Below, in pieces: positions 1 through 64,000 of a stretch of 64,000 bases of DNA. Position numbers and translations under genes: made by a program. Source of the stretch: Methanosphaera stadtmanae (GTDB taxonomy: Archaea; Methanobacteriota; Methanobacteria; Methanobacteriales; Methanobacteriaceae); contig SUTQ01000004.1 of assembly GCA_015062805.1 (NCBI GenBank), positions 59,539 to 123,538 of the forward strand, written 5' to 3'. The stretch's first letter is position 1. Each line of letters opens with the position of its first letter. The notes under the pieces were generated by a model. The model was not told where the DNA came from. It worked only from the letters and a program-made list of their open reading frames with translations, and searched no databases.

Positions 1-85
1 TAATAACTCTGCAACAAATGGTGGTGCAATATATGCAGATGCTTATAATAATGTTACACTTGTTAATTGTAGTTTAGCTAATAAC
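1..85 (+). repeat. 85-bp direct repeat, copy 1
   Basis: Bases 1-85 recur exactly at 466-550, in frame and 155 codons apart, inside the adhesin beta-helix region. A partial third copy (about 32 bp) begins at 546. Confidence 0.9.
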
Positions 86-1858
86 ACAGCAAGTGCAATA
101 TATGCATATTACTTGTGTGATGTTACATTATCTAAATGTACTTTTACTAGAAATAGGGGTACTTCTGTAATCTATTCAGAATGGAACTGTGATGTTACAT
201 TATCTAATTGTACTTTAACTAATAACAAAATTGGTATAACTACAATTAAATGTACACTTCAACTTTATAATTGTACTTTAACTAAAAACACGAATAGTTC
301 AATAGTTTCTAGAGATCAAGCAGGTATTGTCAATCTTTATGATTGTACTTTAGCTAATAATGCTGGAGCAATATCTGCATATGGTTTAGCAAGACGTATT
401 AATGGTGTTATAGATTATTCAAATGTTAAAGAAACTAATCTCAATCTTTATAACTGTATTTTAAATAATAACTCTGCAACAAATGGTGGTGCAATATATG
501 CAGATGCTTATAATAATGTTACACTTGTTAATTGTAGTTTAGCTAATAACTCTGCAACAAATGGTGGTGCAATATACTCCAATAATGCTGCATTGATTTG
601 TACAAATACAGTTATGATGGATAATCATGCAAATTATCGTGGAGGGGCTATATTTTATAATAATACCAAGGCATTAAATGAGAAAGGTCTAAAGTTTTTT
701 AACAATTCCGCTAAAGAAAGTGACAATATCCATTATTACGTTTATAAATCAAAAATTGAATTAAATGATACGGTAGGGATTTACCATGATACAATTTCCA
801 TTACTGAAAAATTATTGGATAATGATAATAGAGGTATTCGATCTCATTACCTAACCTATGATATTGGCGGAATTAAGGGAGGAGTATATACAAAATCTTA
901 TGGAATTTTCAATATTACTCTCAAAGTAAATGAAACAGGTATAAAAAATGTATATGTTGAATATAATGGTAGTGATTATCCTCCATCTAATATTACTAAA
1001 AAATTAACAGTTTTAAAAAGAAACACAACAATCAGTTTGGAACAACTTACAATATCAGAGGGAATAGTTACAGTTAAAGGTAAATTAAGAGATTATGCTA
1101 ATACTAAATTAGGAAATGCAAATGTTTACGTGTCATTGAATAATATTAAACAACATTTATTAACAGACACTAATGGAACATTCACAACTAATTTCACTAT
1201 TACAAAAACGGGACAAAATGTATTATCCCTAGTTTATAATGGTAATAGAAACTACGAAGCAAGTAATTTTACAACATCATTCCAAGTAACAAACAAAACA
1301 ACAACAAATATAATAATAAACCCAATAAAGGCCGTGCCAAAAGATTCAACAGTAACAATTACTGGAAAATATACTGATATTAATGGAAACAACCTTAGGT
1401 ACACTCCAATACTTATCACAATCAACGGACAAACATATAAAAATAGTACTGATGCGAATGGAATTTACATGTACTCGTATAAAACTACTACTATTGGAAC
1501 AAATAATGTTTCTGTATCTTATCCTGGTAATAGGAGGTATACTGGAGCTACTGCAAAAACAACATTCCAAGTAATAGACAAAATAGCTACTAAATTTACT
1601 GTAAATTCAGTAGGTACTGTTCAGAAGGGTAGTGTGGTTACGATTACTGGTAAATATACTGATATAAATGGTAATAATCTTAGGTATACTCCAATAATTA
1701 TTACGATTAATGGACAGACTTTTACAAATAGTACTGATGCGAATGGTATTTACACATATGCATACAAAACAACAACTTCTGGAACAAATAACGTAACAGT
1801 ATCCTATCCGGTAATAGTAGGTATACTGGAGCTACTGCAAAAACAACATTCCAAGTAA
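1..1858 (+). CDS. Adhesin-like surface protein, C-terminal part (5' end outside window, frameshifted 3' end)
   Basis: The reading frame is open from base 2, so the gene starts upstream of the window. The first ~200 residues are short repeats of the type N-C-x-L-x-N-N-S-A with G-G-A-I-Y turns, typical of right-handed parallel beta-helix (polymorphic outer membrane protein-like) domains in archaeal adhesin-like proteins. From about base 1000 Ig-like beta-sandwich repeats follow. Two are near-identical with a 96-residue period (T-G-K-Y-T-D-I-N-G-N-N-L-R-Y-T-P at about 1360 and 1648). The protein is presumably secreted and displayed on the cell surface, but no signal peptide is visible because the start is missing. 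In the last repeat the frame changes after Y-P (bases 1805-1810) and the end becomes an unrelated I-L-E-L-L-Q-K-Q-H-S-K. The neighbouring frame would continue G-N-S-R-Y-T-G-A-T-A and stop at 1863. Family assignment is firm; ligand unknown. Confidence 0.85.
   Translation, partial: NNSATNGGAIYADAYNNVTLVNCSLANNTASAIYAYYLCDVTLSKCTFTRNRGTSVIYSEWNCDVTLSNCTLTNNKIGITTIKCTLQLYNCTLTKNTNSSIVSRDQAGIVNLYDCTLANNAGAISAYGLARRINGVIDYSNVKETNLNLYNCILNNNSATNGGAIYADAYNNVTLVNCSLANNSATNGGAIYSNNAALICTNTVMMDNHANYRGGAIFYNNTKALNEKGLKFFNNSAKESDNIHYYVYKSKIELNDTVGIYHDTISITEKLLDNDNRGIRSHYLTYDIGGIKGGVYTKSYGIFNITLKVNETGIKNVYVEYNGSDYPPSNITKKLTVLKRNTTISLEQLTISEGIVTVKGKLRDYANTKLGNANVYVSLNNIKQHLLTDTNGTFTTNFTITKTGQNVLSLVYNGNRNYEASNFTTSFQVTNKTTTNIIINPIKAVPKDSTVTITGKYTDINGNNLRYTPILITINGQTYKNSTDANGIYMYSYKTTTIGTNNVSVSYPGNRRYTGATAKTTFQVIDKIATKFTVNSVGTVQKGSVVTITGKYTDINGNNLRYTPIIITINGQTFTNSTDANGIYTYAYKTTTSGTNNVTVSYPVIVGILELLQKQHSK
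466..550 (+). repeat. 85-bp direct repeat, copy 2
   Basis: Exact match to bases 1-85. It encodes N-N-S-A-T-N-G-G-A-I-Y-A-D-A-Y and the following beta-helix rung. Exact identity at the DNA level points to recent duplication or gene conversion. Confidence 0.9.
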
Positions 1859-2048
1859 AATAGCAATAAAATATAAAAAATAATCCTTAAAGGGGTTTTT
1901 TTATTCTCTTCCCCCCCCTTATTTTATATAAATAATTATGAAAGAAACTTTTTAAGGGTTTGATTAATTTTTTTATCTTTTTCATATGTCCTTGATATTT
2001 TTAAGGTTTTTACAAAAAAAGTATAGATAAGTTAAATTATCTTATTTT

Positions 2049-2816
2049 TTAAATAGAAAATAGATTATTTTTAGTAAAATACTTTCTTGTTTTCTTGATA
2101 TATTTTGTTCGGACTAAAACGCTAATCAAATCCCCTTTTTCTAAAACAATATTATTTTGAGCTATATATGTCTCATTATTTTTATGACACAGCACTATGA
2201 TAAAATTTTTATTGGGGCTGATGTCGCATATGCATTTTCCTGCAATTCTATTGGCCTTTACAGGAATATCTATTAGTTCAAAGTCTCCTTTTCCCATTAC
2301 AGCTATTTCAGAAATGTTCTGGGGAATAATCATCTTTTCAATATCACTACAGGCAGCAAGTTCGGGACTGACAACTTCCGACACTCCCAATTTCTTAAAC
2401 ATTTTAATGTGTGACGGATCTGTTGTTCTTGCAATAATCTTGCTCACATTATATTTTTGGGCAGTAATACTTATCAGAAGGTTGATTTCATCAACACTTG
2501 TGGCAGCCACAATAATGTCGGCCGTTTCAATGCCCGCCTTTTCAAGAGTCTTTTTTTCGGTAGCATTTCCTATGATGAAATTGATTTCTTCATATCTTTC
2601 TTCAAGGGACTTCATATTTTCCGCATTGTCATCAATAAGTGTAACGTTATATCGAGGGCATGTTTTTAATTTTTCAATTAGGTGGGCACCTACTCTACCC
2701 CCACCAATAATAATCAGGTCATAAGGTTTTTTTTCATCTGACTCTTCAGATACATAATTATCGTCTAAATTTGTAACAATTTCCTCTACTAACTTAATGC
2801 TGCTCTCATCAACCAT
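2049..2816 (-). CDS. TrkA-type K+ channel/transporter regulatory (RCK) protein
   Basis: 255-residue cytoplasmic protein with an acidic N-terminal extension (about residues 1-30), a TrkA-N Rossmann domain with G-G-G-R-V-G at 38-43 and an acidic residue ending the second strand, and a TrkA-C-like domain in the last ~80 residues. Such proteins bind NAD(H) or nucleotides and gate Trk/Ktr potassium transporters. No transporter membrane subunit is adjacent, so its partner is not visible here. It starts at an ATG preceded by a weak GGGATGA about 10 bases upstream and is divergent from the flippase-like gene. The RCK fold is clear; the transported ion is inferred from the family. Confidence 0.85.
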   Translation of the reverse strand: MVDESSIKLVEEIVTNLDDNYVSEESDEKKPYDLIIIGGGRVGAHLIEKLKTCPRYNVTLIDDNAENMKSLEERYEEINFIIGNATEKKTLEKAGIETADIIVAATSVDEINLLISITAQKYNVSKIIARTTDPSHIKMFKKLGVSEVVSPELAACSDIEKMIIPQNISEIAVMGKGDFELIDIPVKANRIAGKCICDISPNKNFIIVLCHKNNETYIAQNNIVLEKGDLISVLVRTKYIKKTRKYFTKNNLFSI

Positions 2817-2947
2817 AGTATTTCATCCCAATCTTCTAATATTGATATTAGATATCATAATATATAAACTTAAAAATAAATATTAAATACTAAAACCAAA
2901 TAGTTATACAATAATATTTTGCTTAAAAAAATTAGGTTTGTGAAACT

Positions 2948-3964
2948 ATGGATTATAAAAAAGTTGTAGCATTATTGGCAGTTGGGATTATTATTTTACT
3001 TGCTATGGTAATGTTTGTAGGTCCGGGCCAAATTTTCAATGCATTAAAAACGGCAAATATTAACTACGTAATCCTCGCAATTGCTATTCAGTTTGTGATT
3101 ATCTGGTTATGGAATACCAGATGGAGTATTATCTGTAACTCGCTGGACATACCACATCATCAGTTATCATTGTTTGCAATGACAATTGTTGGTCTTGCTA
3201 TAAATGATTTAACTCCAAGTGGTCGTAGTGGTGGAGAACCGGTAAGAGCTTATTTATTGAGTAAAAACTCTTCAGCGGAATTCAAAAAAACGTTTGCAAC
3301 GGTAATGGCAGATAAACTATGCGATACAATTCCATTTATGGTCTTGGCAATATTTGCCATATCATATTTAATGTTTTATCTGCATTTGAGCACCGCACTG
3401 TTTTCATTGCTGCTGATAGCTTTGGTTGTATTTATCATCGCACTGGCATTCATAATATACATATGCATAAATGAAACATTCGGAATTAAAGCGATTCAAT
3501 GGGTATTCCGACAGTTAAGACACTTTACTTCAAGGGATTTGGATAAATATGAAGACATAGCAACAACTTCTCTGGTAGGATTCCAAAGCAGCTTGTTATA
3601 CCTGATGAACGATTATAAATTATTGGTAATTGCTACAGTAATTTCATTTGTAGTATGGTTTTTGGAACTATCAAGGGTATTCGTTGTCTTCATGGCATTT
3701 GGAGTTCATGTTTCACTTGGTATGATAGCAGCTGTATTCTTAGTTTCATCTTTGATTGGAATAATTCCTATACTCCCTGGAGGACTGGGTTCCATCGACG
3801 GTGTAATGATTCTGTTGTATTCATTGGCAGGAATATCCTCATCTATCAGTACTGCAGCAACGCTTGTGGAACGTATGATATCATTGTGGATGGTAATTAT
3901 TATAGGAGTAATATTACTGCCGTTCTTTGGAACAAAAGCATTGGAATACGTTGAAAGTTCGTGA
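2948..3964 (+). CDS. Lysylphosphatidylglycerol synthase TM-like (UPF0104/flippase-like) membrane protein
   Basis: 338-residue integral membrane protein with about seven to eight hydrophobic segments. The region G-R-S-G-G-E-P-V-R-A-Y-L-L near residues 92-104 is the signature of the lysylphosphatidylglycerol synthase transmembrane family (PF03706), and a Gly/Pro-rich I-L-P-G-G-L-G-S-I-D segment lies near residue 276. In archaea these proteins lack the lysyltransferase domain and are thought to move lipid-linked substrates across the membrane; the substrate is unknown. It is a monocistronic gene between trkA-like and ftr. Confidence 0.8.
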   Translation: MDYKKVVALLAVGIIILLAMVMFVGPGQIFNALKTANINYVILAIAIQFVIIWLWNTRWSIICNSLDIPHHQLSLFAMTIVGLAINDLTPSGRSGGEPVRAYLLSKNSSAEFKKTFATVMADKLCDTIPFMVLAIFAISYLMFYLHLSTALFSLLLIALVVFIIALAFIIYICINETFGIKAIQWVFRQLRHFTSRDLDKYEDIATTSLVGFQSSLLYLMNDYKLLVIATVISFVVWFLELSRVFVVFMAFGVHVSLGMIAAVFLVSSLIGIIPILPGGLGSIDGVMILLYSLAGISSSISTAATLVERMISLWMVIIIGVILLPFFGTKALEYVESS

Positions 3965-4104
3965 TTCCTTATTTCACTATTTTTTTAAAAATTTTTTAAA
4001 ATTATTATTTATGGAAAATCTTATTTTAGGTTAAATTTAAATAATTAATATAGTTAAACGAAAGTTTTTATAATTATTATTTTTTTTAATGGAGATTACT
4101 TATT

Positions 4105-4983
4105 ATGAATTCACCAATAATTGAAGATACTTATGCGGAAGCATTCGGTACAAAAGCTGCACATGTATTGATTACTGCAGCAACTAGAAAAATGGCTCTT
4201 ATAGCAGCAACAGAAGCAACAGGATTTGCAACATCATTCATAGGATGTCCTGCAGAAGCTGGAATAGAATCTTATTATCCTCCGGAAAAAACACCTGATG
4301 GAAGACCGGGCTATTCTATAATAATATGTCAGAATAAAACCGAGAAAGTGAAGGAACAATTGCTTGAAAGGATTGGACAATGTGTATTGACTGCAGCTAC
4401 GACCTCAGTTTTTAATCTCTTGTCTGAGAGTGAAGTTCAGGATAACTTAGGGTTCAAACTTGCATTCTTTGCAGACGGCTACCAGGAAAAGGCGGATATG
4501 TATGGAAGACAAATGTATAGGATTCCAGTAATGAGTGGAGACTTTCTTATAGAGGAAAACTTCGGAATAGTTGATGCAGTTGCAGGAGGAAACCTATTTA
4601 TAATGGCTAAAACACAATCTTCAGCACTTGTTGCAGCAGAAGCAGCAGTAAATGCTATTCGTGAAGTCAAAGGAGTCATCACTCCATTTCCTGGGGGGAT
4701 AGTTGCATCAGGTTCAAAGGTTGGGTCAAAAAAATATAAATTTATGCATGCAACTACAAACGAGGAATACTGTCCAACATTAAAGGATGTGGTTGACTCA
4801 AAATTACCGGAAGATGCTGAAGGAGTATATGAAATAGTTTTCGATGGATTAACTGAAGAAAGTATCAAAAAGGCAACACAGGTTGCTATAGATGCAATTA
4901 AAACAATTCCTGGAGTCATCAAGATATCTGCAGGAAATTATGGTGGAAATTTGGGAAAATATAAAATCAATTTAATAGAATAG
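4105..4983 (+). CDS. ftr: Formylmethanofuran:tetrahydromethanopterin formyltransferase
   Basis: Cytosolic enzyme that transfers the formyl group between formylmethanofuran and H4MPT, step two of CO2 reduction to methane and, in reverse, of methyl-group oxidation. The 292-residue length is close to the family norm of about 297. Family signatures are visible: I-E-D-T-Y-A-E-A-F near the N terminus, A-T-G-F-A-T-S, C-P-A-E-A-G-I-E and T-P-D-G-R-P-G. ATG with GGAG about 11 bases upstream. nnr follows after 9 bases, so the two are probably cotranscribed. If the organism is Methanosphaera, which reduces methanol rather than CO2, Ftr would serve one-carbon metabolism rather than net methanogenesis from CO2; that is inference. 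Confidence 0.96.
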   Translation: MNSPIIEDTYAEAFGTKAAHVLITAATRKMALIAATEATGFATSFIGCPAEAGIESYYPPEKTPDGRPGYSIIICQNKTEKVKEQLLERIGQCVLTAATTSVFNLLSESEVQDNLGFKLAFFADGYQEKADMYGRQMYRIPVMSGDFLIEENFGIVDAVAGGNLFIMAKTQSSALVAAEAAVNAIREVKGVITPFPGGIVASGSKVGSKKYKFMHATTNEEYCPTLKDVVDSKLPEDAEGVYEIVFDGLTEESIKKATQVAIDAIKTIPGVIKISAGNYGGNLGKYKINLIE

Positions 4984-4992
4984 GGTGAAAAC

Positions 4993-6453
4993 ATGAAGGA
5001 CGTACTTACACCAATTGAAATGAGAGCAACGGACAAAAACACAGAATACAACCATATTCCCACTATTGTTCTAATGGAAAATGCCGGTTCTAAAATTTCT
5101 GATTATATAGTTAACAATTACCCTGAAAAGAAAAAAGTGTCCATATACTCAGGAACTGGTGGGAATGGTGGGGACGGTTTTGTAATAGCAAGACACCTGC
5201 TAAATCACGGATATAAAGTACGTTTATTTTTAATGGCAAAACCTGAAAACATTAAAAACAAGGATTCCAAGTTAAATTATGAATCCACCAGAATTATAGC
5301 CGAAACGGATAAGAACCTTAAATTGAATATTGTCACTGATTCCTCCCAGGTAACTCCTGATAATTCTGACATAATCGTTGATGCAATATTGGGAACAGGT
5401 GTCAATGGTAAACTGAGGGAACCAATATCAAGTGCTATAGATACCATTAATTATTCTCCTGCGATAGTAATTTCAGTAGACGTGCCTTCAGGAATGAATC
5501 CTGAAAATGGATTGGTAAATGACAAGTGCGTAGTAGCCCATGAAACATTAACCTTACATAAAATGAAAACCGGATTGGTAAACGCACAGCAAAGTTATGT
5601 TGGAAAAATCAGTGTGTTGGACATTGGAATTCCTCGAGTGTCAGAGGAATATGTGGGGGAAGGGGATTTATTAAAAATCCCAGGTCCTGCGAAGGATTCT
5701 CATAAGGGACAAAACGGATCAATTTTGATAGTAGGTTCAAATCCGGATTATGTTGGTGCTGTTGTATTTGCTGCAGAAGCTGCATTGTCACAGGGAATAG
5801 ATCTCGTATTCATTATTGCGCCAGAATCATCTGCAGGCATAATCAAACAGTACAATCCCGAATTTATTGTAAGGACTGTTCCAGGTAATGTGTTATCCAT
5901 GGATGCCTACAATGTATTTTTAGACTTGGAACAGAAGGTTGATTCAATTCTTATAGGTTCCGGTTCTGGCTTGGATGAAGAGACGTCCGATTTGTTCAAT
6001 GAAATATTATCAACCACTAAAAAACCTGTAATTATTGATGCTGATGCATTGAAATTGGTTTCAAAGGACATGTTGGAAGAAAATATTGTTGTAACTCCTC
6101 ATGAATATGAATTCAAAAAGTTATTTGCTGAAGAGCTTCCAAAAAAATTGGATGATAAAATCGAATTATTGCTGGGTTTGTCTAATGAGTATGCTTGTAC
6201 TATTTTACTAAAAGGAGTTGTTGATGTAATTGCTTGTAGTGATGATTATAAGTTAAACAGAACAGGTAATCAGGGAATGACTATTGGGGGTACTGGAGAT
6301 TTGCTTGCAGGACTGACAGCTGCACTTGCTACAAAAATTAATCTCTTCGAAGCTGCATACTTATCTTCATTTATTCTTGGACAGGCAGCAGATAAAGTTC
6401 TTAAAGAAAAAGGATTTAATTATAGGATAGAAGATATTTTAAAAGAGTTGTAG
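4993..6453 (+). CDS. nnr: Bifunctional NAD(P)H-hydrate epimerase / ADP-dependent NAD(P)H-hydrate dehydratase
   Basis: 486-residue fusion that repairs hydrated NAD(P)H. The N-terminal YjeF_N epimerase (about residues 1-215) carries G-T-G-G-N-G-G-D-G at 54-62 and D-A-I-L-G-T-G near 128. The C-terminal ribokinase-like dehydratase (about 225-486) carries the catalytic G-T-G-D at 433-436. Start ATG with GGGTGA 4 bases upstream, 9 bases after ftr, indicating one operon. It converges on the bofA-like gene with a 4-base gap. Both domains appear complete. Confidence 0.95.
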   Translation: MKDVLTPIEMRATDKNTEYNHIPTIVLMENAGSKISDYIVNNYPEKKKVSIYSGTGGNGGDGFVIARHLLNHGYKVRLFLMAKPENIKNKDSKLNYESTRIIAETDKNLKLNIVTDSSQVTPDNSDIIVDAILGTGVNGKLREPISSAIDTINYSPAIVISVDVPSGMNPENGLVNDKCVVAHETLTLHKMKTGLVNAQQSYVGKISVLDIGIPRVSEEYVGEGDLLKIPGPAKDSHKGQNGSILIVGSNPDYVGAVVFAAEAALSQGIDLVFIIAPESSAGIIKQYNPEFIVRTVPGNVLSMDAYNVFLDLEQKVDSILIGSGSGLDEETSDLFNEILSTTKKPVIIDADALKLVSKDMLEENIVVTPHEYEFKKLFAEELPKKLDDKIELLLGLSNEYACTILLKGVVDVIACSDDYKLNRTGNQGMTIGGTGDLLAGLTAALATKINLFEAAYLSSFILGQAADKVLKEKGFNYRIEDILKEL

Positions 6454-6457
6454 GGGG

Positions 6458-6715
6458 TTAGAATATTAGGTAGAATAATGCTAGCAATATTGTACCGGTT
6501 ACTCCTCCGAATCCTGATATTATAAGTGTAATAAGGTTTATTGGTACATTGATTCCCGGAAGGAAATTGGCTATGGTTAATAAAATCCATCCAGCTAAAA
6601 AGTGTACTGCAATTTTTACAACTGTACTACTGATATCTAAAATGAATTTGAAAGCAACCGCTCCAATAGCAATTAGTATTATAAGGAATATTATTTCAGT
6701 AATCATCTTTTTCAC
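6458..6715 (-). CDS. BofA-like small membrane protein
   Basis: 85-residue protein, almost entirely hydrophobic, with two to three transmembrane helices and a conserved-looking segment N-F-L-P-G-I-N-V-P-I-N near residues 51-61, resembling the PF07441 family named after the Bacillus pro-sigma-K processing inhibitor BofA. Archaea have no sigma-K, so the role is unknown. The start is either GTG at 6715 or ATG at 6706; AAAGGA lies only 2 bases before the GTG but about 11 before the ATG, which slightly favours the ATG. It lies 12 bases downstream of larB and is probably cotranscribed with it. Confidence 0.7.
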   Translation of the reverse strand: MKKMITEIIFLIILIAIGAVAFKFILDISSTVVKIAVHFLAGWILLTIANFLPGINVPINLITLIISGFGGVTGTILLALFYLIF

Positions 6716-6727
6716 ATCCTTTTACAA

Positions 6728-7501
6728 TCATTCATTTACTCTTTTTTCTATTTGTTTAAGTATGGTGATGGCATATACTCCGGCACCATAACCATTGTCT
6801 ATGTTCATTGTAGCAATACCTGGTGCACAAGATTGTAACATGGCAAAGAGTGCTGTAAAACCTTTTTCTCCAACTCCATAACCGGTTGAAGTAGGAACGG
6901 CAATTACTGGCATATCAACTATGCCTGCAACAACAGATGGTAATGCTCCTTCCATACCTGCTAATGTTATGACAACATCTACCTGTTCTTCAAGCAAGTA
7001 ACTTATCTTATCTATTAATCTGTGTATTCCTGCTACACCTACATCATAAGTTTTTATGACTGTGTAACCTGCCTGTTCTAATGTTATTCTGGATTCTTCT
7101 GCTATGGGAATATCTGCCGTTCCTGCGGTTATGATTCCCACCTTACCTTTGGATTTTTTTATCTCTGTCTTATTAATAGTTAATATAGATGCTTCTTTAT
7201 AATAATTGGAATTTTCTAGTATGTTTTCATTTATGTAATTTTGAATGTTATTAAATCGATCTTCAGGAAGTCTTGTTATCATTAAATTATTGGTAGAATT
7301 GATATTATTGATAATGTTTAGTAAGTCCTCATCAGTTTTCCCCTGTGCATAAACAGCTTCGGGAATTCCTGTTCTATTTTCTCTTGAAACATCAAATTTA
7401 ATATTGTCTCCAAGTTCCTGTATCTGTGTAATCTTAAGTTGACTTTCAGCATCATCGATACTAATTTCACCATCAATTAACTTTTTTAAAATATCTCTCA
7501 T
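6728..7501 (-). CDS. larB: LarB-family pyridinium-3,5-biscarboxylic acid mononucleotide synthase (PurE-related)
   Basis: 257 residues. The N-terminal third has the LarB signature F-D-V-S-R-E-N-R-T-G-I-P-E. The C-terminal part is a PurE-like fold with G-I-I-T-A-G-T-A-D-I-P and A-G-M-E-G-A-L-P-S-V-V-A-G, followed by P-V-I-A-V-P-T-S-T-G-Y-G. In lactobacilli LarB carboxylates and hydrolyses nicotinic acid adenine dinucleotide as the first step towards the nickel-pincer nucleotide of lactate racemase. In archaea the recipient enzyme is often unknown. ATG with AAGGA upstream. Divergent from hypF, with bofA-like downstream. Confidence 0.88.
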   Translation of the reverse strand: MRDILKKLIDGEISIDDAESQLKITQIQELGDNIKFDVSRENRTGIPEAVYAQGKTDEDLLNIINNINSTNNLMITRLPEDRFNNIQNYINENILENSNYYKEASILTINKTEIKKSKGKVGIITAGTADIPIAEESRITLEQAGYTVIKTYDVGVAGIHRLIDKISYLLEEQVDVVITLAGMEGALPSVVAGIVDMPVIAVPTSTGYGVGEKGFTALFAMLQSCAPGIATMNIDNGYGAGVYAITILKQIEKRVNE

Positions 7502-7628
7502 AAAATTCCTTCTTATTACAGAATAGTAATTATTCTAATTTTTCATAGTTTGTAATTCTATATAAACCTATCTATTTTAATATTTTAAAAAATATAAACT
7601 ATTATGTTAAAGTAATAATGGGAAAAAC

Positions 7629-9950
7629 ATGAAGGAATATAGTGCTTACTTATTAGTTGATGGAATTGTACAGGGTGTAGGTTTTAGACCGACAGTATAT
7701 CGTTTAGCAAAGGTTATGCAGTTAAACGGTTACGTAAGGAATATGGGAAATATTGTTGAAATTGTTTTACAGGGAAGCCTGGATGATATAAACTTATTCG
7801 TGGATGAATTACAGGAACACAAACCGGTCCGTTCAGAAATCAATAGCATAAAAGTGGAAATTCAGGGGGAGGTAACGGATGATAACCGATACTCTGACTT
7901 TACAATCATCGACAGCAGCAACAAAATATCCGGTTCGGCAGTCATTCCTCCGGATATGAGCATATGTGACGAATGTTTGGATGAGATATTGAATACGGAA
8001 GATCAACACTACTATTATCCGTTTACTGCATGTACAAATTGCGGACCCAGATTTACATTAATCGAAGAAGTTCCATACGATAGAAAAAATACAACAATGG
8101 TGGATTTTCCACTATGTTCCTACTGTGAAGATGAATACAGTGACCCATTAAACAGGAGATATCATGCCGAAGCCACATGCTGTCCGGACTGTGGTCCAAG
8201 AGTATATCTATATGACAAAGAGGAAATGATATCAAGGGATCCGATAAGGGATGCAAGCAGACTGATTGATGAAGGAAACATTCTTGCAATAAAGGGGATA
8301 GGTGGAACCCATCTAGTATGTAAAACATCAGCTGATGATGCAATAGACAAATTACGTGAAAGATTGGGAAGAAAAACTCAACCATTTGCATGTATGACTC
8401 CAGATATGGCAACAGCAAATCTATTTGTTGATTATACAGAAGACGAAAGAAAAACATTGGAATCAGTAGCAAGACCAATAGTGGTATTAAACAAATCAGA
8501 GGACTACTGTCTGTCCAAAAACCTTTCACCCGGATTACATAATCAGGGAGTAATGTTACCATACACAGGTCTGCACCATTTATTGTTCAAGTACACCATA
8601 GAACCGGCTTATGTAATGACATCAGCAAACATGCCTGGAAACCCTATGTTGATAGACAATGATGAAATAGTCAGTAAACTGGATGGAATAGCCGATTATT
8701 ACCTCTTGCATGACAGAACAATTCTTAACCGTTGTGATGACAGTGTAATAAGATACAGAAACGGATTGCCAGGTTTCATCAGAAGGTCACGTGGTTATGT
8801 TCCAAAACCATTTGATTTCTCAAACATAAATACTGAGGATAATATGCTGGCAGTAGGCCCTGAATTGGACGTTACGTTTTCGGTTCTTAAGGATGGAAAA
8901 TGTTACCCATCACAACACATAGGAAACACTTCAAAATTCCAAACACTTGAATTCATGGAAGATGCAATAAAACACTTGCTAAAATTAACAAGATGTGATA
9001 ATCTGGATTATATAGTGGCAGACATGCATCCTGAATTCAACACAACCAAACTTGCAAAGGAGTTAAGTGTTGAACACGATGCTGAATTGATTCAAGTACA
9101 GCATCACCATGCACACGCTGCAAGTTTAATGGCAGAACATAACCTTGAAGAAATGGTTGTTATAGCAGCAGATGGGGTGGGATATGGTGAAGACGGAAAC
9201 ATATGGGGTGGAGAAGTCTTATACTTAAACAATACTGGACAATATGTTAACCATGGTGGACTGGAACTGCAGCCAATGCCTGGTGGAGATTTGAGTACAA
9301 AATATCCTATCAGAATGGCAATGGGAATACTTTATGGTGCAATGGATACCGAAGAACTCAGGTACCTTATGAAAAACAATTACTCTTCCTATTTCAAATA
9401 TGGTGAAAAGGAAGTTGACATGACATTAAAACAGCTTGAAAACAACTTCAACACAGCTTATACAAGTAGTATGGGTAGGGTTCTGGATAGTATAAGTGTA
9501 CTCTTGGGACTCAGTAAAAGCAGAGGTTATGAAGGTGAATGTTCAATGAAACTGGAATCTGCTGCCAGGGAAGGATTTGATATGTTGGACATGATCCTAC
9601 CTTTAAACAGGGTTGGAGATAGGATAGTAATAAACACAAGTGATTTATTGTTGGATGTTCTTGACTTGATAGATACCGGAGTTTTAACGGAAGAAATTGC
9701 GGTTGCATCCCAAAGGGCATTGGCAGAAAAACTGGCTGAATTGGCAATGTCAGTTGCAAACTCATACAATACTGATGTAATAGGTGTTACCGGTGGTGTA
9801 TTCTATAACGAGTTCATATCAAATGTTGTAAAAACGTTGGTAACACTTGAGGGATACACTTTTGTTCAGCATGAACAAACCTGTGCAGGGGATGGAAGTG
9901 TATCTATGGGACAATGTGCTATTGTAGGATGGCAAAAAAAGTTTTGTTGA
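7629..9950 (+). CDS. hypF: [NiFe] hydrogenase maturation carbamoyltransferase HypF
   Basis: 773-residue cytosolic enzyme that makes the thiocarbamoyl group on HypE from carbamoyl phosphate, the source of the CN ligands of the [NiFe] site. Domains in order: acylphosphatase (1-92, with G-I-V-Q-G-V-G-F-R-P at 12-21), a zinc-finger pair with C-x-x-C motifs (about 110-185, including C-T-N-C-G-P and C-P-D-C-G-P), a YrdC-like domain (about 200-385) and a Kae1-like domain with the metal-binding H-H-H-A-H-A-A near 493. Full length. The substrate hydrogenases probably include Ehb, encoded at 49580-58981. Confidence 0.96.
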   Translation: MKEYSAYLLVDGIVQGVGFRPTVYRLAKVMQLNGYVRNMGNIVEIVLQGSLDDINLFVDELQEHKPVRSEINSIKVEIQGEVTDDNRYSDFTIIDSSNKISGSAVIPPDMSICDECLDEILNTEDQHYYYPFTACTNCGPRFTLIEEVPYDRKNTTMVDFPLCSYCEDEYSDPLNRRYHAEATCCPDCGPRVYLYDKEEMISRDPIRDASRLIDEGNILAIKGIGGTHLVCKTSADDAIDKLRERLGRKTQPFACMTPDMATANLFVDYTEDERKTLESVARPIVVLNKSEDYCLSKNLSPGLHNQGVMLPYTGLHHLLFKYTIEPAYVMTSANMPGNPMLIDNDEIVSKLDGIADYYLLHDRTILNRCDDSVIRYRNGLPGFIRRSRGYVPKPFDFSNINTEDNMLAVGPELDVTFSVLKDGKCYPSQHIGNTSKFQTLEFMEDAIKHLLKLTRCDNLDYIVADMHPEFNTTKLAKELSVEHDAELIQVQHHHAHAASLMAEHNLEEMVVIAADGVGYGEDGNIWGGEVLYLNNTGQYVNHGGLELQPMPGGDLSTKYPIRMAMGILYGAMDTEELRYLMKNNYSSYFKYGEKEVDMTLKQLENNFNTAYTSSMGRVLDSISVLLGLSKSRGYEGECSMKLESAAREGFDMLDMILPLNRVGDRIVINTSDLLLDVLDLIDTGVLTEEIAVASQRALAEKLAELAMSVANSYNTDVIGVTGGVFYNEFISNVVKTLVTLEGYTFVQHEQTCAGDGSVSMGQCAIVGWQKKFC

Positions 9951-9952
9951 AT

Positions 9953-9975
9953 AAAAAGGAGTAACTATCCTTTTT
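9953..9975 (+). terminator. Hairpin plus T-run after hypF
   Basis: Inverted repeat AAAAAGGA (9953-9960) / TCCTTTTT (9968-9975) with a 7-base loop, followed by a T-rich stretch. It lies between the convergent hypF and mmp11 genes and fits termination of hypF on the + strand. Confidence 0.55.
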
Positions 9976-10022
9976 CTATTTTTATAAATATTTTAAAAAA
10001 AGAGTAATGTTCTAAAGAAATA

Positions 10023-10970
10023 TTATTCTTCATAATATACTTTAGCATATTCTTCAGGCATATTGTATAGACCTATGGCAGCTAATGCCCCTATGAGTCC
10101 ACCTTCACCTGTAACGTATTCTACGCGAATATTATTTTCTTCTGCAACACATTTTGCTTCATCAAGATATTTCATTGATTTTTTGGCTTCCAAAGCGTAT
10201 TGCTGAACTGCTTCCGGTATTTTTAGTTTTTCATATACAACGAATGCAGTATTTTCTGAAAGAGTTTTTTCTTTGAGTTTAGATTTAACACTTGCAATCA
10301 AGTCTTCTTTTTCTTCTTCTTTAACTGCAAATACTAATATAATTGATACACAGTTTTTGGTCTTGTTTGGATTGTTGGGATATAACTGACAGGTTATATG
10401 TTCAAGATAGTGGTATCCCTTTTCTTCCTGTATTTCATTTGCAATGTTGTTTGCCAATGTCCAGGTTGCTCCTTCTGTTGGAATGTCCGTGTCATCCAGT
10501 CCTATTATAACTTTCTTAAGTTTTGGAGTAATAATCGCTGCACGTCCAACTTTGGATCCACCTCCTTTGTCAAGCAATTCGATTCTTATAACTCCATCTG
10601 CTTTTCCTCGACAAAATGCAGCTCCTACTCCCGCACCTGCCAGTCCGGCATGTACAATTCTGATTTCATCATCTTCAATGCTTGCTTCCTGAATTCCTGC
10701 AGCCTGATAACTAGGTTTAAGGTTTAGTTCTGTTTTTCCTTTATTAACGTAGTATGTGTGTTTGTTTCCGTCACGTTTTGCATCGGTTATTAAAGGACTG
10801 GTTTGTTTGTATTGGGTTATCATCCAATCTGAACCGATTGGGCATGGATGGTATTCTATGAGTTCTATTTGTTCCTCGTCATTATCAGTTACTGTTAGAA
10901 TTTCGTGATATGGTGTTATCCATGGGTCTGTGTATTTTTCTTTTAATTCTTCCGGTGTTAAAATTTCCAT
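10023..10970 (-). CDS. mmp11: Methanogenesis marker protein 11
   Basis: 315-residue soluble protein recognised as the methanogenesis marker 11 family, found almost only in methanogens and of unknown function. Visible features are a central Gly-rich stretch G-L-A-G-A-G-V-G-A-A-F-C-R-G and the motif G-L-D-D-T-D-I-P-T-E-G-A-T (about residues 178-190), which resembles the ATP/metal-binding D-D-T-D motif of the tRNA-Ile2 agmatinyltransferase TiaS. That hints at a nucleotide-dependent reaction, but this is inference. ATG with AGGAA upstream; it is last in the probable leuCDB-ribH-mmp11 transcript, 60 bases after ribH. Confidence 0.85.
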   Translation of the reverse strand: MEILTPEELKEKYTDPWITPYHEILTVTDNDEEQIELIEYHPCPIGSDWMITQYKQTSPLITDAKRDGNKHTYYVNKGKTELNLKPSYQAAGIQEASIEDDEIRIVHAGLAGAGVGAAFCRGKADGVIRIELLDKGGGSKVGRAAIITPKLKKVIIGLDDTDIPTEGATWTLANNIANEIQEEKGYHYLEHITCQLYPNNPNKTKNCVSIILVFAVKEEEKEDLIASVKSKLKEKTLSENTAFVVYEKLKIPEAVQQYALEAKKSMKYLDEAKCVAEENNIRVEYVTGEGGLIGALAAIGLYNMPEEYAKVYYEE

Positions 10971-11030
10971 ATTGTTTTTCCTATAATTTTTTTTATTTTG
11001 TAAAAGAATATAGAAAGGGGGTTATATTAG

Positions 11031-11435
11031 TTATGCTAATCTTTTAACGAGTTTTACAGCAGCTTCTACTGCACGTTTTCCGTATTCAACTCGTTGATGT
11101 GCTTCAAGTCTGGTCATACCGGGACCGGATATTCCTAAAGTGACAGGTTTGTTGTATTCTAGGGATAAGTCTGTGATTTTTCTTGCTGCGTGTTGTACAA
11201 CAATTTCATCATGTTCTGTGTCACCTTCAATTACGGCGCCTAAAGTGATTACTGCATCAACATTTCCGTCGTCTAATAATTTTTTAATTGCTATTGGCAT
11301 ATCGTATACACCAGGTACTGCAATAATTTCAGTGATTTCTGCATCTAAAAATTTTGCATGTTCTTTTGCTAATTCTAACATCATACTAGTAATATCAAAA
11401 TTAAATTCTGCTACTACTGCTCCTATTTTTATCAT
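11031..11435 (-). CDS. ribH: 6,7-dimethyl-8-ribityllumazine synthase
   Basis: 134-residue enzyme condensing 5-amino-6-ribitylaminouracil with 3,4-dihydroxy-2-butanone 4-phosphate, the penultimate step of riboflavin synthesis. Family marks are V-A-E-F-N at the N terminus, [22 protein letters not shown] (with the catalytic His in T-E-H-D) and G-P-G-M-T. It is short, as usual in archaea. ATG with AGGAG 9 bases upstream. Lies 36 bases downstream of the 28-residue membrane peptide. Confidence 0.95.
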
Positions 11436-11471
11436 AATATCTATTCTCCTAATTTTGTAATGTTTAGGCAG

Positions 11472-11558
11472 TTATACTAAGTATAATACAAATGCTGATA
11501 CTGAACTTACTACCATAATGAATATAATAAAGATTGCTGCTGCTTTTGCTGCGTCCAT
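11472..11558 (-). CDS. 28-residue single-helix membrane peptide
   Basis: A short frame of 28 codons plus stop: an N-terminal M-D-A-A-K-A-A-A followed by a hydrophobic stretch I-F-I-I-F-I-M-V-V through F-V-L-Y-L-V, consistent with one transmembrane helix. It is supported by a good ribosome binding site (GGAG at 11570-11567, 8 bases before the ATG) and by position in an otherwise tightly packed run of genes, 63 bases after leuB and 36 before ribH. I do not recognise a family. It could be a small regulatory membrane protein or a leader peptide of ribH-mmp11. Confidence 0.6.
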   Translation of the reverse strand: MDAAKAAAIFIIFIMVVSSVSAFVLYLV

Positions 11559-11621
11559 TTTAATTTCTCCGTATGTATTATATTATTGTTATTTTATTGT
11601 TTTACTTATATAACTAATTTA

Positions 11622-12596
11622 TTATATTTTGCTTGCAATATATTCTGCCATTTCCTGTGTTGAAGCTGTTCCTCCAAGGTCAGGGGTAACAACTTTTCCT
11701 TCTTGAATCACGTCTACAATTATGTTTTCTATTTTTCTTGCAGAATCGGATTCTCCAAGGTAGTCTAACATCATACATGCTGATAATATTGTAGCTACTG
11801 GGTTTGCGATTCCTTGTCCTGCGATATCTGGTGCGGAACCATGTACAGGTTCGAATAATCCGCTTTCATCACCTATGTTTGCTGATGGTATCATTCCAAG
11901 ACCACCGACTAAGCCTGCTCCTTCATCAGATAGGATATCTCCGTAAAGGTTTGAGGTTACAATTACTTCAAAGTCCAATGGGTTTGTAATAAGATACATT
12001 GCTGTAGCATCAACATAAAAATCGTTTGATTCAATTTCAGGATATTTTTCTGCTACTTCATAGAAACATTTTTTAAATAAACCGTCAGATATTTTTAAAA
12101 CGTTTGCCTTATGAACTGCAGTAACTTTTTTACGACCTGTGTCTTTTGCATATTGGAATGCATATTCTGATATTTTATCGGATGCTGCTTTGGTGATTTT
12201 TTTCCTTGCGATAGCACCTTCAGGAGTTTCCTCTTCGTCCCCTATATATAAATCTTCAGTGTTTTCACGTACAATCATGAAGTCAATGTTTCCATATTTT
12301 TCTGGTTGTAATGATTTTACAGGTCTTAAGTTTACGAATGTGTTTAGTTCGTGTCTTAGTCTTACAATAACATCTGCTGCGGTTTCACCTGCTGCTCCAA
12401 ACAATACTGCATCTGATTCTTTTGCAAGTTTTATGGTTTCTTCAGGTAATGGTACACCAGTTTCTTCTTTACATTTGTCTCCGGCTATTGCATGAGTATA
12501 ATTAAATTCAACATCTAACTTATCTAAGACTGTTGTTGTTGCTTTAACTACTTCTTCTCCAATTCCATCTCCAGGGATTACTGCTATATTATACAT
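11622..12596 (-). CDS. leuB: 3-isopropylmalate (or homoisocitrate) dehydrogenase
   Basis: 324-residue NAD(P)-dependent beta-decarboxylating dehydrogenase. Visible marks: I-P-G-D-G-I-G-E-E-V near the N terminus, substrate loop L-R-H-E-L-N-T-F-V-N-L-R-P-V, R-E-N-T-E-D-L-Y, the metal-binding N-L-Y-G-D-I-L-S-D-E-G and E-P-V-H-G-S-A-P-D-I-A-G-Q. Methanogens carry two paralogues, one for leucine and one (AksF) for 2-oxosuberate in coenzyme B synthesis. Sequence inspection alone does not separate them with certainty; clustering with leuC and leuD favours leucine. Starts at ATG with GAGG upstream, 9 bases after leuD. Confidence 0.88.
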   Translation of the reverse strand: MYNIAVIPGDGIGEEVVKATTTVLDKLDVEFNYTHAIAGDKCKEETGVPLPEETIKLAKESDAVLFGAAGETAADVIVRLRHELNTFVNLRPVKSLQPEKYGNIDFMIVRENTEDLYIGDEEETPEGAIARKKITKAASDKISEYAFQYAKDTGRKKVTAVHKANVLKISDGLFKKCFYEVAEKYPEIESNDFYVDATAMYLITNPLDFEVIVTSNLYGDILSDEGAGLVGGLGMIPSANIGDESGLFEPVHGSAPDIAGQGIANPVATILSACMMLDYLGESDSARKIENIIVDVIQEGKVVTPDLGGTASTQEMAEYIASKI

Positions 12597-12605
12597 ATTT
12601 TGCCT

Positions 12606-13103
12606 CTAAAATCTTGTTTTGTTTAAGTATTCGATTAATCCACCATTTTCTACGATTTCAAACATGAATTCTGGTAATTTTGTGAAGTCATAATCTTTGT
12701 CTTGAGTTGTGTTGGTAAGGGTTCCTTCTTCAAGATCTATTTTTAATATGTCTTCTTCTTCAATTTCATCTGGTCCGTTAGGTGCTTCAACCAATGGTAA
12801 TCCGATGTTTGTTGCGTTACGGTAAAATATTCTTGCAAATGATTTTGCTACTACTGCTTTTATTCCTGCTGCTTTAAGAGCAATTGGTGCGTGTTCACGG
12901 CTTGATCCACATCCGAAGTTGGAACCAGCTACTATTACGTCTCCTTCTTGGATTTTATCTTTGTAGTGTAAATCGTATCCTTCCATTACGTGTTTACCTA
13001 AATCTTCTGGTTTACTTAATGTTAAGTATCTTCCTGGAAGTATACTGTCTGTGTCTATGTCGTCTCCTAATTTTAGAGCTCTTCCTTCGATTATTTTTTC
13101 CAT
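12606..13103 (-). CDS. leuD: 3-isopropylmalate dehydratase small subunit (or homoaconitase small subunit)
   Basis: 165-residue swivelling subunit that pairs with the adjacent large subunit to isomerise 2- to 3-isopropylmalate. Diagnostic segments are G-D-D-I-D-T-D-S-I-L-P-G-R-Y near the N terminus and G-S-N-F-G-C-G-S-S-R-E-H-A-P in the middle, followed by S-F-A-R-I-F-Y-R-N. ATG with GGGAGG 6 bases upstream. Fifteen bases separate it from leuC and nine from leuB, so the three are one transcript. Specificity for isopropylmalate versus homoaconitate is not proven. Confidence 0.92.
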   Translation of the reverse strand: MEKIIEGRALKLGDDIDTDSILPGRYLTLSKPEDLGKHVMEGYDLHYKDKIQEGDVIVAGSNFGCGSSREHAPIALKAAGIKAVVAKSFARIFYRNATNIGLPLVEAPNGPDEIEEEDILKIDLEEGTLTNTTQDKDYDFTKLPEFMFEIVENGGLIEYLNKTRF

Positions 13104-13118
13104 TTTTTTACCTCCCTT

Positions 13119-14375
13119 TTATTTTTTTTCAGGTGCTGTTATGTGTCCTGTTAATGCACTTTCGGCTGCAACTATAGGTGAGCTTAAGTATACTTTTCCT
13201 TCTGGACTTCCTTGTCTTCCTTTGAAGTTACGGTTGGATGTTGAGAGACTTACTTCACCGTCACCAATTAATCCTATGTGTCCTCCGAGACATGGTCCAC
13301 AGCATGGGTTACATACAAGTGCTCCGGCTTCTACAAAGATATCCATTAAACCTTCTTTTAATGCTTGTTGGTAAATGGTTCTTGAAGCAGGGATAACTAG
13401 GGTTCTTACTCCATCCTTAATTTTGTTACCTTTAAGTACACGTGCTGCTTGTTCTAAGTCTTTAAGTCTACCGTTTGTACATGAACCTATGAATACTTGG
13501 TCTATTTCAACGTCTTCTACTTCACTGGCTGGTTTTACATTGTCCACATAATTTGGACATGCTACTTGTGGTTCAAGATTACTGACATCTATGTCTATTG
13601 TGTTTAAACTAGGTGCATCCAAGTCAGTTGTGAATTTGGTGTATGCTTTGTCTGTTCTGTTTTTGAGGTATTCGTCAGTAATTTTATCTGGTTCTACGAT
13701 ACCAGTTTTTCCACCCATTTCTATTGCCATGTTACTTAATACCATACGGTCGGACATTTCCATTTCCTGAATGGTTTCACCAGCGTATTCGCAGGATTTG
13801 TATGTTGAACCATCTTGTCCTACTTGTCCGATGATGTTTAAGATTACGTCTTTACTGGTTACGTTTTCCTGTAATTTACCGGTAATGTTGAATCTGTTGG
13901 TTTCAGGTACTTTGAACCATAATTGACCTGTTGCAAATACCATTGCCATATCTGTTGAACCTATACCTGTTGCAAATGCGCCTAATGCACCGTTTGTACA
14001 TGTGTGGGAGTCACTTCCTACGATTACAGTTCCGGGTAATGCATGACCTTTTTCAGGTACAACTTGATGACATACTCCTTCGTAAACATCATAAAAATTA
14101 GTTATTCCTTGTTCTTTAACAAATTCTCTTAACATTTGATGATTTTTAGCAGCATCTAATGTGTCTGCTGGTACTTGGTGGTCAAATGGGATAACTATTT
14201 TTTCCGGATCCCATACTTTATCGGTATTAATTTGTTCTAATGCTTGGAGTGTTAATGGACCAGTTAAATCGTGTACCATAGCTATGTCTATGTCTGCCAT
14301 TACTATTTCTCCAGCTTCTACTTTATCTTTTCCTGAAGCTTTTGCTAATATTTTTTCAGCTATTGTCATTGACAT
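13119..14375 (-). CDS. leuC: 3-isopropylmalate dehydratase large subunit (or homoaconitase large subunit)
   Basis: 418-residue aconitase-family subunit holding the [4Fe-4S] cluster. It shows [33 protein letters not shown] and [10 protein letters not shown], which supply the three cluster cysteines. The length matches archaeal LeuC/HacA. The start ATG at 14375 has AGGAGG about 10 bases upstream; a second ATG two codons later is possible. First gene of the minus-strand run leuC-leuD-leuB-peptide-ribH-mmp11. Confidence 0.92.
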
Positions 14376-14615
14376 GTTTATTGTTACCTCCTTTTGGTAA
14401 ATATTTTATTTTAAAGTGATTTTTTCTGTATTGAATAGATATATGATAAAATTTTAAATCTTTTTGAAAGATAATCTCACTTTATATATATGTTTGATTA
14501 TTTTGATTATTATTTTTATTGTATGAAAGTGGAGGTTTTTTAAAATGATTTTAATTTAAGAATAATTTTCTGAAAAAAATATTATGTAATAATAAGTTAA
14601 GGTTTTAAAAAGAAT

Positions 14616-14641
14616 AAATGGTAGGAGTAGAACCATTTTTT
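14616..14641 (+). terminator. Possible terminator hairpin in the leuC-RPA gap
   Basis: Inverted repeat AAATGGT (14616-14622) / ACCATTT (14632-14638) with a 9-base loop followed by T residues. No + strand gene lies upstream within the gap, so what it would terminate is unclear. The same bases encode a 12-codon open frame (14618-14656), which I do not call a gene. Confidence 0.3.
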
Positions 14642-15000
14642 ATTGGAGGTCAATAGGATATTTAATTTTAATTAGTATTATGTTAAATTTTCATGTTTTT
14701 GGAGTTTAATTGTCTTTTAGTCTTTAGGGATTTATTTTAGGATCAAATTATTTAAGATAAATATTTTATTTTAATTTTTAATATTCCTCCTTATTTTTTT
14801 TCTTTATATAGATTTTAATTTATAGTTATTAACATTGTTATTTTTTTACTTCTACAATTATTGTATTGTATAACATTGTTATATAAATGTTTTGTTAAAA
14901 AATATTATTTTTTAAATATTAATTTGAACTAAATTGATTTTAAAAATAAAAATAAGAATAAAGAAATTTTAAAATGTCCCAAATATTTTATTAATAAGTT

Positions 15001-15060
15001 AAAAACTAAAAAGAGGACTGGATATGTATTATAGGGTTAATATCAATATTTTTAGTTTTT
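15001..15060. repeat. 12-bp inverted repeat
   Basis: AAAAACTAAAAA (15001-15012) is perfectly inverted at 15049-15060 around a 36-base spacer that includes the relatively GC-rich GAGGACTGG. In AT-rich DNA this can arise by chance, but the spacer composition makes a small structured RNA possible. Confidence 0.4.
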
Positions 15061-15680
15061 TTATATATTTTTTTTCTTTTAATCTATTTTTGTAATTAAG
15101 CGTTCCAATTGATAAATGATAACATGGAGGCTAATAAAATATGTTTTTTAATCAATTGTCTTAATCAGTATTTTCTATTTAGGATTATTTTTTATAATTT
15201 TTTCATGGTTTTTTTCCAATCCTCATTAACCCTTTATGATGTTGAGTATATAAAGGTTTTTTTCAATATTCCTTACATAATTATAATAAATTCATTACAA
15301 TTTAAGTATAAATTATATACAAATTCAATGCAATTTCTCATTCAATTTTAATTATTACAAACATTTAAGTATTACGAAAATATATTTAATTAATACATAA
15401 TATTTATTAAAATTTTTATCATTATTATAAATATTGTTTATAAAAATTATTATTATAATGAATGTATTTATAGATATTTTCAAACATATGTTATCATCGT
15501 TTATTATAGAGTACTTATCATGCATTAACCTAAAAACCTTTATATATGCCTTACAAAAATCTAAACATAAAGTAAGAAATATATATAAAATAAAATATTT
15601 TTTATTAAATAAAAAAAGTATAATCAAAATTCACGATTATTAGCAATAATAATAAAAACCCACGTAGGAGACGAGAAGAT

Positions 15681-18062
15681 ATGACTTCAGAAAATGAAGA
15701 ATATTATAAAGACAGATATCAAGAAGTTAAAGATAAAGTTGAATATAAAGACTTTCTAAATGATATTGAAGAAATTACTTTAGAAAATAGTGATTCACCT
15801 TTTATTACAACAGAACAGATAGTTAACATGGCAGTCGAAAAATATGCAGGTAGAACAAATGTACAGCAAACACATACAAATCAGGTACAAAACATTTCAT
15901 CACTTGTAGAAGGTAATGGAAATATTAGTATTCAAGGAAGATTATTATCTATCTCTAATATCAAAACATTTACCACTAAAAAAGGTCGTGAAGGAAAAGT
16001 TGCAAATCTTACAGTTGAAGATACCACAGGAAAAATAAGAGTTGTAATGTGGACAGACAATATGAAGTATATGTCCCGTATAAAAGAAGGTGACATAGTC
16101 AAGATCAATAATTTGGAAGTAAGAAAAGGTTATACTGGTGATTTGGAAGTTCAGATGAGAAACAATTCATCAATACAGGTCATGCCTGAAGAACTTGGTG
16201 AAGATTTACCTACCTATGAAGAAACTATTACAAATCTCGAAGACATTGTCGAAGAAGGAGAATACAATGTAATAGTAAGAATAACTAAAGTTGCAACGTT
16301 ACGTGAAATTAAAAAGGAAGACAGAACCTTAAAAATTATCACAATAAACGTGATGGATGCAACAGGTGACATGGAATTTACTTTATGGAACAATGACACC
16401 GACCTTGTTGAAACATTAGAACTTAAAGAAAACGATACGATAAAAATCATCAAAGCCAGAGCACAAGAAAGAAATGGCGTATTCTCATTATCAAATAGTT
16501 GGAACGGAAGAATAGTTAAGGATGATTATGATTTACCTGAATTTGAACAGGAAATCTTTAAAATCGGTAATGCAACAGAAAAAGAAAATGTTACAATATT
16601 AGGTGTTTTAACAAAAATATATGATACAATCACTTTCCAGAAAAATGATGGTAGTGAAGGTAAGGTTAGAAGCATTGAAGTAACGGATGATACAGGTTCC
16701 ATAAGAGTAACATTATGGAATAAGGAAACTGAAATAGCTATGAACAAAGGGGACTTCATAAAAATCGAAGGCGGAAACATAGAATTCGATGACTATTCAG
16801 GAGATAGTTACAGATATAATACAGGATGGAATGCAGCAATAGTATTAAATCCAGAAATGGATGATGAACTAAAAGAAAAGCTATCACAAATTGATGGTTT
16901 TGAAATCACCAAAATTAAGGATGTACTTGATGTCGATCTTGATGAAGGTAGAGAAGTAGATGTCATCGGTAGAATCCTTGCGATGAATGACATCAGAGAA
17001 TTCCAAAGAGTAGACGGAACAGACGGTCAAGTACGAAGCATTGATTTGGCTGATGAAACAGGTGTTGTAAGAACATCATTATGGGATGATAAGGCAGATA
17101 TTAATCAAGGATTGGGTGATGCAATAAAAATAGAAAATGCAAGAACAAGACTTGGTCAAGGAACCATGGAGTTAAGCGTAGGAAAATCCTCAAGAATAAC
17201 AATCCCTGAAGAGGATGAAATCGAAAACTTGCCTTCTTATGAAACATTAGAACAAGACAGGTATAATGATAGAACTGTAAGTCAACTAGAGGAAAACGAA
17301 CAAAACGTTAAATTAAGAGTAAGGGCATTAACTATTGGACAAGTTAACACTTTCTCCAGAAGTGATGGTCGTGAAGGAAAAGTTAGGGCTGTATATGTTG
17401 CAGATGAAACCGGTGAAGTTCAAGTATCTCTATGGGATGATGATACTAATTTAGATTTCACTGATGGGGCTGCTTTAATCATTGAAAATCCTACAATTCA
17501 GTCACAAAACAACCGTATAAGATTATCCATATCTGGTGGAAGTAATTTGAGAAAAGCAAGACCTGAAGAAGCAGAATTAATGCCTACTTTAAGGGAAATC
17601 GAAACTCAATTATATGTTGAAAAACTTATTGAAGATATTGAAGACGACGATGCACACATCAAAGTTAAAGGTGTTATTGAAGAAATCAATGGTGAAAAAA
17701 TATTATATGCAATGTGTCCTAATTGTAACACACGAATAATACAAAGTGAAGAAGGATACATCTGTGACAGTTGTGGTGAAAAAATTGAAGAACCTGATTA
17801 TCTGATGATTATTCAAGCAACTTTACAAGATGAAACCGGAACTATTAGTGCCACATTCTTTAGAAAACAAGCTGAAGAATTAATTGACACAACGACTGAA
17901 GAAGTGATTGAGATATTCCAACAAACCGGCGATGAATCATCAATGGCTGGTAAAATTGAGGATCTTATTGGTCATGAGGTTACTGTCATAGCTGATGCTC
18001 AATATAATGATTATAATGAAGATGTAAGATTAAATGTAAGAAAAATATCAATAGTACTATAA
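15681..18062 (+). CDS. rpa: Replication protein A (single-stranded DNA-binding protein), multi-OB-fold
   Basis: 793-residue single-strand DNA-binding protein for replication, repair and recombination. After a helical N terminus there are five OB folds in tandem (about residues 80-165, 180-275, 295-390, 415-510 and 540-630). Each has the recurring pattern (V/I)-x-D-x-T-G-x-(I/V)-(R/E/Q)-(V/F)-x-(L/M)-W. A sixth C-terminal OB-like region follows with a zinc finger C-P-N-C near 679 and C-D-S-C after it. This matches the long single-polypeptide RPA of Methanobacteriales. ATG with GGAG upstream. radA starts 17 bases after the stop, so recombinase and ssDNA-binding protein are co-expressed. Confidence 0.93.
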   Translation: MTSENEEYYKDRYQEVKDKVEYKDFLNDIEEITLENSDSPFITTEQIVNMAVEKYAGRTNVQQTHTNQVQNISSLVEGNGNISIQGRLLSISNIKTFTTKKGREGKVANLTVEDTTGKIRVVMWTDNMKYMSRIKEGDIVKINNLEVRKGYTGDLEVQMRNNSSIQVMPEELGEDLPTYEETITNLEDIVEEGEYNVIVRITKVATLREIKKEDRTLKIITINVMDATGDMEFTLWNNDTDLVETLELKENDTIKIIKARAQERNGVFSLSNSWNGRIVKDDYDLPEFEQEIFKIGNATEKENVTILGVLTKIYDTITFQKNDGSEGKVRSIEVTDDTGSIRVTLWNKETEIAMNKGDFIKIEGGNIEFDDYSGDSYRYNTGWNAAIVLNPEMDDELKEKLSQIDGFEITKIKDVLDVDLDEGREVDVIGRILAMNDIREFQRVDGTDGQVRSIDLADETGVVRTSLWDDKADINQGLGDAIKIENARTRLGQGTMELSVGKSSRITIPEEDEIENLPSYETLEQDRYNDRTVSQLEENEQNVKLRVRALTIGQVNTFSRSDGREGKVRAVYVADETGEVQVSLWDDDTNLDFTDGAALIIENPTIQSQNNRIRLSISGGSNLRKARPEEAELMPTLREIETQLYVEKLIEDIEDDDAHIKVKGVIEEINGEKILYAMCPNCNTRIIQSEEGYICDSCGEKIEEPDYLMIIQATLQDETGTISATFFRKQAEELIDTTTEEVIEIFQQTGDESSMAGKIEDLIGHEVTVIADAQYNDYNEDVRLNVRKISIVL

Positions 18063-18079
18063 TTTGAGGAGATAAGATA

Positions 18080-19015
18080 ATGGTAGAATTAGAAGACTTA
18101 CCTAGTGTAGGAGAAAAAACAGCACAAAAATTAAGAGATGCAGGTTTTGCAGACATGATGCGTTTAGCAACTGCAACTCCTAAAGAACTCAGTGTTAAAG
18201 TAGAAATAGGTGAAGGAGTAGCAGCTAAGGTTATAGAAGCCGCTAGAAAAGCAGAAAAAATAGATTTTGAAACTGCTTTTGAAGTAATGGAAAGACGTGA
18301 AGATGTCGGTAGAATAACTACTGGTAGTAAAGGTTTGGATGAGTTAATAGGAGGTGGAGTAGAAACACAATCTATCACAGAAGTTTATGGTGAATTCGGT
18401 TCAGGAAAAAGTCAAATTTCACACGAATTGTCTGTAACTACCCAACTTCCAATAGAAGAAGGGGGACTTGAAGGAGAAGTAGTATTCATTGATACGGAAA
18501 ACACATTCAGACCGGAAAGGGTGGAACAAATTGCAGCAGCATTTGGTTTGGATATTCAGGAAGTTCTTAAAAAAATTCACGTGGCTAGAGCTTTCAATAG
18601 TAGCCACCAAATGTTAATGGCTGAAAAGATTAATGAATTAATTCAAAGTGGAGTAAATATCAAACTTATAATTGTTGATTCATTAATGGCACACTTCAGG
18701 GCAGAATATGTTGGAAGGGAATCACTTGCAACACGTCAACAAAAACTCAATCAGCATTTACACACTTTACAGCAAATAGCTAACACTTATAATGTTGCAG
18801 TACTGATTACTAACCAAGTACAATCAAAACCTGATGCGTTCTTTGGAACTCCAACCAAAGCTGTTGGTGGTCACGTATTAGGTCACGCTTCAACATATAG
18901 GATTTTACTTAAGAAAGGATTATCCGGTAAAAGAATTGCACGTCTCGTAGACAGTCCTCACTTGCCTGAAGGTGAAGCAGTATTTAAAGTTACTACTGAT
19001 GGATTAGTAGACTAA
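18080..19015 (+). CDS. radA: DNA repair and recombination protein RadA
   Basis: 311-residue archaeal recombinase that forms filaments on ssDNA and catalyses strand exchange. It has an N-terminal helix-hairpin-helix domain ([13 protein letters not shown] at residues 5-17), Walker A G-E-F-G-S-G-K-S near 104-111, Walker B-like L-I-I-V-D-S-L, and the L1/L2 region with N-Q-V-Q-S-K-P-D and G-G-H-V-L-G-H. Length is normal and no intein is present. ATG with GAGGAGA upstream, directly following RPA. A T-rich stretch after 19023 may end the transcript. Confidence 0.97.
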
Positions 19016-19099
19016 CTTTATGATTAACCCCCTTTTTTCTAATTTTATTTTAACATACTTTTTTAGCATCGAAAATCAATATAATAATTAGTGATATTG

Positions 19100-19999
19100 A
19101 TGGTAAGTTCTATAGAAGTGATATTAGTACCAACTTTAATGATAATTATAGGTATTATGTTAAGAAAAACCAATGTTTTATCTGAGAATCATAGTTCTTT
19201 ACTATCAAAAATAGTTATAAATATTAGTTTGCCTGCCCTTATTTTCAATAATATTTCTACGGCCAATATCTCTGGCGAAATGATATATTTACCTTTATTT
19301 GGTTTTGGAATCAGTTTCATATGTATGCTAATTGCATTTATTTATTCAAGGATTAGATCTTACTCTAAAGTAAAAACTTGGACAATAATTTTATTACTTT
19401 CTTTAATGAACACAGCTTTTATAGGGTATCCTATTGTTTTGGGAGTATTTGGCAATGAAGGCTTTTTGAATGCAATATTTTTTGACATGGCTCTGGCTTT
19501 AATGTTCGTATTCTTTGGCGTGATACTCTCCACATTATTCGGAGGTAATAAAAAAGAAGTGTTAAAGAACGGATTAACTTTTGTTCCATTATGGGCAGTA
19601 TTTTTAGGATTATTATTCAATATATTTAATATTCCATTAGGTTATGTTTTGGAGAATTCTTTGACATATCTGGGCAATTCGGCAATACCTCTGATAATGT
19701 TATCATTAGGTTTAACAATTAACTTTAAAGATTTCAAATCTTATCTGTCAGACACCATTTTTATATCAATTGTCAGATTATTGATTGCACCAATATTATT
19801 ATATATATTATTATTGCATTTTGGATTTGATGGATTGATATTGCAAGTTTCAGTATTGGAGGCTGCCATGCCTACTGCCATGAATACATTGGTTCTTGCC
19901 ATTACTTATGATTTGGATGTAGATTTGGTTAGTTCAGTAATATTTGTAACAACTATATTGAGTGTTTTAACATTACCACTCATAATAAATATAATTTAA
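19100..19999 (+). CDS. AEC-family transporter (auxin efflux carrier-like), copy 1
   Basis: 299-residue membrane protein with about ten hydrophobic helices in two inverted halves. Conserved-looking motifs include S-K-I-V-I-N-I-S-L-P-A-L-I-F at the first half, G-Y-P-I-V-L-G-V-F-G-N-E-G and E-A-A-M-P-T-A-M-N-T-L-V-L-A near the end. AEC carriers export or import small organic anions such as malate; the substrate is unknown here. I prefer ATG at 19100 over an in-frame GTG at 19091 because it aligns with the start of the tandem paralogue. A 20-base gap leads to copy 2. Confidence 0.88.
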   Translation: MVSSIEVILVPTLMIIIGIMLRKTNVLSENHSSLLSKIVINISLPALIFNNISTANISGEMIYLPLFGFGISFICMLIAFIYSRIRSYSKVKTWTIILLLSLMNTAFIGYPIVLGVFGNEGFLNAIFFDMALALMFVFFGVILSTLFGGNKKEVLKNGLTFVPLWAVFLGLLFNIFNIPLGYVLENSLTYLGNSAIPLIMLSLGLTINFKDFKSYLSDTIFISIVRLLIAPILLYILLLHFGFDGLILQVSVLEAAMPTAMNTLVLAITYDLDVDLVSSVIFVTTILSVLTLPLIINII

Positions 20000-20020
20000 T
20001 AATATACAGGAGGTAAACAA

Positions 20021-20923
20021 TTGCCTAGTCCGATTGAAATAATATTAGTACCAACATTGATGATTGCATTGGGTTACATACTTAAACGACAGGATATTTT
20101 AACAGCACAGGATAGTAAAATATTATCAAAAATTGTTTTGACTGTTAGTTTACCTTCATTAGTTTTTGTAAATTTATCCACTGCAAACATCAATTCTGAT
20201 ATGTTGGTATTGCCTTTTGCAGCATTCCTATTAAGTATCATCTGTATGGTTATAGCCTATTTGTTCTGTAAATCCAGAGGATATTCTAAAGTTAAAACAT
20301 GGACAATAATGATAGCTTGTGCAATGATGAATACTGGATTTTTTGGTTTTCCAATCACATTAGGTGTATTTGGTAATGAAGGTTTCTTAAATGCAATATT
20401 TTTTGACCTTGAGACAACAGTTATATTTGTGATATTTGGAATGGTGTTGGTCAGTCTATTTGGTGGAAACCGAAAGGAAGTGTTAAAGCAAGCAGTTGGT
20501 TTTGTTCCATTATGGGCTGTAATTTTAGCATTAATATTTAATTTTCTGAATTTGGAATATGGGTATGTGATTGAAACTTCTTTAAATTATATGGGACAGG
20601 CTACAATTCCATTAATAATGATTTCTTTGGGTTTGACATTGGATTTTAATGAAATAAAACATTCCATTGGTGATTCCTTATTTGTTGCATTTGTAAAATT
20701 AATATTAGCACCTATAATAATCTTTTTCATATTAAGTGCTATTAACTTGGGAGGATTAAGTTTTAAGGTTGCAATTTTGGAGGCAGGAATGTCCACAGCT
20801 ATGAATGCATTGGTTCTTGCCATTACTTATGATTTGGATACTAAACTCATGAGTTCTGTGATATTTACCAATACTATTCTGGCTCTTGTAACACTGACTG
20901 GAATTATTACATTCCTAATTTAA
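20021..20923 (+). CDS. AEC-family transporter, copy 2
   Basis: 300 residues, clearly paralogous to the preceding gene along its whole length (shared I-I-L-V-P-T-L-M-I, S-K-I-V-L, V-F-G-N-E-G-F-L-N-A-I-F-F-D, F-V-P-L-W-A-V, A-M-N-A-L-V-L-A-I-T-Y-D-L-D). It starts at TTG 20021, supported by AGGAGG 7 bases upstream. Tandem duplication followed by divergence suggests either two related substrates or a heteromeric carrier; neither is shown. Confidence 0.88.
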   Translation: MPSPIEIILVPTLMIALGYILKRQDILTAQDSKILSKIVLTVSLPSLVFVNLSTANINSDMLVLPFAAFLLSIICMVIAYLFCKSRGYSKVKTWTIMIACAMMNTGFFGFPITLGVFGNEGFLNAIFFDLETTVIFVIFGMVLVSLFGGNRKEVLKQAVGFVPLWAVILALIFNFLNLEYGYVIETSLNYMGQATIPLIMISLGLTLDFNEIKHSIGDSLFVAFVKLILAPIIIFFILSAINLGGLSFKVAILEAGMSTAMNALVLAITYDLDTKLMSSVIFTNTILALVTLTGIITFLI

Positions 20924-20983
20924 TTTTTTTTGATTCTTTTTAGAATATTTTATTTGACTTATACAATATTTTGTTTTTGTACG

Positions 20984-21008
20984 AACAAAAAAAAAGTATA
21001 TATATAAT
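20984..21008 (+). promoter_or_regulatory. hdrA promoter (BRE/TATA)
   Basis: An A-rich BRE-like stretch followed by GTATATATATAA (20996-21007), about 135 bases before the hdrA start. If transcription begins some 25 bases after the TATA box the leader is about 110 bases long, which is unusual. It contains GTTAA/TTAAC arms at 21041-21045 and 21057-21061. Confidence 0.5.
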
Positions 21009-21142
21009 AATCTAATAATCTTAAAGTATAGGATATAATTGTTAAATTTTTAATAGTTAACAAAAAAGGTTTTTATGACGTTTTTCCCTTTAAAAAAATC
21101 AAATTATGAACATCATAGTCTTAATTAAATAGGTGATTTAAC

Positions 21143-23098
21143 TTGGCAGAAAACAATGAAGAATTACGTATAGGAGTATACACTTGCCACTGTGGAGTAA
21201 ACATTGGTGGAGTAGTAGACTGTAAAGCTGTAGCTGATTATGTTGAAACACTCCCTGATGTAGTGGTATCCCGTGAATACAAATATATGTGTTCCGACCC
21301 AGGACAAAAAATTATTCAAGATGATATTAAAGAATTAAACCTTAACAGAGTAGTAGTAGCAGCATGTTCCCCTCGTTTACACGAACCTACATTCCGTAGA
21401 TGTGTAGAAGAAGCAGGATTAAACAAATACTTATTTGAATTTGTAAACTTAAGAGAACAAGATTCATGGGTACACGGAGACGATCCTGAAGGAGCAACTG
21501 AAAAAGCAAAAGATTTAGTAAGAATGGGTATTGCTAAAGTAAGATTATTAAACGCTTTAACACCTGAAAAAGTAGCAGTAAAAAATACCGCTATGGTTAT
21601 CGGTGGTGGAATTGCAGGTATTCAAACATCTCTTGACTTAGCTGACATGGGATTCAAAACATACCTCATAGAAAGAAACCCTACCGTAAGTGGTAGAATG
21701 GGACAATTAGATAAAACATTCCCTACACTTGACTGTTCAATGTGTATCTTAGCACCTAAAATGGTAGATGCTGGTAAACACGAAAACATTGAATTACTCT
21801 CATACTCTGAAGTAAAAGATGTTGACGGTTACATCGGTAACTTTACAGTAACAGTTGAGAAAAAACCTAGATACGTAGACGAAGCTACCTGTACAGGTTG
21901 TGGAGTATGTCAAGAAGCTTGTCCAATCGAAATACCAAACTACTTCGATGAAGGAACCGGTATGGTAAAAGCAGCATACATTCCATTCCCACAAGCAGTA
22001 CCTTTAGTTGCAACTATTGATAAAGACTACTGTATTGAATGTCACTTATGTGATAAAGCTTGTGAAAAAGGTTGTATTAACCACGATCAAGAACCAGAAT
22101 TTGTAGAAATTGAAGTTGGTACAATTGTAGTAGCAACAGGTTACGACACATTTGACCCAACCGAAAAAGAAGAATACATCTTCGATCAAGCTGAAAACGT
22201 AATCACTGGTTTACAAATTGAAAGATACATCAACGCATCTGGACCAACCCAAGGTCACGTAATCCAACCTTCCTCTGGTGAAACACCTAAACGTGTAGCA
22301 TTCATCCAATGTGTAGGTTCTCGTGATGAAAAAGTTGGAAACCCATACTGTTCCAGAGTATGTTGTATGTACGCAATGAAAAACGCACAATTATGTGTAG
22401 ACCACGAACCAGATACCGAAGTAACTATCTACTACATTGATATTCGTGCATTCGGTAAAGGTTACGAAGAATTCTACAGATTATCACAAGAAAAATACGG
22501 TATCAAATTTATCAGAGGTAAAGCAGCACAACTTATCGAAAACGAAGATAAAACTATTACAGTACGTGCAGAAGATACTTTACTCGGTAAAGCAACCGCA
22601 TTTACTTACGATTTAGTAGTATTATCTGTAGGTCTTGTACCTCCTGCAGGACAAGAAGAACTCAGACAAACATTAGGATTATCCAAATCTGCAGACGGTT
22701 TCTTCATGGAAGCTCACCCAAAACTCAGACCTGTAGACACAATGACCGATGGTATATTCCTTGCTGGAGTAGCACAAGGTCCTAAAGATATTCCTGACAC
22801 AGTATCACAAGCTTCAGGTGCAGCTGCAAGAGCAGCAATTCCTATGATCAAAGGAGAAGTAGAAATTGAACCTATTATTGCAGAAGTAAATGAAGAAAAC
22901 TGTGGTGGTTGTGAAATTTGTGTAGAATTATGTCCATTTGGTGCATTAGAAATCGTTGACGGTAAATCTACAGTTAACGTAGCATTATGTAAAGGATGTG
23001 GAACTTGTGTAGCTGCATGTCCTACTGGTGCTCTTGATCAAGCACACTTCAAAAACGAACAAATTCTTGCTCAAATTGAAGCAGCTCTCGGTAAATAA
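21143..23098 (+). CDS. hdrA: Heterodisulfide reductase subunit A
   Basis: 651-residue iron-sulfur flavoprotein that bifurcates electrons from hydrogen (via MvhADG) or formate to ferredoxin and CoM-S-S-CoB. Visible parts: N-terminal Cys motif T-C-H-C-G-V-N; FAD-binding G-G-G-I-A-G-I-Q near residue 154; [10 protein letters not shown]; an inserted ferredoxin pair C-T-G-C-G-V-C and C-I-E-C-H-L-C; a Cys-rich motif C-S-R-V-C-C-M-Y; and two C-terminal [4Fe-4S] motifs near 586 and 616. It starts at TTG 21143, supported by AGGTGA 6 bases upstream. hdrBC and mvh are not in the window. Confidence 0.97.
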
Positions 23099-23116
23099 GC
23101 ATAGAAATATGTTAAC

Positions 23117-23147
23117 AATAAAGGGAGTATTCCCTTTATTATTTTTT
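23117..23147 (+). terminator. Intrinsic terminator after hdrA
   Basis: A 10-bp perfect stem (23117-23126 / 23131-23140) with a GTAT loop and an A-TTTTTT tract after it, 18 bases past the hdrA stop. Confidence 0.75.
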
Positions 23148-23253
23148 ACCTTTGATGACCTCCAAAATAACACTAATTTTAAAATCTTTATGGAAATTAT
23201 ATTTTAAAATCAAATAGTTGTTAGGATACTATTTTAATCTCGGAGGGGATTTT

Positions 23254-23811
23254 ATTAACAAATTTTTCAAGGATATCTTTAACAAAGGAAATGCCAAAGA
23301 CTATTTTAAAAGAAATAAATTTTTCATTTTAGCATCTGTGGTTATTATTCTTCTATCGTTATGGTCCGGCTTTACTAATTATTCCTCATATGGAAATATA
23401 ATGACTATGGGACAATTTCAATTAATCAATACAACTCCAGTCTTGATTCTTGAAAATAATTTAATAACTGATATTATAGTAATAATTGCTGGTTTTACTT
23501 TTTCAATTTTATCCATATTCTTGACAGTAACTAATGGAGTAAATCTGGGGTATCTTTTAGCAACAAGTACTTATTTACAAAGCTTAAATGTTTATTTGCC
23601 TCATGTTCTTGATTCAATATCATGGATATTTGCATTAGTGGGTGCTTTTTTAGTAACAAAAATAGAAGTAAGACTAATTTCTACTTTAATTAACAGAAAA
23701 GTTGATATTATCTTTTCAAAAATCAAAGTTCCATTAAAAGATTTAATATTGACTATAATGTTTATAATAATATTCTTATTGATGGGATTATTTGTAGGAT
23801 TAATTATATAA
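23254..23811 (+). CDS. SpoIIM-like (stage II sporulation protein M / DUF95) membrane protein
   Basis: About 185 residues with a short charged N terminus and roughly five hydrophobic helices, including the family-like region T-N-G-V-N-L-G-Y-L-L near the middle. The archaeal role is unknown. The start is odd: a strong GGAGGGG (23242-23248) points to the in-frame ATT at 23254, and no ATG, GTG or TTG lies at suitable spacing. The nearest conventional upstream start, TTG at 23218, has no ribosome site and would place the Shine-Dalgarno inside the gene. Confidence 0.7.
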   Translation: MNKFFKDIFNKGNAKDYFKRNKFFILASVVIILLSLWSGFTNYSSYGNIMTMGQFQLINTTPVLILENNLITDIIVIIAGFTFSILSIFLTVTNGVNLGYLLATSTYLQSLNVYLPHVLDSISWIFALVGAFLVTKIEVRLISTLINRKVDIIFSKIKVPLKDLILTIMFIIIFLLMGLFVGLII

Positions 23812-23949
23812 TCTCAAATAAGTTTTTTCTTTTTTTTCATAAACATATTATAAGATTAAAAACATAATATAATTAGAGTAGGATAATATAATTCCATATA
23901 ATATAACATTTATTATTAATTAATACATCGAACCCTACGGAGGAGTATA

Positions 23950-25218
23950 ATGTCTAATTTAGAACAAGCACAAAAAATTAAAGAATTAACAAAAACCCAT
24001 CATGAATGGATGAAAAATAGTTTAAACTTAATTGCTAGTGAAAACATTACTAGTAGAGCTGTAAGAGAAGCAATAGCATCTGATCTTTCACACAGATACG
24101 CAGAAGGATTACCTGGAGAAAGATTATATGAAGGATGTGACTACATCGATGAAATTGAACAAATCACAATAGATTTATCAAAACAATTATTCGGATGTGA
24201 CCATGCTAATGTACAACCTACTTCAGGAGTAGTAGCAAACTTAGCCTGTTTCTTTGCAGTAGCAAAACCTGGAGAAACATTAATGAGTATTAACGTACCT
24301 GAAGGTGGACACATTAGTCATGCAGGTGTTAGTGCAGCAGGTATTAGAGGTTTAAAAACAGCATCAGTTCCTATGGATACTGAATTAATGAATGTTGATA
24401 TGGATAAATTAGCAGCAAAATTAAGAGAAAGAGAACCTGCAGCAATGGTTCTTGGTGGAAGTTTATTCTTATTCCCTCAACCAGTAAAAGAAGCTGTTGA
24501 AGTAGCTCAAGAAGTTGGTACAAAAGTTATCTATGATGGTGCTCACGTTTTAGGTTTAATTGCAGGTAAACAATTCCAAGATCCAGTAGCTGATGGAGCA
24601 GACATGGTTACAGGTAGTACACACAAAACTTTCCCTGGACCACAAGGTGGAATCATTCTTTGTAAAGAAGAATTACACAAAAAAATTGATAACTGTGTAT
24701 TCCCTGGTGTAGTAAGTAACCATCATTTACATCATATGGCCGGATTGGGAATAGCAACAGCTGAAATGTTAGAATTCGGTCAAGACTATGCAAAACAAAC
24801 CATTAGCAACGCAAAAGCATTAGCTCAAAGTTTATACGAATTAGGGTTCAATGTATTATGTGAAGAACAAGGATTCACTGAATCACACCAAGTAGCAATG
24901 GATGTTGCTAATTTAGGTGACGTATCTAAAATGGCAAAAACATTACAATACAACAACATAATATTAAACAAAAACCTTCTCCCATGGGATGATGTAAACA
25001 ACAGTGATAACCCATCAGGTATAAGAATGGGAACACAAGAGTTAACTCACAGAGGACTTAAAGAAGACGACATGAAACAAGTAGCAGAGTTCATCAAACA
25101 AGTAGTAATGGATGAAAAAGATGTTACTGAAGATGTAACCGAATTTATGAGTAACTTCACAACAGTACACTACGCATTTGATGAAGGTGCCGAAGGTTAC
25201 GATTACATTGAATTTTAG
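23950..25218 (+). CDS. glyA: Serine hydroxymethyltransferase (H4MPT-dependent type)
   Basis: 422-residue PLP enzyme interconverting serine and glycine, in methanogens with tetrahydromethanopterin as the one-carbon carrier. It shows L-I-A-S-E-N near the N terminus, [16 protein letters not shown], and the PLP-lysine motif [13 protein letters not shown] near 222-234. ATG with GGAGG 7 bases upstream. A hairpin terminator follows immediately. Confidence 0.96.
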
Positions 25219-25220
25219 AT

Positions 25221-25256
25221 AATCTCAAATTATGAGATTTCTCTTTTTATTTTTTT
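25221..25256 (+). terminator. Intrinsic terminator after glyA
   Basis: Seven-bp stem AATCTCA (25221-25227) / TGAGATT (25233-25239), loop AATTA, followed by a T-rich tract to 25256. Confidence 0.65.
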
Positions 25257-25280
25257 AAAGATATTCTGGAGGTTTTTTTG

Positions 25281-27440
25281 ATGATTGAAAAATTAGGAAA
25301 GAATTTTACCAGAATTTTTAAATTACTAATCTTTCTATTTTTGGAAGTTTTAATTTTTTATTTTATCACTCAACATTTGGGTGGAATAGTAATACCCGAT
25401 TTTGAAACTGCTTTATTGGTAATTGCTTTATTGTCAGTTATTAATGCAATTATTTGGCCATCTGTCTCTTATCTTTCGCTAAGATTTATTGTTTTTACTT
25501 TAGGTTTTGGATCATTTTTAATAAATGGGTTCATGTTATATGCAATAAGTTTGTTTATTCCGGGAGTATACATTAATGGTATTTCTTTATTTACAGTACC
25601 TCTATTATTAGCATTAATCAACTCATTGCTTTCATTGGTTCTGGGTATCGATGATGAATCAATTTATTATAGAAATGTTCTAAAGAAAAGATTAAAATCA
25701 AAGAAACAGAATGATAATAAACCGGGTTATATCTTTTTGGAAATCGATGGCCTTGCTTATAGTATATTGAATGAAGCAATAGAAAATGACACCATGCCTT
25801 TCTTAAAAAAGCTATTGGATGATGGAAGTCACAGATTGACTAAATGGGAAACAGATCTTTCTAGTCAGACCAGTTCATCGCAAGCAGGGATTTTGCATGG
25901 AAACAATTCGGATATACCGGCATTTCGGTGGGTTGAAAAAGAAAACGGAAATAAAATAGTATCATCCAACTCTTTATCTGGAGCACCATTGATAGAGAGA
26001 ATGGTTTCTAATGGTAATGGATTGCTTTCAAATGAAGGAGCAAGTAGAAGTAATCTATTTTCTGGTGATGCTATGGATTACGTGTTAACTTATAGTAAAT
26101 TCACACGATTATCCGAATTTTATAGTGCAACCTGGTATTATCTTTATTCTTCACCCTATGTTATTGCAAGAATACTCGTATTGTTTTTATTTGACATGAT
26201 TAGGGAGTTATATTCAAGAATATATCATTACGTTAAAGGCATAAAACCTTGTATTAAAAGAGGTTTGTTCTATTATGTTGCACGTAGTGGAGCTAATATT
26301 GTCATGAGGGAAGCCACAACATTCATCCTGATGGGTGATATTTATTCAAGTAAGTATAAGGCAATGTATGCCACTTACATGGGTTATGATGAAATCGCTC
26401 ATCATTCAGGAATTCGTGATAGGGATACTGTTGGAGCATTAAAAAAAATAGATGATGATATTGGCCGTTTGTATAATGCTTCAAAGGAAGTTAATCGAGA
26501 TTATAAGTTTATTATTCTGTCTGATCATGGCCAATCCGGTGGACCAACATTCAAACAGAAATATGGATTGAACCTTGAACAACTAGTAAAAACTTATCTG
26601 CCGGAAAACATAACAGTTCACAGTATACTATATTCAAATGATGATCACTTTGCTGAAAAATTCAGAATCAAACCATTGGCCGAAGAAAATAAGAAGAAGT
26701 TAAATTATAGGGTGGAAAATACCAGGGATAAGATTGAAGATAAGATAGAAGTTGCCCGTAGTAAAGTTAGAAATGTTAAGGATAAAGCCAATGATAAAAA
26801 AATTATTAGGCAAATAAATGAAAGAAGGGAATATCTAAAAGAAAAAGATCCATTATTGGAAAGATTGCAAAGGTTTTCGGATAAACAGAACGTGGAAATA
26901 GATTTACCTGATAATGAAGTTGTTAGTTTGGATACTGCCCAAACAATTGTATTGGCTTCTGGTAATTTAGGATTAATATATTTCACTGACTGGCCTAAAA
27001 GATTGACATATGAACAAATTGAGGATGCATTTCCTGGTTTAATAGATGGTTTGGCAGCACATGAAGGTATTGGGTTTGTAATGGTTAAATCTAATGTTTT
27101 AGGAACTATCGTATTGTCTGGAGATTCCGTTTATTACCTGGATGATGATGAATATGATGGTGAAAGATTCCTAGATAAATATGGAGAGCACGCAATTGAA
27201 CATCTTAAGAGAACAAATGGCTTCAAACATGTTCCAGATATATTAGTAAACAGTTCTTACAATCCAGAAAAAGATGAGGTTTATGCATTTGAGGAGTTGA
27301 TTGGAAGTCATGGCGGTCTTGGAGGTACTCAACAGGAACCGTTTATAATGTATCCGTCAAACTGGAGCTTAACAGAAAAGATAATTGGGGCAGAAAACGT
27401 TCATAAATTTTTCAAAAGAGAAATAAATAAAAATGAATAA
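25281..27440 (+). CDS. Membrane-anchored phage-holin-like / alkaline phosphatase superfamily fusion
   Basis: 719 residues. The first ~125 contain four hydrophobic helices of the PF04020 (phage holin family 4, YvlD-like) type, with N-A-I-I-W-P and F-I-P-G-V. A large domain of the alkaline phosphatase/phosphodiesterase superfamily follows: metal-site-like I-F-L-E-I-D-G-L-A near residue 152, Y-D-E-I-A-H-H-S-G near 370, I-L-S-D-H-G-Q-S near 413 and a late G-S-H-G-G-L-G-G near 675. A charged helical insert (about residues 470-525) may form a coiled coil. Substrate unknown, possibly a lipid- or glycan-phosphate. ATG 25281 has GGAGG 8 bases upstream. Converges on the flavoprotein gene with 2 bases between. 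Confidence 0.82.
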   Translation: MIEKLGKNFTRIFKLLIFLFLEVLIFYFITQHLGGIVIPDFETALLVIALLSVINAIIWPSVSYLSLRFIVFTLGFGSFLINGFMLYAISLFIPGVYINGISLFTVPLLLALINSLLSLVLGIDDESIYYRNVLKKRLKSKKQNDNKPGYIFLEIDGLAYSILNEAIENDTMPFLKKLLDDGSHRLTKWETDLSSQTSSSQAGILHGNNSDIPAFRWVEKENGNKIVSSNSLSGAPLIERMVSNGNGLLSNEGASRSNLFSGDAMDYVLTYSKFTRLSEFYSATWYYLYSSPYVIARILVLFLFDMIRELYSRIYHYVKGIKPCIKRGLFYYVARSGANIVMREATTFILMGDIYSSKYKAMYATYMGYDEIAHHSGIRDRDTVGALKKIDDDIGRLYNASKEVNRDYKFIILSDHGQSGGPTFKQKYGLNLEQLVKTYLPENITVHSILYSNDDHFAEKFRIKPLAEENKKKLNYRVENTRDKIEDKIEVARSKVRNVKDKANDKKIIRQINERREYLKEKDPLLERLQRFSDKQNVEIDLPDNEVVSLDTAQTIVLASGNLGLIYFTDWPKRLTYEQIEDAFPGLIDGLAAHEGIGFVMVKSNVLGTIVLSGDSVYYLDDDEYDGERFLDKYGEHAIEHLKRTNGFKHVPDILVNSSYNPEKDEVYAFEELIGSHGGLGGTQQEPFIMYPSNWSLTEKIIGAENVHKFFKREINKNE

Positions 27441-27442
27441 AA

Positions 27443-28144
27443 TTACTTTAATCGTTTGTCTTTAAGTATGTCCATTGGATTAAATACGGTGGTGATGTTC
27501 TCTATCTCCTCTAATTTTTTGGTATTTTTAGCATCAATTTTTCTAATGTAAAGTTCAAATGTTTCATCAGTTATTATAGCATCATGAATACAACATCCTT
27601 CACATTTCTTGCATCGAATACATTTGCTTGCATCGATTTCGGGAGGATTGATGGCTTTTGTTGGACATATGGTCTTTGCCATACACATTTTACATTTTTT
27701 ACATATGTCCTTGTTGATACGCGGAGGTAAAATGGTTGTAATTAATCCAGATTCCTGATCTACAGGAACAATCATTAGAGGAATCTGACCTTTACCGGAC
27801 TGAGCAACAACATTGGTTATTAAATTGTCAGCAATACCATTAACTATTTTTGCCACAGTATTTGCAGTGGTGGGAGATATAACTATTAAATCGTATTTTT
27901 CATAGGTTAATTTTCCAGATAATGGATAAGAATATTTTTCATCATCTTCGAACACCATTTTATTATCCGGATTTTTGGATATCATTTGTTCTATTTTTGT
28001 ATAATAACCATACAATTTAACTACTTCTAATCCAGCATTAGAAAAAATAACAGTTAAATCATGTTTTTTAGATAATTTATTTAGTACCGTGATGCTTTCG
28101 TTTAATAAATGGCCTGCCCCTGTTATTCCCCACATTATTTTCAT
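27443..28144 (-). CDS. MJ0208-family archaeoflavoprotein with two [4Fe-4S] motifs (DmrX-like)
   Basis: 233 residues: an N-terminal flavoprotein fold (W-G-I-T-G-A-G-H-L-L at the start; S-P-T-T-A-N-T-V-A-K for FMN binding) joined to a ferredoxin region with C-K-K-C-K-M-C and C-I-R-C-K-K-C-E-G-C-C at about 145-190. Related proteins in Methanosarcina (DmrX) reduce dihydromethanopterin, so a pterin or flavin electron-transfer role is likely. It starts directly at the end of the phosphoesterase gene and is probably translated in the same operon. Confidence 0.8.
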   Translation of the reverse strand: MKIMWGITGAGHLLNESITVLNKLSKKHDLTVIFSNAGLEVVKLYGYYTKIEQMISKNPDNKMVFEDDEKYSYPLSGKLTYEKYDLIVISPTTANTVAKIVNGIADNLITNVVAQSGKGQIPLMIVPVDQESGLITTILPPRINKDICKKCKMCMAKTICPTKAINPPEIDASKCIRCKKCEGCCIHDAIITDETFELYIRKIDAKNTKKLEEIENITTVFNPMDILKDKRLK

Positions 28145-28984
28145 TTAGTCCACCTTTTTTATAATTATTTCAGTAATTTCTGGAGGACAATTAATTCTGA
28201 ACCAAAACATGTTAGTTCCAATTCCCCTATTTGTATATTGAACCATTTCCTCTACTTTATATGCTCCGGAAGGATATTTTCTAAAGTTCTTTCCACGAAT
28301 GGGAGTTCTTATATGAGGTATACTTATTTGTCCCCCATGGCTATGTCCTGATAATTGTAGTATAAATGGTTTTAATTGACAGGTTGTGTCAGCAAAATCG
28401 GGCTCATGCACTAACATAATTGCTGGAAAATCATGATCTAGTTTTTCTTCAATCTGGCTAATGTCATCTTTTCCTTCGGTTACACAATCAATTCCTGCAA
28501 TCTGAAGTTTTTTATTATTCCTATTAATAGTATATATTTCATTTTCTAAATTAATTATGTTAGATTTTTTCAAAAGTGATTTAATAGCATCAGGATTTGT
28601 CCAGTAATCATGATTTCCTAAAACAGAGAGTACTACATCATTAGCTTTTAATTTTTTTAGACAGTATTCCAAATCTTCCAAATGGGTATCTGTTTGATAT
28701 GAAACATAATCACCAGTAATTACTATGGTATCTGCGTTTAAGTCATTGATTATTTCAATTACTCCTTCTAATCGTTCTTTGGTTATCCATTGACCTATGT
28801 GGATATCAGTAATGTGGACTAATTTATATCCATCAAATTCATCATCAATCTTGCTAGTTTCAATGATTAATGGAACTACTTCAAAACTATCTTTGTCGAA
28901 TTTCCCTTTTTTTAACCTTTCACGGGTGGTGTTCATAGCTTTTTGTACAATACCTTTAGTTTTGTCTCGTTTTCTATTTTTCAT
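28145..28984 (-). CDS. Calcineurin-like metallophosphoesterase
   Basis: 279 residues with the full metallophosphoesterase motif set: H-I-T-D-I-H-I-G, G-D-Y-V, G-N-H-D-Y-W, a His after M-L-V-H-E, and S-G-H-S-H-G-G-Q. It resembles the YkuE/YaeI group, but the basic N terminus has no obvious membrane anchor. I chose ATG 28984 (GGTGG about 7 bases upstream), giving an 11-base overlap with the DUF192 gene; an in-frame start at 29005 would add seven residues. Substrate unknown. Confidence 0.85.
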   Translation of the reverse strand: MKNRKRDKTKGIVQKAMNTTRERLKKGKFDKDSFEVVPLIIETSKIDDEFDGYKLVHITDIHIGQWITKERLEGVIEIINDLNADTIVITGDYVSYQTDTHLEDLEYCLKKLKANDVVLSVLGNHDYWTNPDAIKSLLKKSNIINLENEIYTINRNNKKLQIAGIDCVTEGKDDISQIEEKLDHDFPAIMLVHEPDFADTTCQLKPFILQLSGHSHGGQISIPHIRTPIRGKNFRKYPSGAYKVEEMVQYTNRGIGTNMFWFRINCPPEITEIIIKKVD

Positions 28985-29345
28985 ATTCAACCACCACTTT
29001 AACACCTTTTTCTAATTCATAATTTTTTATGCTATTTTCAGGTAATTCAATGATGTATTTTATATATCCATTTTTGGGTATATATAATTTCCATGGTGCT
29101 AATTTTTCCAATTCTTGAATTTCATTTTTTTCATTGACATAGATAATATCAATTGGAACTTTCATAAAACAGGTGTGGATACTGGCATTAAACTTGTTAG
29201 ATAATTTTTGTTTGAATAATAATCCATTAAAATTTCTTTTCCACATCAGTCCTATCAATCTTTTTCTAAAAGTATTTGCAATTGTAATATCATAGATTAC
29301 ATAATATTGTTTAGTTTTTTCATTGAAAAATTTTAAATTATACAT
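28974..29345 (-). CDS. DUF192 family protein
   Basis: 123 residues matching the DUF192 pattern: A-x-T-F-R-K-R-L-I-G-L-M near residue 25, H-T-C-F-M-K-V-P-I-D-I-I-Y-V near 57-70, and L-A-P-W-K, the usual form of the conserved core. Its function is not established. It is first in a three-gene minus-strand operon with the phosphoesterase and archaeoflavoprotein, and divergent from metK across 220 AT-rich bases. Confidence 0.85.
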   Translation of the reverse strand: MYNLKFFNEKTKQYYVIYDITIANTFRKRLIGLMWKRNFNGLLFKQKLSNKFNASIHTCFMKVPIDIIYVNEKNEIQELEKLAPWKLYIPKNGYIKYIIELPENSIKNYELEKGVKVVVEYEK

Positions 29346-29565
29346 AACTATTTGATTAATAAATATATTTTATAAAATATTTAATTATTAACTTAAGCCA
29401 TATTTGTTATGATTTTCTTAAATAATATTAAATATTTAAAAGATAAATATATTATTAGTAATAAATTATTATTAAATATTTTTTATAAATTAATCTTAAT
29501 TTAAAAAGATTATTCATATTAATTAGTTTTTAATTATTATTCGATTATTGTAGATAGGTGTACAC

Positions 29566-30789
29566 ATGAGAAATATTAAAATCGAAAAGGCAATTCAAAG
29601 ACCAGTAGAATTAAATGAAATCGAAATTGTAGAAAGAAAAGGTATAGGTCACCCAGACAGTATTAGTGATGGTATTGCAGAAGCAGTAAGTAGGGTATTA
29701 TCTCAAACTTACAAAGATAAAGCAGGACACGTATTACACCACAATACTGATGAAGTACAAATTACCGCAGGTCAATCCGATCCTAAGTTTGGTGGTGGAC
29801 AAATCATCAAACCTATAGAAATATTATTAACCGGTAGGGCAGCAAATGAATTTACTTTACCAAACGGTGAAACTCACAAAGTTGGAGTAGATACAATTGC
29901 AATAGAAGCTGCTAAAAATTTCCTCAAAGATACTATAATTAATTTAGATGTTGAATATGGTACAGTTGTTGAATGTAAAATAGGTGAAGGATCCGCAGAT
30001 TTAAGAGATGTCTTCCAAAGACCTAACGAAATACCATCATCAAACGACACATCATTTGGTGTAGGATTTGCACCATTTTCCGAAACAGAAAACTTAGTAC
30101 TTAAAACTGAAGAATTATTAAACAGTAAAGACTTCAAAAAACAATATCCATTTGTTGGAGAAGATATAAAAGTAATGGGTTTACGTGAAAAAGATAACAT
30201 AACTCTTACAATTGCAGCAGCATTCGTATCAAGATATGTAGATGATAGGGATGCATACTTAAGTGGTAAAGAAGAATTAATAGACATTGTTAAAGATTTA
30301 GCAGCAAAAACAACAGATTTAAATGTTGATACATTAATCAACACTGCTGATGATGAAAGTAAAAAAGATGAATCTGGGTACTACTTGACAGTTACAGGTA
30401 CAAGTGCAGAAATGGGGGATGATGGTTCAGTAGGAAGAGGAAACCGTGCAAATGGACTCATCACACCTAACAGACCAATGAGTATGGAAGCAACCAGTGG
30501 TAAAAATCCAATTAACCACGTAGGAAAAATATACAACTTACTTTCAAATGAAATTACAAGAGAGGTAGTTTCAGATGTGGAAGGAGTTAAAAATATAGAT
30601 ATGATTATCCTCAGTCAAATAGGTAAACCAATCGATCAACCAAGAACTGCAACAGCACATATTACAACAGAAGAAGGATACTCAATTGATGATGTGGAAG
30701 AAGATGTAACAAAAATCATTGATAAATGGTTAGAAAACATCACAGACATCAAAGACTTCATGTTAGAAGGAAAACTCAGAACATTTTAA
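29566..30789 (+). CDS. metK: S-adenosylmethionine synthetase, archaeal type
   Basis: 407-residue archaeal-type methionine adenosyltransferase, which makes SAM from methionine and ATP. It is distinct from bacterial MetK and recognisable by [15 protein letters not shown] near the N terminus, [10 protein letters not shown] near 67, and [12 protein letters not shown] with [10 protein letters not shown] near 290-310. Normal length; ATG with AGGTG upstream. SAM supply links it to the methyltransferase CbiE in the window. Confidence 0.97.
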
Positions 30790-30823
30790 TTATGGATAAT
30801 TAATCCATAATCTTATTTTTTTT
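30789..30823 (+). terminator. Intrinsic terminator after metK
   Basis: Nine-bp perfect stem (30789-30797 / 30803-30811) with loop AATTA and a following T-run that reaches into the end of the convergent gene. The stem includes the metK stop codon region. Confidence 0.7.
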
Positions 30824-31601
30824 ACTCTTGTTTTACAGTGTTTTTATTTAAAAACATTAACATTATTTTATAAAAAATCTTCATAGGTAGTTTCTTTAAA
30901 GTGTTGCAAGGAACATCTGGAGAATATTCATAGTCTATTAACTTATTTTCAACCCAGTACTTTTTATCATATTCAATTGTATTGTTACTTGCCATGGCTC
31001 TCCAAATATTATACATAATCAATGCTTTAAAACTAGGACTATTCAACTTATTATTCTTAATGCTGGAATAGAACTTAATAGTTTCTTTATCAACTTTCTG
31101 TTTTGTCTCTAAAGGTAAGTAACCATGAGTATCATGTGAATGTATTAAAAATAAATCGTATCTTTGATTATAACCCATGTTTTCTAAAGTTTCATCCAGA
31201 TATTTGCCAACTTTTTTGTGACCACTACCTGCAGTTGTTACTACAACCATTGCTTTGTTTTTGAAGAAGAATGGTCTATGGTAGAAGTAAGCTAAGTGAT
31301 CTATAAAGTTTTTCACTACTCCAGTTACATTAAGGGCATAAACAGGACTGGTTATAATCAATCCGTCACAAGTTTTCATTTCTTCGACAATCGGTTGAAT
31401 TACAGAACTATGTGGACAAGACTCTTCCCCCTTTGTAAAACAATTATAACAGCCAATACAACAAGGAATATTCTCATTAATCAAATCTATTTCTTTAAAA
31501 GTTGTATTTTCATCTAAACTATTCAGGGTTTCTTTTGTGCGTTCAATAATTTTCCAAGTGTTTTGTCTTCTAGGACTTCCATTAATAATTAAAAATTTCA
31601 T
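30822..31601 (-). CDS. NADPH-dependent FMN reductase / iron-sulfur flavoprotein-like
   Basis: 259-residue flavodoxin-fold protein: I-I-N-G-S-P-R-R-Q-N-T at the N terminus (FMN phosphate loop), C-C-I-G-C-Y-N-C-F near 47-55 with a further Cys at C-P-H (an Fe-S type pattern as in Isf), and S-P-V-Y-A-L-N-V-T-G near 100. The C-terminal ~80 residues are an extension without features I recognise. Redox partner unknown. ATG with GAGGGA upstream. Confidence 0.78.
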   Translation of the reverse strand: MKFLIINGSPRRQNTWKIIERTKETLNSLDENTTFKEIDLINENIPCCIGCYNCFTKGEESCPHSSVIQPIVEEMKTCDGLIITSPVYALNVTGVVKNFIDHLAYFYHRPFFFKNKAMVVVTTAGSGHKKVGKYLDETLENMGYNQRYDLFLIHSHDTHGYLPLETKQKVDKETIKFYSSIKNNKLNSPSFKALIMYNIWRAMASNNTIEYDKKYWVENKLIDYEYSPDVPCNTLKKLPMKIFYKIMLMFLNKNTVKQE

Positions 31602-31836
31602 TTTTAATCCCTCAGAGTTTATACTTCCTTATTATAATATATGTTAAATAAATTATTGCTTTTTTGTATTTTTTGGTCAATAGGAAATTATTATTGTAAG
31701 TAATGACAAAAATATAAATTAATATAATCTCACATAATCTAATTTTATGAAAAGATTATAATTTAAGGGATATTCATCAAAAAACCATAAACTCAATATG
31801 AAATCCCATAACAATAAATTTAAAAGGAGATACTGT

Positions 31837-34800
31837 ATGCCAATAAATGAGGTAGAACAGGGATATAATAAAGCTTTGGAAAATAAAATTCAAAGATTCT
31901 GGCAAGAACAGAATATATATGATAAAACAAGTAAATTACGAGAAAATATGCCTAGATATTCGTTCCTTGATGGACCACCATATTGTAGTGGAAGAATTCA
32001 CTTAGGTACTGCTTGGAACAAAACCATTAAAGATGCATTTTTAAGATACAAAAGTATGTCTGGTTTCAGTTTAAGAAGACAAGCAGGATGGGATACTCAT
32101 GGTTTACCTATTGAACACAAAGTAGAACAATTACTTGAAATCAAAAGTAAACAGGAAATTGAAGAAAAATACGGAATTGACAATTTTGTTGAAAAATGTA
32201 AGGAATTTGCAATAAAAAACAAAAAAGACATGACAGATCAATTCAAATCAATGGGTATCTGGATGGACTGGGAAGATCCATATGTAACCTATGATAATAG
32301 TTATATGGAATCATGTTGGTGGACACTTAAAAAAGCAGATGAAAGAGATCTTTTAGTTCAAGATAAAAGAGTAATCACATGGTGTCCTCAATGTGAAACA
32401 GCACTTGCAAATGCTGAAATAGAATATGATGAAATTCAAGATCCATCAATCTATGTTAAATTCGAACTTGTAAATCAAGAATTTGATGTACCAAGTTATG
32501 TATTGATATGGACAACAACACCTTGGACAATACCAGCAAACATGGCTGTAAGTGTTCATCCCGAATTTGATTATTCATACATAAAAGTATCAAATGAAGA
32601 AGGAAAACAAGAAGTATTGCTCATGGCAACTGGTTTAATTGATTCCTTATTTGAAGAAGATGAGTATGAAATCATTAAAACAGTTACTGGTGAATCATTG
32701 GAATCAATAGAATATTACCACCCATTACGTGAAGAAGTTCCACTTCAAGCAGAATTCCCACATAAAATTATTTTGGGTGAACACGTTACATTGGAAGACG
32801 GTACTGGTTGTGTACATACTGCTCCTGGACATGGTCCAGAGGATTATGAAGTAGGGGTAAAAAACGGTATAAAAGTATTCTGTCCTGTAGGAGAAAATGG
32901 TTGCTACACTGAAGAAGCCGGAAAATACGCTGGATGTGGCGTAAAAGATGCAAATCCTGAAATAACTCATGATTTATATCATAATGGAGCACTACTTAAA
33001 GAAGGAACAATAGACCACAGAGTAGGTCTTTGTTGGAGATGTAAAACACCAATTATATACATAGCAACAAAACAATGGTTTATCAAAGTAACAGAAATCA
33101 AAGACCAAATGCTTGAACAAGTTGATGCAGTAGAATGGGTACCATCATGGGCTGGAGAAAGTAGATTCAAGGATTGGGTTTCAAATGCACGTGACTGGAC
33201 CATATCAAGGCAAAGATACTGGGGTATACCAATACCTATTTGGACTTGTGATGAATGTGATTCTAAAGTAGTTGTTGGATCAAAACAAGAACTTAAAGAG
33301 TTATCCGGTGATGACACATTATCTGGTGATTTTGTACACAGACCACATGTAGATAACATCTCAATTCCATGTGAATGCGGACATGAAATGCATAGAGTGC
33401 CTGATGTTCTTGATGTATGGATTGATTCAGGAGTAGCAGGATGGGCAGCATTACATTATCCACAAGACCCATCAGAAAACTTTGAAGATTGGTTCCCATA
33501 TGACTTCATTACTGAAGGGCATGATCAAACAAGAGGATGGTTCTACTCACAATTAGGACTTGGAGTAGCCGCATTCGGTAAAGCACCATACAAAAAAGTA
33601 TTGATGCACGGATTCACTCTTGATGACAAAGGACAAAAAATGAGTAAATCCATTGGAAATGTTGTAAGTCCAGAAGAAGTAATAGAAAAATACAGTGCAG
33701 ATACACTAAGATTCTACTTATTGGATGCTAATAAGCCATGGGATGATCTTAAATTTAATTGGGATGAAGTACAGAATTCATCAAAATTATTCAATATTTT
33801 ATGGAATGTTTACTACTTCTCCACAACATACATGAGTTTAGATAACTTTGATCCTACAGCACATAGCAAAGAAGACCTAAAATTCAGACAAGAAGATTTA
33901 TGGATACGTTCCCGTGTGAACACTCTCATAAAATCAGTAAGTGAAGACATAGAATCATTAGTATTTAACAGAGCAACAGAAAAAATCACAGAATTTGTAC
34001 TTGAAGACTTAAGCAGGTGGTATGTAAGACTCATCCGTGGAAGAACATGGGTAGAAAGTGATGATCCAGATAAGTTAGGTGCATATTATACATTATACTA
34101 TACATTAAAAGATTTAATAAGAGTATTAGCACCTATTGCACCACACGTAACTGAAGAAATTTATCAAAATCTTGTCCGTGGCGTAGAATGTGATGCACCA
34201 GAAAGTGTACACATGCTTGACTGGGTATATGATGAAACAGAAATCGATACAGACCTTGAAGAAAACATGACATATATACGTGACATATTAGAGGCAAGTG
34301 CTCATGCAAGGGATGTTGCAAGATTTAAACTTAGATGGCCTGTACAAAATATTACAGTAGTTACAGAAAGTGATGAAGTAAAATCAGCAATTGAATCACT
34401 TGAAGCAGTTTTACTTGAACAAGCAAACTCTAAAAAAGTTACAATTGAAACAGAGTTAGAAAATGCAATAGTAATAGCTAAACCTAACATGTCTATTCTT
34501 GGTCCAAAACTTAGAGGAGACTTGGGAAGAGTTAAAAAATACTTTGAACAGGATGATGTTGATGCCAGCATAATTCTTGATGAAGTAACACAAAATGGTG
34601 AATACACAATACACTTTGATGATAAGGACATAACCCTTGTTGAAGAGGAAATTTTATTTGAAAAAGAAGTACCTGAAAACTTGGTAAGTTGTGACTTTGA
34701 AGGTGGAAGTGTATATGTGGATACTGAAGTAACTCCAGAAATCTATTCTGAAGCTATGGCTCGTGAATTAATACGTCGTATACAAGATATGCGTAAAGAT

Positions 34801-35004
34801 TTAGACTTGAATGTAGAAGCAAACATACAGGTAATTGTTGAATGTAGTGAAGAATTTAAAGAAGCGGTATTACCACATCAAGATTACATATCTAATGAAG
34901 TGCGTACTGCTAACTTGGAATTTGATAATATCTCTTCAGATGAAGGATATACAAAAGAATGGAAAATTGAAGAAGAACAACTTAAAATATTCATTAATGA
35001 ATAA
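31837..35004 (+). CDS. ileS: Isoleucyl-tRNA synthetase
   Basis: 1055-residue class I synthetase charging tRNA-Ile. HIGH-type motif G-R-I-H-L-G-T-A near residue 49, editing-domain [10 protein letters not shown] near 226, zinc-type C-P-Q-C-E and C-x-x-C pairs, K-M-S-K-S in the last third of the catalytic core, and a C-terminal anticodon-binding domain. ATG 31837 follows AAAGGAGA by 6 bases and begins M-P-I-N-E-V-E; an upstream ATG at 31798 in the same frame lacks a ribosome site. purL follows after 30 bases. Confidence 0.97.
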
Positions 35005-35034
35005 TATTAAATAATTTAAAGGTTGTATGAGTTT

Positions 35035-37206
35035 ATGGTTTTAACTGATGATGAATTAAAGTATATTAATGAAGTATTAGGTAGAGAACCTAATGAATTA
35101 GAATTAGGAATGATGGATGTAATGTTCTCAGAACATTGTTCCTATAAAAGTAGTAGACCAATTCTAAGAAACTTCCCTACAGATGGTCCTGATGTAATTT
35201 TAGGTCCTGGAGACGATGCAGGTATCGTTAGCTTAACTGATGAATATGCATTAGCAATAGGTATGGAAAGTCACAACCATCCTTCAGCTGTAGAACCTTA
35301 TGGTGGTGCAGGAACTGGTATTGGGGGTATTGTACGGGATATTATAAGTATGGGTGCTAGACCGGTAGTTTTATTGGATGCACTTAGATTCGGTCACATG
35401 AGTGATCAAAGATCAAAATACATATTTGATTATGTTGTAAAAGGAATTTCAGACTATGGAAACAGGATTGGAGTACCTACTGTGGGTGGAGAAATAGAGT
35501 TTGATGACAATTTCCAATATAACCCTATGGTTAACGTAGTTTGTGCAGGATTAGTTAAAAAAGATGAAATAGTATATGGAAGTGCACCAGTTGTAGGTGA
35601 CGTATATTTCCTCATGGGAGGAACAACTGGTCGTGATGGAATACATGGTGTAACTTTTGCCTCAGAAGAATTAACAAGTAATTCTGAAATAGAAGATAGG
35701 CCGGCAGTACAAGTAGCAGATCCATTTACTAAAAAACGTGTAATGGAAGCAACATACGAATTGCTTGAAACATTGGATATTCACGGAGTAAAAGATTTAG
35801 GTGGTGGAGGATTAACATGTTGTCTATCTGAAATGGCAGATAAAGGTGGAAATGGTTCCTGTATTGATTTAAATAAAATACCATTAAGGGAAGAAAACAT
35901 GACACCTTACGAGATAATGTTATCCGAATCACAAGAAAGGATGGTATTTGCTATTTCACCGGAAGATGTTGAAAAGGCATCTGCAATATGTGAAAAACAT
36001 GATTTATCCCATGCAGTAATAGGTGAAATCATTGATAAAAGAGAATTTATCATCAAAGACGGTGATGAAATAATCTGTCATGCACCTAATGTATTATTTA
36101 CAGATGCACCTATAATCGAAAGAGAAGCAAAAGCTCCGGAAAAAGTCATAGTTGATGTGGAAATACCTGAAACTAATCCTCAAGATGCATTACTTGCACT
36201 TTTAGCTTCTGAAAACATCACCAGTAAAGAATGGGTATATAGTCAATATGATCATGAAGTACAATTAAGAACAATCGTAAAACCCGGTGATGATGCAGCA
36301 GTTATTAAAGTGGATGATGAAACCTCATTTACAATAGGAACAGACTGTAACAGTACTCATGTATTGCTTGATCCGTATCATGGTGCAGCAGCTGCAGTAT
36401 TGGAATCCATTAACAACTCAATAAGTATGGGCGCCAGACCAATAGCATTGGTTGACTGCCTTAACTTTGGTAATCCAGAAAAACCGGAAGTATTCTGGCA
36501 ATTCAAAGAAGCAGTTAGGGGTATGAGTGATGTTGCAAATAAATTCAGCACTGCTTTCATAAGTGGTAACGTAAGTTTCTATAATGAAACAGAGGGAGTA
36601 ACAGTTAATCCTTCTCCAATTGTAGGAACTGTTGGTGTATTAAACAATGATTACATAAAAACAATGACCTTAAAAGAAGAAGGTGATGTAATCTTTGTAG
36701 TAGGTAATACTTATCCTGAACTTGATGGTTCACAGTTCTATAAGGAAATTCATAATGTAGTACAAGGTTACCCTCCTGAAGTAAGAATTGATGAAAATTT
36801 TGCAGTTTCCATGGAAATACAAAAACTTATCCAAAAATGTAATAATGAAATAACAGCGGTACATGACATATCCAAGGGAGGACTTGTAACAGCATTAGCA
36901 TTAATGAGTATTAAATCAGATAAAGCAGTAAATGTAGATATTGCTACAATTCCGGCTACAATTGATTTAACTCAAGATGAAAGATTATTCTCAGAAACTA
37001 ATGGTCGATTCATAATTACTGTTAAATCGGATAAAGTGGATAAAGTAAAAGATATTTTAGACAATGATTCAATAGCTTATTCAATTGTTGGAGAAGTTAC
37101 TTGTGATAATTTCATAATTAATAATGATTCTGAAGAATTAATTAATGTTGAAGTAGAAAAACTTTTAGAAGCAAATACAACTACAATTGAAAATCAAATG
37201 GCTTAG
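35035..37206 (+). CDS. purL: Phosphoribosylformylglycinamidine synthase subunit PurL
   Basis: 723 residues, the small-type FGAM synthase II that works with PurS and PurQ in purine synthesis. Visible: [11 protein letters not shown] near the N terminus, [26 protein letters not shown], and a second-half repeat with P-G-D-D-A-A-V and Y-H-G-A-A-A-A-V. I place the start at ATG 35035; a TTG at 35023 would overlap the ribosome site. purS and purQ are not adjacent. Confidence 0.95.
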
Positions 37207-37226
37207 ATTTATAGAAGGTCATTCTA

Positions 37227-38516
37227 ATGAATGCATTATGGTATTATGCAATAGGTTTTGTTATAGTATGGGTTTTGGCAGTTCTATTGAAAGGTAAATA
37301 TGACAGTATTTCCGTTCAAGGAATTGTAATAATGCTTAAAACAGAGAAATTGCACGATATTATTGATAAAGTAGCTAAAAAAGTTCCAAGATTCTGGACA
37401 GCATATATGAACATAGGAATTCCAATAGGATTTTTCTTTATGGGAATTATGTTTGTAGCTATATTGTGGTCTTTGCAGTTAATGTTTGAAATGCCTACAG
37501 TTTCATTAATTTTACCTGGAGTTGATATTCCCGGTTCTCCTTTGTATATTCCTTTTGGAACAGGATTATTGGCATTGGCAACAGTACTTATAATTCATGA
37601 AGGCGGTCATGGAGTACTTGCAAGGGTTGAAGAAGTTGCAATTGACTCTGTAGGTTTATTATTGATGTTGATAATTCCGGGAGCATTTGTTGAACCAAAT
37701 GAAGAGGAACTCAAAAAAATAAACGGTATCAGCAAATTAAGAGTATATTTTGCCGGACCAATGTTTAACATGGGATTGGCAGCCATTGCCTTAATATTGA
37801 TGATGGTTGTTGGAGGATTTGTTTCTTCTGATGTATACACTTCTGATGGGATGGAAATTACCAGTGTAATTCCTGCCAGTCCCTCTGATGGAGTATTGTC
37901 CGATGGAATGATTATTCAGGGAGTTAATAACAAGACAGTTAGAAACTACTCTTCTTATGTTATAGCAATGAATGATACGAAAATAGGGGACAATATTTCA
38001 ATTACTACGGATAAGGGTACATATAATATAGTCAGTACTTCGAATCCGAATAATAGCAGTAGATCATATATAGGTGTCCGTTCACAGGAACATAAAATAG
38101 TGGCACCAGAAGTTCAGGATAAATATGGAACTTTTATTCCATGGTTAATGACTGAATTAAGAGAGTTCTTATATCTTGTATTCTTACTGAACTTTTCAGT
38201 TGGTACATTTAATCTTTTACCTATGAAACCATTGGATGGTGGATTAATACTTGAGGAAGTTCTAAATTACCGTATAACTGATGAACGTAGAAAAGATTTT
38301 AATAACACTCTTAACTGGTGGACAAGACCATTGCCTATGAGTATTCGTTGTTGGATAAGTAGAATATTTAATGCTTTATTGGATTTCTTACATAAACATG
38401 AATTCAGTGAAACTAAAGCTCAGTTTATAGTTAGAGCTTTTAGTTATTTCCTGATAATTATTCTATTAATTCTTATATTATATGGTATGCTTCCAGGAAT
38501 ACTTAAAATGATTTAA
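37227..38516 (+). CDS. Site-2 protease-family (M50) intramembrane metalloprotease with PDZ domain
   Basis: 429-residue membrane protease. Zinc motif I-I-H-E-G-G-H-G near residues 121-128, a middle extracytoplasmic PDZ-like region (about 200-285, with G-M-I-I-Q-G-V-N-N-K), and the third zinc ligand in N-L-L-P-M-K-P-L-D-G-G near 330-340. N- and C-terminal helices anchor it. Archaeal substrates are largely unknown. ATG with AAGGT upstream, 20 bases after purL. Confidence 0.93.
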   Translation: MNALWYYAIGFVIVWVLAVLLKGKYDSISVQGIVIMLKTEKLHDIIDKVAKKVPRFWTAYMNIGIPIGFFFMGIMFVAILWSLQLMFEMPTVSLILPGVDIPGSPLYIPFGTGLLALATVLIIHEGGHGVLARVEEVAIDSVGLLLMLIIPGAFVEPNEEELKKINGISKLRVYFAGPMFNMGLAAIALILMMVVGGFVSSDVYTSDGMEITSVIPASPSDGVLSDGMIIQGVNNKTVRNYSSYVIAMNDTKIGDNISITTDKGTYNIVSTSNPNNSSRSYIGVRSQEHKIVAPEVQDKYGTFIPWLMTELREFLYLVFLLNFSVGTFNLLPMKPLDGGLILEEVLNYRITDERRKDFNNTLNWWTRPLPMSIRCWISRIFNALLDFLHKHEFSETKAQFIVRAFSYFLIIILLILILYGMLPGILKMI

Positions 38517-38613
38517 ACTCCTTTTATTATTTTTTTTAATTTATTTTCTATATTTTTATTATAATCTTTATTCAAATATAGTATTATTATCAAAATATTT
38601 AGGGTGAACCATT

Positions 38614-39237
38614 ATGAATAAAATGAACATTGTAGGTATTGGTCCGGGTGACAAAGAATATTTAACATTAGGTGCAATAAAAACTATTGAAAGCTCAGAT
38701 GTATTGGTGGGTAGTCAAAGATCATTGGATTTATTTGATTATTTGGATGCTAAAATGGTCGTTTTAGAACCTAGAGATATTCCAAAAACAGTTAAAATGG
38801 CAGTATCTTATCTTGATGATGGTTTAAAAGTATCTGTTTTATCCACAGGTGATCCGGGATTTAGTGGAATGCTTAAAACAATACAAAAATTGTCTCCAAA
38901 AACTAAAGTAAATGTAATACCGGGAATTAGTTCAGTTCAACTAGCTGCAGCAAAAGTACAAATACCATGGGACACAGCAAATCTTTTAACTATTCATGGT
39001 GGTAAAGCTCCTACAGACGATTTACTAGAAAGGCTGGATAACACAAGACCAAATATCGTACTTCCTAATAGGCATATAAGTGAGTTAGCAGAATATTTGA
39101 TAGAACATGGTTACAGTCCGGAACATGAAATAACTATCTGTGAAAAATTAAGTTATCCTGATGAACAGATAGTTCAAGTCACATTGGGTGAAGCAGTAAA
39201 TATGGACTTCGGTTACATGTGTGTAGTAATAATATAA
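38614..39237 (+). CDS. cbiE: Cobalt-precorrin-7 (C5)-methyltransferase
   Basis: 207-residue SAM-dependent tetrapyrrole methylase of the anaerobic cobalamin pathway. Family marks: V-G-I-G-P-G-D-K-E-Y-L-T at the N terminus, S-T-G-D-P-G-F-S-G near 86, and I-P-G-I-S-S-V-Q-L-A-A near 110. CbiE alone, without the CbiT domain, as usual in archaea. ATG with GGGTGA 7 bases upstream. Cobamides are needed for methanol and methyl-H4MPT:CoM methyl transfer. Confidence 0.93.
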   Translation: MNKMNIVGIGPGDKEYLTLGAIKTIESSDVLVGSQRSLDLFDYLDAKMVVLEPRDIPKTVKMAVSYLDDGLKVSVLSTGDPGFSGMLKTIQKLSPKTKVNVIPGISSVQLAAAKVQIPWDTANLLTIHGGKAPTDDLLERLDNTRPNIVLPNRHISELAEYLIEHGYSPEHEITICEKLSYPDEQIVQVTLGEAVNMDFGYMCVVII

Positions 39238-39409
39238 TCACATAATCCTTATTTTTCAATTTAACCTCCATTTATCACTTATTTTTAATTTTTCAATAAC
39301 TTAATTATTTAAAAACAACATATATTATTAATATATTAATTAATTTCATAGAACAAAATTTTTTAAATAGATTATTTTAATTTTTTAACGAAGTAGAAGG
39401 AGTTTTGAT

Positions 39410-40600
39410 ATGTTACAAATTGCGGTAACAGGTAAACCAAATGTAGGTAAATCCTCATTTTTTAATTCAGCAACATTATCTGAAGCGGAAGTTGCAAATT
39501 ATCCGTTCACAACAATAGATGCAAATGCAGCAATAGCTTACGTAACTGCTGAATGTCCATGTAAAGAATTAGAAATTATATGTAATCCAAGAACTGGTAA
39601 ATGTGAAGAAGGTATAAGATACATTCCAGTTGAACTTATTGATGTAGCAGGTTTAGTACCTGGTGCATATGAAGGAAAAGGTTTAGGGAACAAATTTTTG
39701 GATGATTTAAGTCAAGCCAGAGCATTAATTCATATTATTGATGCTTCCGGTGGAACGGATGCTGAAGGAAATCCTTGTGAAGCTGGGACACATGATCCAT
39801 TGGATGATGTAAATTTCCTTAAGCATGAAGTTACAATGTGGGTATATTCTATATTGGAAAGAAATTGGCCTAGACTTATTCGAAAAGTTATGAGTGAGCA
39901 TCTTAATTTTGCAAAAGTTATTTCTGAACAATTAACTGGAGCAGGAGTATTATTGGATGATGTTATAGAAGCAGAACGTATCATGGATAGTGACTATGAT
40001 AAATGGGAAAAAGATGATATGTTACGTTTTATTGATAAGATATTGGAATCTGCAAAACCAATAATTATCGTTGCAAACAAAATTGATACTCCTCAAGCAG
40101 AAAATAACATTAAAAGACTTAAGGAAAAATATGACCAAGTTATTCCAACAAGTGCAGAGTCTGAATTGGCATTGGTCAATGCAGCTAAGGCAGGACTTAT
40201 TAAATATCATTCAGGTGAAGACCATTTTGAAATACTTGATGAATCAAAATTATCTGATAAACAAAAGATGGCACTTAATTACATTGACGAGCATGTTCTT
40301 AAAAAATATGGGTCTACTGGAATACAAGAAACTATTAATAAGGCCGTTTATGAAACTTTAAATAATATAGTGGTTTATCCTGTAGAGGATGAACATAAGT
40401 TTTCTGACCAAAAAGGTAACATATTGCCTGATGCATTGTTAGTACCAAAAGGTTCTAATCCAAGAGATTTGGCATATTGTATACATACAGATATTGGAGA
40501 CGGTTTTACTCATGCCATTGATGCAAGACGTAACATGAGAATATCTAGTGAACAAGAACTAAAACAATCAGATATCATTAGTATTATAGCAAATAAGTAG
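39410..40600 (+). CDS. ychF: YchF/OLA1-type redox-regulated ATPase (Obg family)
   Basis: 396-residue P-loop protein: G-K-P-N-V-G-K-S-S at 7-15, D-V-A-G-L-V-P-G-A near 83, N-K-I-D near 223, and a C-terminal TGS domain (about 310-396). YchF proteins hydrolyse ATP in place of GTP and associate with ribosomes. ATG with AAGGAG upstream. It lies 10 bases before the cfbD-partner gene, so the three may be cotranscribed. Confidence 0.94.
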
Positions 40601-40610
40601 GTGTTTTAAT

Positions 40611-41777
40611 ATGAAAGCATTAATCTATGCTGATTATGAAACAGATTTAAATAAGTATCAAAATTTAAATTCAGATGTAATAGTGTATGATGAAACAGGG
40701 ATTTTAAATACGGAATTTGAAAAAACGGATTCTATAGAAATGTTTTCAAATGTTGATGCAGTAATATTTACACAAAATTGTATTGTAAATGGTGAATATG
40801 ATACTAGTAAATTAAAGGAAGCATGTATTAAAATACAAAACTGTGTATTGGATGAAGTATTGTTGATTTTTGATACAAGAGTACCCCCACGAACAGTACT
40901 AAAAATGTCAAAAGTTATAGATGAGTATGGATTAATTCCGGACATTAAATTAGTGTATACTACAGTAATTAATGATAATTTAAGGATAATTGCAGGTAAG
41001 AATGACTATTGTCTACAAAAGGCAGTTAATTTGTATGAAACTATGGGCAATGAAATAAGGACGGTTAAACATATACAGACAGCAGAATTCATACCTATTC
41101 TTCAAAATGCATATAAGGATGCTTTAGTGGCATTAGCGAATGAAACGGCAATTTTGTCTGAAGCTTTAACAATTGATTTAACAGAAGCAATTGATGTTGC
41201 AAATACTGGCGAAAATATTCATCTATTGTATCCTCAACCAATACTTAAAAGTGAAATTTCCCGTGATTCTGAGGAAATAAATAATTTGGCAAATGAATAT
41301 GGTGAACCATCACAACTGTCAGAAACTATTAGGAATACAAATAACTATGTTGCATATCATATGGCATATATGGCTGAAAAAGAGTTATACCTTAAAGAAC
41401 ACCTTGCAATGTTTGAAACTACCGTAGCAATACTTGGTATAACTGAAGATGATGAATTGATTTCGGAAAAGGATAATTCTTCCCTTACATTAATAGATGA
41501 TTTCGTTAGCCGAGACGTAGAAGTATGGGCACATGATGATAAAGTTCCGAAAGATATAATTGAAGAACATGGGGCAAAAAAAATTTCTTTGGAAGAAGCC
41601 TATGAAGCTGACTGTATAATAGTAATGTTAGATACTGAAGAATACAGGCAATTAAATCCTGAAAAAATTGAAAAAGTGATTATAACCGCTTTACCAATGT
41701 TTGATCAAGAAAAATTTGAAAATGTTAAATATAGTTGTGTAGGTCATTACAGATTAAAAGAAGGTGAAATGTTATGA
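40611..41777 (+). CDS. UDP-sugar-dehydrogenase-like protein of unknown function, coupled to cfbD
   Basis: 388 residues. The middle (about 160-225, [21 protein letters not shown]) resembles the dimerisation helices of UDP-glucose/GDP-mannose dehydrogenases. The C-terminal third (V-A-I-L-G-I near 271, followed by [11 protein letters not shown]) resembles their UDP-binding domain. The N-terminal third lacks the glycine-rich NAD motif and the catalytic Cys region, so dehydrogenase activity is doubtful. AGGTG precedes the ATG. Its stop overlaps the cfbD start by 4 bases (ATGA), implying translational coupling, so I infer a link to coenzyme F430 synthesis or handling. Confidence 0.65.
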
Positions 41778-42838
41778 TTCATCCAAGACCAAGCCCTATA
41801 GCTGCAGCTCTTTACACATTAAGGGATTTAGAAGTGGATGTAATAATTATGCATGGACCAGCGGGGTGTTGTTTTCGTACTGGAAGATTACTTGAAGATG
41901 AAGGAATAAGAGTAATCACAACAGCAATGAATGAAAATGATTTTATTTTTGGAGCAAGTGAAAAATTAGTCGAAACTATTAGGGAAGTTGAAGAGACATT
42001 TCATCCAGAAAATATCGGAATTGTAGGTACTTGTGCAAGCATGATTATTGGAGAAAACATGAAAAATGATGCACAGGAAGCTGGAATTGATGCAAATATA
42101 ATAATAGTTGAAACACATGGAGGTTATGAATCAGGTGATAATACTGCAGGTGCAATTCAAGCATTGAAAGCTGCAAATGATGCAGGATTAATTTCTGAGG
42201 AAGAAGTTGAAAGACAATCGGAAATGCTTCAAAAAGCAACAGAATTAGAAAAAAGCAGGGGAATGGCTAAAGGTACATATATTAAACCAAACTATGGTGA
42301 TAATAAAGTTAAAGTTGCAAAAGAGATACTTGAATATTTGGAATCATGTAAAAAAGTATCAATGGTTCTCAATGCTAAGAAAGAGACAAGTTATCTTTTT
42401 GCTGATATAATGACTATTGATTGGTCAAAATATTATCCAAATAACAGCCCAATTTATGTTTCAAATACAGATGAGGAAATAGGATTGCCTTACATTAAAC
42501 ATCATGCAAAAACTGTAAACGAAACCATCAGTAAAAAATCAGATTATATAACTGGAGGATTGGATGAATACCCAGTAACTGGAATTAAGGCAGAAGAAGT
42601 ATTAAACGAACTAAATTCGGATTTAACAATTGTATTGGGTGTACCTCATGCAGTTGATGTTACAAAGATTCCAGGTAAAACAATTGCAGTAACTGATGGT
42701 CCAAGATTAGTTGAACCATTAAAACAGATGGGTTTTGACTATGTTGTCACTGAGTTGGATGCTCATTCTAAAACATTGGGGGCAAATTCAATAGTTGAAT
42801 CAGAATTTGCACAAACAATTAGAGGATTGTTAGAATAA
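41774..42838 (+). CDS. cfbD: Ni-sirohydrochlorin a,c-diamide reductive cyclase subunit CfbD
   Basis: 354 residues, the NifD-like subunit that with the NifH-like CfbC reduces and cyclises Ni-sirohydrochlorin a,c-diamide on the way to F430, the nickel cofactor of methyl-CoM reductase. Recognised from [14 protein letters not shown] at the N terminus, [10 protein letters not shown] near 28-37 (cluster-type cysteines) and [10 protein letters not shown] near 80. Its ATG overlaps the preceding stop. cfbC is not in the window. Confidence 0.92.
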
Positions 42839-42945
42839 TTGAAAATTAAACATTTTTCAAAAATTAATTAAAAAATAAAACAAAATATAATACCTATGAA
42901 TAAGATATATATTCATAATTTAAAATATCAACACAGGTGAATTCA

Positions 42946-44493
42946 TTGAATATAGTAATTATAGGAGCAGGAGCTTCAGGACTAACTGCCGCATCAAATA
43001 TTAGAAAATACGATGACGAATCTCAAATAATAGTATTTACTACACAAAAACACGTAGCATACTCTCCATGTGCAATTCCTTATGTAATAGGGGGGCACAT
43101 AGATAGTTTTGATGATATTATTATGCATAAACCAGATGAATACATGCGTAAAAATATCAGAATACTCACTGAAACGGAAGTTACAGAAATCAATAATGAT
43201 ATTACTGAATTAACGTATGTAGATAAGAAAGGAAACAAACAAAACTTAAAATATGATAAATTAGTCATTGCAACAGGTGGAAAACCGTTAATACCACCAA
43301 TACCAGGAAAAGACTTGGAAGGAGTTTTCAAAGTTAGAACAGTTGAAGACGGTGAAGATATACTCGCATACTCTCAAAAATGTGAAAATGTTACTCTAGT
43401 TGGTGGTGGGGCAATAGGATTGGAACTTGGTTCTGAATTAGCGAATAAAGGAATTAAAGTAACAATTGCTGAAATGATGCCACAATTATTCCCAAGATCA
43501 TTCGATCAGGAGATGTCTGATAAATTCCAAGAACACCTTCAGGGAAAAAACATTGAAATATTAACCAGTTCTGCAGTAGAATCAATCAACGGTGAGACTA
43601 AAGTAGAATCAGTTACAATTGATGGTGTTGAAAAACCGGCAGATATGGTGATTTTATCCACGGGTATAAGACCACAAACAGAATTGGCAGAAAGTATTGG
43701 ATGTGAACTAGGACAATTTGCAATTAAAGTAAATCCACATATGGAAACATCATTACCAAATGTTTATGCTGCAGGGGATTGTGTTGAAGTAACAAATGCA
43801 GTTACAGGAGATATAACTCTTTCACCATTAGGAACAACTGCAGTAAGACAAGGTATTATCTTGGCTAAAAACTTAGCAGGACATGAAATCGATTTCCAAC
43901 CAGTACTCAACTCCACAGTATCACAGATAGGAGGTATGGAAATGGGAGCAGTTGGTATTACACAACAAGAATCTGAAAAATTGGGAATACCTGTTGTTGT
44001 AAGTACCATAGAGTCATTAAGTCGTGCAAGATACTATCCTGGAAGTAAACCATTATTCCTTAAATTAATTGCAAAAACAGATGGAACAATTATTGGATGT
44101 CAAATGTTCGGTCAAGAAGCAGTAGCTGAAAGAGTAGATACAATGACAGCAATAATGTCACAAAAATTAACATGTAATGATGTAGTTTCAATGGAATTCT
44201 CATATGCACCACCTGTATCACAAGTAATTGATCCAATTGCAAAGGCAGCTGAAGAATGTCTTGAAAAAATAGATGCACTTGATGAAGAATGTGACTGTGA
44301 TGTTAAAGAGGAACCTGAAGCACCTGTGGAAGAAACTACTGAAAAAGAAGTTAAAGAAGAACCTGTAGAAGAAGTTGAAGAAACCACAGAAAGTACTGAA
44401 GAAACTTCTGAAGAAGAAGCAACTAATGAAGAACCTAAAGAAAAAGAAATGACCTTCCCTGAATACTTAAGAAGTCAAGGATTAATTAATTAA
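42946..44493 (+). CDS. CoA-disulfide reductase / NADH oxidase-like flavoprotein with acidic C-terminal tail
   Basis: 515 residues. FAD motif I-I-G-A-G-A-S-G at the start, a redox Cys in Y-S-P-C-A-I-P-Y near 44-49, a second NAD(P)H motif V-G-G-G-A-I-G-L-E-L near 150, and an A-A-G-D-C-V-E-V FAD motif near 278. This is the pyridine nucleotide-disulfide oxidoreductase group of CoADR, NADH oxidase and NADH peroxidase. After residue ~445 comes a Glu-rich low-complexity linker of about 55 residues ending in T-F-P-E-Y-L-R-S-Q-G. I prefer TTG 42946 (AGGTGA 5 bases upstream) to GTG 42937. A role in oxygen or disulfide handling is likely. Confidence 0.82.
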   Translation: MNIVIIGAGASGLTAASNIRKYDDESQIIVFTTQKHVAYSPCAIPYVIGGHIDSFDDIIMHKPDEYMRKNIRILTETEVTEINNDITELTYVDKKGNKQNLKYDKLVIATGGKPLIPPIPGKDLEGVFKVRTVEDGEDILAYSQKCENVTLVGGGAIGLELGSELANKGIKVTIAEMMPQLFPRSFDQEMSDKFQEHLQGKNIEILTSSAVESINGETKVESVTIDGVEKPADMVILSTGIRPQTELAESIGCELGQFAIKVNPHMETSLPNVYAAGDCVEVTNAVTGDITLSPLGTTAVRQGIILAKNLAGHEIDFQPVLNSTVSQIGGMEMGAVGITQQESEKLGIPVVVSTIESLSRARYYPGSKPLFLKLIAKTDGTIIGCQMFGQEAVAERVDTMTAIMSQKLTCNDVVSMEFSYAPPVSQVIDPIAKAAEECLEKIDALDEECDCDVKEEPEAPVEETTEKEVKEEPVEEVEETTESTEETSEEEATNEEPKEKEMTFPEYLRSQGLIN

Positions 44494-44684
44494 ATTAATT
44501 CTTCTATTTTATATTTTTTTAAACACTTAATTGGGTTATGAAAAATTGTGCATAGGCTATTGAATCAACTAAGATGTTATTGATTGGTTGATAGGATATG
44601 CCTAATTAAATTTAATTAAACTTTTTTTTAAAAATAGTATCTTTGGAATTTAAGTAATAAAAAAAATATAAGTGTGTTGTACAC

Positions 44685-45455
44685 TTATATACAGGTGTAT
44701 CCACCGTCAACTGCAATTGATTGACCGGTTACGTAACCTGATTTTGGAGATGCTAAGTAAACTACTGTTGAATCTAATTCTCCGTCAACACCAGATCTTC
44801 CTACAGGTACTACGGTTTTTGTGTATGCTTTGTATTCTTCGGTTTCTAATAAGTCAATTGTTAATTCTGTTGGGAATGTACCAGGACAAATTGCGTTTAC
44901 AGTGATGTTGTATTTTGCCCATTCTGCTGCTAATTGTCTTGTGAGGTTTACTACTCCACCTTTTGCTGCTGCATATGGTGATGTAGGTGTTGCCATTGTT
45001 CCTACTAAACCGAACATTGATGCTGTGTTTATGATACGTCCGTATTTTTGTGGAATCATTGCTTCACGTGCTACTTCTCTTGACATTTTGAATGTACCAG
45101 TAAGGTCTACATCTACTGTTTTGTTCCATTCATCATCTGTTAATAATTCTGCTTCTTTGGTTGCTCCGTATCCTGCGTTGTTGTGTAAGATATCGATTCT
45201 TCCGTAGTGGTCCATGATTTCTTTTACACAGTTTTGTACACTTTCTGTGTCTGTTACATCACAAACTACTCCAATACAGTCCACTCCGATTTCTTTGATT
45301 TCTTCAGCTACTTGATCTAATCTTTCTTTTCTTCTTCCAGTAATTACAATGTCTGCACCATATCTTGCATATGCTTTTGCCATTTGTACTCCGATACCGG
45401 AGGATGCTCCACTTACTACTGCTACTTGTCCGCTTAAATCAAATAAATCATTCAT
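44685..45455 (-). CDS. SDR-family NAD(P)-dependent oxidoreductase
   Basis: 256-residue classical short-chain dehydrogenase: S-G-A-S-S-G-I-G near residue 15, N-N-A-G-Y-G near 92, catalytic S-x(n)-Y-A-A-A-K near 155-163, and I-C-P-G-T-F-P-T after it. Ends with a typical V-D-G-G-Y-T. Closest in pattern to gluconate 5-dehydrogenase/3-oxoacyl-ACP reductase types, but the substrate cannot be read from sequence. ATG with AGGAG upstream. A palindrome about 46 bases upstream suggests repressor control. Confidence 0.88.
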   Translation of the reverse strand: MNDLFDLSGQVAVVSGASSGIGVQMAKAYARYGADIVITGRRKERLDQVAEEIKEIGVDCIGVVCDVTDTESVQNCVKEIMDHYGRIDILHNNAGYGATKEAELLTDDEWNKTVDVDLTGTFKMSREVAREAMIPQKYGRIINTASMFGLVGTMATPTSPYAAAKGGVVNLTRQLAAEWAKYNITVNAICPGTFPTELTIDLLETEEYKAYTKTVVPVGRSGVDGELDSTVVYLASPKSGYVTGQSIAVDGGYTCI

Positions 45456-45500
45456 GTTATTTTTTCTCCTTTGAATATATTATATTAATCAATTTTATAT

Positions 45501-45515
45501 GTGAATTAGATTCAC
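45501..45515 (-). promoter_or_regulatory. Palindromic operator-like site upstream of the SDR gene
   Basis: GTGAAT (45501-45506) / ATTCAC (45510-45515) with spacer TAG. On the minus strand a TATA-like stretch lies at about 45551-45543, so the palindrome falls roughly 30 bases downstream of it, near the expected transcription start, where a repressor would block initiation. Confidence 0.45.
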
Positions 45516-45751
45516 ACTATACATCATGATTTATCATTATAATTATATATACTTTACATGAATTTATTTTTTAAAAAACGTATTATAATTTGATTAAGGG
45601 GTTTATATTGGCTTATATTTATTTTATTTATTTTAAAAATATTGAAAAATTAGATTAAGTATCAGAAATATATTTCCGTCTTTAATTTCTAAAATTACTT
45701 TTTTAAAAGTTTATTATTAAAATTAAAATCTAAAAAATTAAAAAAAGAAGA

Positions 45752-46945
45752 TTATTGAGATTTGTTTTCTCGACAAACTTTTTTGTATTCTGCTCCTTGA
45801 ATATCATGGTATTTTACCATACCAATCATTTCTCTTTGGTCGATAAGTTCTTTATCTTCGAAGGAAACAGTTTCTTCATTGTATAATGCACAACATGATT
45901 TTTTAGTGATTACTTTCATGGAACCTTTGTGTAATCTTACTTCTACAGAACCATTTACTCTTTTTTGCATATGGTCATTGATTACATCCAAATCTTTTCT
46001 TAATGGTTCGTTCCATAATCCTTCATAAACCAATTCAGCATAGGTATTGCTTAAGTTTTCTGCAAATTTGATTTCTTTTCTACTGAAGATAAGTTTTTCT
46101 AATGCTGCATGTGCTGTAATAAGAAGGATTGCTCCAGGAGTTTCATAGTTTTCTCTTGATTTTAATCCTATGATTCTGTCTTCAATCATGTCGATTCTAC
46201 CAATTCCATGTTCTCCAGCAATTTCATTTGCTTTTCTTATAAGAGATACAGGATCTAATTCCACATCATCAATTTTTGTTGGAATACCGTTTCTGAATGA
46301 GATTTTAACAATTTGTGGTTCATCAGGTGCATCTATTGTGGATTTGGTCCATTCATAAATGTCTTCTGGTGCTGGTGTAGCAGGATTTTCAAGTAATCCT
46401 CCTTCAATTGATCTTCCCCAAAGGTTTTCATCTATACTGTAAATTTTTTCAGATGGTAATGGAATGCCATGTTCCTTTGCATATTCCTGTTCTTCTGTTC
46501 TGGTGAGGTTGTAATCTCTTATTGGAGCTACTATGTATAAGTCGGATTCGGATCGGATTGTAGCTTCGAATCGGAATTGGTCGTTTCCTTTACCGGTACA
46601 ACCGTGTGCAATTGTTGCTGCCCCTTCTTTTTCTGCTATTTCAACGATTTTTTTTGCAATTAATGGTCTTGCAAATGCGGTACTGAGAGGGTATCCTTCG
46701 TATAATGCATTGGTTTTGATACATCTGAATGCATAATCTCTTGCAAATTCATCTTTTGCATCAATAGTGTAGTGTTTGCTTGAACCAATTTTTTCTGCAG
46801 CTTCTTGCGGTCTTTTTATTTCATCTTCAGGTTGACCTACATCTACACAGGCTGTGATTACTTCCATGTTATATTTTTCTTCCAGGAGTTTAACACAAAC
46901 TGATGTGTCTAGTCCTCCACTAAATGCTAATACACATTTTTCCAT
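45752..46945 (-). CDS. argG: Argininosuccinate synthase
   Basis: 397-residue enzyme joining citrulline and aspartate at the cost of ATP, the penultimate step of arginine synthesis. PP-loop [10 protein letters not shown] at 8-17; family signatures [14 protein letters not shown] near 112-125 and [11 protein letters not shown] near 166. Normal length. ATG with AGGTGA 5 bases upstream. Apparently monocistronic; argH not adjacent. Confidence 0.96.
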
Positions 46946-47172
46946 TTTTTCACCTACATATCTTTTTTTAATAAATTAATTATATAATAATCTTAGATGT
47001 CAATTTTTGAATCTTAAAAATTTATATTATTACTATATATCTTTTATTATTCTAATAAAATTTGCTATTTTAAAAATATAAATATGTGATGGGTATATTA
47101 AATCTATTTTTTATTCTCTTTGAATAAGATTAAATAGTTATTTAAACATAAATTTAACATAGGATTGTAATT

Positions 47173-47910
47173 ATGTATAAGTTTAACTTTCTTTCTATTG
47201 ATTCATCTACTAAAGGTAATGTATTGGCTAATAACCAGTTAAATAGATATTTTATTAACAAAGGATACAGAAAAAAAATTGAATTGATGGAATATATCAA
47301 CAGTACTTCGGAGGGAACAATAGTTTTCAATGTAGGTGAAGGAAGATACAATCTTTTATTGGTTGGGGGAGTGCATGGTAATGAACTTGCTTCTCAAGCA
47401 GCATTAATAAGGTTAATGGATGAAATTATAAGTGAAAATGTTAAGCTTAAATGTAAATTGCATATTGTTCCATTTTTGATTCCGTATACAACTATGATTA
47501 ATTCAAGAAAATACAATGATAAAGATATGAACAGAAATGCTCATTTAGATGGGATTACTAGAAAAATTATTGATTATGCCGTTGAAAATAACATCACTGC
47601 ATTATGTGACTGTCATTCAACTGATCCTAACAACAAACCAGGATTTGCCAGCGTGTTTTGTTCAGTAAAACCACTGATTGACAGTTCAAGGATAGCAAGT
47701 TATGTCTGTAAGAATACAGCTTCTAGAATTTTGCCGATTGCTGAAGCAGGATCTGTTCTGCATGGTGCTGTTGAAGATGAAGCAAATCTTAGGGGTATTC
47801 CTGCAATTACATGCGAAACCGTTTGTGAAAATGGTAAGTTGAATGAAAATTCAGTAGATTTTTCTTTTAAACAGATTAAAAGTTTTTTGGATTATTTTGG
47901 TGTAATATGA
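47173..47910 (+). CDS. Succinylglutamate desuccinylase/aspartoacylase-family zinc hydrolase
   Basis: 245-residue M14-like zinc carboxypeptidase-fold protein: G-G-V-H-G-N-E near residues 66-72 supplies the His and Glu zinc ligands, D-C-H-S-T near 140-144 the second His, and C-E-T-V-C near 220 contains a possible catalytic Glu. It is shorter than AstE or aspartoacylase (over 300 residues). Substrate unknown; N-acyl amino acid hydrolysis is the family activity. ATG at 47173 with AGGA about 10 bases upstream. Confidence 0.78.
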   Translation: MYKFNFLSIDSSTKGNVLANNQLNRYFINKGYRKKIELMEYINSTSEGTIVFNVGEGRYNLLLVGGVHGNELASQAALIRLMDEIISENVKLKCKLHIVPFLIPYTTMINSRKYNDKDMNRNAHLDGITRKIIDYAVENNITALCDCHSTDPNNKPGFASVFCSVKPLIDSSRIASYVCKNTASRILPIAEAGSVLHGAVEDEANLRGIPAITCETVCENGKLNENSVDFSFKQIKSFLDYFGVI

Positions 47911-47937
47911 GTGTATTGTTATGAAGATTAATATTAA

Positions 47938-48010
47938 AGATTTTTATTAGTGAGGTACTTCTTTTATTTTTAATGTAAGTTTTTTCACTAGTATTTTCTA
48001 ATAAAAATCT
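47938..48010. repeat. 73-bp element bounded by a 13-bp perfect inverted repeat
   Basis: AGATTTTTATTAG (47938-47950) is perfectly inverted at 47998-48010. Inner arms TAGTGA (47948-47953) and TCACTA (47985-47990) give a second, offset pairing. The element starts 28 bases after the hydrolase gene and ends one base before the ATG of the broken gene at 48012. It could be the hydrolase terminator, a small transposon-like remnant or an RNA structure. Confidence 0.6.
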
Positions 48011-48011
48011 A

Positions 48012-48442
48012 ATGTCTTATTCACTAAGGGATGAAACAATCAAATCATTGAAGTCATATAAAGAATTAAACGATAAAATTCTGAATTTATTATTAGACAA
48101 ACAACATCTGAAAAACCAATATCAAATTCAAATATTATAGTTTCAGGTAATCTACTTGATAAGAGTATTAGATTAAATAATGAATCATTGGATGATTCAA
48201 CAGTTAAGGAAATCTCAACTATACAAAACAGGATAATGGTAATGTCCGACTTTTTACTAAATCATATTCAAGCAGGTAAAATAAACAACAAATCTAAGGA
48301 AAATATTTGTCAATGTCTTTTGGAAAATGAAGTTATTTTATCACGGGATATGGATTATCAAGAAAAATTAATTATTTATACAACAAAACACATATTAAAT
48401 TTAAAACAAGACGAAGAACGATTGTTAAATAAATTACAATAA
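48012..48442 (+). pseudogene. Frameshifted small gene of unknown function
   Basis: A frame from ATG 48012 encodes M-S-Y-S-L-R-D-E-T-I-K-S-L-K and stops at 48138-48140. The frame that runs to 48442 (Leu/Ile/Lys/Glu-rich, mostly helical, ending L-L-N-K-L-Q) is open from about 48077 and has no ATG or good ribosome site of its own. Reading across a one-base deletion near 48100-48105 joins L-L-L-D-K to T-T-S-E-K-P and gives one plausible helical protein of about 143 residues. No family recognised. It is either a genuine pseudogene, a phase-variable gene or a sequencing error. Confidence 0.55.
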
Positions 48443-48456
48443 CAGGAATAATTACA

Positions 48457-49191
48457 ATGTCATCATATAAAGCACATGCATTGGCGGGTATAATACTGGC
48501 ATTTCCGTTTATACCTAGCTTTTTTTATTTGTTTTTTGCAGTTATAGGTGCATCAATCCCTGATATGGATCATGATAATAACAAATACAAGGTCAATTCC
48601 ATGTTTTTGGTTGGTATAATTATTTCACTGTTATTAATCATACTTAAAGGTTCAATATTGTCTGGTCTTATTATAATGTTGTTGGCAATAACCTTTTATT
48701 ATTCTAAACATAGGGGATTGACACATTCATTGGTTGGAATTACGGTCCTTTGTCTCTTGTTATTGTTTATGATGATGGGATTTCTACCGGTTGTAACAGG
48801 TTTGGCAGAATATGCTAATTATATTATGCCTAATAATCTGTCAATATTTGTAATATTGTCCTTGCTAGGTTATTTTGTAGTTAGTCGTAAAGTATTAACG
48901 TATTATGAAGTATTGCTTGCAATTTGTCTTTTTCTGGCTCCTGTGAATATTGATGTAATTAATTGGAGATTAATATTTATAATGTTATTTTTGGGTGCTG
49001 TTAGTCATTTGATACTGGATTTATTTACACCGTCAGGTTTGGTTGTATTTTGGCCTTTGTCTGATAAGGAATATCATAGGAAATTGGGAATAATTTTCAT
49101 TGGTATTTGGTTGTTTTTAGCAATATCTTACATGTATGCTTTTGGTCATATCTTGTTTACATATCAACCAGTTTTAAATTATATAATTTAA
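48457..49191 (+). CDS. YdjM-like metal-dependent hydrolase-family membrane protein
   Basis: 244 residues, about seven hydrophobic helices. Conserved-looking S-S-Y-K-A-H-A-L-A-G near the N terminus, S-I-P-D-M-D-H-D near 34-41, H-R-G-L-T-H-S near 88-94 and S-H-L-I-L-D-L-F-T-P-S-G near 185-196. These His/Asp clusters are the mark of the PF04307 (YdjM, 'LexA-binding inner membrane') family, thought to be membrane metal-dependent hydrolases. Role unknown. ATG with AGGAA upstream, 14 bases after the broken gene. Confidence 0.85.
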   Translation: MSSYKAHALAGIILAFPFIPSFFYLFFAVIGASIPDMDHDNNKYKVNSMFLVGIIISLLLIILKGSILSGLIIMLLAITFYYSKHRGLTHSLVGITVLCLLLLFMMMGFLPVVTGLAEYANYIMPNNLSIFVILSLLGYFVVSRKVLTYYEVLLAICLFLAPVNIDVINWRLIFIMLFLGAVSHLILDLFTPSGLVVFWPLSDKEYHRKLGIIFIGIWLFLAISYMYAFGHILFTYQPVLNYII

Positions 49192-49579
49192 ACGTTTTTA
49201 ATTATTTTTTTAATCATCGAACATTTTTTATTAATCATATTATTGTATTGTTAATTTATTTATTTATTTAACTCTTTTTTTCATAAAAATTTACGTAAAC
49301 CTAAAAATAAATTCATAACTATTATATATGTTGTTTTTTAAAAATATTATCATACTATATACTTGAATTGTGAAGTTTTTCTTTTTTAAGTATGGAGTTT
49401 TTGTAGCTAATTAATTTAACTTAAGATAATGAGACAATAAGTTATGGATAAAGTTCATAAGTTGTCTAAAACCTTTATGAACAAGAGGGGGTTTGCTTGG
49501 GAATTATATTTTGAGATATGATTTTTAAGAAGTTCTAGTAATAGGACAATTGTTCGTATATAAAAACGGAGTTTAATTT
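49192..49579. other. 388-base leader region before the ehb operon
   Basis: No gene seen. It contains a TTTACGTAAA palindrome (49290-49299), an inverted repeat GTTCATAA (49453-49460) / TTATGAAC (49475-49482), and the GC-richer AGAGGGGGTTTGCTTGGG just after it. A TATATAAAA stretch lies within about 30 bases of the ehbA start, too close for a conventional leader. The real ehb promoter is probably further upstream. Confidence 0.55.
49453..49482. promoter_or_regulatory. Inverted repeat upstream of ehbA
   Basis: Perfect 8-bp arms GTTCATAA / TTATGAAC around a 14-base spacer, about 100 bases before the first ehb gene. Candidate binding site or leader-RNA hairpin for the operon. Confidence 0.4.
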
Positions 49580-49891
49580 ATGTTTTTAAATAGAATAATC
49601 TACGGAATTGAATTTTTCGTAAGATTAGTAGTCGAAATAATTAAGGCAGTAATAGACACTGCTATATGCTGTCTCAAGGGCGAAGTAGATCCTGTTGTTG
49701 TAGAGATCATGCCTGATTTAAAACGTCCGGTATCTCTTGCAATATTATCTAACACAATTACCTTAACTCCTGGTACAATTACTATTGATATGAACCAAGA
49801 AAAAGGTATCTTAACAGTATCTGCTCTTACACCTCGTTCACGTGAGGACATTATACCTCTTGAGTCAACTATTAAGAAAATGTTAGAATAA
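49580..49891 (+). CDS. ehbA: Energy-converting hydrogenase B subunit A (MnhE-like)
   Basis: 103-residue membrane subunit resembling MnhE/MrpE: two N-terminal hydrophobic helices, then a soluble domain with P-V-S-L-A-I-L-S-N-T-I-T-L-T-P-G-T and the family's (L/M)-x-V-x-A-L-T-P. First gene of the ehb operon. Ehb couples ion flow across the membrane to reduction of a low-potential ferredoxin with hydrogen, which supplies anabolic CO2 fixation. ATG 49580 with GGAG 10 bases upstream. Confidence 0.88.
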   Translation: MFLNRIIYGIEFFVRLVVEIIKAVIDTAICCLKGEVDPVVVEIMPDLKRPVSLAILSNTITLTPGTITIDMNQEKGILTVSALTPRSREDIIPLESTIKKMLE

Positions 49892-49906
49892 ACATAGGGT
49901 GATGAG

Positions 49907-50173
49907 ATGGATTTTTTAACAATATCTGAATTGTTCCTAATGTTATGTCTAGTTGTCTACATGTTTGCTGGTTTAAAAATCGCAGCAAGAAGAACTACAG
50001 GTTCAGCATTAGCTGGTGTAGGCGCTTTTACAATTGCTTTAGCAGTTGTATTAGCTATGGTATCTGTATTAACTGATGTATCATTCTGTAGGGATATAGC
50101 ATTTGCATTAATTGTATTAAGCCCAGTTGGAACAATTGCAGCCGCTACAGTTTTAGGTGGAGGCGAAATATAA
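49907..50173 (+). CDS. ehbB: Energy-converting hydrogenase B subunit B (MnhF-like)
   Basis: 88 residues with three hydrophobic helices, MrpF/MnhF-like. Assigned from operon position and hydropathy. ATG with GGGTGA 6 bases upstream; the stop TAA shares a base with the ehbC start (TAATG). Confidence 0.85.
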   Translation: MDFLTISELFLMLCLVVYMFAGLKIAARRTTGSALAGVGAFTIALAVVLAMVSVLTDVSFCRDIAFALIVLSPVGTIAAATVLGGGEI

Positions 50174-50469
50174 TGGCAATGGAAATTACTATGGGTGATC
50201 CAATTTCAATCATTTTAGGAATAGTCTTTATTATTTTAGGTATTATTGTATTAATTACCGCAAAAGGATTATTATCTAATACAAGTGACGATTTACAATA
50301 CTCAATTTTCGGAAGATTAGAAATTTTAGGTATTGTCGATATGGTTAGCGTATTAATTTTAATATTAATTGGAGAACCTGCTTTAGGAGTAGTATACTTT
50401 ATATTAGCACCATTTGCAACTCATGCTATAGCTAGTGGACATTACCGTGGAGAACAAGGAGAGCATTAA
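50173..50469 (+). CDS. ehbC: Energy-converting hydrogenase B subunit C (MnhG-like)
   Basis: 98 residues with about three helices: I-I-L-G-I-V-F-I-I-L-G-I-I-V and a later V-Y-F-I-L-A-P-F-A-T-H-A-I-A, in the style of MnhG (P-x-T-A-H-A-I-A-R). ATG overlaps the ehbB stop. Confidence 0.85.
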   Translation: MAMEITMGDPISIILGIVFIILGIIVLITAKGLLSNTSDDLQYSIFGRLEILGIVDMVSVLILILIGEPALGVVYFILAPFATHAIASGHYRGEQGEH

Positions 50470-50470
50470 A

Positions 50471-50758
50471 ATGATAGATGTAAATATTTTAGTACAAAAT
50501 GCTGTACCTATAGCATTATACGTATTTGCAATATTAGGAGCTATTGTTGCTTTAATGCAAAAAGACTTGCTTAAAATGGCAGTTCTTACCAGTGTATCTG
50601 GATTCGCAGTTGCAGCAATTTTCCAAGTTTTATTAGCTCCCGATGTAGCATTAACGCAAGCTGTAGTAGGAGCAGCTATTGTCCCAACATTAGTTGGTCT
50701 TTCAGTATTAAAAACAAGAGAACCTCCTGTAACAGAAGATGTGGAAGGTGATTCATAA
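50471..50758 (+). CDS. ehbD: Energy-converting hydrogenase B subunit D (DUF4040-like)
   Basis: 95 residues, three helices, with the DUF4040-type stretch A-P-D-V-A-L-T-Q-A-V-V-G-A-A near residues 56-69, as in the C-terminal part of MnhA and in Mbh-type hydrogenases. ATG 50471 has GGAG 8 bases upstream. An in-frame GTG at 50435 would overlap ehbC and lacks a ribosome site. Confidence 0.85.
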   Translation: MIDVNILVQNAVPIALYVFAILGAIVALMQKDLLKMAVLTSVSGFAVAAIFQVLLAPDVALTQAVVGAAIVPTLVGLSVLKTREPPVTEDVEGDS

Positions 50759-51150
50759 TGGCGATAGAATTAGTCCAATGTGGAGCATTATTAACCGCAG
50801 CACTTTTAATGATTATAGGGTTAGTAGCATTAGTCTACTTAGACAACGTTCTTAAGAAAATTATCGGAGCAGCATTCATAGGGGATGGTGTAAACCTCTT
50901 AATAATTGCATTAGGTTACAGAGTTAATGGTATTCCATATATTTTCTTACAAAATATGGATGTAAACAGCTTTTTAGGTCAAGCATCATATCCACTACCA
51001 TTTGCATTAGTATTAACTAGTATTGTAATTGGTGCAAGTACTCTTGCTGTAATGTTAGCACTTTCTGTAGTTTTATACAAAAGAAATGGAACACTTAGTG
51101 CAACCGCTCTTTTAAACGATAAAAAATTAGGAGAGGAAAACAATGAATAG
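50758..51150 (+). CDS. ehbE: Energy-converting hydrogenase B subunit E (MnhC/NuoK-like)
   Basis: 130 residues with three helices; G-D-G-V-N-L-L-I-I-A-L-G-Y and D-x-L-x-Q-A-x-x-P-L-P-F-A-L-V-L-T-S-I-V-I-G-like motifs are those of MrpC/NuoK antiporter-type subunits. Start overlaps the ehbD stop (TAATG). Confidence 0.9.
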   Translation: MAIELVQCGALLTAALLMIIGLVALVYLDNVLKKIIGAAFIGDGVNLLIIALGYRVNGIPYIFLQNMDVNSFLGQASYPLPFALVLTSIVIGASTLAVMLALSVVLYKRNGTLSATALLNDKKLGEENNE

Positions 51151-51183
51151 TGCTATAAATACAACTCAAGGGGGTAATTACTA

Positions 51184-52698
51184 ATGGATGGAACTATATT
51201 TATACCGTTAATGGTAATTATTCCAATAATATGTGCTGTATTAGTAAACTTATTACATGAGCACAGCGGTGTTACCAAAATTCTTGGTTATATTGGAGCA
51301 ATTTGTTTACCAATAGTACCTATATTAGCAGTATATGGAAACCACTTCTTTGGTGGATATCAACCATTAGCAAACGGTGGACTAACAGTTGCTTTACCAG
51401 AAGCAGCAAAAGCAATTATTTCAGGTTCATTCCTTGAATTATTCCACCCAGCAATTACATACGCATTTGGTCCTGGACAACAAGTAATCTTATTTGTTCT
51501 TGGTTTAGTAGCAATGTGTGCAGTCTTTATTTCAATTGCTGAAACTAAAAAAACCTCTGGTGTATACTTATACATGTTATTCATGCTTTCAGCAGCATTA
51601 ATGGCATTTGTATTAACAGACGATATATTCAACTTATATGTATTCTTTGAAATTGCTGCATTAGTACAAGTTGGTCTTATACTAGTGTCAAGAGTAAAAG
51701 GAAACTATGAAACTGGTTTAAAATACATGTTACTTGGTGAAGTAGGTGGATCCTTCATGCTTTTAGGTATCGCACTTATATTAGGTTTAACAGGTAACGT
51801 AAACATTACCGATATAGTAATGATGATACACACTGGTTTAGTAAACCCATCAAATCCGGTATTATTATTCGCAGCAGGTATGTTAATTTATGGATGGTTA
51901 TACGCAACAGGTTTACCACCATTCAATGCAATTAAATCAGAAATTTATTCAAAAGGTTTACCTAGTGGATCTATGTTATTACAATCATTCTCAGTAATTG
52001 CTTGTATTTCCATAGGTTTAGTAATCATAAGAATATTCGGATACTTACCTACAGCTCAAATGGCAATGTTGGCAGTAAGCGTAATTGCTATGATTTTAGG
52101 TATCTCAATGGCTATGGTACAAGATGATTACAAACGTATCATTGCATATTTAGCAGTTGGTGAATTAGGTTACATAGGAGTAGGTCTTGGATTAGCAACA
52201 CCTCTCAGTATTACTGCAGGATTATTCCAAGCAGTAAACGAATTAGTAGTAACTTCATTCTTATTCATTGGATTCGGATTAGTATTATACAAAACTAGGA
52301 CCAGTAAAATTAGTAAACTTGGTGGATTAGTAGAATATATGCCAGTAGCAGCATTATTAACAGTACTTGCAGGATTTGCAATGGCTGGAGTACCTCCATT
52401 CAATGTATTCCAAAGTAAATATTTATTATGTCAAGCTGCTATCGCTGCAGGAATCCCTGAACTTGCAGTAATTATGATTATATTAAGTATTGTAACTTTC
52501 TTAGCATTCCTCAAAATGGCATACGCAATATTCTTAAGACCAAAACCAGACGAATTAGAAGTATCATCTGCATCTGTTCCAAAAACAACAATGGCAGTAA
52601 TGATAGTATTCTTAATAATTTGTTTAATTATTGGTTTATTCCCTGGTTTAGTAGTGGACAAATTAGGTGTATTAGCACTCACAGCATTTGCTTTATAG
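51184..52698 (+). CDS. ehbF: Energy-converting hydrogenase B subunit F (MnhD/NuoN-like antiporter subunit)
   Basis: 504-residue, roughly 14-helix proton/ion-translocating subunit of the NuoL/M/N-MrpD family. Family marks: F-N-L-Y-V-F-F-E-I-A near residue 150 with the conserved Glu, an L-L-G-E-V-G-G-S helix near 185, A-T-G-L-P-P-F-N with Lys-rich loop near 240, and A-M-A-G-V-P-P-F-N-V-F near 400. ATG preceded by GGGGGTAA, 33 bases after ehbE. Confidence 0.94.
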   Translation: MDGTIFIPLMVIIPIICAVLVNLLHEHSGVTKILGYIGAICLPIVPILAVYGNHFFGGYQPLANGGLTVALPEAAKAIISGSFLELFHPAITYAFGPGQQVILFVLGLVAMCAVFISIAETKKTSGVYLYMLFMLSAALMAFVLTDDIFNLYVFFEIAALVQVGLILVSRVKGNYETGLKYMLLGEVGGSFMLLGIALILGLTGNVNITDIVMMIHTGLVNPSNPVLLFAAGMLIYGWLYATGLPPFNAIKSEIYSKGLPSGSMLLQSFSVIACISIGLVIIRIFGYLPTAQMAMLAVSVIAMILGISMAMVQDDYKRIIAYLAVGELGYIGVGLGLATPLSITAGLFQAVNELVVTSFLFIGFGLVLYKTRTSKISKLGGLVEYMPVAALLTVLAGFAMAGVPPFNVFQSKYLLCQAAIAAGIPELAVIMIILSIVTFLAFLKMAYAIFLRPKPDELEVSSASVPKTTMAVMIVFLIICLIIGLFPGLVVDKLGVLALTAFAL

Positions 52699-52710
52699 TA
52701 AGGTGATAAG

Positions 52711-53043
52711 ATGAATATGTACGAAAAACTTGTACAAACTTTAAAAAGTACATTTGGGCAAGATCCAGAAAAAACATTAGTCAACGGATCAAAAACTTCA
52801 TCAATAGTTTCTGCTGAATTAGTGTTAATGGCATCTGTATTAATAGCTGCTTTAACAATTAGACTTGTAAGTCCAGCATTAATGATTGTTGCAGTAATAG
52901 GATTAATGTTATTATTTATGTATGTAACACCAATAATGCCTAAATTGTACAAAGAACACAATGATGATTTTAACAACATGATGTTCTATGCAGTATTAAC
53001 ATTAGCAATATTTGCAATAGTATTCTACTGGGGGGTATTCTAA
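52711..53043 (+). CDS. ehbG: Energy-converting hydrogenase B subunit G
   Basis: 110 residues: a soluble ~30-residue N terminus (with F-G-Q-D-P-E-K-T) followed by three hydrophobic helices. Assigned by position between ehbF and ehbH. ATG with AAGGTGA upstream; its stop abuts the GTG of ehbH. Confidence 0.8.
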   Translation: MNMYEKLVQTLKSTFGQDPEKTLVNGSKTSSIVSAELVLMASVLIAALTIRLVSPALMIVAVIGLMLLFMYVTPIMPKLYKEHNDDFNNMMFYAVLTLAIFAIVFYWGVF

Positions 53044-53331
53044 GTGAAGGCTTCAATTAGAGATGTAGCATTAATAGTTGCTATAGCAGCATTCGCAACA
53101 ATATTCTTAACCTCTATGGTTCAATTCAGTGGAATGATTTTCCCTGGTATTAACTACATATACCAAGGTGTTGGTGTATCAATTGCACCTAACTTAGTAA
53201 CTAACGTTGTATTTGATTTCAGAGGTTTCGATACCCTTGGAGAAGCATTTATTTTAGTAAGTGCTGTAGTAACTACTATGTTAGTATTCGGTAGAGGAAA
53301 AGTAAACCTTGGAGGCGACGACGATGAGTGA
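53044..53331 (+). CDS. ehbH: Energy-converting hydrogenase B subunit H
   Basis: 95 residues with two to three helices and the motif T-N-V-V-F-D-F-R-G-F-D-T-L-G-E near 57-71, the (N/T)-x-V-x-x-(I/V)-x-x-D-(F/Y)-R-G-x-D-T-L-G-E hallmark of MbhE/MnhA-type small subunits. Starts at GTG 53044 directly after the ehbG stop; the end overlaps ehbI by 8 bases. Confidence 0.87.
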   Translation: MKASIRDVALIVAIAAFATIFLTSMVQFSGMIFPGINYIYQGVGVSIAPNLVTNVVFDFRGFDTLGEAFILVSAVVTTMLVFGRGKVNLGGDDDE

Positions 53332-53809
53332 TCTTCTTAAATTAATAGCATACCCTGTATCATTTATTATGATTGGATACGGTGTAATGACAATACTCGG
53401 TGGTCACATAACTCCGGGTGGAGGTTTCCAGGGTGGAGCTATGATGGCTTCTGGAGCAATATTATGTATACTTGCTTACGGATTAAAAGATAATCCATTT
53501 AACCTTTCACACGAAAGAATGTCCTTAGTAGAAAGTCTCGGAGCATTACTCTACATCTGCTTAGGATTAGTTGGATTATTAGCTGGGGGTTCATTCCTTT
53601 ACAACGTAGGTACAAACATCTACGGATTAGTCCCAGCAGGTTTACAATCTATGTTAAATTACCCAGATGCATTACATGCTGGAATAATTCCATATCTCAA
53701 CATAGCTATTGGTGTAAAAGTATTTATTGGATTAACTACTTTAGTAATTCTCTTCTATGCTGTTACCAAATATGCTGGAGATTACATAGATAATGAGGAA
53801 ATTGATTAG
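53324..53809 (+). CDS. ehbI: Energy-converting hydrogenase B subunit I (MnhB-like)
   Basis: 161 residues, four helices, MrpB/MnhB-type motif G-G-H-I-T-P-G-G-G-F-Q-G-G near 29-41. ATG 53324 has GGAGG 8 bases upstream; an in-frame TTG at 53309 would lie on that site. Confidence 0.9.
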   Translation: MSDLLKLIAYPVSFIMIGYGVMTILGGHITPGGGFQGGAMMASGAILCILAYGLKDNPFNLSHERMSLVESLGALLYICLGLVGLLAGGSFLYNVGTNIYGLVPAGLQSMLNYPDALHAGIIPYLNIAIGVKVFIGLTTLVILFYAVTKYAGDYIDNEEID

Positions 53810-53820
53810 GAGGAGTTTTG

Positions 53821-54135
53821 ATGGTTTTAGAAACAACAGTACCATTTTTACAATCAGTAGGTCCTAATTTATTTGGTCTTTTTTATACTGGACCAACAAT
53901 TTGTGCTTTAATAATTGGACTTATAGCTGGAGCAATCATGCACAAAACTCCAACTGATGGAATTAAATTAAATACATCCTCTTGGATTGCAATAATTATT
54001 GGTGCTATACTTGTAGCATTCTGGTTAGGATCATTCCCATACTATGGTGGATTAAACTTAGGACCAGGATTTGTTGCAGCAGTTATAGGTGCAATAATTG
54101 GTAGAGGAATATTAGGAACTAAAGTTAAAGTTTAA
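53821..54135 (+). CDS. ehbJ: Energy-converting hydrogenase B subunit J
   Basis: 104 residues, three hydrophobic helices with a Gly-rich end (G-P-G-F-V-A-A-V-I-G-A). Assigned by position. ATG 53821 follows AGGAGG by 6 bases; a TTG three bases earlier is less likely. Confidence 0.82.
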   Translation: MVLETTVPFLQSVGPNLFGLFYTGPTICALIIGLIAGAIMHKTPTDGIKLNTSSWIAIIIGAILVAFWLGSFPYYGGLNLGPGFVAAVIGAIIGRGILGTKVKV

Positions 54136-54150
54136 GTGGGGTAATAGAGA

Positions 54151-55509
54151 ATGTTTTTATCAAATCCAGGTAAATGTGATGGCTCAGGTAATTGTGTAGA
54201 TGCTTGCCCTACTGATGCAATAAAATTAGTAGACGGAAAAGTAGTTAGCTGTATAACATGTGGAAAATGTGAGAAAGTTTGTCCAAACAAAGCAATTTTC
54301 AAAAACAAATTTGGCGGTTATGTAGTAGACAGAACAAAATGTAACTTATGCGGAATGTGTATGAACGTTTGTCCTGTAGATGTTATTACAGTTAAAGATG
54401 GAAAAATTATGGGTATGTGTTCCAACTGTGGAGTATGTGTTCCAGCATGTCCAAACGATGCTAGAATGGCAGGTCCATCAAAAGCTGTTCAGCCAGAAAA
54501 CAAAATGGCTAGCAGAGTAAACGTGGGAACAATTCACGAAGATTGTATTGAATGTGGAAGATGTGCATACTTCTGTCCTTCAAATTCAATTAAATTCTCA
54601 TACATAGAACCAGGTGTATGTACTAAATGTGATTTATGTATAGATGTCTGTCCTAGAGATGCAATTGGACCTATAGAAGAAGGCGGAGCATACCAAGTAG
54701 ACATGGCAAAATGTGCACTCTGTTATAAATGTTTAATAGAATGTCCAAACGATGCAATTACAGCAAAACATTTACAACTGGAAATTAATCAACCAGAATA
54801 TGATGTAGAAAATGATACAAGAATGATTGCATGTATAGACTGTGAATTATGTGCAGATGCATGTCCTACTGATGCTTTACAAGTTGTAAATAAAAGAGTC
54901 AGATTCGATGTGGATTTATGTACTCTTTGTGGAAATGAAAATGGGGAAGCAGCATGTGCAGCAGACTTTGCACAAGCACCTTGTACAAACGCATGTCCAC
55001 AAGGCGTATTAGAATTCGTACCAGATTCCAAAATTACACTTGAAGGTGTATGTGTAGTATGTGGTGGATGTATTACTCAATGTAAATACGATGCACGTAA
55101 ATTCATGAGTTCTACATGGAATGGAGAAATTGGACCGCAGTGTCTTAAATGTGGAATTTGTGCAGAAGTTTGTCCAAAAGATGCTATTACAGTTGATGAT
55201 AATGGTGTAACAGTAAACTTCGATGAATGTGTACTTTGTGAAAAATGTGCTATGCATTGTCCTGTAAGTGCAATTCCAAAAACAACACCACTCAAAATGA
55301 AAATTGCAAGTGGATACTCAATGATAAACAACAAGTTATGTATTGGTTGTGGTCGTTGTGTTGATGCATGTATATTCAAAGCTATATCTGCGGATGATGA
55401 AGGAAACTTAACAATCAACCACGATACATGTATCTACTGTGGAGCTTGTAAAACTGCATGTCCAGCAAGAGCTATTAAAATACAAAGAGAGTTCGAGGCA
55501 CAAATATGA
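54151..55509 (+). CDS. ehbK: Energy-converting hydrogenase B subunit K (polyferredoxin)
   Basis: 452-residue soluble polyferredoxin. By eye I count about 14 cysteine groups, most of the form C-x-x-C-x-x-C-x-x-x-C-P, with one irregular group near residue 255-290 that has an insert rich in Ala and Gly. It probably relays electrons between the hydrogenase module and ferredoxin-dependent anabolic enzymes. It ends with an ATGA overlap into ehbL. Confidence 0.95.
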   Translation: MFLSNPGKCDGSGNCVDACPTDAIKLVDGKVVSCITCGKCEKVCPNKAIFKNKFGGYVVDRTKCNLCGMCMNVCPVDVITVKDGKIMGMCSNCGVCVPACPNDARMAGPSKAVQPENKMASRVNVGTIHEDCIECGRCAYFCPSNSIKFSYIEPGVCTKCDLCIDVCPRDAIGPIEEGGAYQVDMAKCALCYKCLIECPNDAITAKHLQLEINQPEYDVENDTRMIACIDCELCADACPTDALQVVNKRVRFDVDLCTLCGNENGEAACAADFAQAPCTNACPQGVLEFVPDSKITLEGVCVVCGGCITQCKYDARKFMSSTWNGEIGPQCLKCGICAEVCPKDAITVDDNGVTVNFDECVLCEKCAMHCPVSAIPKTTPLKMKIASGYSMINNKLCIGCGRCVDACIFKAISADDEGNLTINHDTCIYCGACKTACPARAIKIQREFEAQI

Positions 55510-56051
55510 GTTTAGGAAAAATTTTTATAAATGGGATTTATACCAACCTCAAAAGATTAATCTTTGCAAGTGACCGTGTAACTGACATGCAATTCCGTAA
55601 TGATGTTTTAAATGGAAATGTTAAACCAGCACCTTTAGTTGCAGAAGTAGAATGTATTGGTTGTGGAGGATGTTCTAACGTATGTCCAACCAAAGCAATT
55701 GTAATGACTCCAATTGAACCAGTAGAAATCGCAGAAGGCATAGTAAAAACAGCAATACCTGAAATTAATGAATTAGAATGTGTACACTGTTACCACTGTC
55801 ATGATTTCTGCCCTATCTATGCATTATTTGGAGTAGCAGCAACAATACATCCAAACGATGTTGGTAATAAATGTAGTAAAGATGTAAACAGTATGCTTTT
55901 GGATCCAACTGAAATCCCAGATGCAAAAATCAAATACATTGCACAATATTTAACTGACGATTCAATTATCCAAAAGAATAAAGAAATGAAAGAAAAGTTA
56001 CAAGCTCAAGAAGAATCAGCAGTTGATTCAAGTGAAGCTGTAGATGAATAG
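55506..56051 (+). CDS. ehbL: Energy-converting hydrogenase B subunit L (2[4Fe-4S] ferredoxin)
   Basis: 181 residues with two cluster motifs, [12 protein letters not shown] near 50-61 and [12 protein letters not shown] near 88-99, and a charged C terminus. NuoI-like role in electron transfer. Start overlaps the ehbK stop by 4 bases. Confidence 0.92.
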
Positions 56052-56061
56052 GGGGATGAAT

Positions 56062-56511
56062 ATGGGACTTAAAGGACATTCACGGTCAAAATCCATCCAC
56101 GTAATGTTAGTTTATACTGGAGGATGTAACGGTTGTGATATTGAAATAGTTAACGCAGTTTTATCTCCACGGTTCGATCTTGAACAGTACAACGTATACT
56201 TAACTTGGAACCCAAGAGAAGCTGATGTTCTTGTAGTAAGTGGTCCTGTAGTTCACTGGACAAAAGAACCATTGCTCAAAATTTACGAGGCAATACCTGA
56301 TCCAAAATTAGTTGTTGCAGTTGGAGCATGTGCATTAACCGGTGGAGTATACAAAAATATCCACGGAGAAATACCTTCCGAGGAAATTGAAGGACCTGTA
56401 GAAAATGTAATACCAGTAGATGCTAAAATCCCTGGATGTGCAGTAAGAGCTAAAGATGTAGTAGCTGGTGTAGCATCAGTTATTCCTATCATTAACGGCT
56501 TAAAAGATTAA
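56062..56511 (+). CDS. ehbM: Energy-converting hydrogenase B subunit M ([NiFe] small subunit, NuoB-like)
   Basis: 149-residue small subunit carrying the proximal [4Fe-4S] cluster: G-G-C-N-G-C-D-I-E near 20-28, a Cys in G-A-C-A-L-T-G-G, and P-G-C-A-V-R. I prefer ATG 56062, six bases after GGGGG; in-frame ATGs at 56044 and 56056 overlap the ehbL stop or the ribosome site. Confidence 0.94.
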
Positions 56512-56534
56512 AAATTTGTAAGGAGTATTTATAT

Positions 56535-57686
56535 ATGGTTACAAAAATAGATGGAGCAACAACTTGTAACGAAGTAGAAAGACAAGTTTTTGAAACAGAA
56601 ATCGATATGGGTACAGTACATCCAGCAGCATTAGAACCTTACAGAGTAAGACTCTTCGTAGAAGATGAAATTGTAAAAGATGCTGAGATTACTGTAGGTG
56701 TAAATCACAGAGGTATCGAAAGAATCATGGAAGGTTTACCAGTAGAAAAAGCAAATGCATTAACTGAAAAAGTTTGTGGTATCTGTTCAAACGGACACAT
56801 ATTCAATTCATGTCGTGCTGGTGAAGGTGCATTAGGTATAGAAATACCTGAAAGAGCAAGATACTTAAGAGTTCTTGCACAAGAACTTGAAAGACTTCAC
56901 AGTCACATGCTTTACTTAGGACACGGTTCCGAAGTATTAAACCACGAAACATTTGCTATGAGAATATTCTACATTAGGGAATCCGTTATGGAATTATTAT
57001 ACATGATGGGTGGAAACAGAGTACAATACGGTATATCTGTACTTGGTGGAGTAAGACCTAGAGCAGACTTAAATTTAAAAGAACAACAAAGAATTCTTGA
57101 TGTAATGGATTACATTGATGATAAAGTAGCAGGATTTGCAGAAAGGTTTGTTAACGACCCTATGGTAATGCACCGTATCGTCGGTACTGGTCAATTATCA
57201 CAAAAACAAGCTTTAGATTTACATGTTACTGGACCAACATTAAGAGCAACAGGTTATGAATTCGACCAAAGAACTAAAATGCCTGAATATGATGACATTG
57301 AATTTGATGTAATCACTCAAGATGGTGGGGATGTAGCTGCTAACATTTTAATGAGAGCTACAGAAATTTTCCAAGCAACAAAAATCATAAGACAAGTAAT
57401 CAAAAACTTACCTGATGGGCCTATCGTAAACAGAGACTGGGAAATGGTTGATTCACCAGTATACAAAAGTTACATAGAAGTACCTCGTGGAGTATGTTAC
57501 CATTCATATGGTTTAGAAGACGGTAAAGTAAGACACAGTATTATAAGAACACCATCAATGTCAAACATTGGTGCTATGCAAGAATCATGTATTGGTCACC
57601 CAGTACAGGATGCTCAACTTGCAATCGTATCTTGTGATCCATGTTTCACTTGTACTGATAGAGCTATACAAATAATCAAATTATAG
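56535..57686 (+). CDS. ehbN: Energy-converting hydrogenase B subunit N ([NiFe] large subunit)
   Basis: 383-residue catalytic subunit. Nickel-site cysteines are present in V-C-G-I-C-S-N-G-H near 81-89 and D-P-C-F-T-C-T-D-R near 370-378. It ends soon after the second motif (A-I-Q-I-I-K-L), leaving at most a short C-terminal extension. NuoD-like N-R-V-Q-Y-G and R-x-H-R-I regions are visible. HypF at 7629-9950 would help assemble its active site. Confidence 0.96.
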
Positions 57687-57697
57687 GAGATCAGACA

Positions 57698-58699
57698 ATG
57701 GATTTAGGATATTCAATAATTTATGTGATTGTTACTTTCATAATTGGTGGTTTTGTAGCTTTATGGTTACCAGGTATTGAAAAGAAATCAGAAGCTAGAG
57801 TTCAACAAAGAATTGGACCTCAACTTTCCAGTCCGGGTATATACACAACATTAAAGTTCTTCTTTAAACATGCTTTAAAACCAACAGCAGTTATGCCAAG
57901 GTTATACAATGCATTACCTATTATAACTCTTGTTGTTGTTGCAGCATTATTCTTAATATTAATCCCACCAGTAATGTTATCATGGGGCCCATTTGCTAGT
58001 ATTGTAGCAGTAGTAGGTTTATTAAAATTAGAAGAAGTATTATATTTATTCATGAGTTCATTCTCACAATCACTCATGTCTAAATCTATGCCTTTCCCTG
58101 ACCAAGCAAAAGGTGCAAAACATAGAGATGCTAAACAATCATTCTTAGAAACAATAAGTGCAAATAGATCATTAAGACTTATCTCATTTGGTAGTTTACC
58201 ATTCTATTTAGCATTATTTATACCTGTAATAATGGCTGGTAGTATAGATTTATCTTCAATTGTAAGATATCAACTTGCAAACGGTCCTATATTATTCACA
58301 CTTCCAGGTATAATCGGAACAATTGTATTCTTTGTAGGATTCTTAATTATATTAAATGCAAATCCATTTGCATTCTTGGAAGGACATTCTGATGTAATTC
58401 AAGGTCCTCTTATGGAATATATGTCAAAATCAAGAGCAGTATATACAATGGCTCACGCATCCTTAATATTTGTTGGATCATGTCTTTATTCAACATTATT
58501 CTTAGGAATGCCTCCTGCAATGAGTATAACTATCATTGTACCTATTGTATGTTCTATCATCATAACTATGGCAATTGCTGTAACCAGTGCATTTGCACCA
58601 TTATTCACTAACCGTGAATTCTACCCAACAGTTATTGCAACAAGTATGATTGCAGTAATAGGAATTATAACTGCTTGCTTAACAACTATAATATTATAA
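57698..58699 (+). CDS. ehbO: Energy-converting hydrogenase B subunit O (NuoH-like)
   Basis: 333-residue, about eight-helix membrane subunit that anchors the hydrogenase module. NuoH-like R-V-Q-Q-R-I-G-P-Q near residues 34-42 (with conserved R-x-G-P), a loop with S-M-P-F-P-D-Q-A-K-G, and N-P-F-A-F-L-E-G-H-S-D near 224-234. ATG with AGGAGA upstream. Confidence 0.94.
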   Translation: MDLGYSIIYVIVTFIIGGFVALWLPGIEKKSEARVQQRIGPQLSSPGIYTTLKFFFKHALKPTAVMPRLYNALPIITLVVVAALFLILIPPVMLSWGPFASIVAVVGLLKLEEVLYLFMSSFSQSLMSKSMPFPDQAKGAKHRDAKQSFLETISANRSLRLISFGSLPFYLALFIPVIMAGSIDLSSIVRYQLANGPILFTLPGIIGTIVFFVGFLIILNANPFAFLEGHSDVIQGPLMEYMSKSRAVYTMAHASLIFVGSCLYSTLFLGMPPAMSITIIVPIVCSIIITMAIAVTSAFAPLFTNREFYPTVIATSMIAVIGIITACLTTIIL

Positions 58700-58711
58700 T
58701 AAGGTGATAAT

Positions 58712-58981
58712 ATGAAAATAGTGTTACGTGAACATCATATAATAGGTTTAGGGGGATACATTGTAGAACTTAGAACTTCATTTAGAAACTTGATTGTTGT
58801 AAATCACAGTGATGAACCAATTAAATTAGAAGTACCCGTACTTAATGATGATTGGATAGAAGAACATGAAGCTTTAGGTTTAGAAGTTATTCCTGTAATG
58901 GATGATTCTGACTATTTAGTCACATTCCAAATGGCTAAACATAAATTAGATGAAGAAAGAAAAGCTTTAGAAGGTAATTAA
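58712..58981 (+). CDS. ehbP: Energy-converting hydrogenase B subunit P
   Basis: 89-residue soluble protein, last recognised gene of the operon. It begins M-K-I-V-L-R-E-H-H-I-I-G-L-G-G-Y and has an acidic middle. Assigned by position; no catalytic motif seen. No ehbQ-like frame follows; a terminator and the iron-uptake locus do. Confidence 0.83.
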   Translation: MKIVLREHHIIGLGGYIVELRTSFRNLIVVNHSDEPIKLEVPVLNDDWIEEHEALGLEVIPVMDDSDYLVTFQMAKHKLDEERKALEGN

Positions 58982-59002
58982 TTTTACCTTTCTATTTTTT
59001 TT
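58971..59002 (+). terminator. Terminator of the ehb operon
   Basis: Seven-bp stem AAGGTAA (58971-58977) / TTACCTT (58984-58990), overlapping the ehbP stop codon, followed by long T-runs. Confidence 0.6.
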
Positions 59003-59055
59003 TAAAATTTTTTTTAAGACATTTTTTGTAATGATTCATTCTTTTTTTACAAACA

Positions 59056-59115
59056 TTTATATACTATGAAAAACTTAGGTATACCTAAGAAACAATAAAT
59101 TTAGGCATACCAAAT
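59056..59115 (+). promoter_or_regulatory. feoA promoter with two DtxR-like iron boxes
   Basis: A TATA element TTTATATA (59056-59063) is followed by a perfect 16-bp palindrome CTTAGGTATACCTAAG (59074-59089) and a weaker copy TTAGGCATACCAAA (59101-59114), centre to centre 26 bp. The TTAGG-N4-CCTAA form is that of DtxR/IdeR-family metal-dependent repressors. Placement just downstream of the TATA box fits repression when iron is plentiful. Confidence 0.7.
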
Positions 59116-59198
59116 AATATGCAAAATTGTTTTAAAAACACGTTAAATATTTTGATTTATTTTTTTAAATAATTAATATAATTCAGGAGGACAATAAT

Positions 59199-59423
59199 AT
59201 GGTGAAAACAGTCGATGATTTACAACCGGGAGAAACTGCAATTATTAAAAAACATAGTGTATCAGGAACTCTTGGAAAACATCTTAGGGAAATGGGATTA
59301 ATTAATGGGATTCCTGTAAAATTGGAAAGAAGAGCACCATTAGGTTATCCTGTTGAAATTAAGATTCAGGGCTTTTCTTTAGCTTTAAGAAAAGAAGAAG
59401 CTCAAGCAATCGAACTAGAATAA
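59199..59423 (+). CDS. feoA: FeoA-family ferrous iron transport accessory protein
   Basis: 74-residue SH3-like FeoA: L-Q-P-G-E-T-A near the start, L-R-E-M-G-L-I-N-G near 29-37 and P-L-G-Y-P-V-E-I near 46-53. Small cytosolic partner of FeoB. ATG with AGGAGG 7 bases upstream. Its promoter carries two iron-box palindromes. Confidence 0.94.
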   Translation: MVKTVDDLQPGETAIIKKHSVSGTLGKHLREMGLINGIPVKLERRAPLGYPVEIKIQGFSLALRKEEAQAIELE

Positions 59424-59504
59424 TTTTATTATTTTTTATATTATTTTTAATAAATTTACATTATTTTCAATTATCACTTTTAATCATACTTGAATAGAAC
59501 TAAA

Positions 59505-59520
59505 TTTAGGTTTACCTAAA
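59505..59520 (+). promoter_or_regulatory. Iron-box palindrome upstream of feoB
   Basis: TTTAGGTTTACCTAAA, 22 bases before the feoB ATG and close in sequence to the boxes before feoA. It suggests feoB also has its own regulated promoter, though it lies only about 80 bases after feoA. Confidence 0.6.
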
Positions 59521-59541
59521 AGTGTATATAAGAGGTAGAGC

Positions 59542-61560
59542 ATGGAAAAATTAAAATTTTTACTAGCTGGAAATCCTAATGTTGGTAAAAGTACGGTTTT
59601 TAACCAACTAACTGGTATGAAACAACATGTAGGAAACTGGCCGGGTAAAACAGTCGAATTAAAATCAGGAAATTTTACTTTTGATAATTATGAAATCGAA
59701 ATGATAGATCTTCCTGGTAATTATAGTTTAACCCCTTATTCGGTAGAAGAACAAGTTTCTAGAGATGCAATTATTCATGAAGAAAATGATGCTGTAATCA
59801 ATGTTATTGATGCAGAAAACATTCAAAGAAACTTGTATTTGACATTACAGATTATGGAAACTGGTGCAAACACAGTTTTAGCATTGAACATGTTAAATTA
59901 TGCTGAAGAAGCAGGTTTTAAAATCGATGTAAAAAAATTAGAAAAAACTTTGGGAATTCCAATTGTTGTGGTTGATGCTAGAGAAGGTACAGGTTTAGAT
60001 GAACTTGTAAAAACAGCAATCAAAGCAGCAAAAAACCCTACAGATTATTCCAAAAGATTGACATATGGTTTTGAATTGGATGATCATATAAATCAGGTTA
60101 AAGGTTTATTCCCTAGTTTAAAAGTTGGTTCTGCTCCAGATTCATGGGTGGCAGTAAAATTATTGGAGGGTGATGATGAAGTATTGGATTTAGCTGAAGA
60201 GTCATCTGATAAAAATAATCTACATAAATTAACTGAAATAAGAAAACATTTAGAAGGAATATTTGATGGAAATATTGATGATGCATTTATTGATGCAAGA
60301 TATGGTGAAATTGAAAGTATAATGAAACAGGCCGTTAAAAGACCTACTGGTGAAAAAGAATCAATTACAGATAAAATTGATAGAATAGTGACACATAAAA
60401 TCTTAGGACTTCCAATATTCTTATTAATTATCTTTTTAATATTTTATCTCACTTACACTGTAGGAGCACCATTCCAAGACTTAATTGACGAAGGATGGAC
60501 AATTTTAAGTGGATATATATTAGAATATCTTGGTGAAGGATTAGTTTCATCATTAATTGTAGATGGTGTAATTGGAGGAGTAGGTGGAATACTCACTTTC
60601 TTACCAATTATCTTCATACTGTTCTTCCTATTAAGTCTTATAGAGGATATAGGTTACTTAGCTAGAGCAGCATTTGTAATTGACAGAGTAATGTATAAAC
60701 TAATGGGATTATCTGGAAAAGCATTCATACCAATGATATTAGGAATTGGTTGTGGAGTAACAGGAATAATGTCAACAAGAACATTATCAAATGAAAGTGA
60801 TAGAATCTCCACAATGATGGCAATTCCATTTATATCATGTAGTGCAAGAGCTCCAATTTATGCATTGTTCACAGCAGCATTCTTTGATAATCCACTAACA
60901 CAAGCAATTGTAACATTTGGATTATACATATTAGGTATGATTGTAGCAATCATAGTTGCCAAAGTTCTTAAATCTTCAGTATTTGCCGATGAAGCAACAC
61001 CATTTATTATGGAACTTCCACCATACAGAATACCAACACTTAAAAGTGCAGTATTACACATGTGGGAAAGAGGATTCTTATTCATCAAAAAAGCAGGTAC
61101 AATCATATTGGGTACCTCAGTGCTTGTATGGATTTTAGCAAACCTACCTCCTGGAGTAGAATATGGTTCAGTTGACAGTTTAGTCGGTATGTTAGGTAGT
61201 ATATTTGCACCAGTATTTGCACCTTTAGGATTTGGATTCTGGCAAGCTGGTGTAGCATTAATATTCGGTATAATGGCAAAAGAAATTGTGGTATCTACAT
61301 TCGGAACACTGTTCTCATTAGAAGAAGATGATGAAGAAGGAATAACCGGTGTTGTTGGGGATATGTTTACCCCATTATCTGCAATATCTTTCATGGTCTT
61401 TACATTATTGTATGTTCCATGTTTTGCAGCACTCGGAGCAATTAAGGAAGAATCAAACTCTTGGAAATGGATGATAATAGCTATCGTTCTATGTTGTGGA
61501 ATTGCGTATGTAACATCATTCATTATTTATCAAGGAGGGTTATTGTTAGGTTTTACCTAA
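59542..61560 (+). CDS. feoB: Ferrous iron transport protein B
   Basis: 672-residue Fe2+ transporter. N-terminal G domain: G-N-P-N-V-G-K-S-T (G1), then D-L-P-G-N-Y-S-L (G3) near 55; the usual N-x-x-D G4 motif appears as N-M-L-N near 116, a deviation from the canonical form. After a helical spacer come about ten membrane helices with Cys-containing gate motifs G-C-G-V-T-G-I near 405 and I-S-C-S-A-R-A-P near 432. ATG with AGAGGT upstream. The last codons (L-G-F-T-stop) are themselves an iron-box-like palindrome. Confidence 0.95.
61546..61560 (+). promoter_or_regulatory. Iron-box-like palindrome overlapping the feoB stop
   Basis: TTAGGTTTTACCTAA: arms TTAGGT/ACCTAA with spacer TTT, one base longer than the feoA form. 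It precedes the micro-ORF and zinc-ribbon genes and could regulate them separately. It is constrained by coding sequence, so chance is not excluded. Confidence 0.45.
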
Positions 61561-61600
61561 TTTAACCTTATCTATTTTTTTTAAATAACGGAGGTATATT

Positions 61601-61651
61601 ATGATTATTGGAGTAAATACTAAAAAATATCCTAATAAAAACAAGAAATAA
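61601..61651 (+). CDS. 16-residue basic micro-ORF
   Basis: ATG 61601 with a strong GGAGGT 5 bases upstream encodes 16 residues, M-I-I-G-V-N-T-K-K-Y then P-N-K-N-K-K, ending 20 bases before the zinc-ribbon gene. Ideal initiation signals for so short a frame suggest a leader peptide or a small basic protein. No homologue is known to me. Confidence 0.45.
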   Translation: MIIGVNTKKYPNKNKK

Positions 61652-61671
61652 TTTTCGGAGGATTTAAAAAA

Positions 61672-61869
61672 ATGATACAATGTATGTTATGTGGTTGTAA
61701 ATTTGATGAAACGAAAGTTGACACGGCACAATGTAACTGTGGTTTTGATTGTCATGGAGCTAATGTTCCTTGTCCAAATTGTGGTGTTGACGTTGTAGTT
61801 CCAAAAGAATTAAGACCCAAAATTGATAAAGAGTCTTTTTTAGCTAAGCTAAAAAAATCTATAATTTAA
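61672..61869 (+). CDS. Small zinc-ribbon/rubredoxin-like Cys-rich protein 1
   Basis: 65 residues starting M-I-Q-C-M-L-C-G, with further C-N-C, D-C-H and C-P-N-C-G pairs in the first 40 residues and a basic C-terminal tail (A-K-L-K-K-S). Two C-x-x-C pairs form a zinc ribbon or iron site. ATG with CGGAGG 9 bases upstream. Paralogous to the next gene, and both trail feoB, suggesting a role in iron handling or regulation. Confidence 0.7.
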   Translation: MIQCMLCGCKFDETKVDTAQCNCGFDCHGANVPCPNCGVDVVVPKELRPKIDKESFLAKLKKSII

Positions 61870-61916
61870 ATTATTATTTTCAAGTAGTATAATTATAATT
61901 CTTAAGAGGTATGTTT

Positions 61917-62132
61917 ATGATTCAATGTAAACTTTGTGCTCATGAATTTGATGAAAATAAGGAAGAGTTATTGGATTGTACTTGTGGTTGTGGTGGAGAT
62001 AAAGTTCTTTGTCCAAACTGTGGTTATGAAGTACGATTGCCTAATGATGCAAGACCTAAGAAAGTTAAGAAACAAGATGAAATGGGATTTTTTGGGAAAA
62101 TTATGAAAAGATTCCGTATGGATAGTTATTAA
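61917..62132 (+). CDS. Small zinc-ribbon/rubredoxin-like Cys-rich protein 2
   Basis: 71 residues, paralogue of the previous protein: M-I-Q-C-K-L-C-A at the start, C-T-C-G-C-G-G and C-P-N-C-G-Y in the middle, then L-P-N-D-A-R-P-K-K and a basic tail. I place the start at ATG 61917, six bases after GAGGT and aligned with the paralogue; an ATG at 61911 touches the ribosome site. Unknown function. Confidence 0.68.
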   Translation: MIQCKLCAHEFDENKEELLDCTCGCGGDKVLCPNCGYEVRLPNDARPKKVKKQDEMGFFGKIMKRFRMDSY

Positions 62133-62658
62133 ACTCCTTTTTAAAATATACTATTTTTAAAACAATTACTTATTTTAAATTAATTAAATTAAAGAAAAAG
62201 AGATTGGATCTATATTATTATTTCAAAATAATTAAATTAAAAACAGTTATCTTATTTTAACATTAATTTCTGCAAATTTTCAAATAAAAATAAAAATTAA
62301 TTAAATTTAAAATTAGTGTGGGATGTGTATAAGGATATTGTTCTTCAAGGGTTTTTATCAAATGGTGAATTATAATTTAAACATATATTTAGGGGTCTCA
62401 ATTCTGTATAAATTTTTCTATTCTTTTGACAATATCCTTCTCTTCAAAATATTAATTGATGTGGTTTTTTTCCACAATTATTATATACTACCCCCTAGTA
62501 TATAAAGGTTACTTTATTTTTATTAAATGATTTTTTAATGTCTGTCTTTTCTGCAACTGGGATAATAATAAACTAATTCTTATAAATCTTCTAAAATATA
62601 TAATTAATAAGAGATTAAATGTCTTAATTATCAAATGCTTCAATAGAATGTGATTGAA
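62133..62658. other. 526-base AT-rich gap with structured elements
   Basis: No convincing gene; a 60-codon frame at 62323-62505 is low-complexity and crosses the hairpins. Elements seen: an 11-bp inverted repeat AAGGATATTGT (62331-62341) / ACAATATCCTT (62429-62439), a GTGG/CCAC hairpin with a T7 loop (62461-62475), a 9-bp palindrome around CCCCC (62482-62504), and the promoter-like AGTATATAAAGG (62497-62508), about 150 bases before the next gene. Confidence 0.65.
62482..62508 (+). promoter_or_regulatory. Palindrome overlapping a TATA box
   Basis: TATATACTA (62482-62490) / TAGTATATA (62496-62504) with loop CCCCC; the right arm is also the TATA element of AGTATATAAAGG. An operator placed directly on the TATA box would block TBP. 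It is the best promoter candidate for the ACT-domain gene. Confidence 0.45.
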
Positions 62659-63309
62659 ATGATACATGCGGTTAATATAAAAACAATAGATAAACCTGGT
62701 GTTTTAAGAAAAGTAACTGATTTTTTGGCTAAAGAAAATATTAATATAGTCTATACACATATGTTTAAGGATGCAACAGGTTTTGCACATATGTATATTG
62801 AATTAGAAGATGTTAATAATGTAGAAAAAGTATTGGACGAGTTAAACAATTTTGAAGAAGTTTATCAAGTTGATAAATCACCATCTACTGATCAAGTTTG
62901 GGGAAAAAGAATTATAATTATTGGTGGTGGAGCGCAAGTATCACAAGTGGCATTGGGAGCAATCACTGAAGCTGATCGACATAACATCAGGGGTGAACGT
63001 ATAAGTGTTGACACGTTACCTTTGGTTGGTGAACATAAATTAACCGAAGCAGTTCGTGCAGTGGGATCTTTGCCTCGTGTTAAGGTTCTGGTATTGGCTG
63101 GTTCTTTGATGGGTGGAACTATCGTTGAAGCAATTGATGAAATAAAAGATAATTATGGTGTAAAGGTAATAAGCTTAAACATGGTTGGATCAGTAAGGGA
63201 TCATGCAGATTTGGTTGTAACTGATCCGGTTCAAGCCGGTGTAATGGCAGTAATGACCGTTGCAAATACAGCTAAATTTGATATTGATAGAGTTAAAGAA
63301 CCTTTATGA
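62659..63309 (+). CDS. ACT-domain protein (DUF5612-like)
   Basis: 216 residues. N-terminal ACT domain (about 1-75) with [10 protein letters not shown] near residue 10, a ligand-binding regulatory fold common in amino acid metabolism. A second domain follows with [10 protein letters not shown] near 90, [11 protein letters not shown] and a closing [11 protein letters not shown], which looks like an archaeal-specific alpha/beta fold. Probably a sensor or regulator; ligand unknown. Start ATG 62659 preferred over GTG 62650; neither has a clear ribosome site. Confidence 0.75.
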
Positions 63310-63313
63310 TATT

Positions 63314-64000
63314 TTAGATATTTAATGGATTTTTTTCTAATTTAACATATTCTCCAATTGATTCTCTGGTAGTACCTATGACAAGATTATAACATTTAGT
63401 GTAGTCTTTTTTAGTAACTTCTTCACATACACCAGATGCAATTACTCTTTCATTATTTTTAACAATACCTGTATAAGTGTGAGTATAAGATACTATCTTT
63501 TCAATATTTACATAGTTTCCCTTTAAAAATTCAACATTGGATACTAAATATATAGCTGGATAGGCATAAGAATTATCATCATCAATAATTTCACATTTTA
63601 TCTTTATTCTTTCAAGAGGTTTGAAATATATTTCTTCGTCTTCACCAATTTCATCTTCTTTCAAAGTGAATGAGATATCAAATAATGTCCCTTTAATTAG
63701 TCCCCTGTTGTTTTTTCTTGATTCATACCAAACAAATTCTTCTAAAGTCATGGAATTATCTTTTATACGCTTATCGTAAACATGTCTCCAGTAATCGTTG
63801 TTTATTTTATCCAGAGGACTATCGTTGTCTTTTTTTAATTGGGAATATAATTTTATGGCACGTTTATGATTCTCTTTACCAAAAACAATAAAATCAATAT
63901 CGCTTGTAGAGTTATTCTGAAGATTAAGTAATGTGGATCCACTAATTCCCATATCTTCATAATCAATATTGGCCCCTTCGTGGAATGTCTTGGCCAATAG
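63314..64000 (-). CDS. Nucleotidyltransferase-fold protein (N terminus outside window)
   Basis: At least 228 residues are visible; the frame is still open at base 64000, and the TTG at 63997 is unlikely to be the true start. The motif G-I-S-G-S-T-L-L followed by S-D-I-D-F-I-V-F-G is that of polymerase beta-like nucleotidyltransferases (G-S-x(n)-D-x-D). The rest, with several Trp/Tyr-rich segments and a C-terminal domain ending E-K-N-P-L-N-I, I do not recognise. Converges on the ACT-domain gene with 4 bases between. Confidence 0.7.
   Translation of the reverse strand, partial: LLAKTFHEGANIDYEDMGISGSTLLNLQNNSTSDIDFIVFGKENHKRAIKLYSQLKKDNDSPLDKINNDYWRHVYDKRIKDNSMTLEEFVWYESRKNNRGLIKGTLFDISFTLKEDEIGEDEEIYFKPLERIKIKCEIIDDDNSYAYPAIYLVSNVEFLKGNYVNIEKIVSYTHTYTGIVKNNERVIASGVCEEVTKKDYTKCYNLVIGTTRESIGEYVKLEKNPLNI

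Follow-up and report, generated by a model that had tools for sequence, protein, structure and literature searches.

A candidate single-helix microprotein encoded upstream of ribH across Methanobacteria

We found that selection acts at the protein level on a 28-codon open reading frame that precedes ribH in the window, the whole 64,000-nucleotide stretch of Methanosphaera stadtmanae DNA analysed here. In its genomic features the frame looks in every respect like a genuine small-protein gene, from which we infer that it is translated. In our best reading, for which we judge the case evenly balanced, its product would be a single-copy microprotein inserted in the membrane with its N-terminus inside and its C-terminus outside, and would serve as an accessory or assembly subunit of a shared membrane complex.

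The reading frame and its coding constraint

The frame, scored as a 28-aa single-transmembrane microprotein gene from the ORF itself, profile searches and pN/pS, occupies positions 11472-11558 of the minus strand, stop included. It runs from an ATG to a TAA and encodes MDAAKAAAIFIIFIMVVSSVSAFVLYLV. The first-pass annotation had placed a 28-residue ORF between leuB and ribH, and it is present at exactly these positions; to our knowledge, an ORF of this length is too short for normal gene finders. The ribosome site claimed there is borne out as well, since a Shine-Dalgarno-like GGAG (11567-11570, minus strand, read from the sequence) stands 8 nt 5' of the ATG and a similar motif precedes the peptide in 116 of 119 loci, taken one per genome, of which 118 start with ATG and one with TTG. 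The leuB-like gene lies 63 nt before the ORF and ribH 36 nt after it, and a search of the whole genome (2.1 Mb in 50 contigs, E <= 10) showed the peptide to be single copy.

Substitution patterns among relatives revealed the reading frame clearly. Over 52 independent close pairs, in-frame pS was 0.263 and pN 0.054, a pN/pS of 0.21, whereas reading this DNA in the two shifted frames gave 1.32 (50 pairs) and 2.61 (51 pairs). For the in-frame counts a binomial test, with transition bias uncorrected, returned p ~1e-49. Thus, the codon-level constraint that the first-pass annotation had left as a check to run is present. These values, like the start codons and the charge counts given below, were derived on corrected starts. 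A first set of starts, which missed those of 10 loci, had given 0.25 over 51 pairs. On that first set also rest the all-pairs ratios, which are near-saturated and weaker than the close-pair test (0.35 in genus g1 and 0.51 in g4), and an 18-locus genus alignment, in which the mean majority-base frequency per 10-nt block climbed at the start codon from 0.55 to 0.81 and, at the 3' end, fell from 0.92 to 0.73 in the stop block and to 0.54 beyond the stop. An antisense frame is likewise open in g1 (ratio 0.59).

By the starts chosen, the 106 unique relatives measure 25-43 residues. The 43-residue form occurs in three genomes (G010, G011 and G016; loci L014, L016 and L017) that have TTA at the usual ATG position. 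Instead, an in-frame ATG lies 15 codons upstream and has a Shine-Dalgarno-like motif of its own; a longer N-terminus is therefore tolerated.

Conservation and operon context in Methanobacteria

A same-genus search detected the peptide in 18 of 20 genomes, self included, at E 1.1e-10 to 7.5e-6, far more than chance would give. As for the two genomes without a match, in G004 leuB ends at a contig end and ribH begins 68 nt from the start of another contig, and in G005 ribH is truncated by a contig edge. At the family level, the first profile, A1, matched 129 of 138 genomes at E <= 0.1, the weakest matches being unreliable. With a 23-row profile, A2, 140 of 150 order genomes and 19 of 19 genera had a match at E <= 0.01, a tally that includes a long-frame match in G076; matches within long frames, such as those of 498 and 469 aa in G076, were discarded as chance, and that genome does not enter the adjacency count. 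ribH was located in 143 of the 150 order genomes (seven assemblies lack it), and in 139 of the 143 the peptide stands upstream of it on the same strand, at a distance between profile matches with a median of 39 nt, a 95th percentile of 159 and a maximum of 276. Since G021 carries the peptide 781 nt upstream of ribH, and since ribH in G004, G005 and G068 lies at a contig end and is uninformative, all of the 140 assessable order genomes carry the peptide (140/140). The sole genome of another order among the 151 searched, G150, has it too, 8 nt before the ribH ORF and with a 4-nt overlap with the desulfurase gene in front of it. The frame is thus conserved in relatives, the other check that the first-pass annotation had named, in the 139 genomes and in G150.

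A named collection of 80 ribH loci, many of them from the same genomes as the order-genome search, gave a matching picture within the class: 38 of 39 Methanobacteria loci have the peptide within 700 nt, and the thirty-ninth, L114, which is the same DNA as the G021 locus, has it further upstream. In this collection, the ribH genes closest to that of the window carry the label Methanosphaera. The peptide was absent from all 41 ribH loci outside Methanobacteria, two of which have less than 300 nt of upstream sequence. We take the peptide to be ancestral to the sampled Methanobacteria. Two further observations concern individual assemblies. The peptide and ribH occur at identical contig coordinates in the genomes of two different species (G121:C71 and G117:C177), and G121 bears a second copy on C10, which suggests cross-contamination. 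A second match in G003 (L021) was rejected because it is the C-terminal helix of a longer frame, by eye zinc-ribbon-like.

Within the operon, ribH is the constant neighbour. In the window, the 6,7-dimethyl-8-ribityllumazine synthase gene (ribH, 11031-11435, minus strand; TIGR00114 above cut-off) is followed by the gene for methanogenesis marker protein 11 (10023-10970, minus strand; TIGR03280, 446.4 bits against a cut-off of 255.8). On the other side of the peptide, and likewise on the minus strand, stand a leuB-like isopropylmalate/homoisocitrate dehydrogenase gene (11622-12596; Iso_dh, with AksF2_Meth the best NCBIfam model, below its cut-off), a leuD-like gene for a dehydratase small subunit (12606-13103; TIGR02087 above cut-off) and a leuC/hacA-like gene for the large subunit (13119-14375; TIGR02086 and HacA_Meth above their cut-offs). 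Because the large subunit passes HacA_Meth (586.5 against 550) and AksF2_Meth is the best model for the dehydrogenase, though below its cut-off, these 'leu' genes (11622-14375) may have a role in coenzyme B synthesis. The genome of the window holds a second dehydrogenase paralogue on contig C28; for M. thermautotrophicus, an excerpt of PMC3087415 gives gene 1388 or 184 as the leuB homologue.

The leuB-ribH slot of the first-pass annotation is supported, with the refinement that ribH is its invariant side; apart from g1 and many g4 loci, other genes come in on the leuB side, most often a cysteine desulfurase. In the 18 g1 genomes having both, leuB adjoins the peptide within 188 nt, and the g1 loci seen have no desulfurase in between. 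Genus g4 shows a leuB-like 3' end in the available flank of 43 of 62 loci. In families f2 and f3, in G150 and in many f1 genera, leuB and the peptide are separated by the gene for a SufS-like cysteine desulfurase (Aminotran_5; TIGR01979 below cut-off), with ribH and then marker 11 after the peptide. The suggestion that Methanothermobacter shares the slot was also supported, in that the peptide has the corresponding place in other genera and families, among them f3, taken as Methanothermobacter, where the order is leuB, desulfurase, peptide, ribH. Altogether, the desulfurase is present in 29 of 42 loci tested (L070, L077, L179-L189 and L251 are examples), and the 13 loci without it include the four g4 loci tested, both g6, both g10, and L080, L194, L196 and L198, which are short with little upstream sequence. 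In some other loci it is glycosyltransferases or unknown ORFs that separate leuB from the peptide. The ancestral gene order was apparently leuCDB - cysteine desulfurase - peptide - ribH - marker 11. Because the desulfurase intervenes widely whereas the peptide keeps its place beside ribH throughout, the leuB-ribH spacing seen in the window is probably derived. In L088, two short adjacent frames (11703-12307) match the desulfurase within a long stretch lacking long ORFs, and look like a decaying desulfurase gene.

TATA-like matches to TT[TA][TA]ATA[TA] precede the peptide in 9 of 18 Methanosphaera-like loci, seven of the nine being TTATATAA at positions -55 to -87; among g4 loci, 3 of 18 have one. 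The DNA is very AT-rich, and we do not claim a promoter of the peptide's own. A sigma-70 scan, uninformative for archaea, found 12 sites against 15.0 expected.

Predicted structure and a probable second family in Methanococci

Hydropathy and structure prediction agree on one membrane helix. The best 19-residue Kyte-Doolittle window has an average of 2.90 and a minimum of 2.45, and AlphaFold2, given a 40-residue relative aligned with 10 others, predicted a single long helix over residues 11-36 (mean pLDDT 86.4, pTM 0.45). The single hydrophobic helix of the first-pass annotation thus stands, while its 'Ala-rich start' does not apply generally, being confined to some Methanosphaera-like species; in many relatives the N-terminus contains Lys, Arg or Gln. 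The flank before the helix is more positively charged than that behind it in 87 of the 106 unique proteins, equal in 19 and lower in none, and an N-in, C-out topology is therefore predicted. M15 and S18 occur in 81 of 81 unique Methanobacteria cores and in 23 of 23 alignable Methanococci cores, a count that is partly circular since the cores were anchored on the M..S pair itself; one Methanococci sequence, L309, lacks the M. A test for a single conserved helix face, made on the first set of starts, gave no significant periodicity (p = 0.09 for Methanobacteria, p = 0.93 for Methanococci).

The Methanococci sequences came from searches beyond the class. A broader profile, A4, gave weak matches in 9 of 20 outgroup genomes at E <= 0.1 (best 2.8e-4); these included the N-terminal anchors of longer Hydrothermarchaea frames and, from a Methanocaldococcus genome, an ORF of 32 residues. 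Two of the Hydrothermarchaea frames (L272 and L273, of 219 and 130 aa) start with an A-x6-M-x2-S membrane anchor and carry a DGIPD-type repeat. Against 36 genomes of the phylum containing Methanocaldococcus, the Methanobacteria profile matched weakly (6 of 36 at E <= 0.05); five of the seven match rows are small ORFs that all sit where a CYTH gene, identified as cyaB by TIGR00318, ends. A profile built from these five ORFs, A5, then found 32 of the 36 genomes at E <= 0.01. The CYTH gene is next upstream in all 30 Methanococci-type loci examined (L275 1483-1581, L287-L316); its end falls anywhere from 222 nt upstream to 44 nt downstream of where the open frame begins, and often the two overlap. 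Read from the first in-frame ATG, 23 of the 30 proteins have 27-46 residues, one has 87, and six need another start codon. The Methanococci family has a pN/pS of 0.20 over 13 pairs.

The two families resemble each other beyond their size. Aligned by hhalign, A5 and A4 gave a probability of 96%. Run against 1.08 Mb of loci (31,603 frames), which were selected for ribH content and many of which duplicate one another, A5 had ribH-linked peptides for all of its top 27 matches (E 6e-6 to 0.19; two of them, L117 and L177, assigned by sequence, without an automatic mark), and the first frame of another kind came at rank 28 with E 0.38. The cyaB-linked microprotein shares the register, Lys/Gln5, A8, M15, S18 and the one helix. 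It differs in having Pro at position 21 in 23 of 23 unique cores, where Methanobacteria have Ala, Ser or Gly, and in following cyaB/CYTH in its operon rather than preceding ribH. Although hydrophobic helices of 25 residues can converge, homology of the cyaB-linked ORF to the ribH peptide is probable on these similarities.

Database searches returned no family for either. The window peptide matched no Pfam or NCBIfam family; three relatives matched no NCBIfam family, six had only Pfam and NCBIfam matches below cut-off, and the Methanococci ORF has no model in either collection. Three PDB chain searches gave no match (best E 2.8, none, and 0.21), which speaks against the peptide being a chain already deposited with a solved methanogen complex. 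In the titles and abstract starts of the open PMC papers covered, the peptide is not named, and the excerpts of PMC3087415, PMC9258230 and PMC11456600 make no mention of it.

Possible roles of the peptide

How might such a peptide act? Its single predicted transmembrane helix follows a short N-terminus that usually carries positive charge; the peptide would insert with this N-terminus in the cytoplasm and act as a constitutive accessory or assembly subunit. The near-invariant A8, M15 and S18 of the helix, together with small residues at about 18-22, might make the packing contact with a larger integral membrane protein or complex that these methanogens share, an interface that is a guess because the helix-face test was not significant. 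The slot before ribH would then be an old place in an operon that secures steady expression, and would not point to a role in riboflavin synthesis. Occurrence in unlinked contexts (ribH in one group, cyaB in the other) and the changing upstream gene argue for a role independent of both ribH and cyaB, and a one-helix, single-copy, universal protein most resembles the accessory subunits of membrane complexes. More tentatively, and somewhat short of even confidence, we propose that class I methanogens share an overlooked, universal microprotein as a subunit of a core membrane complex. It would form a single ancient family, encoded upstream of ribH in Methanobacteria and downstream of cyaB in Methanococci, with a possible relationship to the A-x6-M-x2-S N-terminal membrane anchors of Hydrothermarchaea.

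Among known proteins, CydX, KdpF and CcoM are single-span small subunits, several of them encoded with the genes of their complex. Like them, the peptide family has 25-45 residues (CcoM has 36 aa in the excerpt of PMC10433244), one helix and conservation within its lineage; unlike several of them, its gene sits in an unrelated operon, and it reaches no Pfam or NCBIfam family. Methanogens themselves offer MtrI and MtrR of Methanosarcina mazei, microproteins that bind the Mtr complex according to excerpts of PMC13370731 and PMC12774963. As unannotated methanogen microproteins acting at the membrane these would be comparable; MtrR, however, is described in the excerpt of PMC13370731 as a hydrophilic protein of 49 aa without a transmembrane domain, whereas the ribH peptide has one predicted helix. 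On this precedent the peptide could be a condition-specific regulator of an energy complex, which we consider fairly unlikely: MtrR lacks a transmembrane segment, and a universal single-copy gene in a biosynthetic operon looks constitutive.

A partnership with RibH itself, in which the peptide would anchor lumazine synthase at the membrane or regulate it or the flavin supply, would account for a place upstream of ribH kept in 139 of 143 genomes despite the changing preceding gene. We nevertheless hold it to be distinctly unlikely, as the probable Methanococci relatives follow cyaB/CYTH away from ribH, none of the 41 ribH loci outside Methanobacteria has the peptide (with the two short flanks noted above), and an operon position can outlast any functional link. 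Should the ORF instead be a cis-acting leader peptide or uORF, its translation would control ribH and its product would be irrelevant. A short ORF directly before an enzyme gene, 8 nt away in G150 and 12-13 nt in f3, has the look of one; however, the amino-acid constraint along the helix, a spacing to ribH that ranges from a few nt to 781 nt, probable relatives downstream of a different gene in another phylum, and the lack of any Rfam family in 10900-12700 at E <= 0.1 make this very improbable. Finally, size and hydrophobicity would also suit a spurious ORF or the hydrophobic toxin of a type I toxin-antitoxin pair, an idea rendered hardly credible by the fixed slot in practically all genomes, the strong purifying selection, and the absence from the locus of an Rfam antitoxin or other RNA family.

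Strong selection has kept the peptide in practically the whole of an archaeal class, and probably also in another group, so it is probably important for the cell. The class includes the gut methanogens Methanobrevibacter and Methanosphaera and the biotechnological workhorse Methanothermobacter. Conserved class-wide and yet without a Pfam or NCBIfam family model, the family lends itself to ribosome profiling, tagging and deletion as a well-defined target, and it may account for unassigned helices in maps of membrane complexes.

Follow-up and report, generated by a model that had tools for sequence, protein, structure and literature searches.

What does a dehydrogenase-like protein do directly in front of cfbD, a gene of coenzyme F430 synthesis, in a methanogen of the genus Methanosphaera? 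The question is raised by a stretch of 64,000 nucleotides from Methanosphaera stadtmanae (contig SUTQ01000004.1; hereafter ‘the window’), in which an open reading frame, here called the pseudo-dehydrogenase, lies between the gene of a YchF-type GTPase and cfbD. The closest locus to the window is that of Methanosphaera sp. Tb.RUG.228 (93% identical). A 388-residue protein whose stop overlaps the cfbD start by four bases had been announced by the original prediction, and the coordinates and frames of this junction proved exact, the overlap reading ATGA. The features concerned are the following:

39410 to 40600, + strand: archaeal YchF-type GTPase (NF007171, 588 bits), upstream neighbour in 19/19 Methanosphaera genomes.
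40599 to 40603, + strand: AGGTG, Shine–Dalgarno (SD)-like sequence ahead of the pseudo-dehydrogenase; it overlaps the stop codon of YchF (read from the sequence).
40611 to 41777, + strand: pseudo-dehydrogenase open reading frame, 388 aa, Methanosphaera only (ATG at 40611, TGA at 41775-41777).
40611 to 40964, + strand: truncated N-terminal Rossmann-like domain (alignment with 30 intact enzymes; AlphaFold).
41076 to 41345, + strand: central helical (dimerisation) domain, residues 156-245 (PF00984; motif table).
41295 to 41417, + strand: most conserved stretch, residues 229-269 (EYGE...R..N.YVAYH..Y.AEKEL.LK..L...E; column conservation).
41475 to 41705, + strand: C-terminal UDP-binding-type Rossmann domain, residues 289-365, without YKG...R (PF03720; motif table).
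41761 to 41767, + strand: AAGGTGA, SD of cfbD within the last pseudo-dehydrogenase codons (KEGEML; read from the sequence).
41774 to 41777, + strand: ATGA stop/start overlap of the pseudo-dehydrogenase and cfbD (read from the sequence).
41774 to 42838, + strand: cfbD, Ni-sirohydrochlorin a,c-diamide reductive cyclase catalytic subunit, 354 aa (TIGR03282).

The protein is almost certainly a pseudoenzyme of the UDP-N-acetylmannosamine (UDP-ManNAc) dehydrogenase family. Dimerisation helices and a UDP-binding-like C-terminal domain, both expected beforehand, are retained: PF00984 matches the central domain of the pseudo-dehydrogenase (5.8e-11; 42.8 bits versus a cut-off of 25.4) and of 9/9 orthologs tested, and PF03720 reaches 29.6 bits against a cut-off of 30 (9.1e-07) in the C-terminal domain, its fold being recognised in 9/9 orthologs at E values up to 0.1, with the YKG...R residues lost. 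The Pfam scan returned no match to the N-domain. The nearest NCBIfam families are nucleotide-sugar dehydrogenases, all far under their cut-offs (TIGR03026: 97 bits, below 189.8; NF040825: 68.7 bits, below 750). Alignment by hhalign with six intact Methanobacteriales enzymes gave a probability of 100% and an E value of 1.1e-41 over 317 columns, and the best solved relatives are the UDP-ManNAc dehydrogenases 4r16 and Cap5O. Foldseek, run with the AlphaFold model, also placed 4r16 first (E 9.3e-14), the central domain of this model being unreliable: built from a 9-row alignment, it has a mean pLDDT of 62.5, with approximately 75-90 over residues 1-85, less than 50 at 156-269 and good outer domains. 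Residues approximately 35-380 are homologous to UDP-ManNAc dehydrogenases of the WecC/Cap5O type (NF040825, TIGR03026; 4r16, 3ojl), with which the protein has in common the three-domain order, the central helical domain and the C-terminal Rossmann fold, and from which it differs in length (388 versus approx. 430 aa).

What it does not share with them is the catalytic apparatus. The missing N-terminal glycine-rich NAD motif reported by the original prediction is indeed deleted. In an alignment that set 18 distinct orthologs beside 30 relatives with intact motifs, Cys, Lys and Glu of the active site and the UDP-loop Lys/Arg proved to be lost too. None of the 18 orthologs has the Gly-rich loop (GLGHIGLP), which all 30 enzymes possess; it was deleted, together with the following helix, after residue 7. 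The catalytic-Glu loop (PERALP...) shows the same distribution (absent 18/18, present 30/30), its deletion lying after residue 118. The catalytic Lys of EMVKLMEN occurs in none of the 18 orthologs versus all 30 relatives, with Pro in its place in 16/18 and the Asn of the same motif retained in 14/18. Likewise, the catalytic Cys of GxGGHC is found in 0/18 orthologs versus 30/30 enzymes, the Cys loop (GxGGHCxxxDP) being swapped for a different 10-residue stretch, and the Lys/Arg of YKG...R are absent from 18/18 orthologs and present in 30/30 relatives. Judged by these motifs, the pseudo-dehydrogenase is catalytically dead and, because the motifs are missing, NAD binding and sugar oxidation would both have been lost. 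In this respect it resembles pseudoenzymes in general, which lose catalytic motifs while fold and surface are conserved (PMC10211241). The literature searched yielded no pseudoenzyme among the nucleotide-sugar dehydrogenases.

The adjacency to cfbD that might have been expected in all Methanobacteriales is confined to Methanosphaera (19/19 genomes with cfbD) among 150 genomes. cfbD itself was detected by TIGR03282 in 142 of these 150, and a profile search retrieved full-length orthologs of the pseudo-dehydrogenase (at least 469 bits) solely from the 19 Methanosphaera genomes; the other matches listed are dehydrogenase-sized frames of at most 189 bits, and no such frame lies beside cfbD in the 20 loci examined from other genera. 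The twentieth Methanosphaera genome (77% complete) has neither cfbD nor the pseudo-dehydrogenase gene. When the most specific 89-residue stretch was searched against 152 genomes of the phylum, Methanosphaera was again the only genus recovered, no ortholog being found among these genomes in other genera, though those genera have cfbD. A scan of 84,980 species, which detects close relatives only, yielded Methanosphaera-type loci only. This distribution rules out a general F430 factor: other searched genera manage without the gene, so F430 synthesis as such does not depend on it, and the pseudo-dehydrogenase is at most a genus-specific partner. Accordingly, the original prediction stands where it described an uncharacterised, cfbD-coupled dehydrogenase-like protein without an active site, and falls where it proposed an unrecognised F430 accessory gene of general occurrence.

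Substitution for a missing cfb gene is ruled out too. F430 is made from sirohydrochlorin by an established five-gene pathway, whose five known steps suffice (PMC7242693). The CfbA, CfbB, CfbC, CfbD and CfbE families all score above curated cut-offs in the window's own genome, so the pseudo-dehydrogenase replaces no missing step, and it matches no Cfb family in the NCBIfam scan. It differs from the pathway genes in being restricted to a single genus, but overlaps one of them. Concerning this gene set, we also noted, besides a single-domain CfbA candidate (G000:C15:2060-2587), a frame of 300 aa in which two CfbA-type matches follow one another (G000:C20:85301-86161); a second NifH-like protein of approximately 295 aa in four Methanosphaera genomes (G067:C59:81308, G102:C39:4089, G021:C2:10295 and G094:C77:122; 347-354 bits versus the CfbC cut-off of 402); and, in one Methanosphaera genome, a CfbE match in two pieces with internal stops (G016:C2:53828-55139), due to a sequencing error or to a disrupted gene.

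The order YchF, pseudo-dehydrogenase, cfbD is found in 19/19 cfbD-bearing Methanosphaera genomes. The flanks of this trio are less stable, as the link of YchF to CbiE (38614-39237 in the window, 5' of the YchF gene) is broken in four genomes and that of cfbD to a CoA-disulfide reductase in two of the readable genomes. The latter gene, at 42937-44493 in the window, encodes a flavoprotein resembling CoA-disulfide reductases, whose long C-terminal tail is acidic and of low complexity; across Methanosphaera, the whole frame is 480 to 597 aa long. In several other genera (loci L092, L093, L100, L104 and L105), the YchF gene stands directly 5' of cfbD, at distances of 4-73 bases and without a pseudo-dehydrogenase, which argues that the pseudo-dehydrogenase gene entered a pair that already existed. 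On the other side of cfbD, a sugar-1-phosphate nucleotidyltransferase gene follows directly in several Methanobacteriales genera (Methanothermobacter-like) and in the Methanosphaera genome G050, examples being L101:8074-9081 and L086:56-1081; it overlaps cfbD by four bases in the Methanothermobacter-like L101 and is followed by HisH in genomes other than G050. The tie of cfbD to a sugar-nucleotide gene is old.

The junctions within the trio are tight. In the window, 10 bases separate the YchF stop from the pseudo-dehydrogenase start, and GGTG/GGAG sites similar to AGGTG precede most orthologs. The identity of CfbD is certain (TIGR03282: 549.9 bits versus a cut-off of 268.4), and its SD and start are formed by the final pseudo-dehydrogenase codons, AAA GAA GGT GAA ATG TTA TGA, which are conserved at the DNA level; most orthologs have GGTGA/GGAGA or GAGGA at the SD position. 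The two genes overlap by four bases in 18/19 Methanosphaera genomes and by one base in the most divergent, G050. Since the ATGA overlap is kept in 18/19 genomes and is rare among same-strand neighbours inside the window (2/38), it goes beyond chance. Such an overlap implies translational coupling, and the pseudo-dehydrogenase and CfbD are, on the strength of this junction, very probably co-translated. As evidence of function, adjacency kept within one genus is weak.

Phylogenetically, the orthologs fall into a single clade (100/100) whose stem is very long (2.7 changes per site in the first tree) and which lies within or beside the Methanobacteriales UDP-ManNAc dehydrogenases. The tree prefers native Methanobacteriales enzymes as the nearest to this clade; grouping it with Methanosphaera's own dehydrogenase is not rejected (AU p 0.34), leaving no firm sister relation, and descent from that enzyme by duplication would be compatible with the test while not being the placement preferred. 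An intact paralog is present in the same genome (G000:C41:19517-20587, L040), away from cfbD, with all catalytic motifs, 441.6 bits to TIGR03026 and 31% identity to pseudo-dehydrogenase residues 37-379. A sugar-nucleotide or cell-wall pseudoenzyme might regulate, or hetero-oligomerise with, a real nucleotide-sugar dehydrogenase of this kind, its place before cfbD being accidental. The descent of the protein, its dimerisation domain, which is among its best-kept parts, and the old nucleotidyltransferase gene near cfbD in Methanothermobacter-like genera and G050 are consistent with such a role. However, the close dehydrogenase paralog is missing in G016, G020, G030, G081 and G123, all of which keep the pseudo-dehydrogenase; G020 is one closed contig, and G030 gave no other dehydrogenase matches. 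These five genomes weaken the case for an obligate partner of the intact paralog and argue that the pseudo-dehydrogenase is not simply its regulatory subunit. Overall, we regard a role of this kind as rather unlikely.

Co-option for a new ligand or for an unrelated client, such as the YchF GTPase or the ribosome, with a role in the methanol + H2 lifestyle of Methanosphaera, appears fairly unlikely as well. The linkage to YchF is as tight as that to cfbD (10-base gap, adjacency in 19/19 genomes), and its evolutionary rate correlates weakly with those of YchF and CfbB (uncorrected for multiple tests), which points in the same direction; against this, no ligand site can be named, and the central domain of the model has a pLDDT below 50 at residues 156-269.

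The gene is under strong purifying selection. For the better-resolved pairs, dN/dS is 0.046-0.157, similar to or up to approximately twice that of CfbD (0.039-0.112), and a full-length frame is open in 19/19 genomes. Genus-wide, 83 residues are invariant, most densely in the helix linking the central to the C-terminal domain and in the C-terminal domain itself, with 20 invariant columns within 217-270 (19 orthologs); the N-terminal region is poorly conserved. The stretch of residues 229-269 is specific to the pseudo-dehydrogenase family and is, from its conservation, likely a binding surface. A protein that is so well conserved, and yet has lost all its catalytic parts, probably binds or regulates something. 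The C-terminal KEGEML is a special case: it embeds the SD and start of cfbD, so its conservation need not mean protein function, and G050, where the cfbD junction differs, lacks it. A gene on its way out, retained only for the translation signals at its end, could account for this detail, but is highly improbable given the full-length frames, dN/dS of approximately 0.05-0.16 and the invariant residues; the open frames and dN/dS rule out a pseudogene. Equally far-fetched is a still active enzyme whose active site or cofactor has been rebuilt: conserved polar residues (D88, R94, K98, E159, D170 and H250) might be invoked in its favour, but the dinucleotide and catalytic-Glu loops are deleted and the Cys, Lys and Arg have no equivalents.

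Could CfbD itself be what the protein binds? Of 156 otherwise conserved columns in CfbD, eight have changed specifically in Methanosphaera, with R240 changed to Y in 19/19 genomes, against four of 172 such columns in YchF; relative to other genera, CfbD is somewhat faster than YchF (distance ratio 2.0 versus 1.55). The changes in CfbD are weakly compatible with adaptation to a partner. Branch rates of the pseudo-dehydrogenase and CfbD correlated in a small panel (rho 0.68), a signal that was gone once the controls were improved (rho −0.11 to 0.07); the known pair CfbC-CfbD, used as a positive control, gave no signal in the better panel either, so the rate test lacks power and counts neither way. 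In the literature searched, no paper names cfbD together with F430 and Methanosphaera.

The explanation that we tentatively favour is a pseudoenzyme found only in Methanosphaera, encoded between YchF and cfbD, whose translation is tied to that of CfbD and whose role is non-catalytic. Having branched from the archaeal UDP-N-acetylmannosamine dehydrogenases and lost its catalytic motifs, it settled between YchF and cfbD on the Methanosphaera stem and has been retained there by selection. Ribosomes finishing the pseudo-dehydrogenase would restart on cfbD by means of the embedded SD and the ATGA, a mechanism suggested by the junction sequence. The protein itself would most likely be a non-catalytic, dimerising binding protein, with the conserved long central helix as its contact surface. 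The likeliest client may be CfbD, for which the protein would act as a folding, stability or regulatory partner peculiar to the genus; we hold CfbD as the client to be possible, if doubtful. The strongest form of the proposal, in which Methanosphaera has turned a dead UDP-ManNAc dehydrogenase into an obligatory subunit accessory to the nitrogenase-like CfbD and added it to the five-gene pathway, is unlikely.

Should CfbD turn out to be its client, the pseudo-dehydrogenase would count as a lineage-specific F430 reductase partner, of which no example was found in the literature searched, and could help to explain why such a partner is needed in one methanol-reducing gut genus. In practice, automatic annotation is likely to mislabel the protein as an active dehydrogenase. 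Whatever its client, it represents a well-defined, conserved pseudoenzyme branch of the nucleotide-sugar dehydrogenases.
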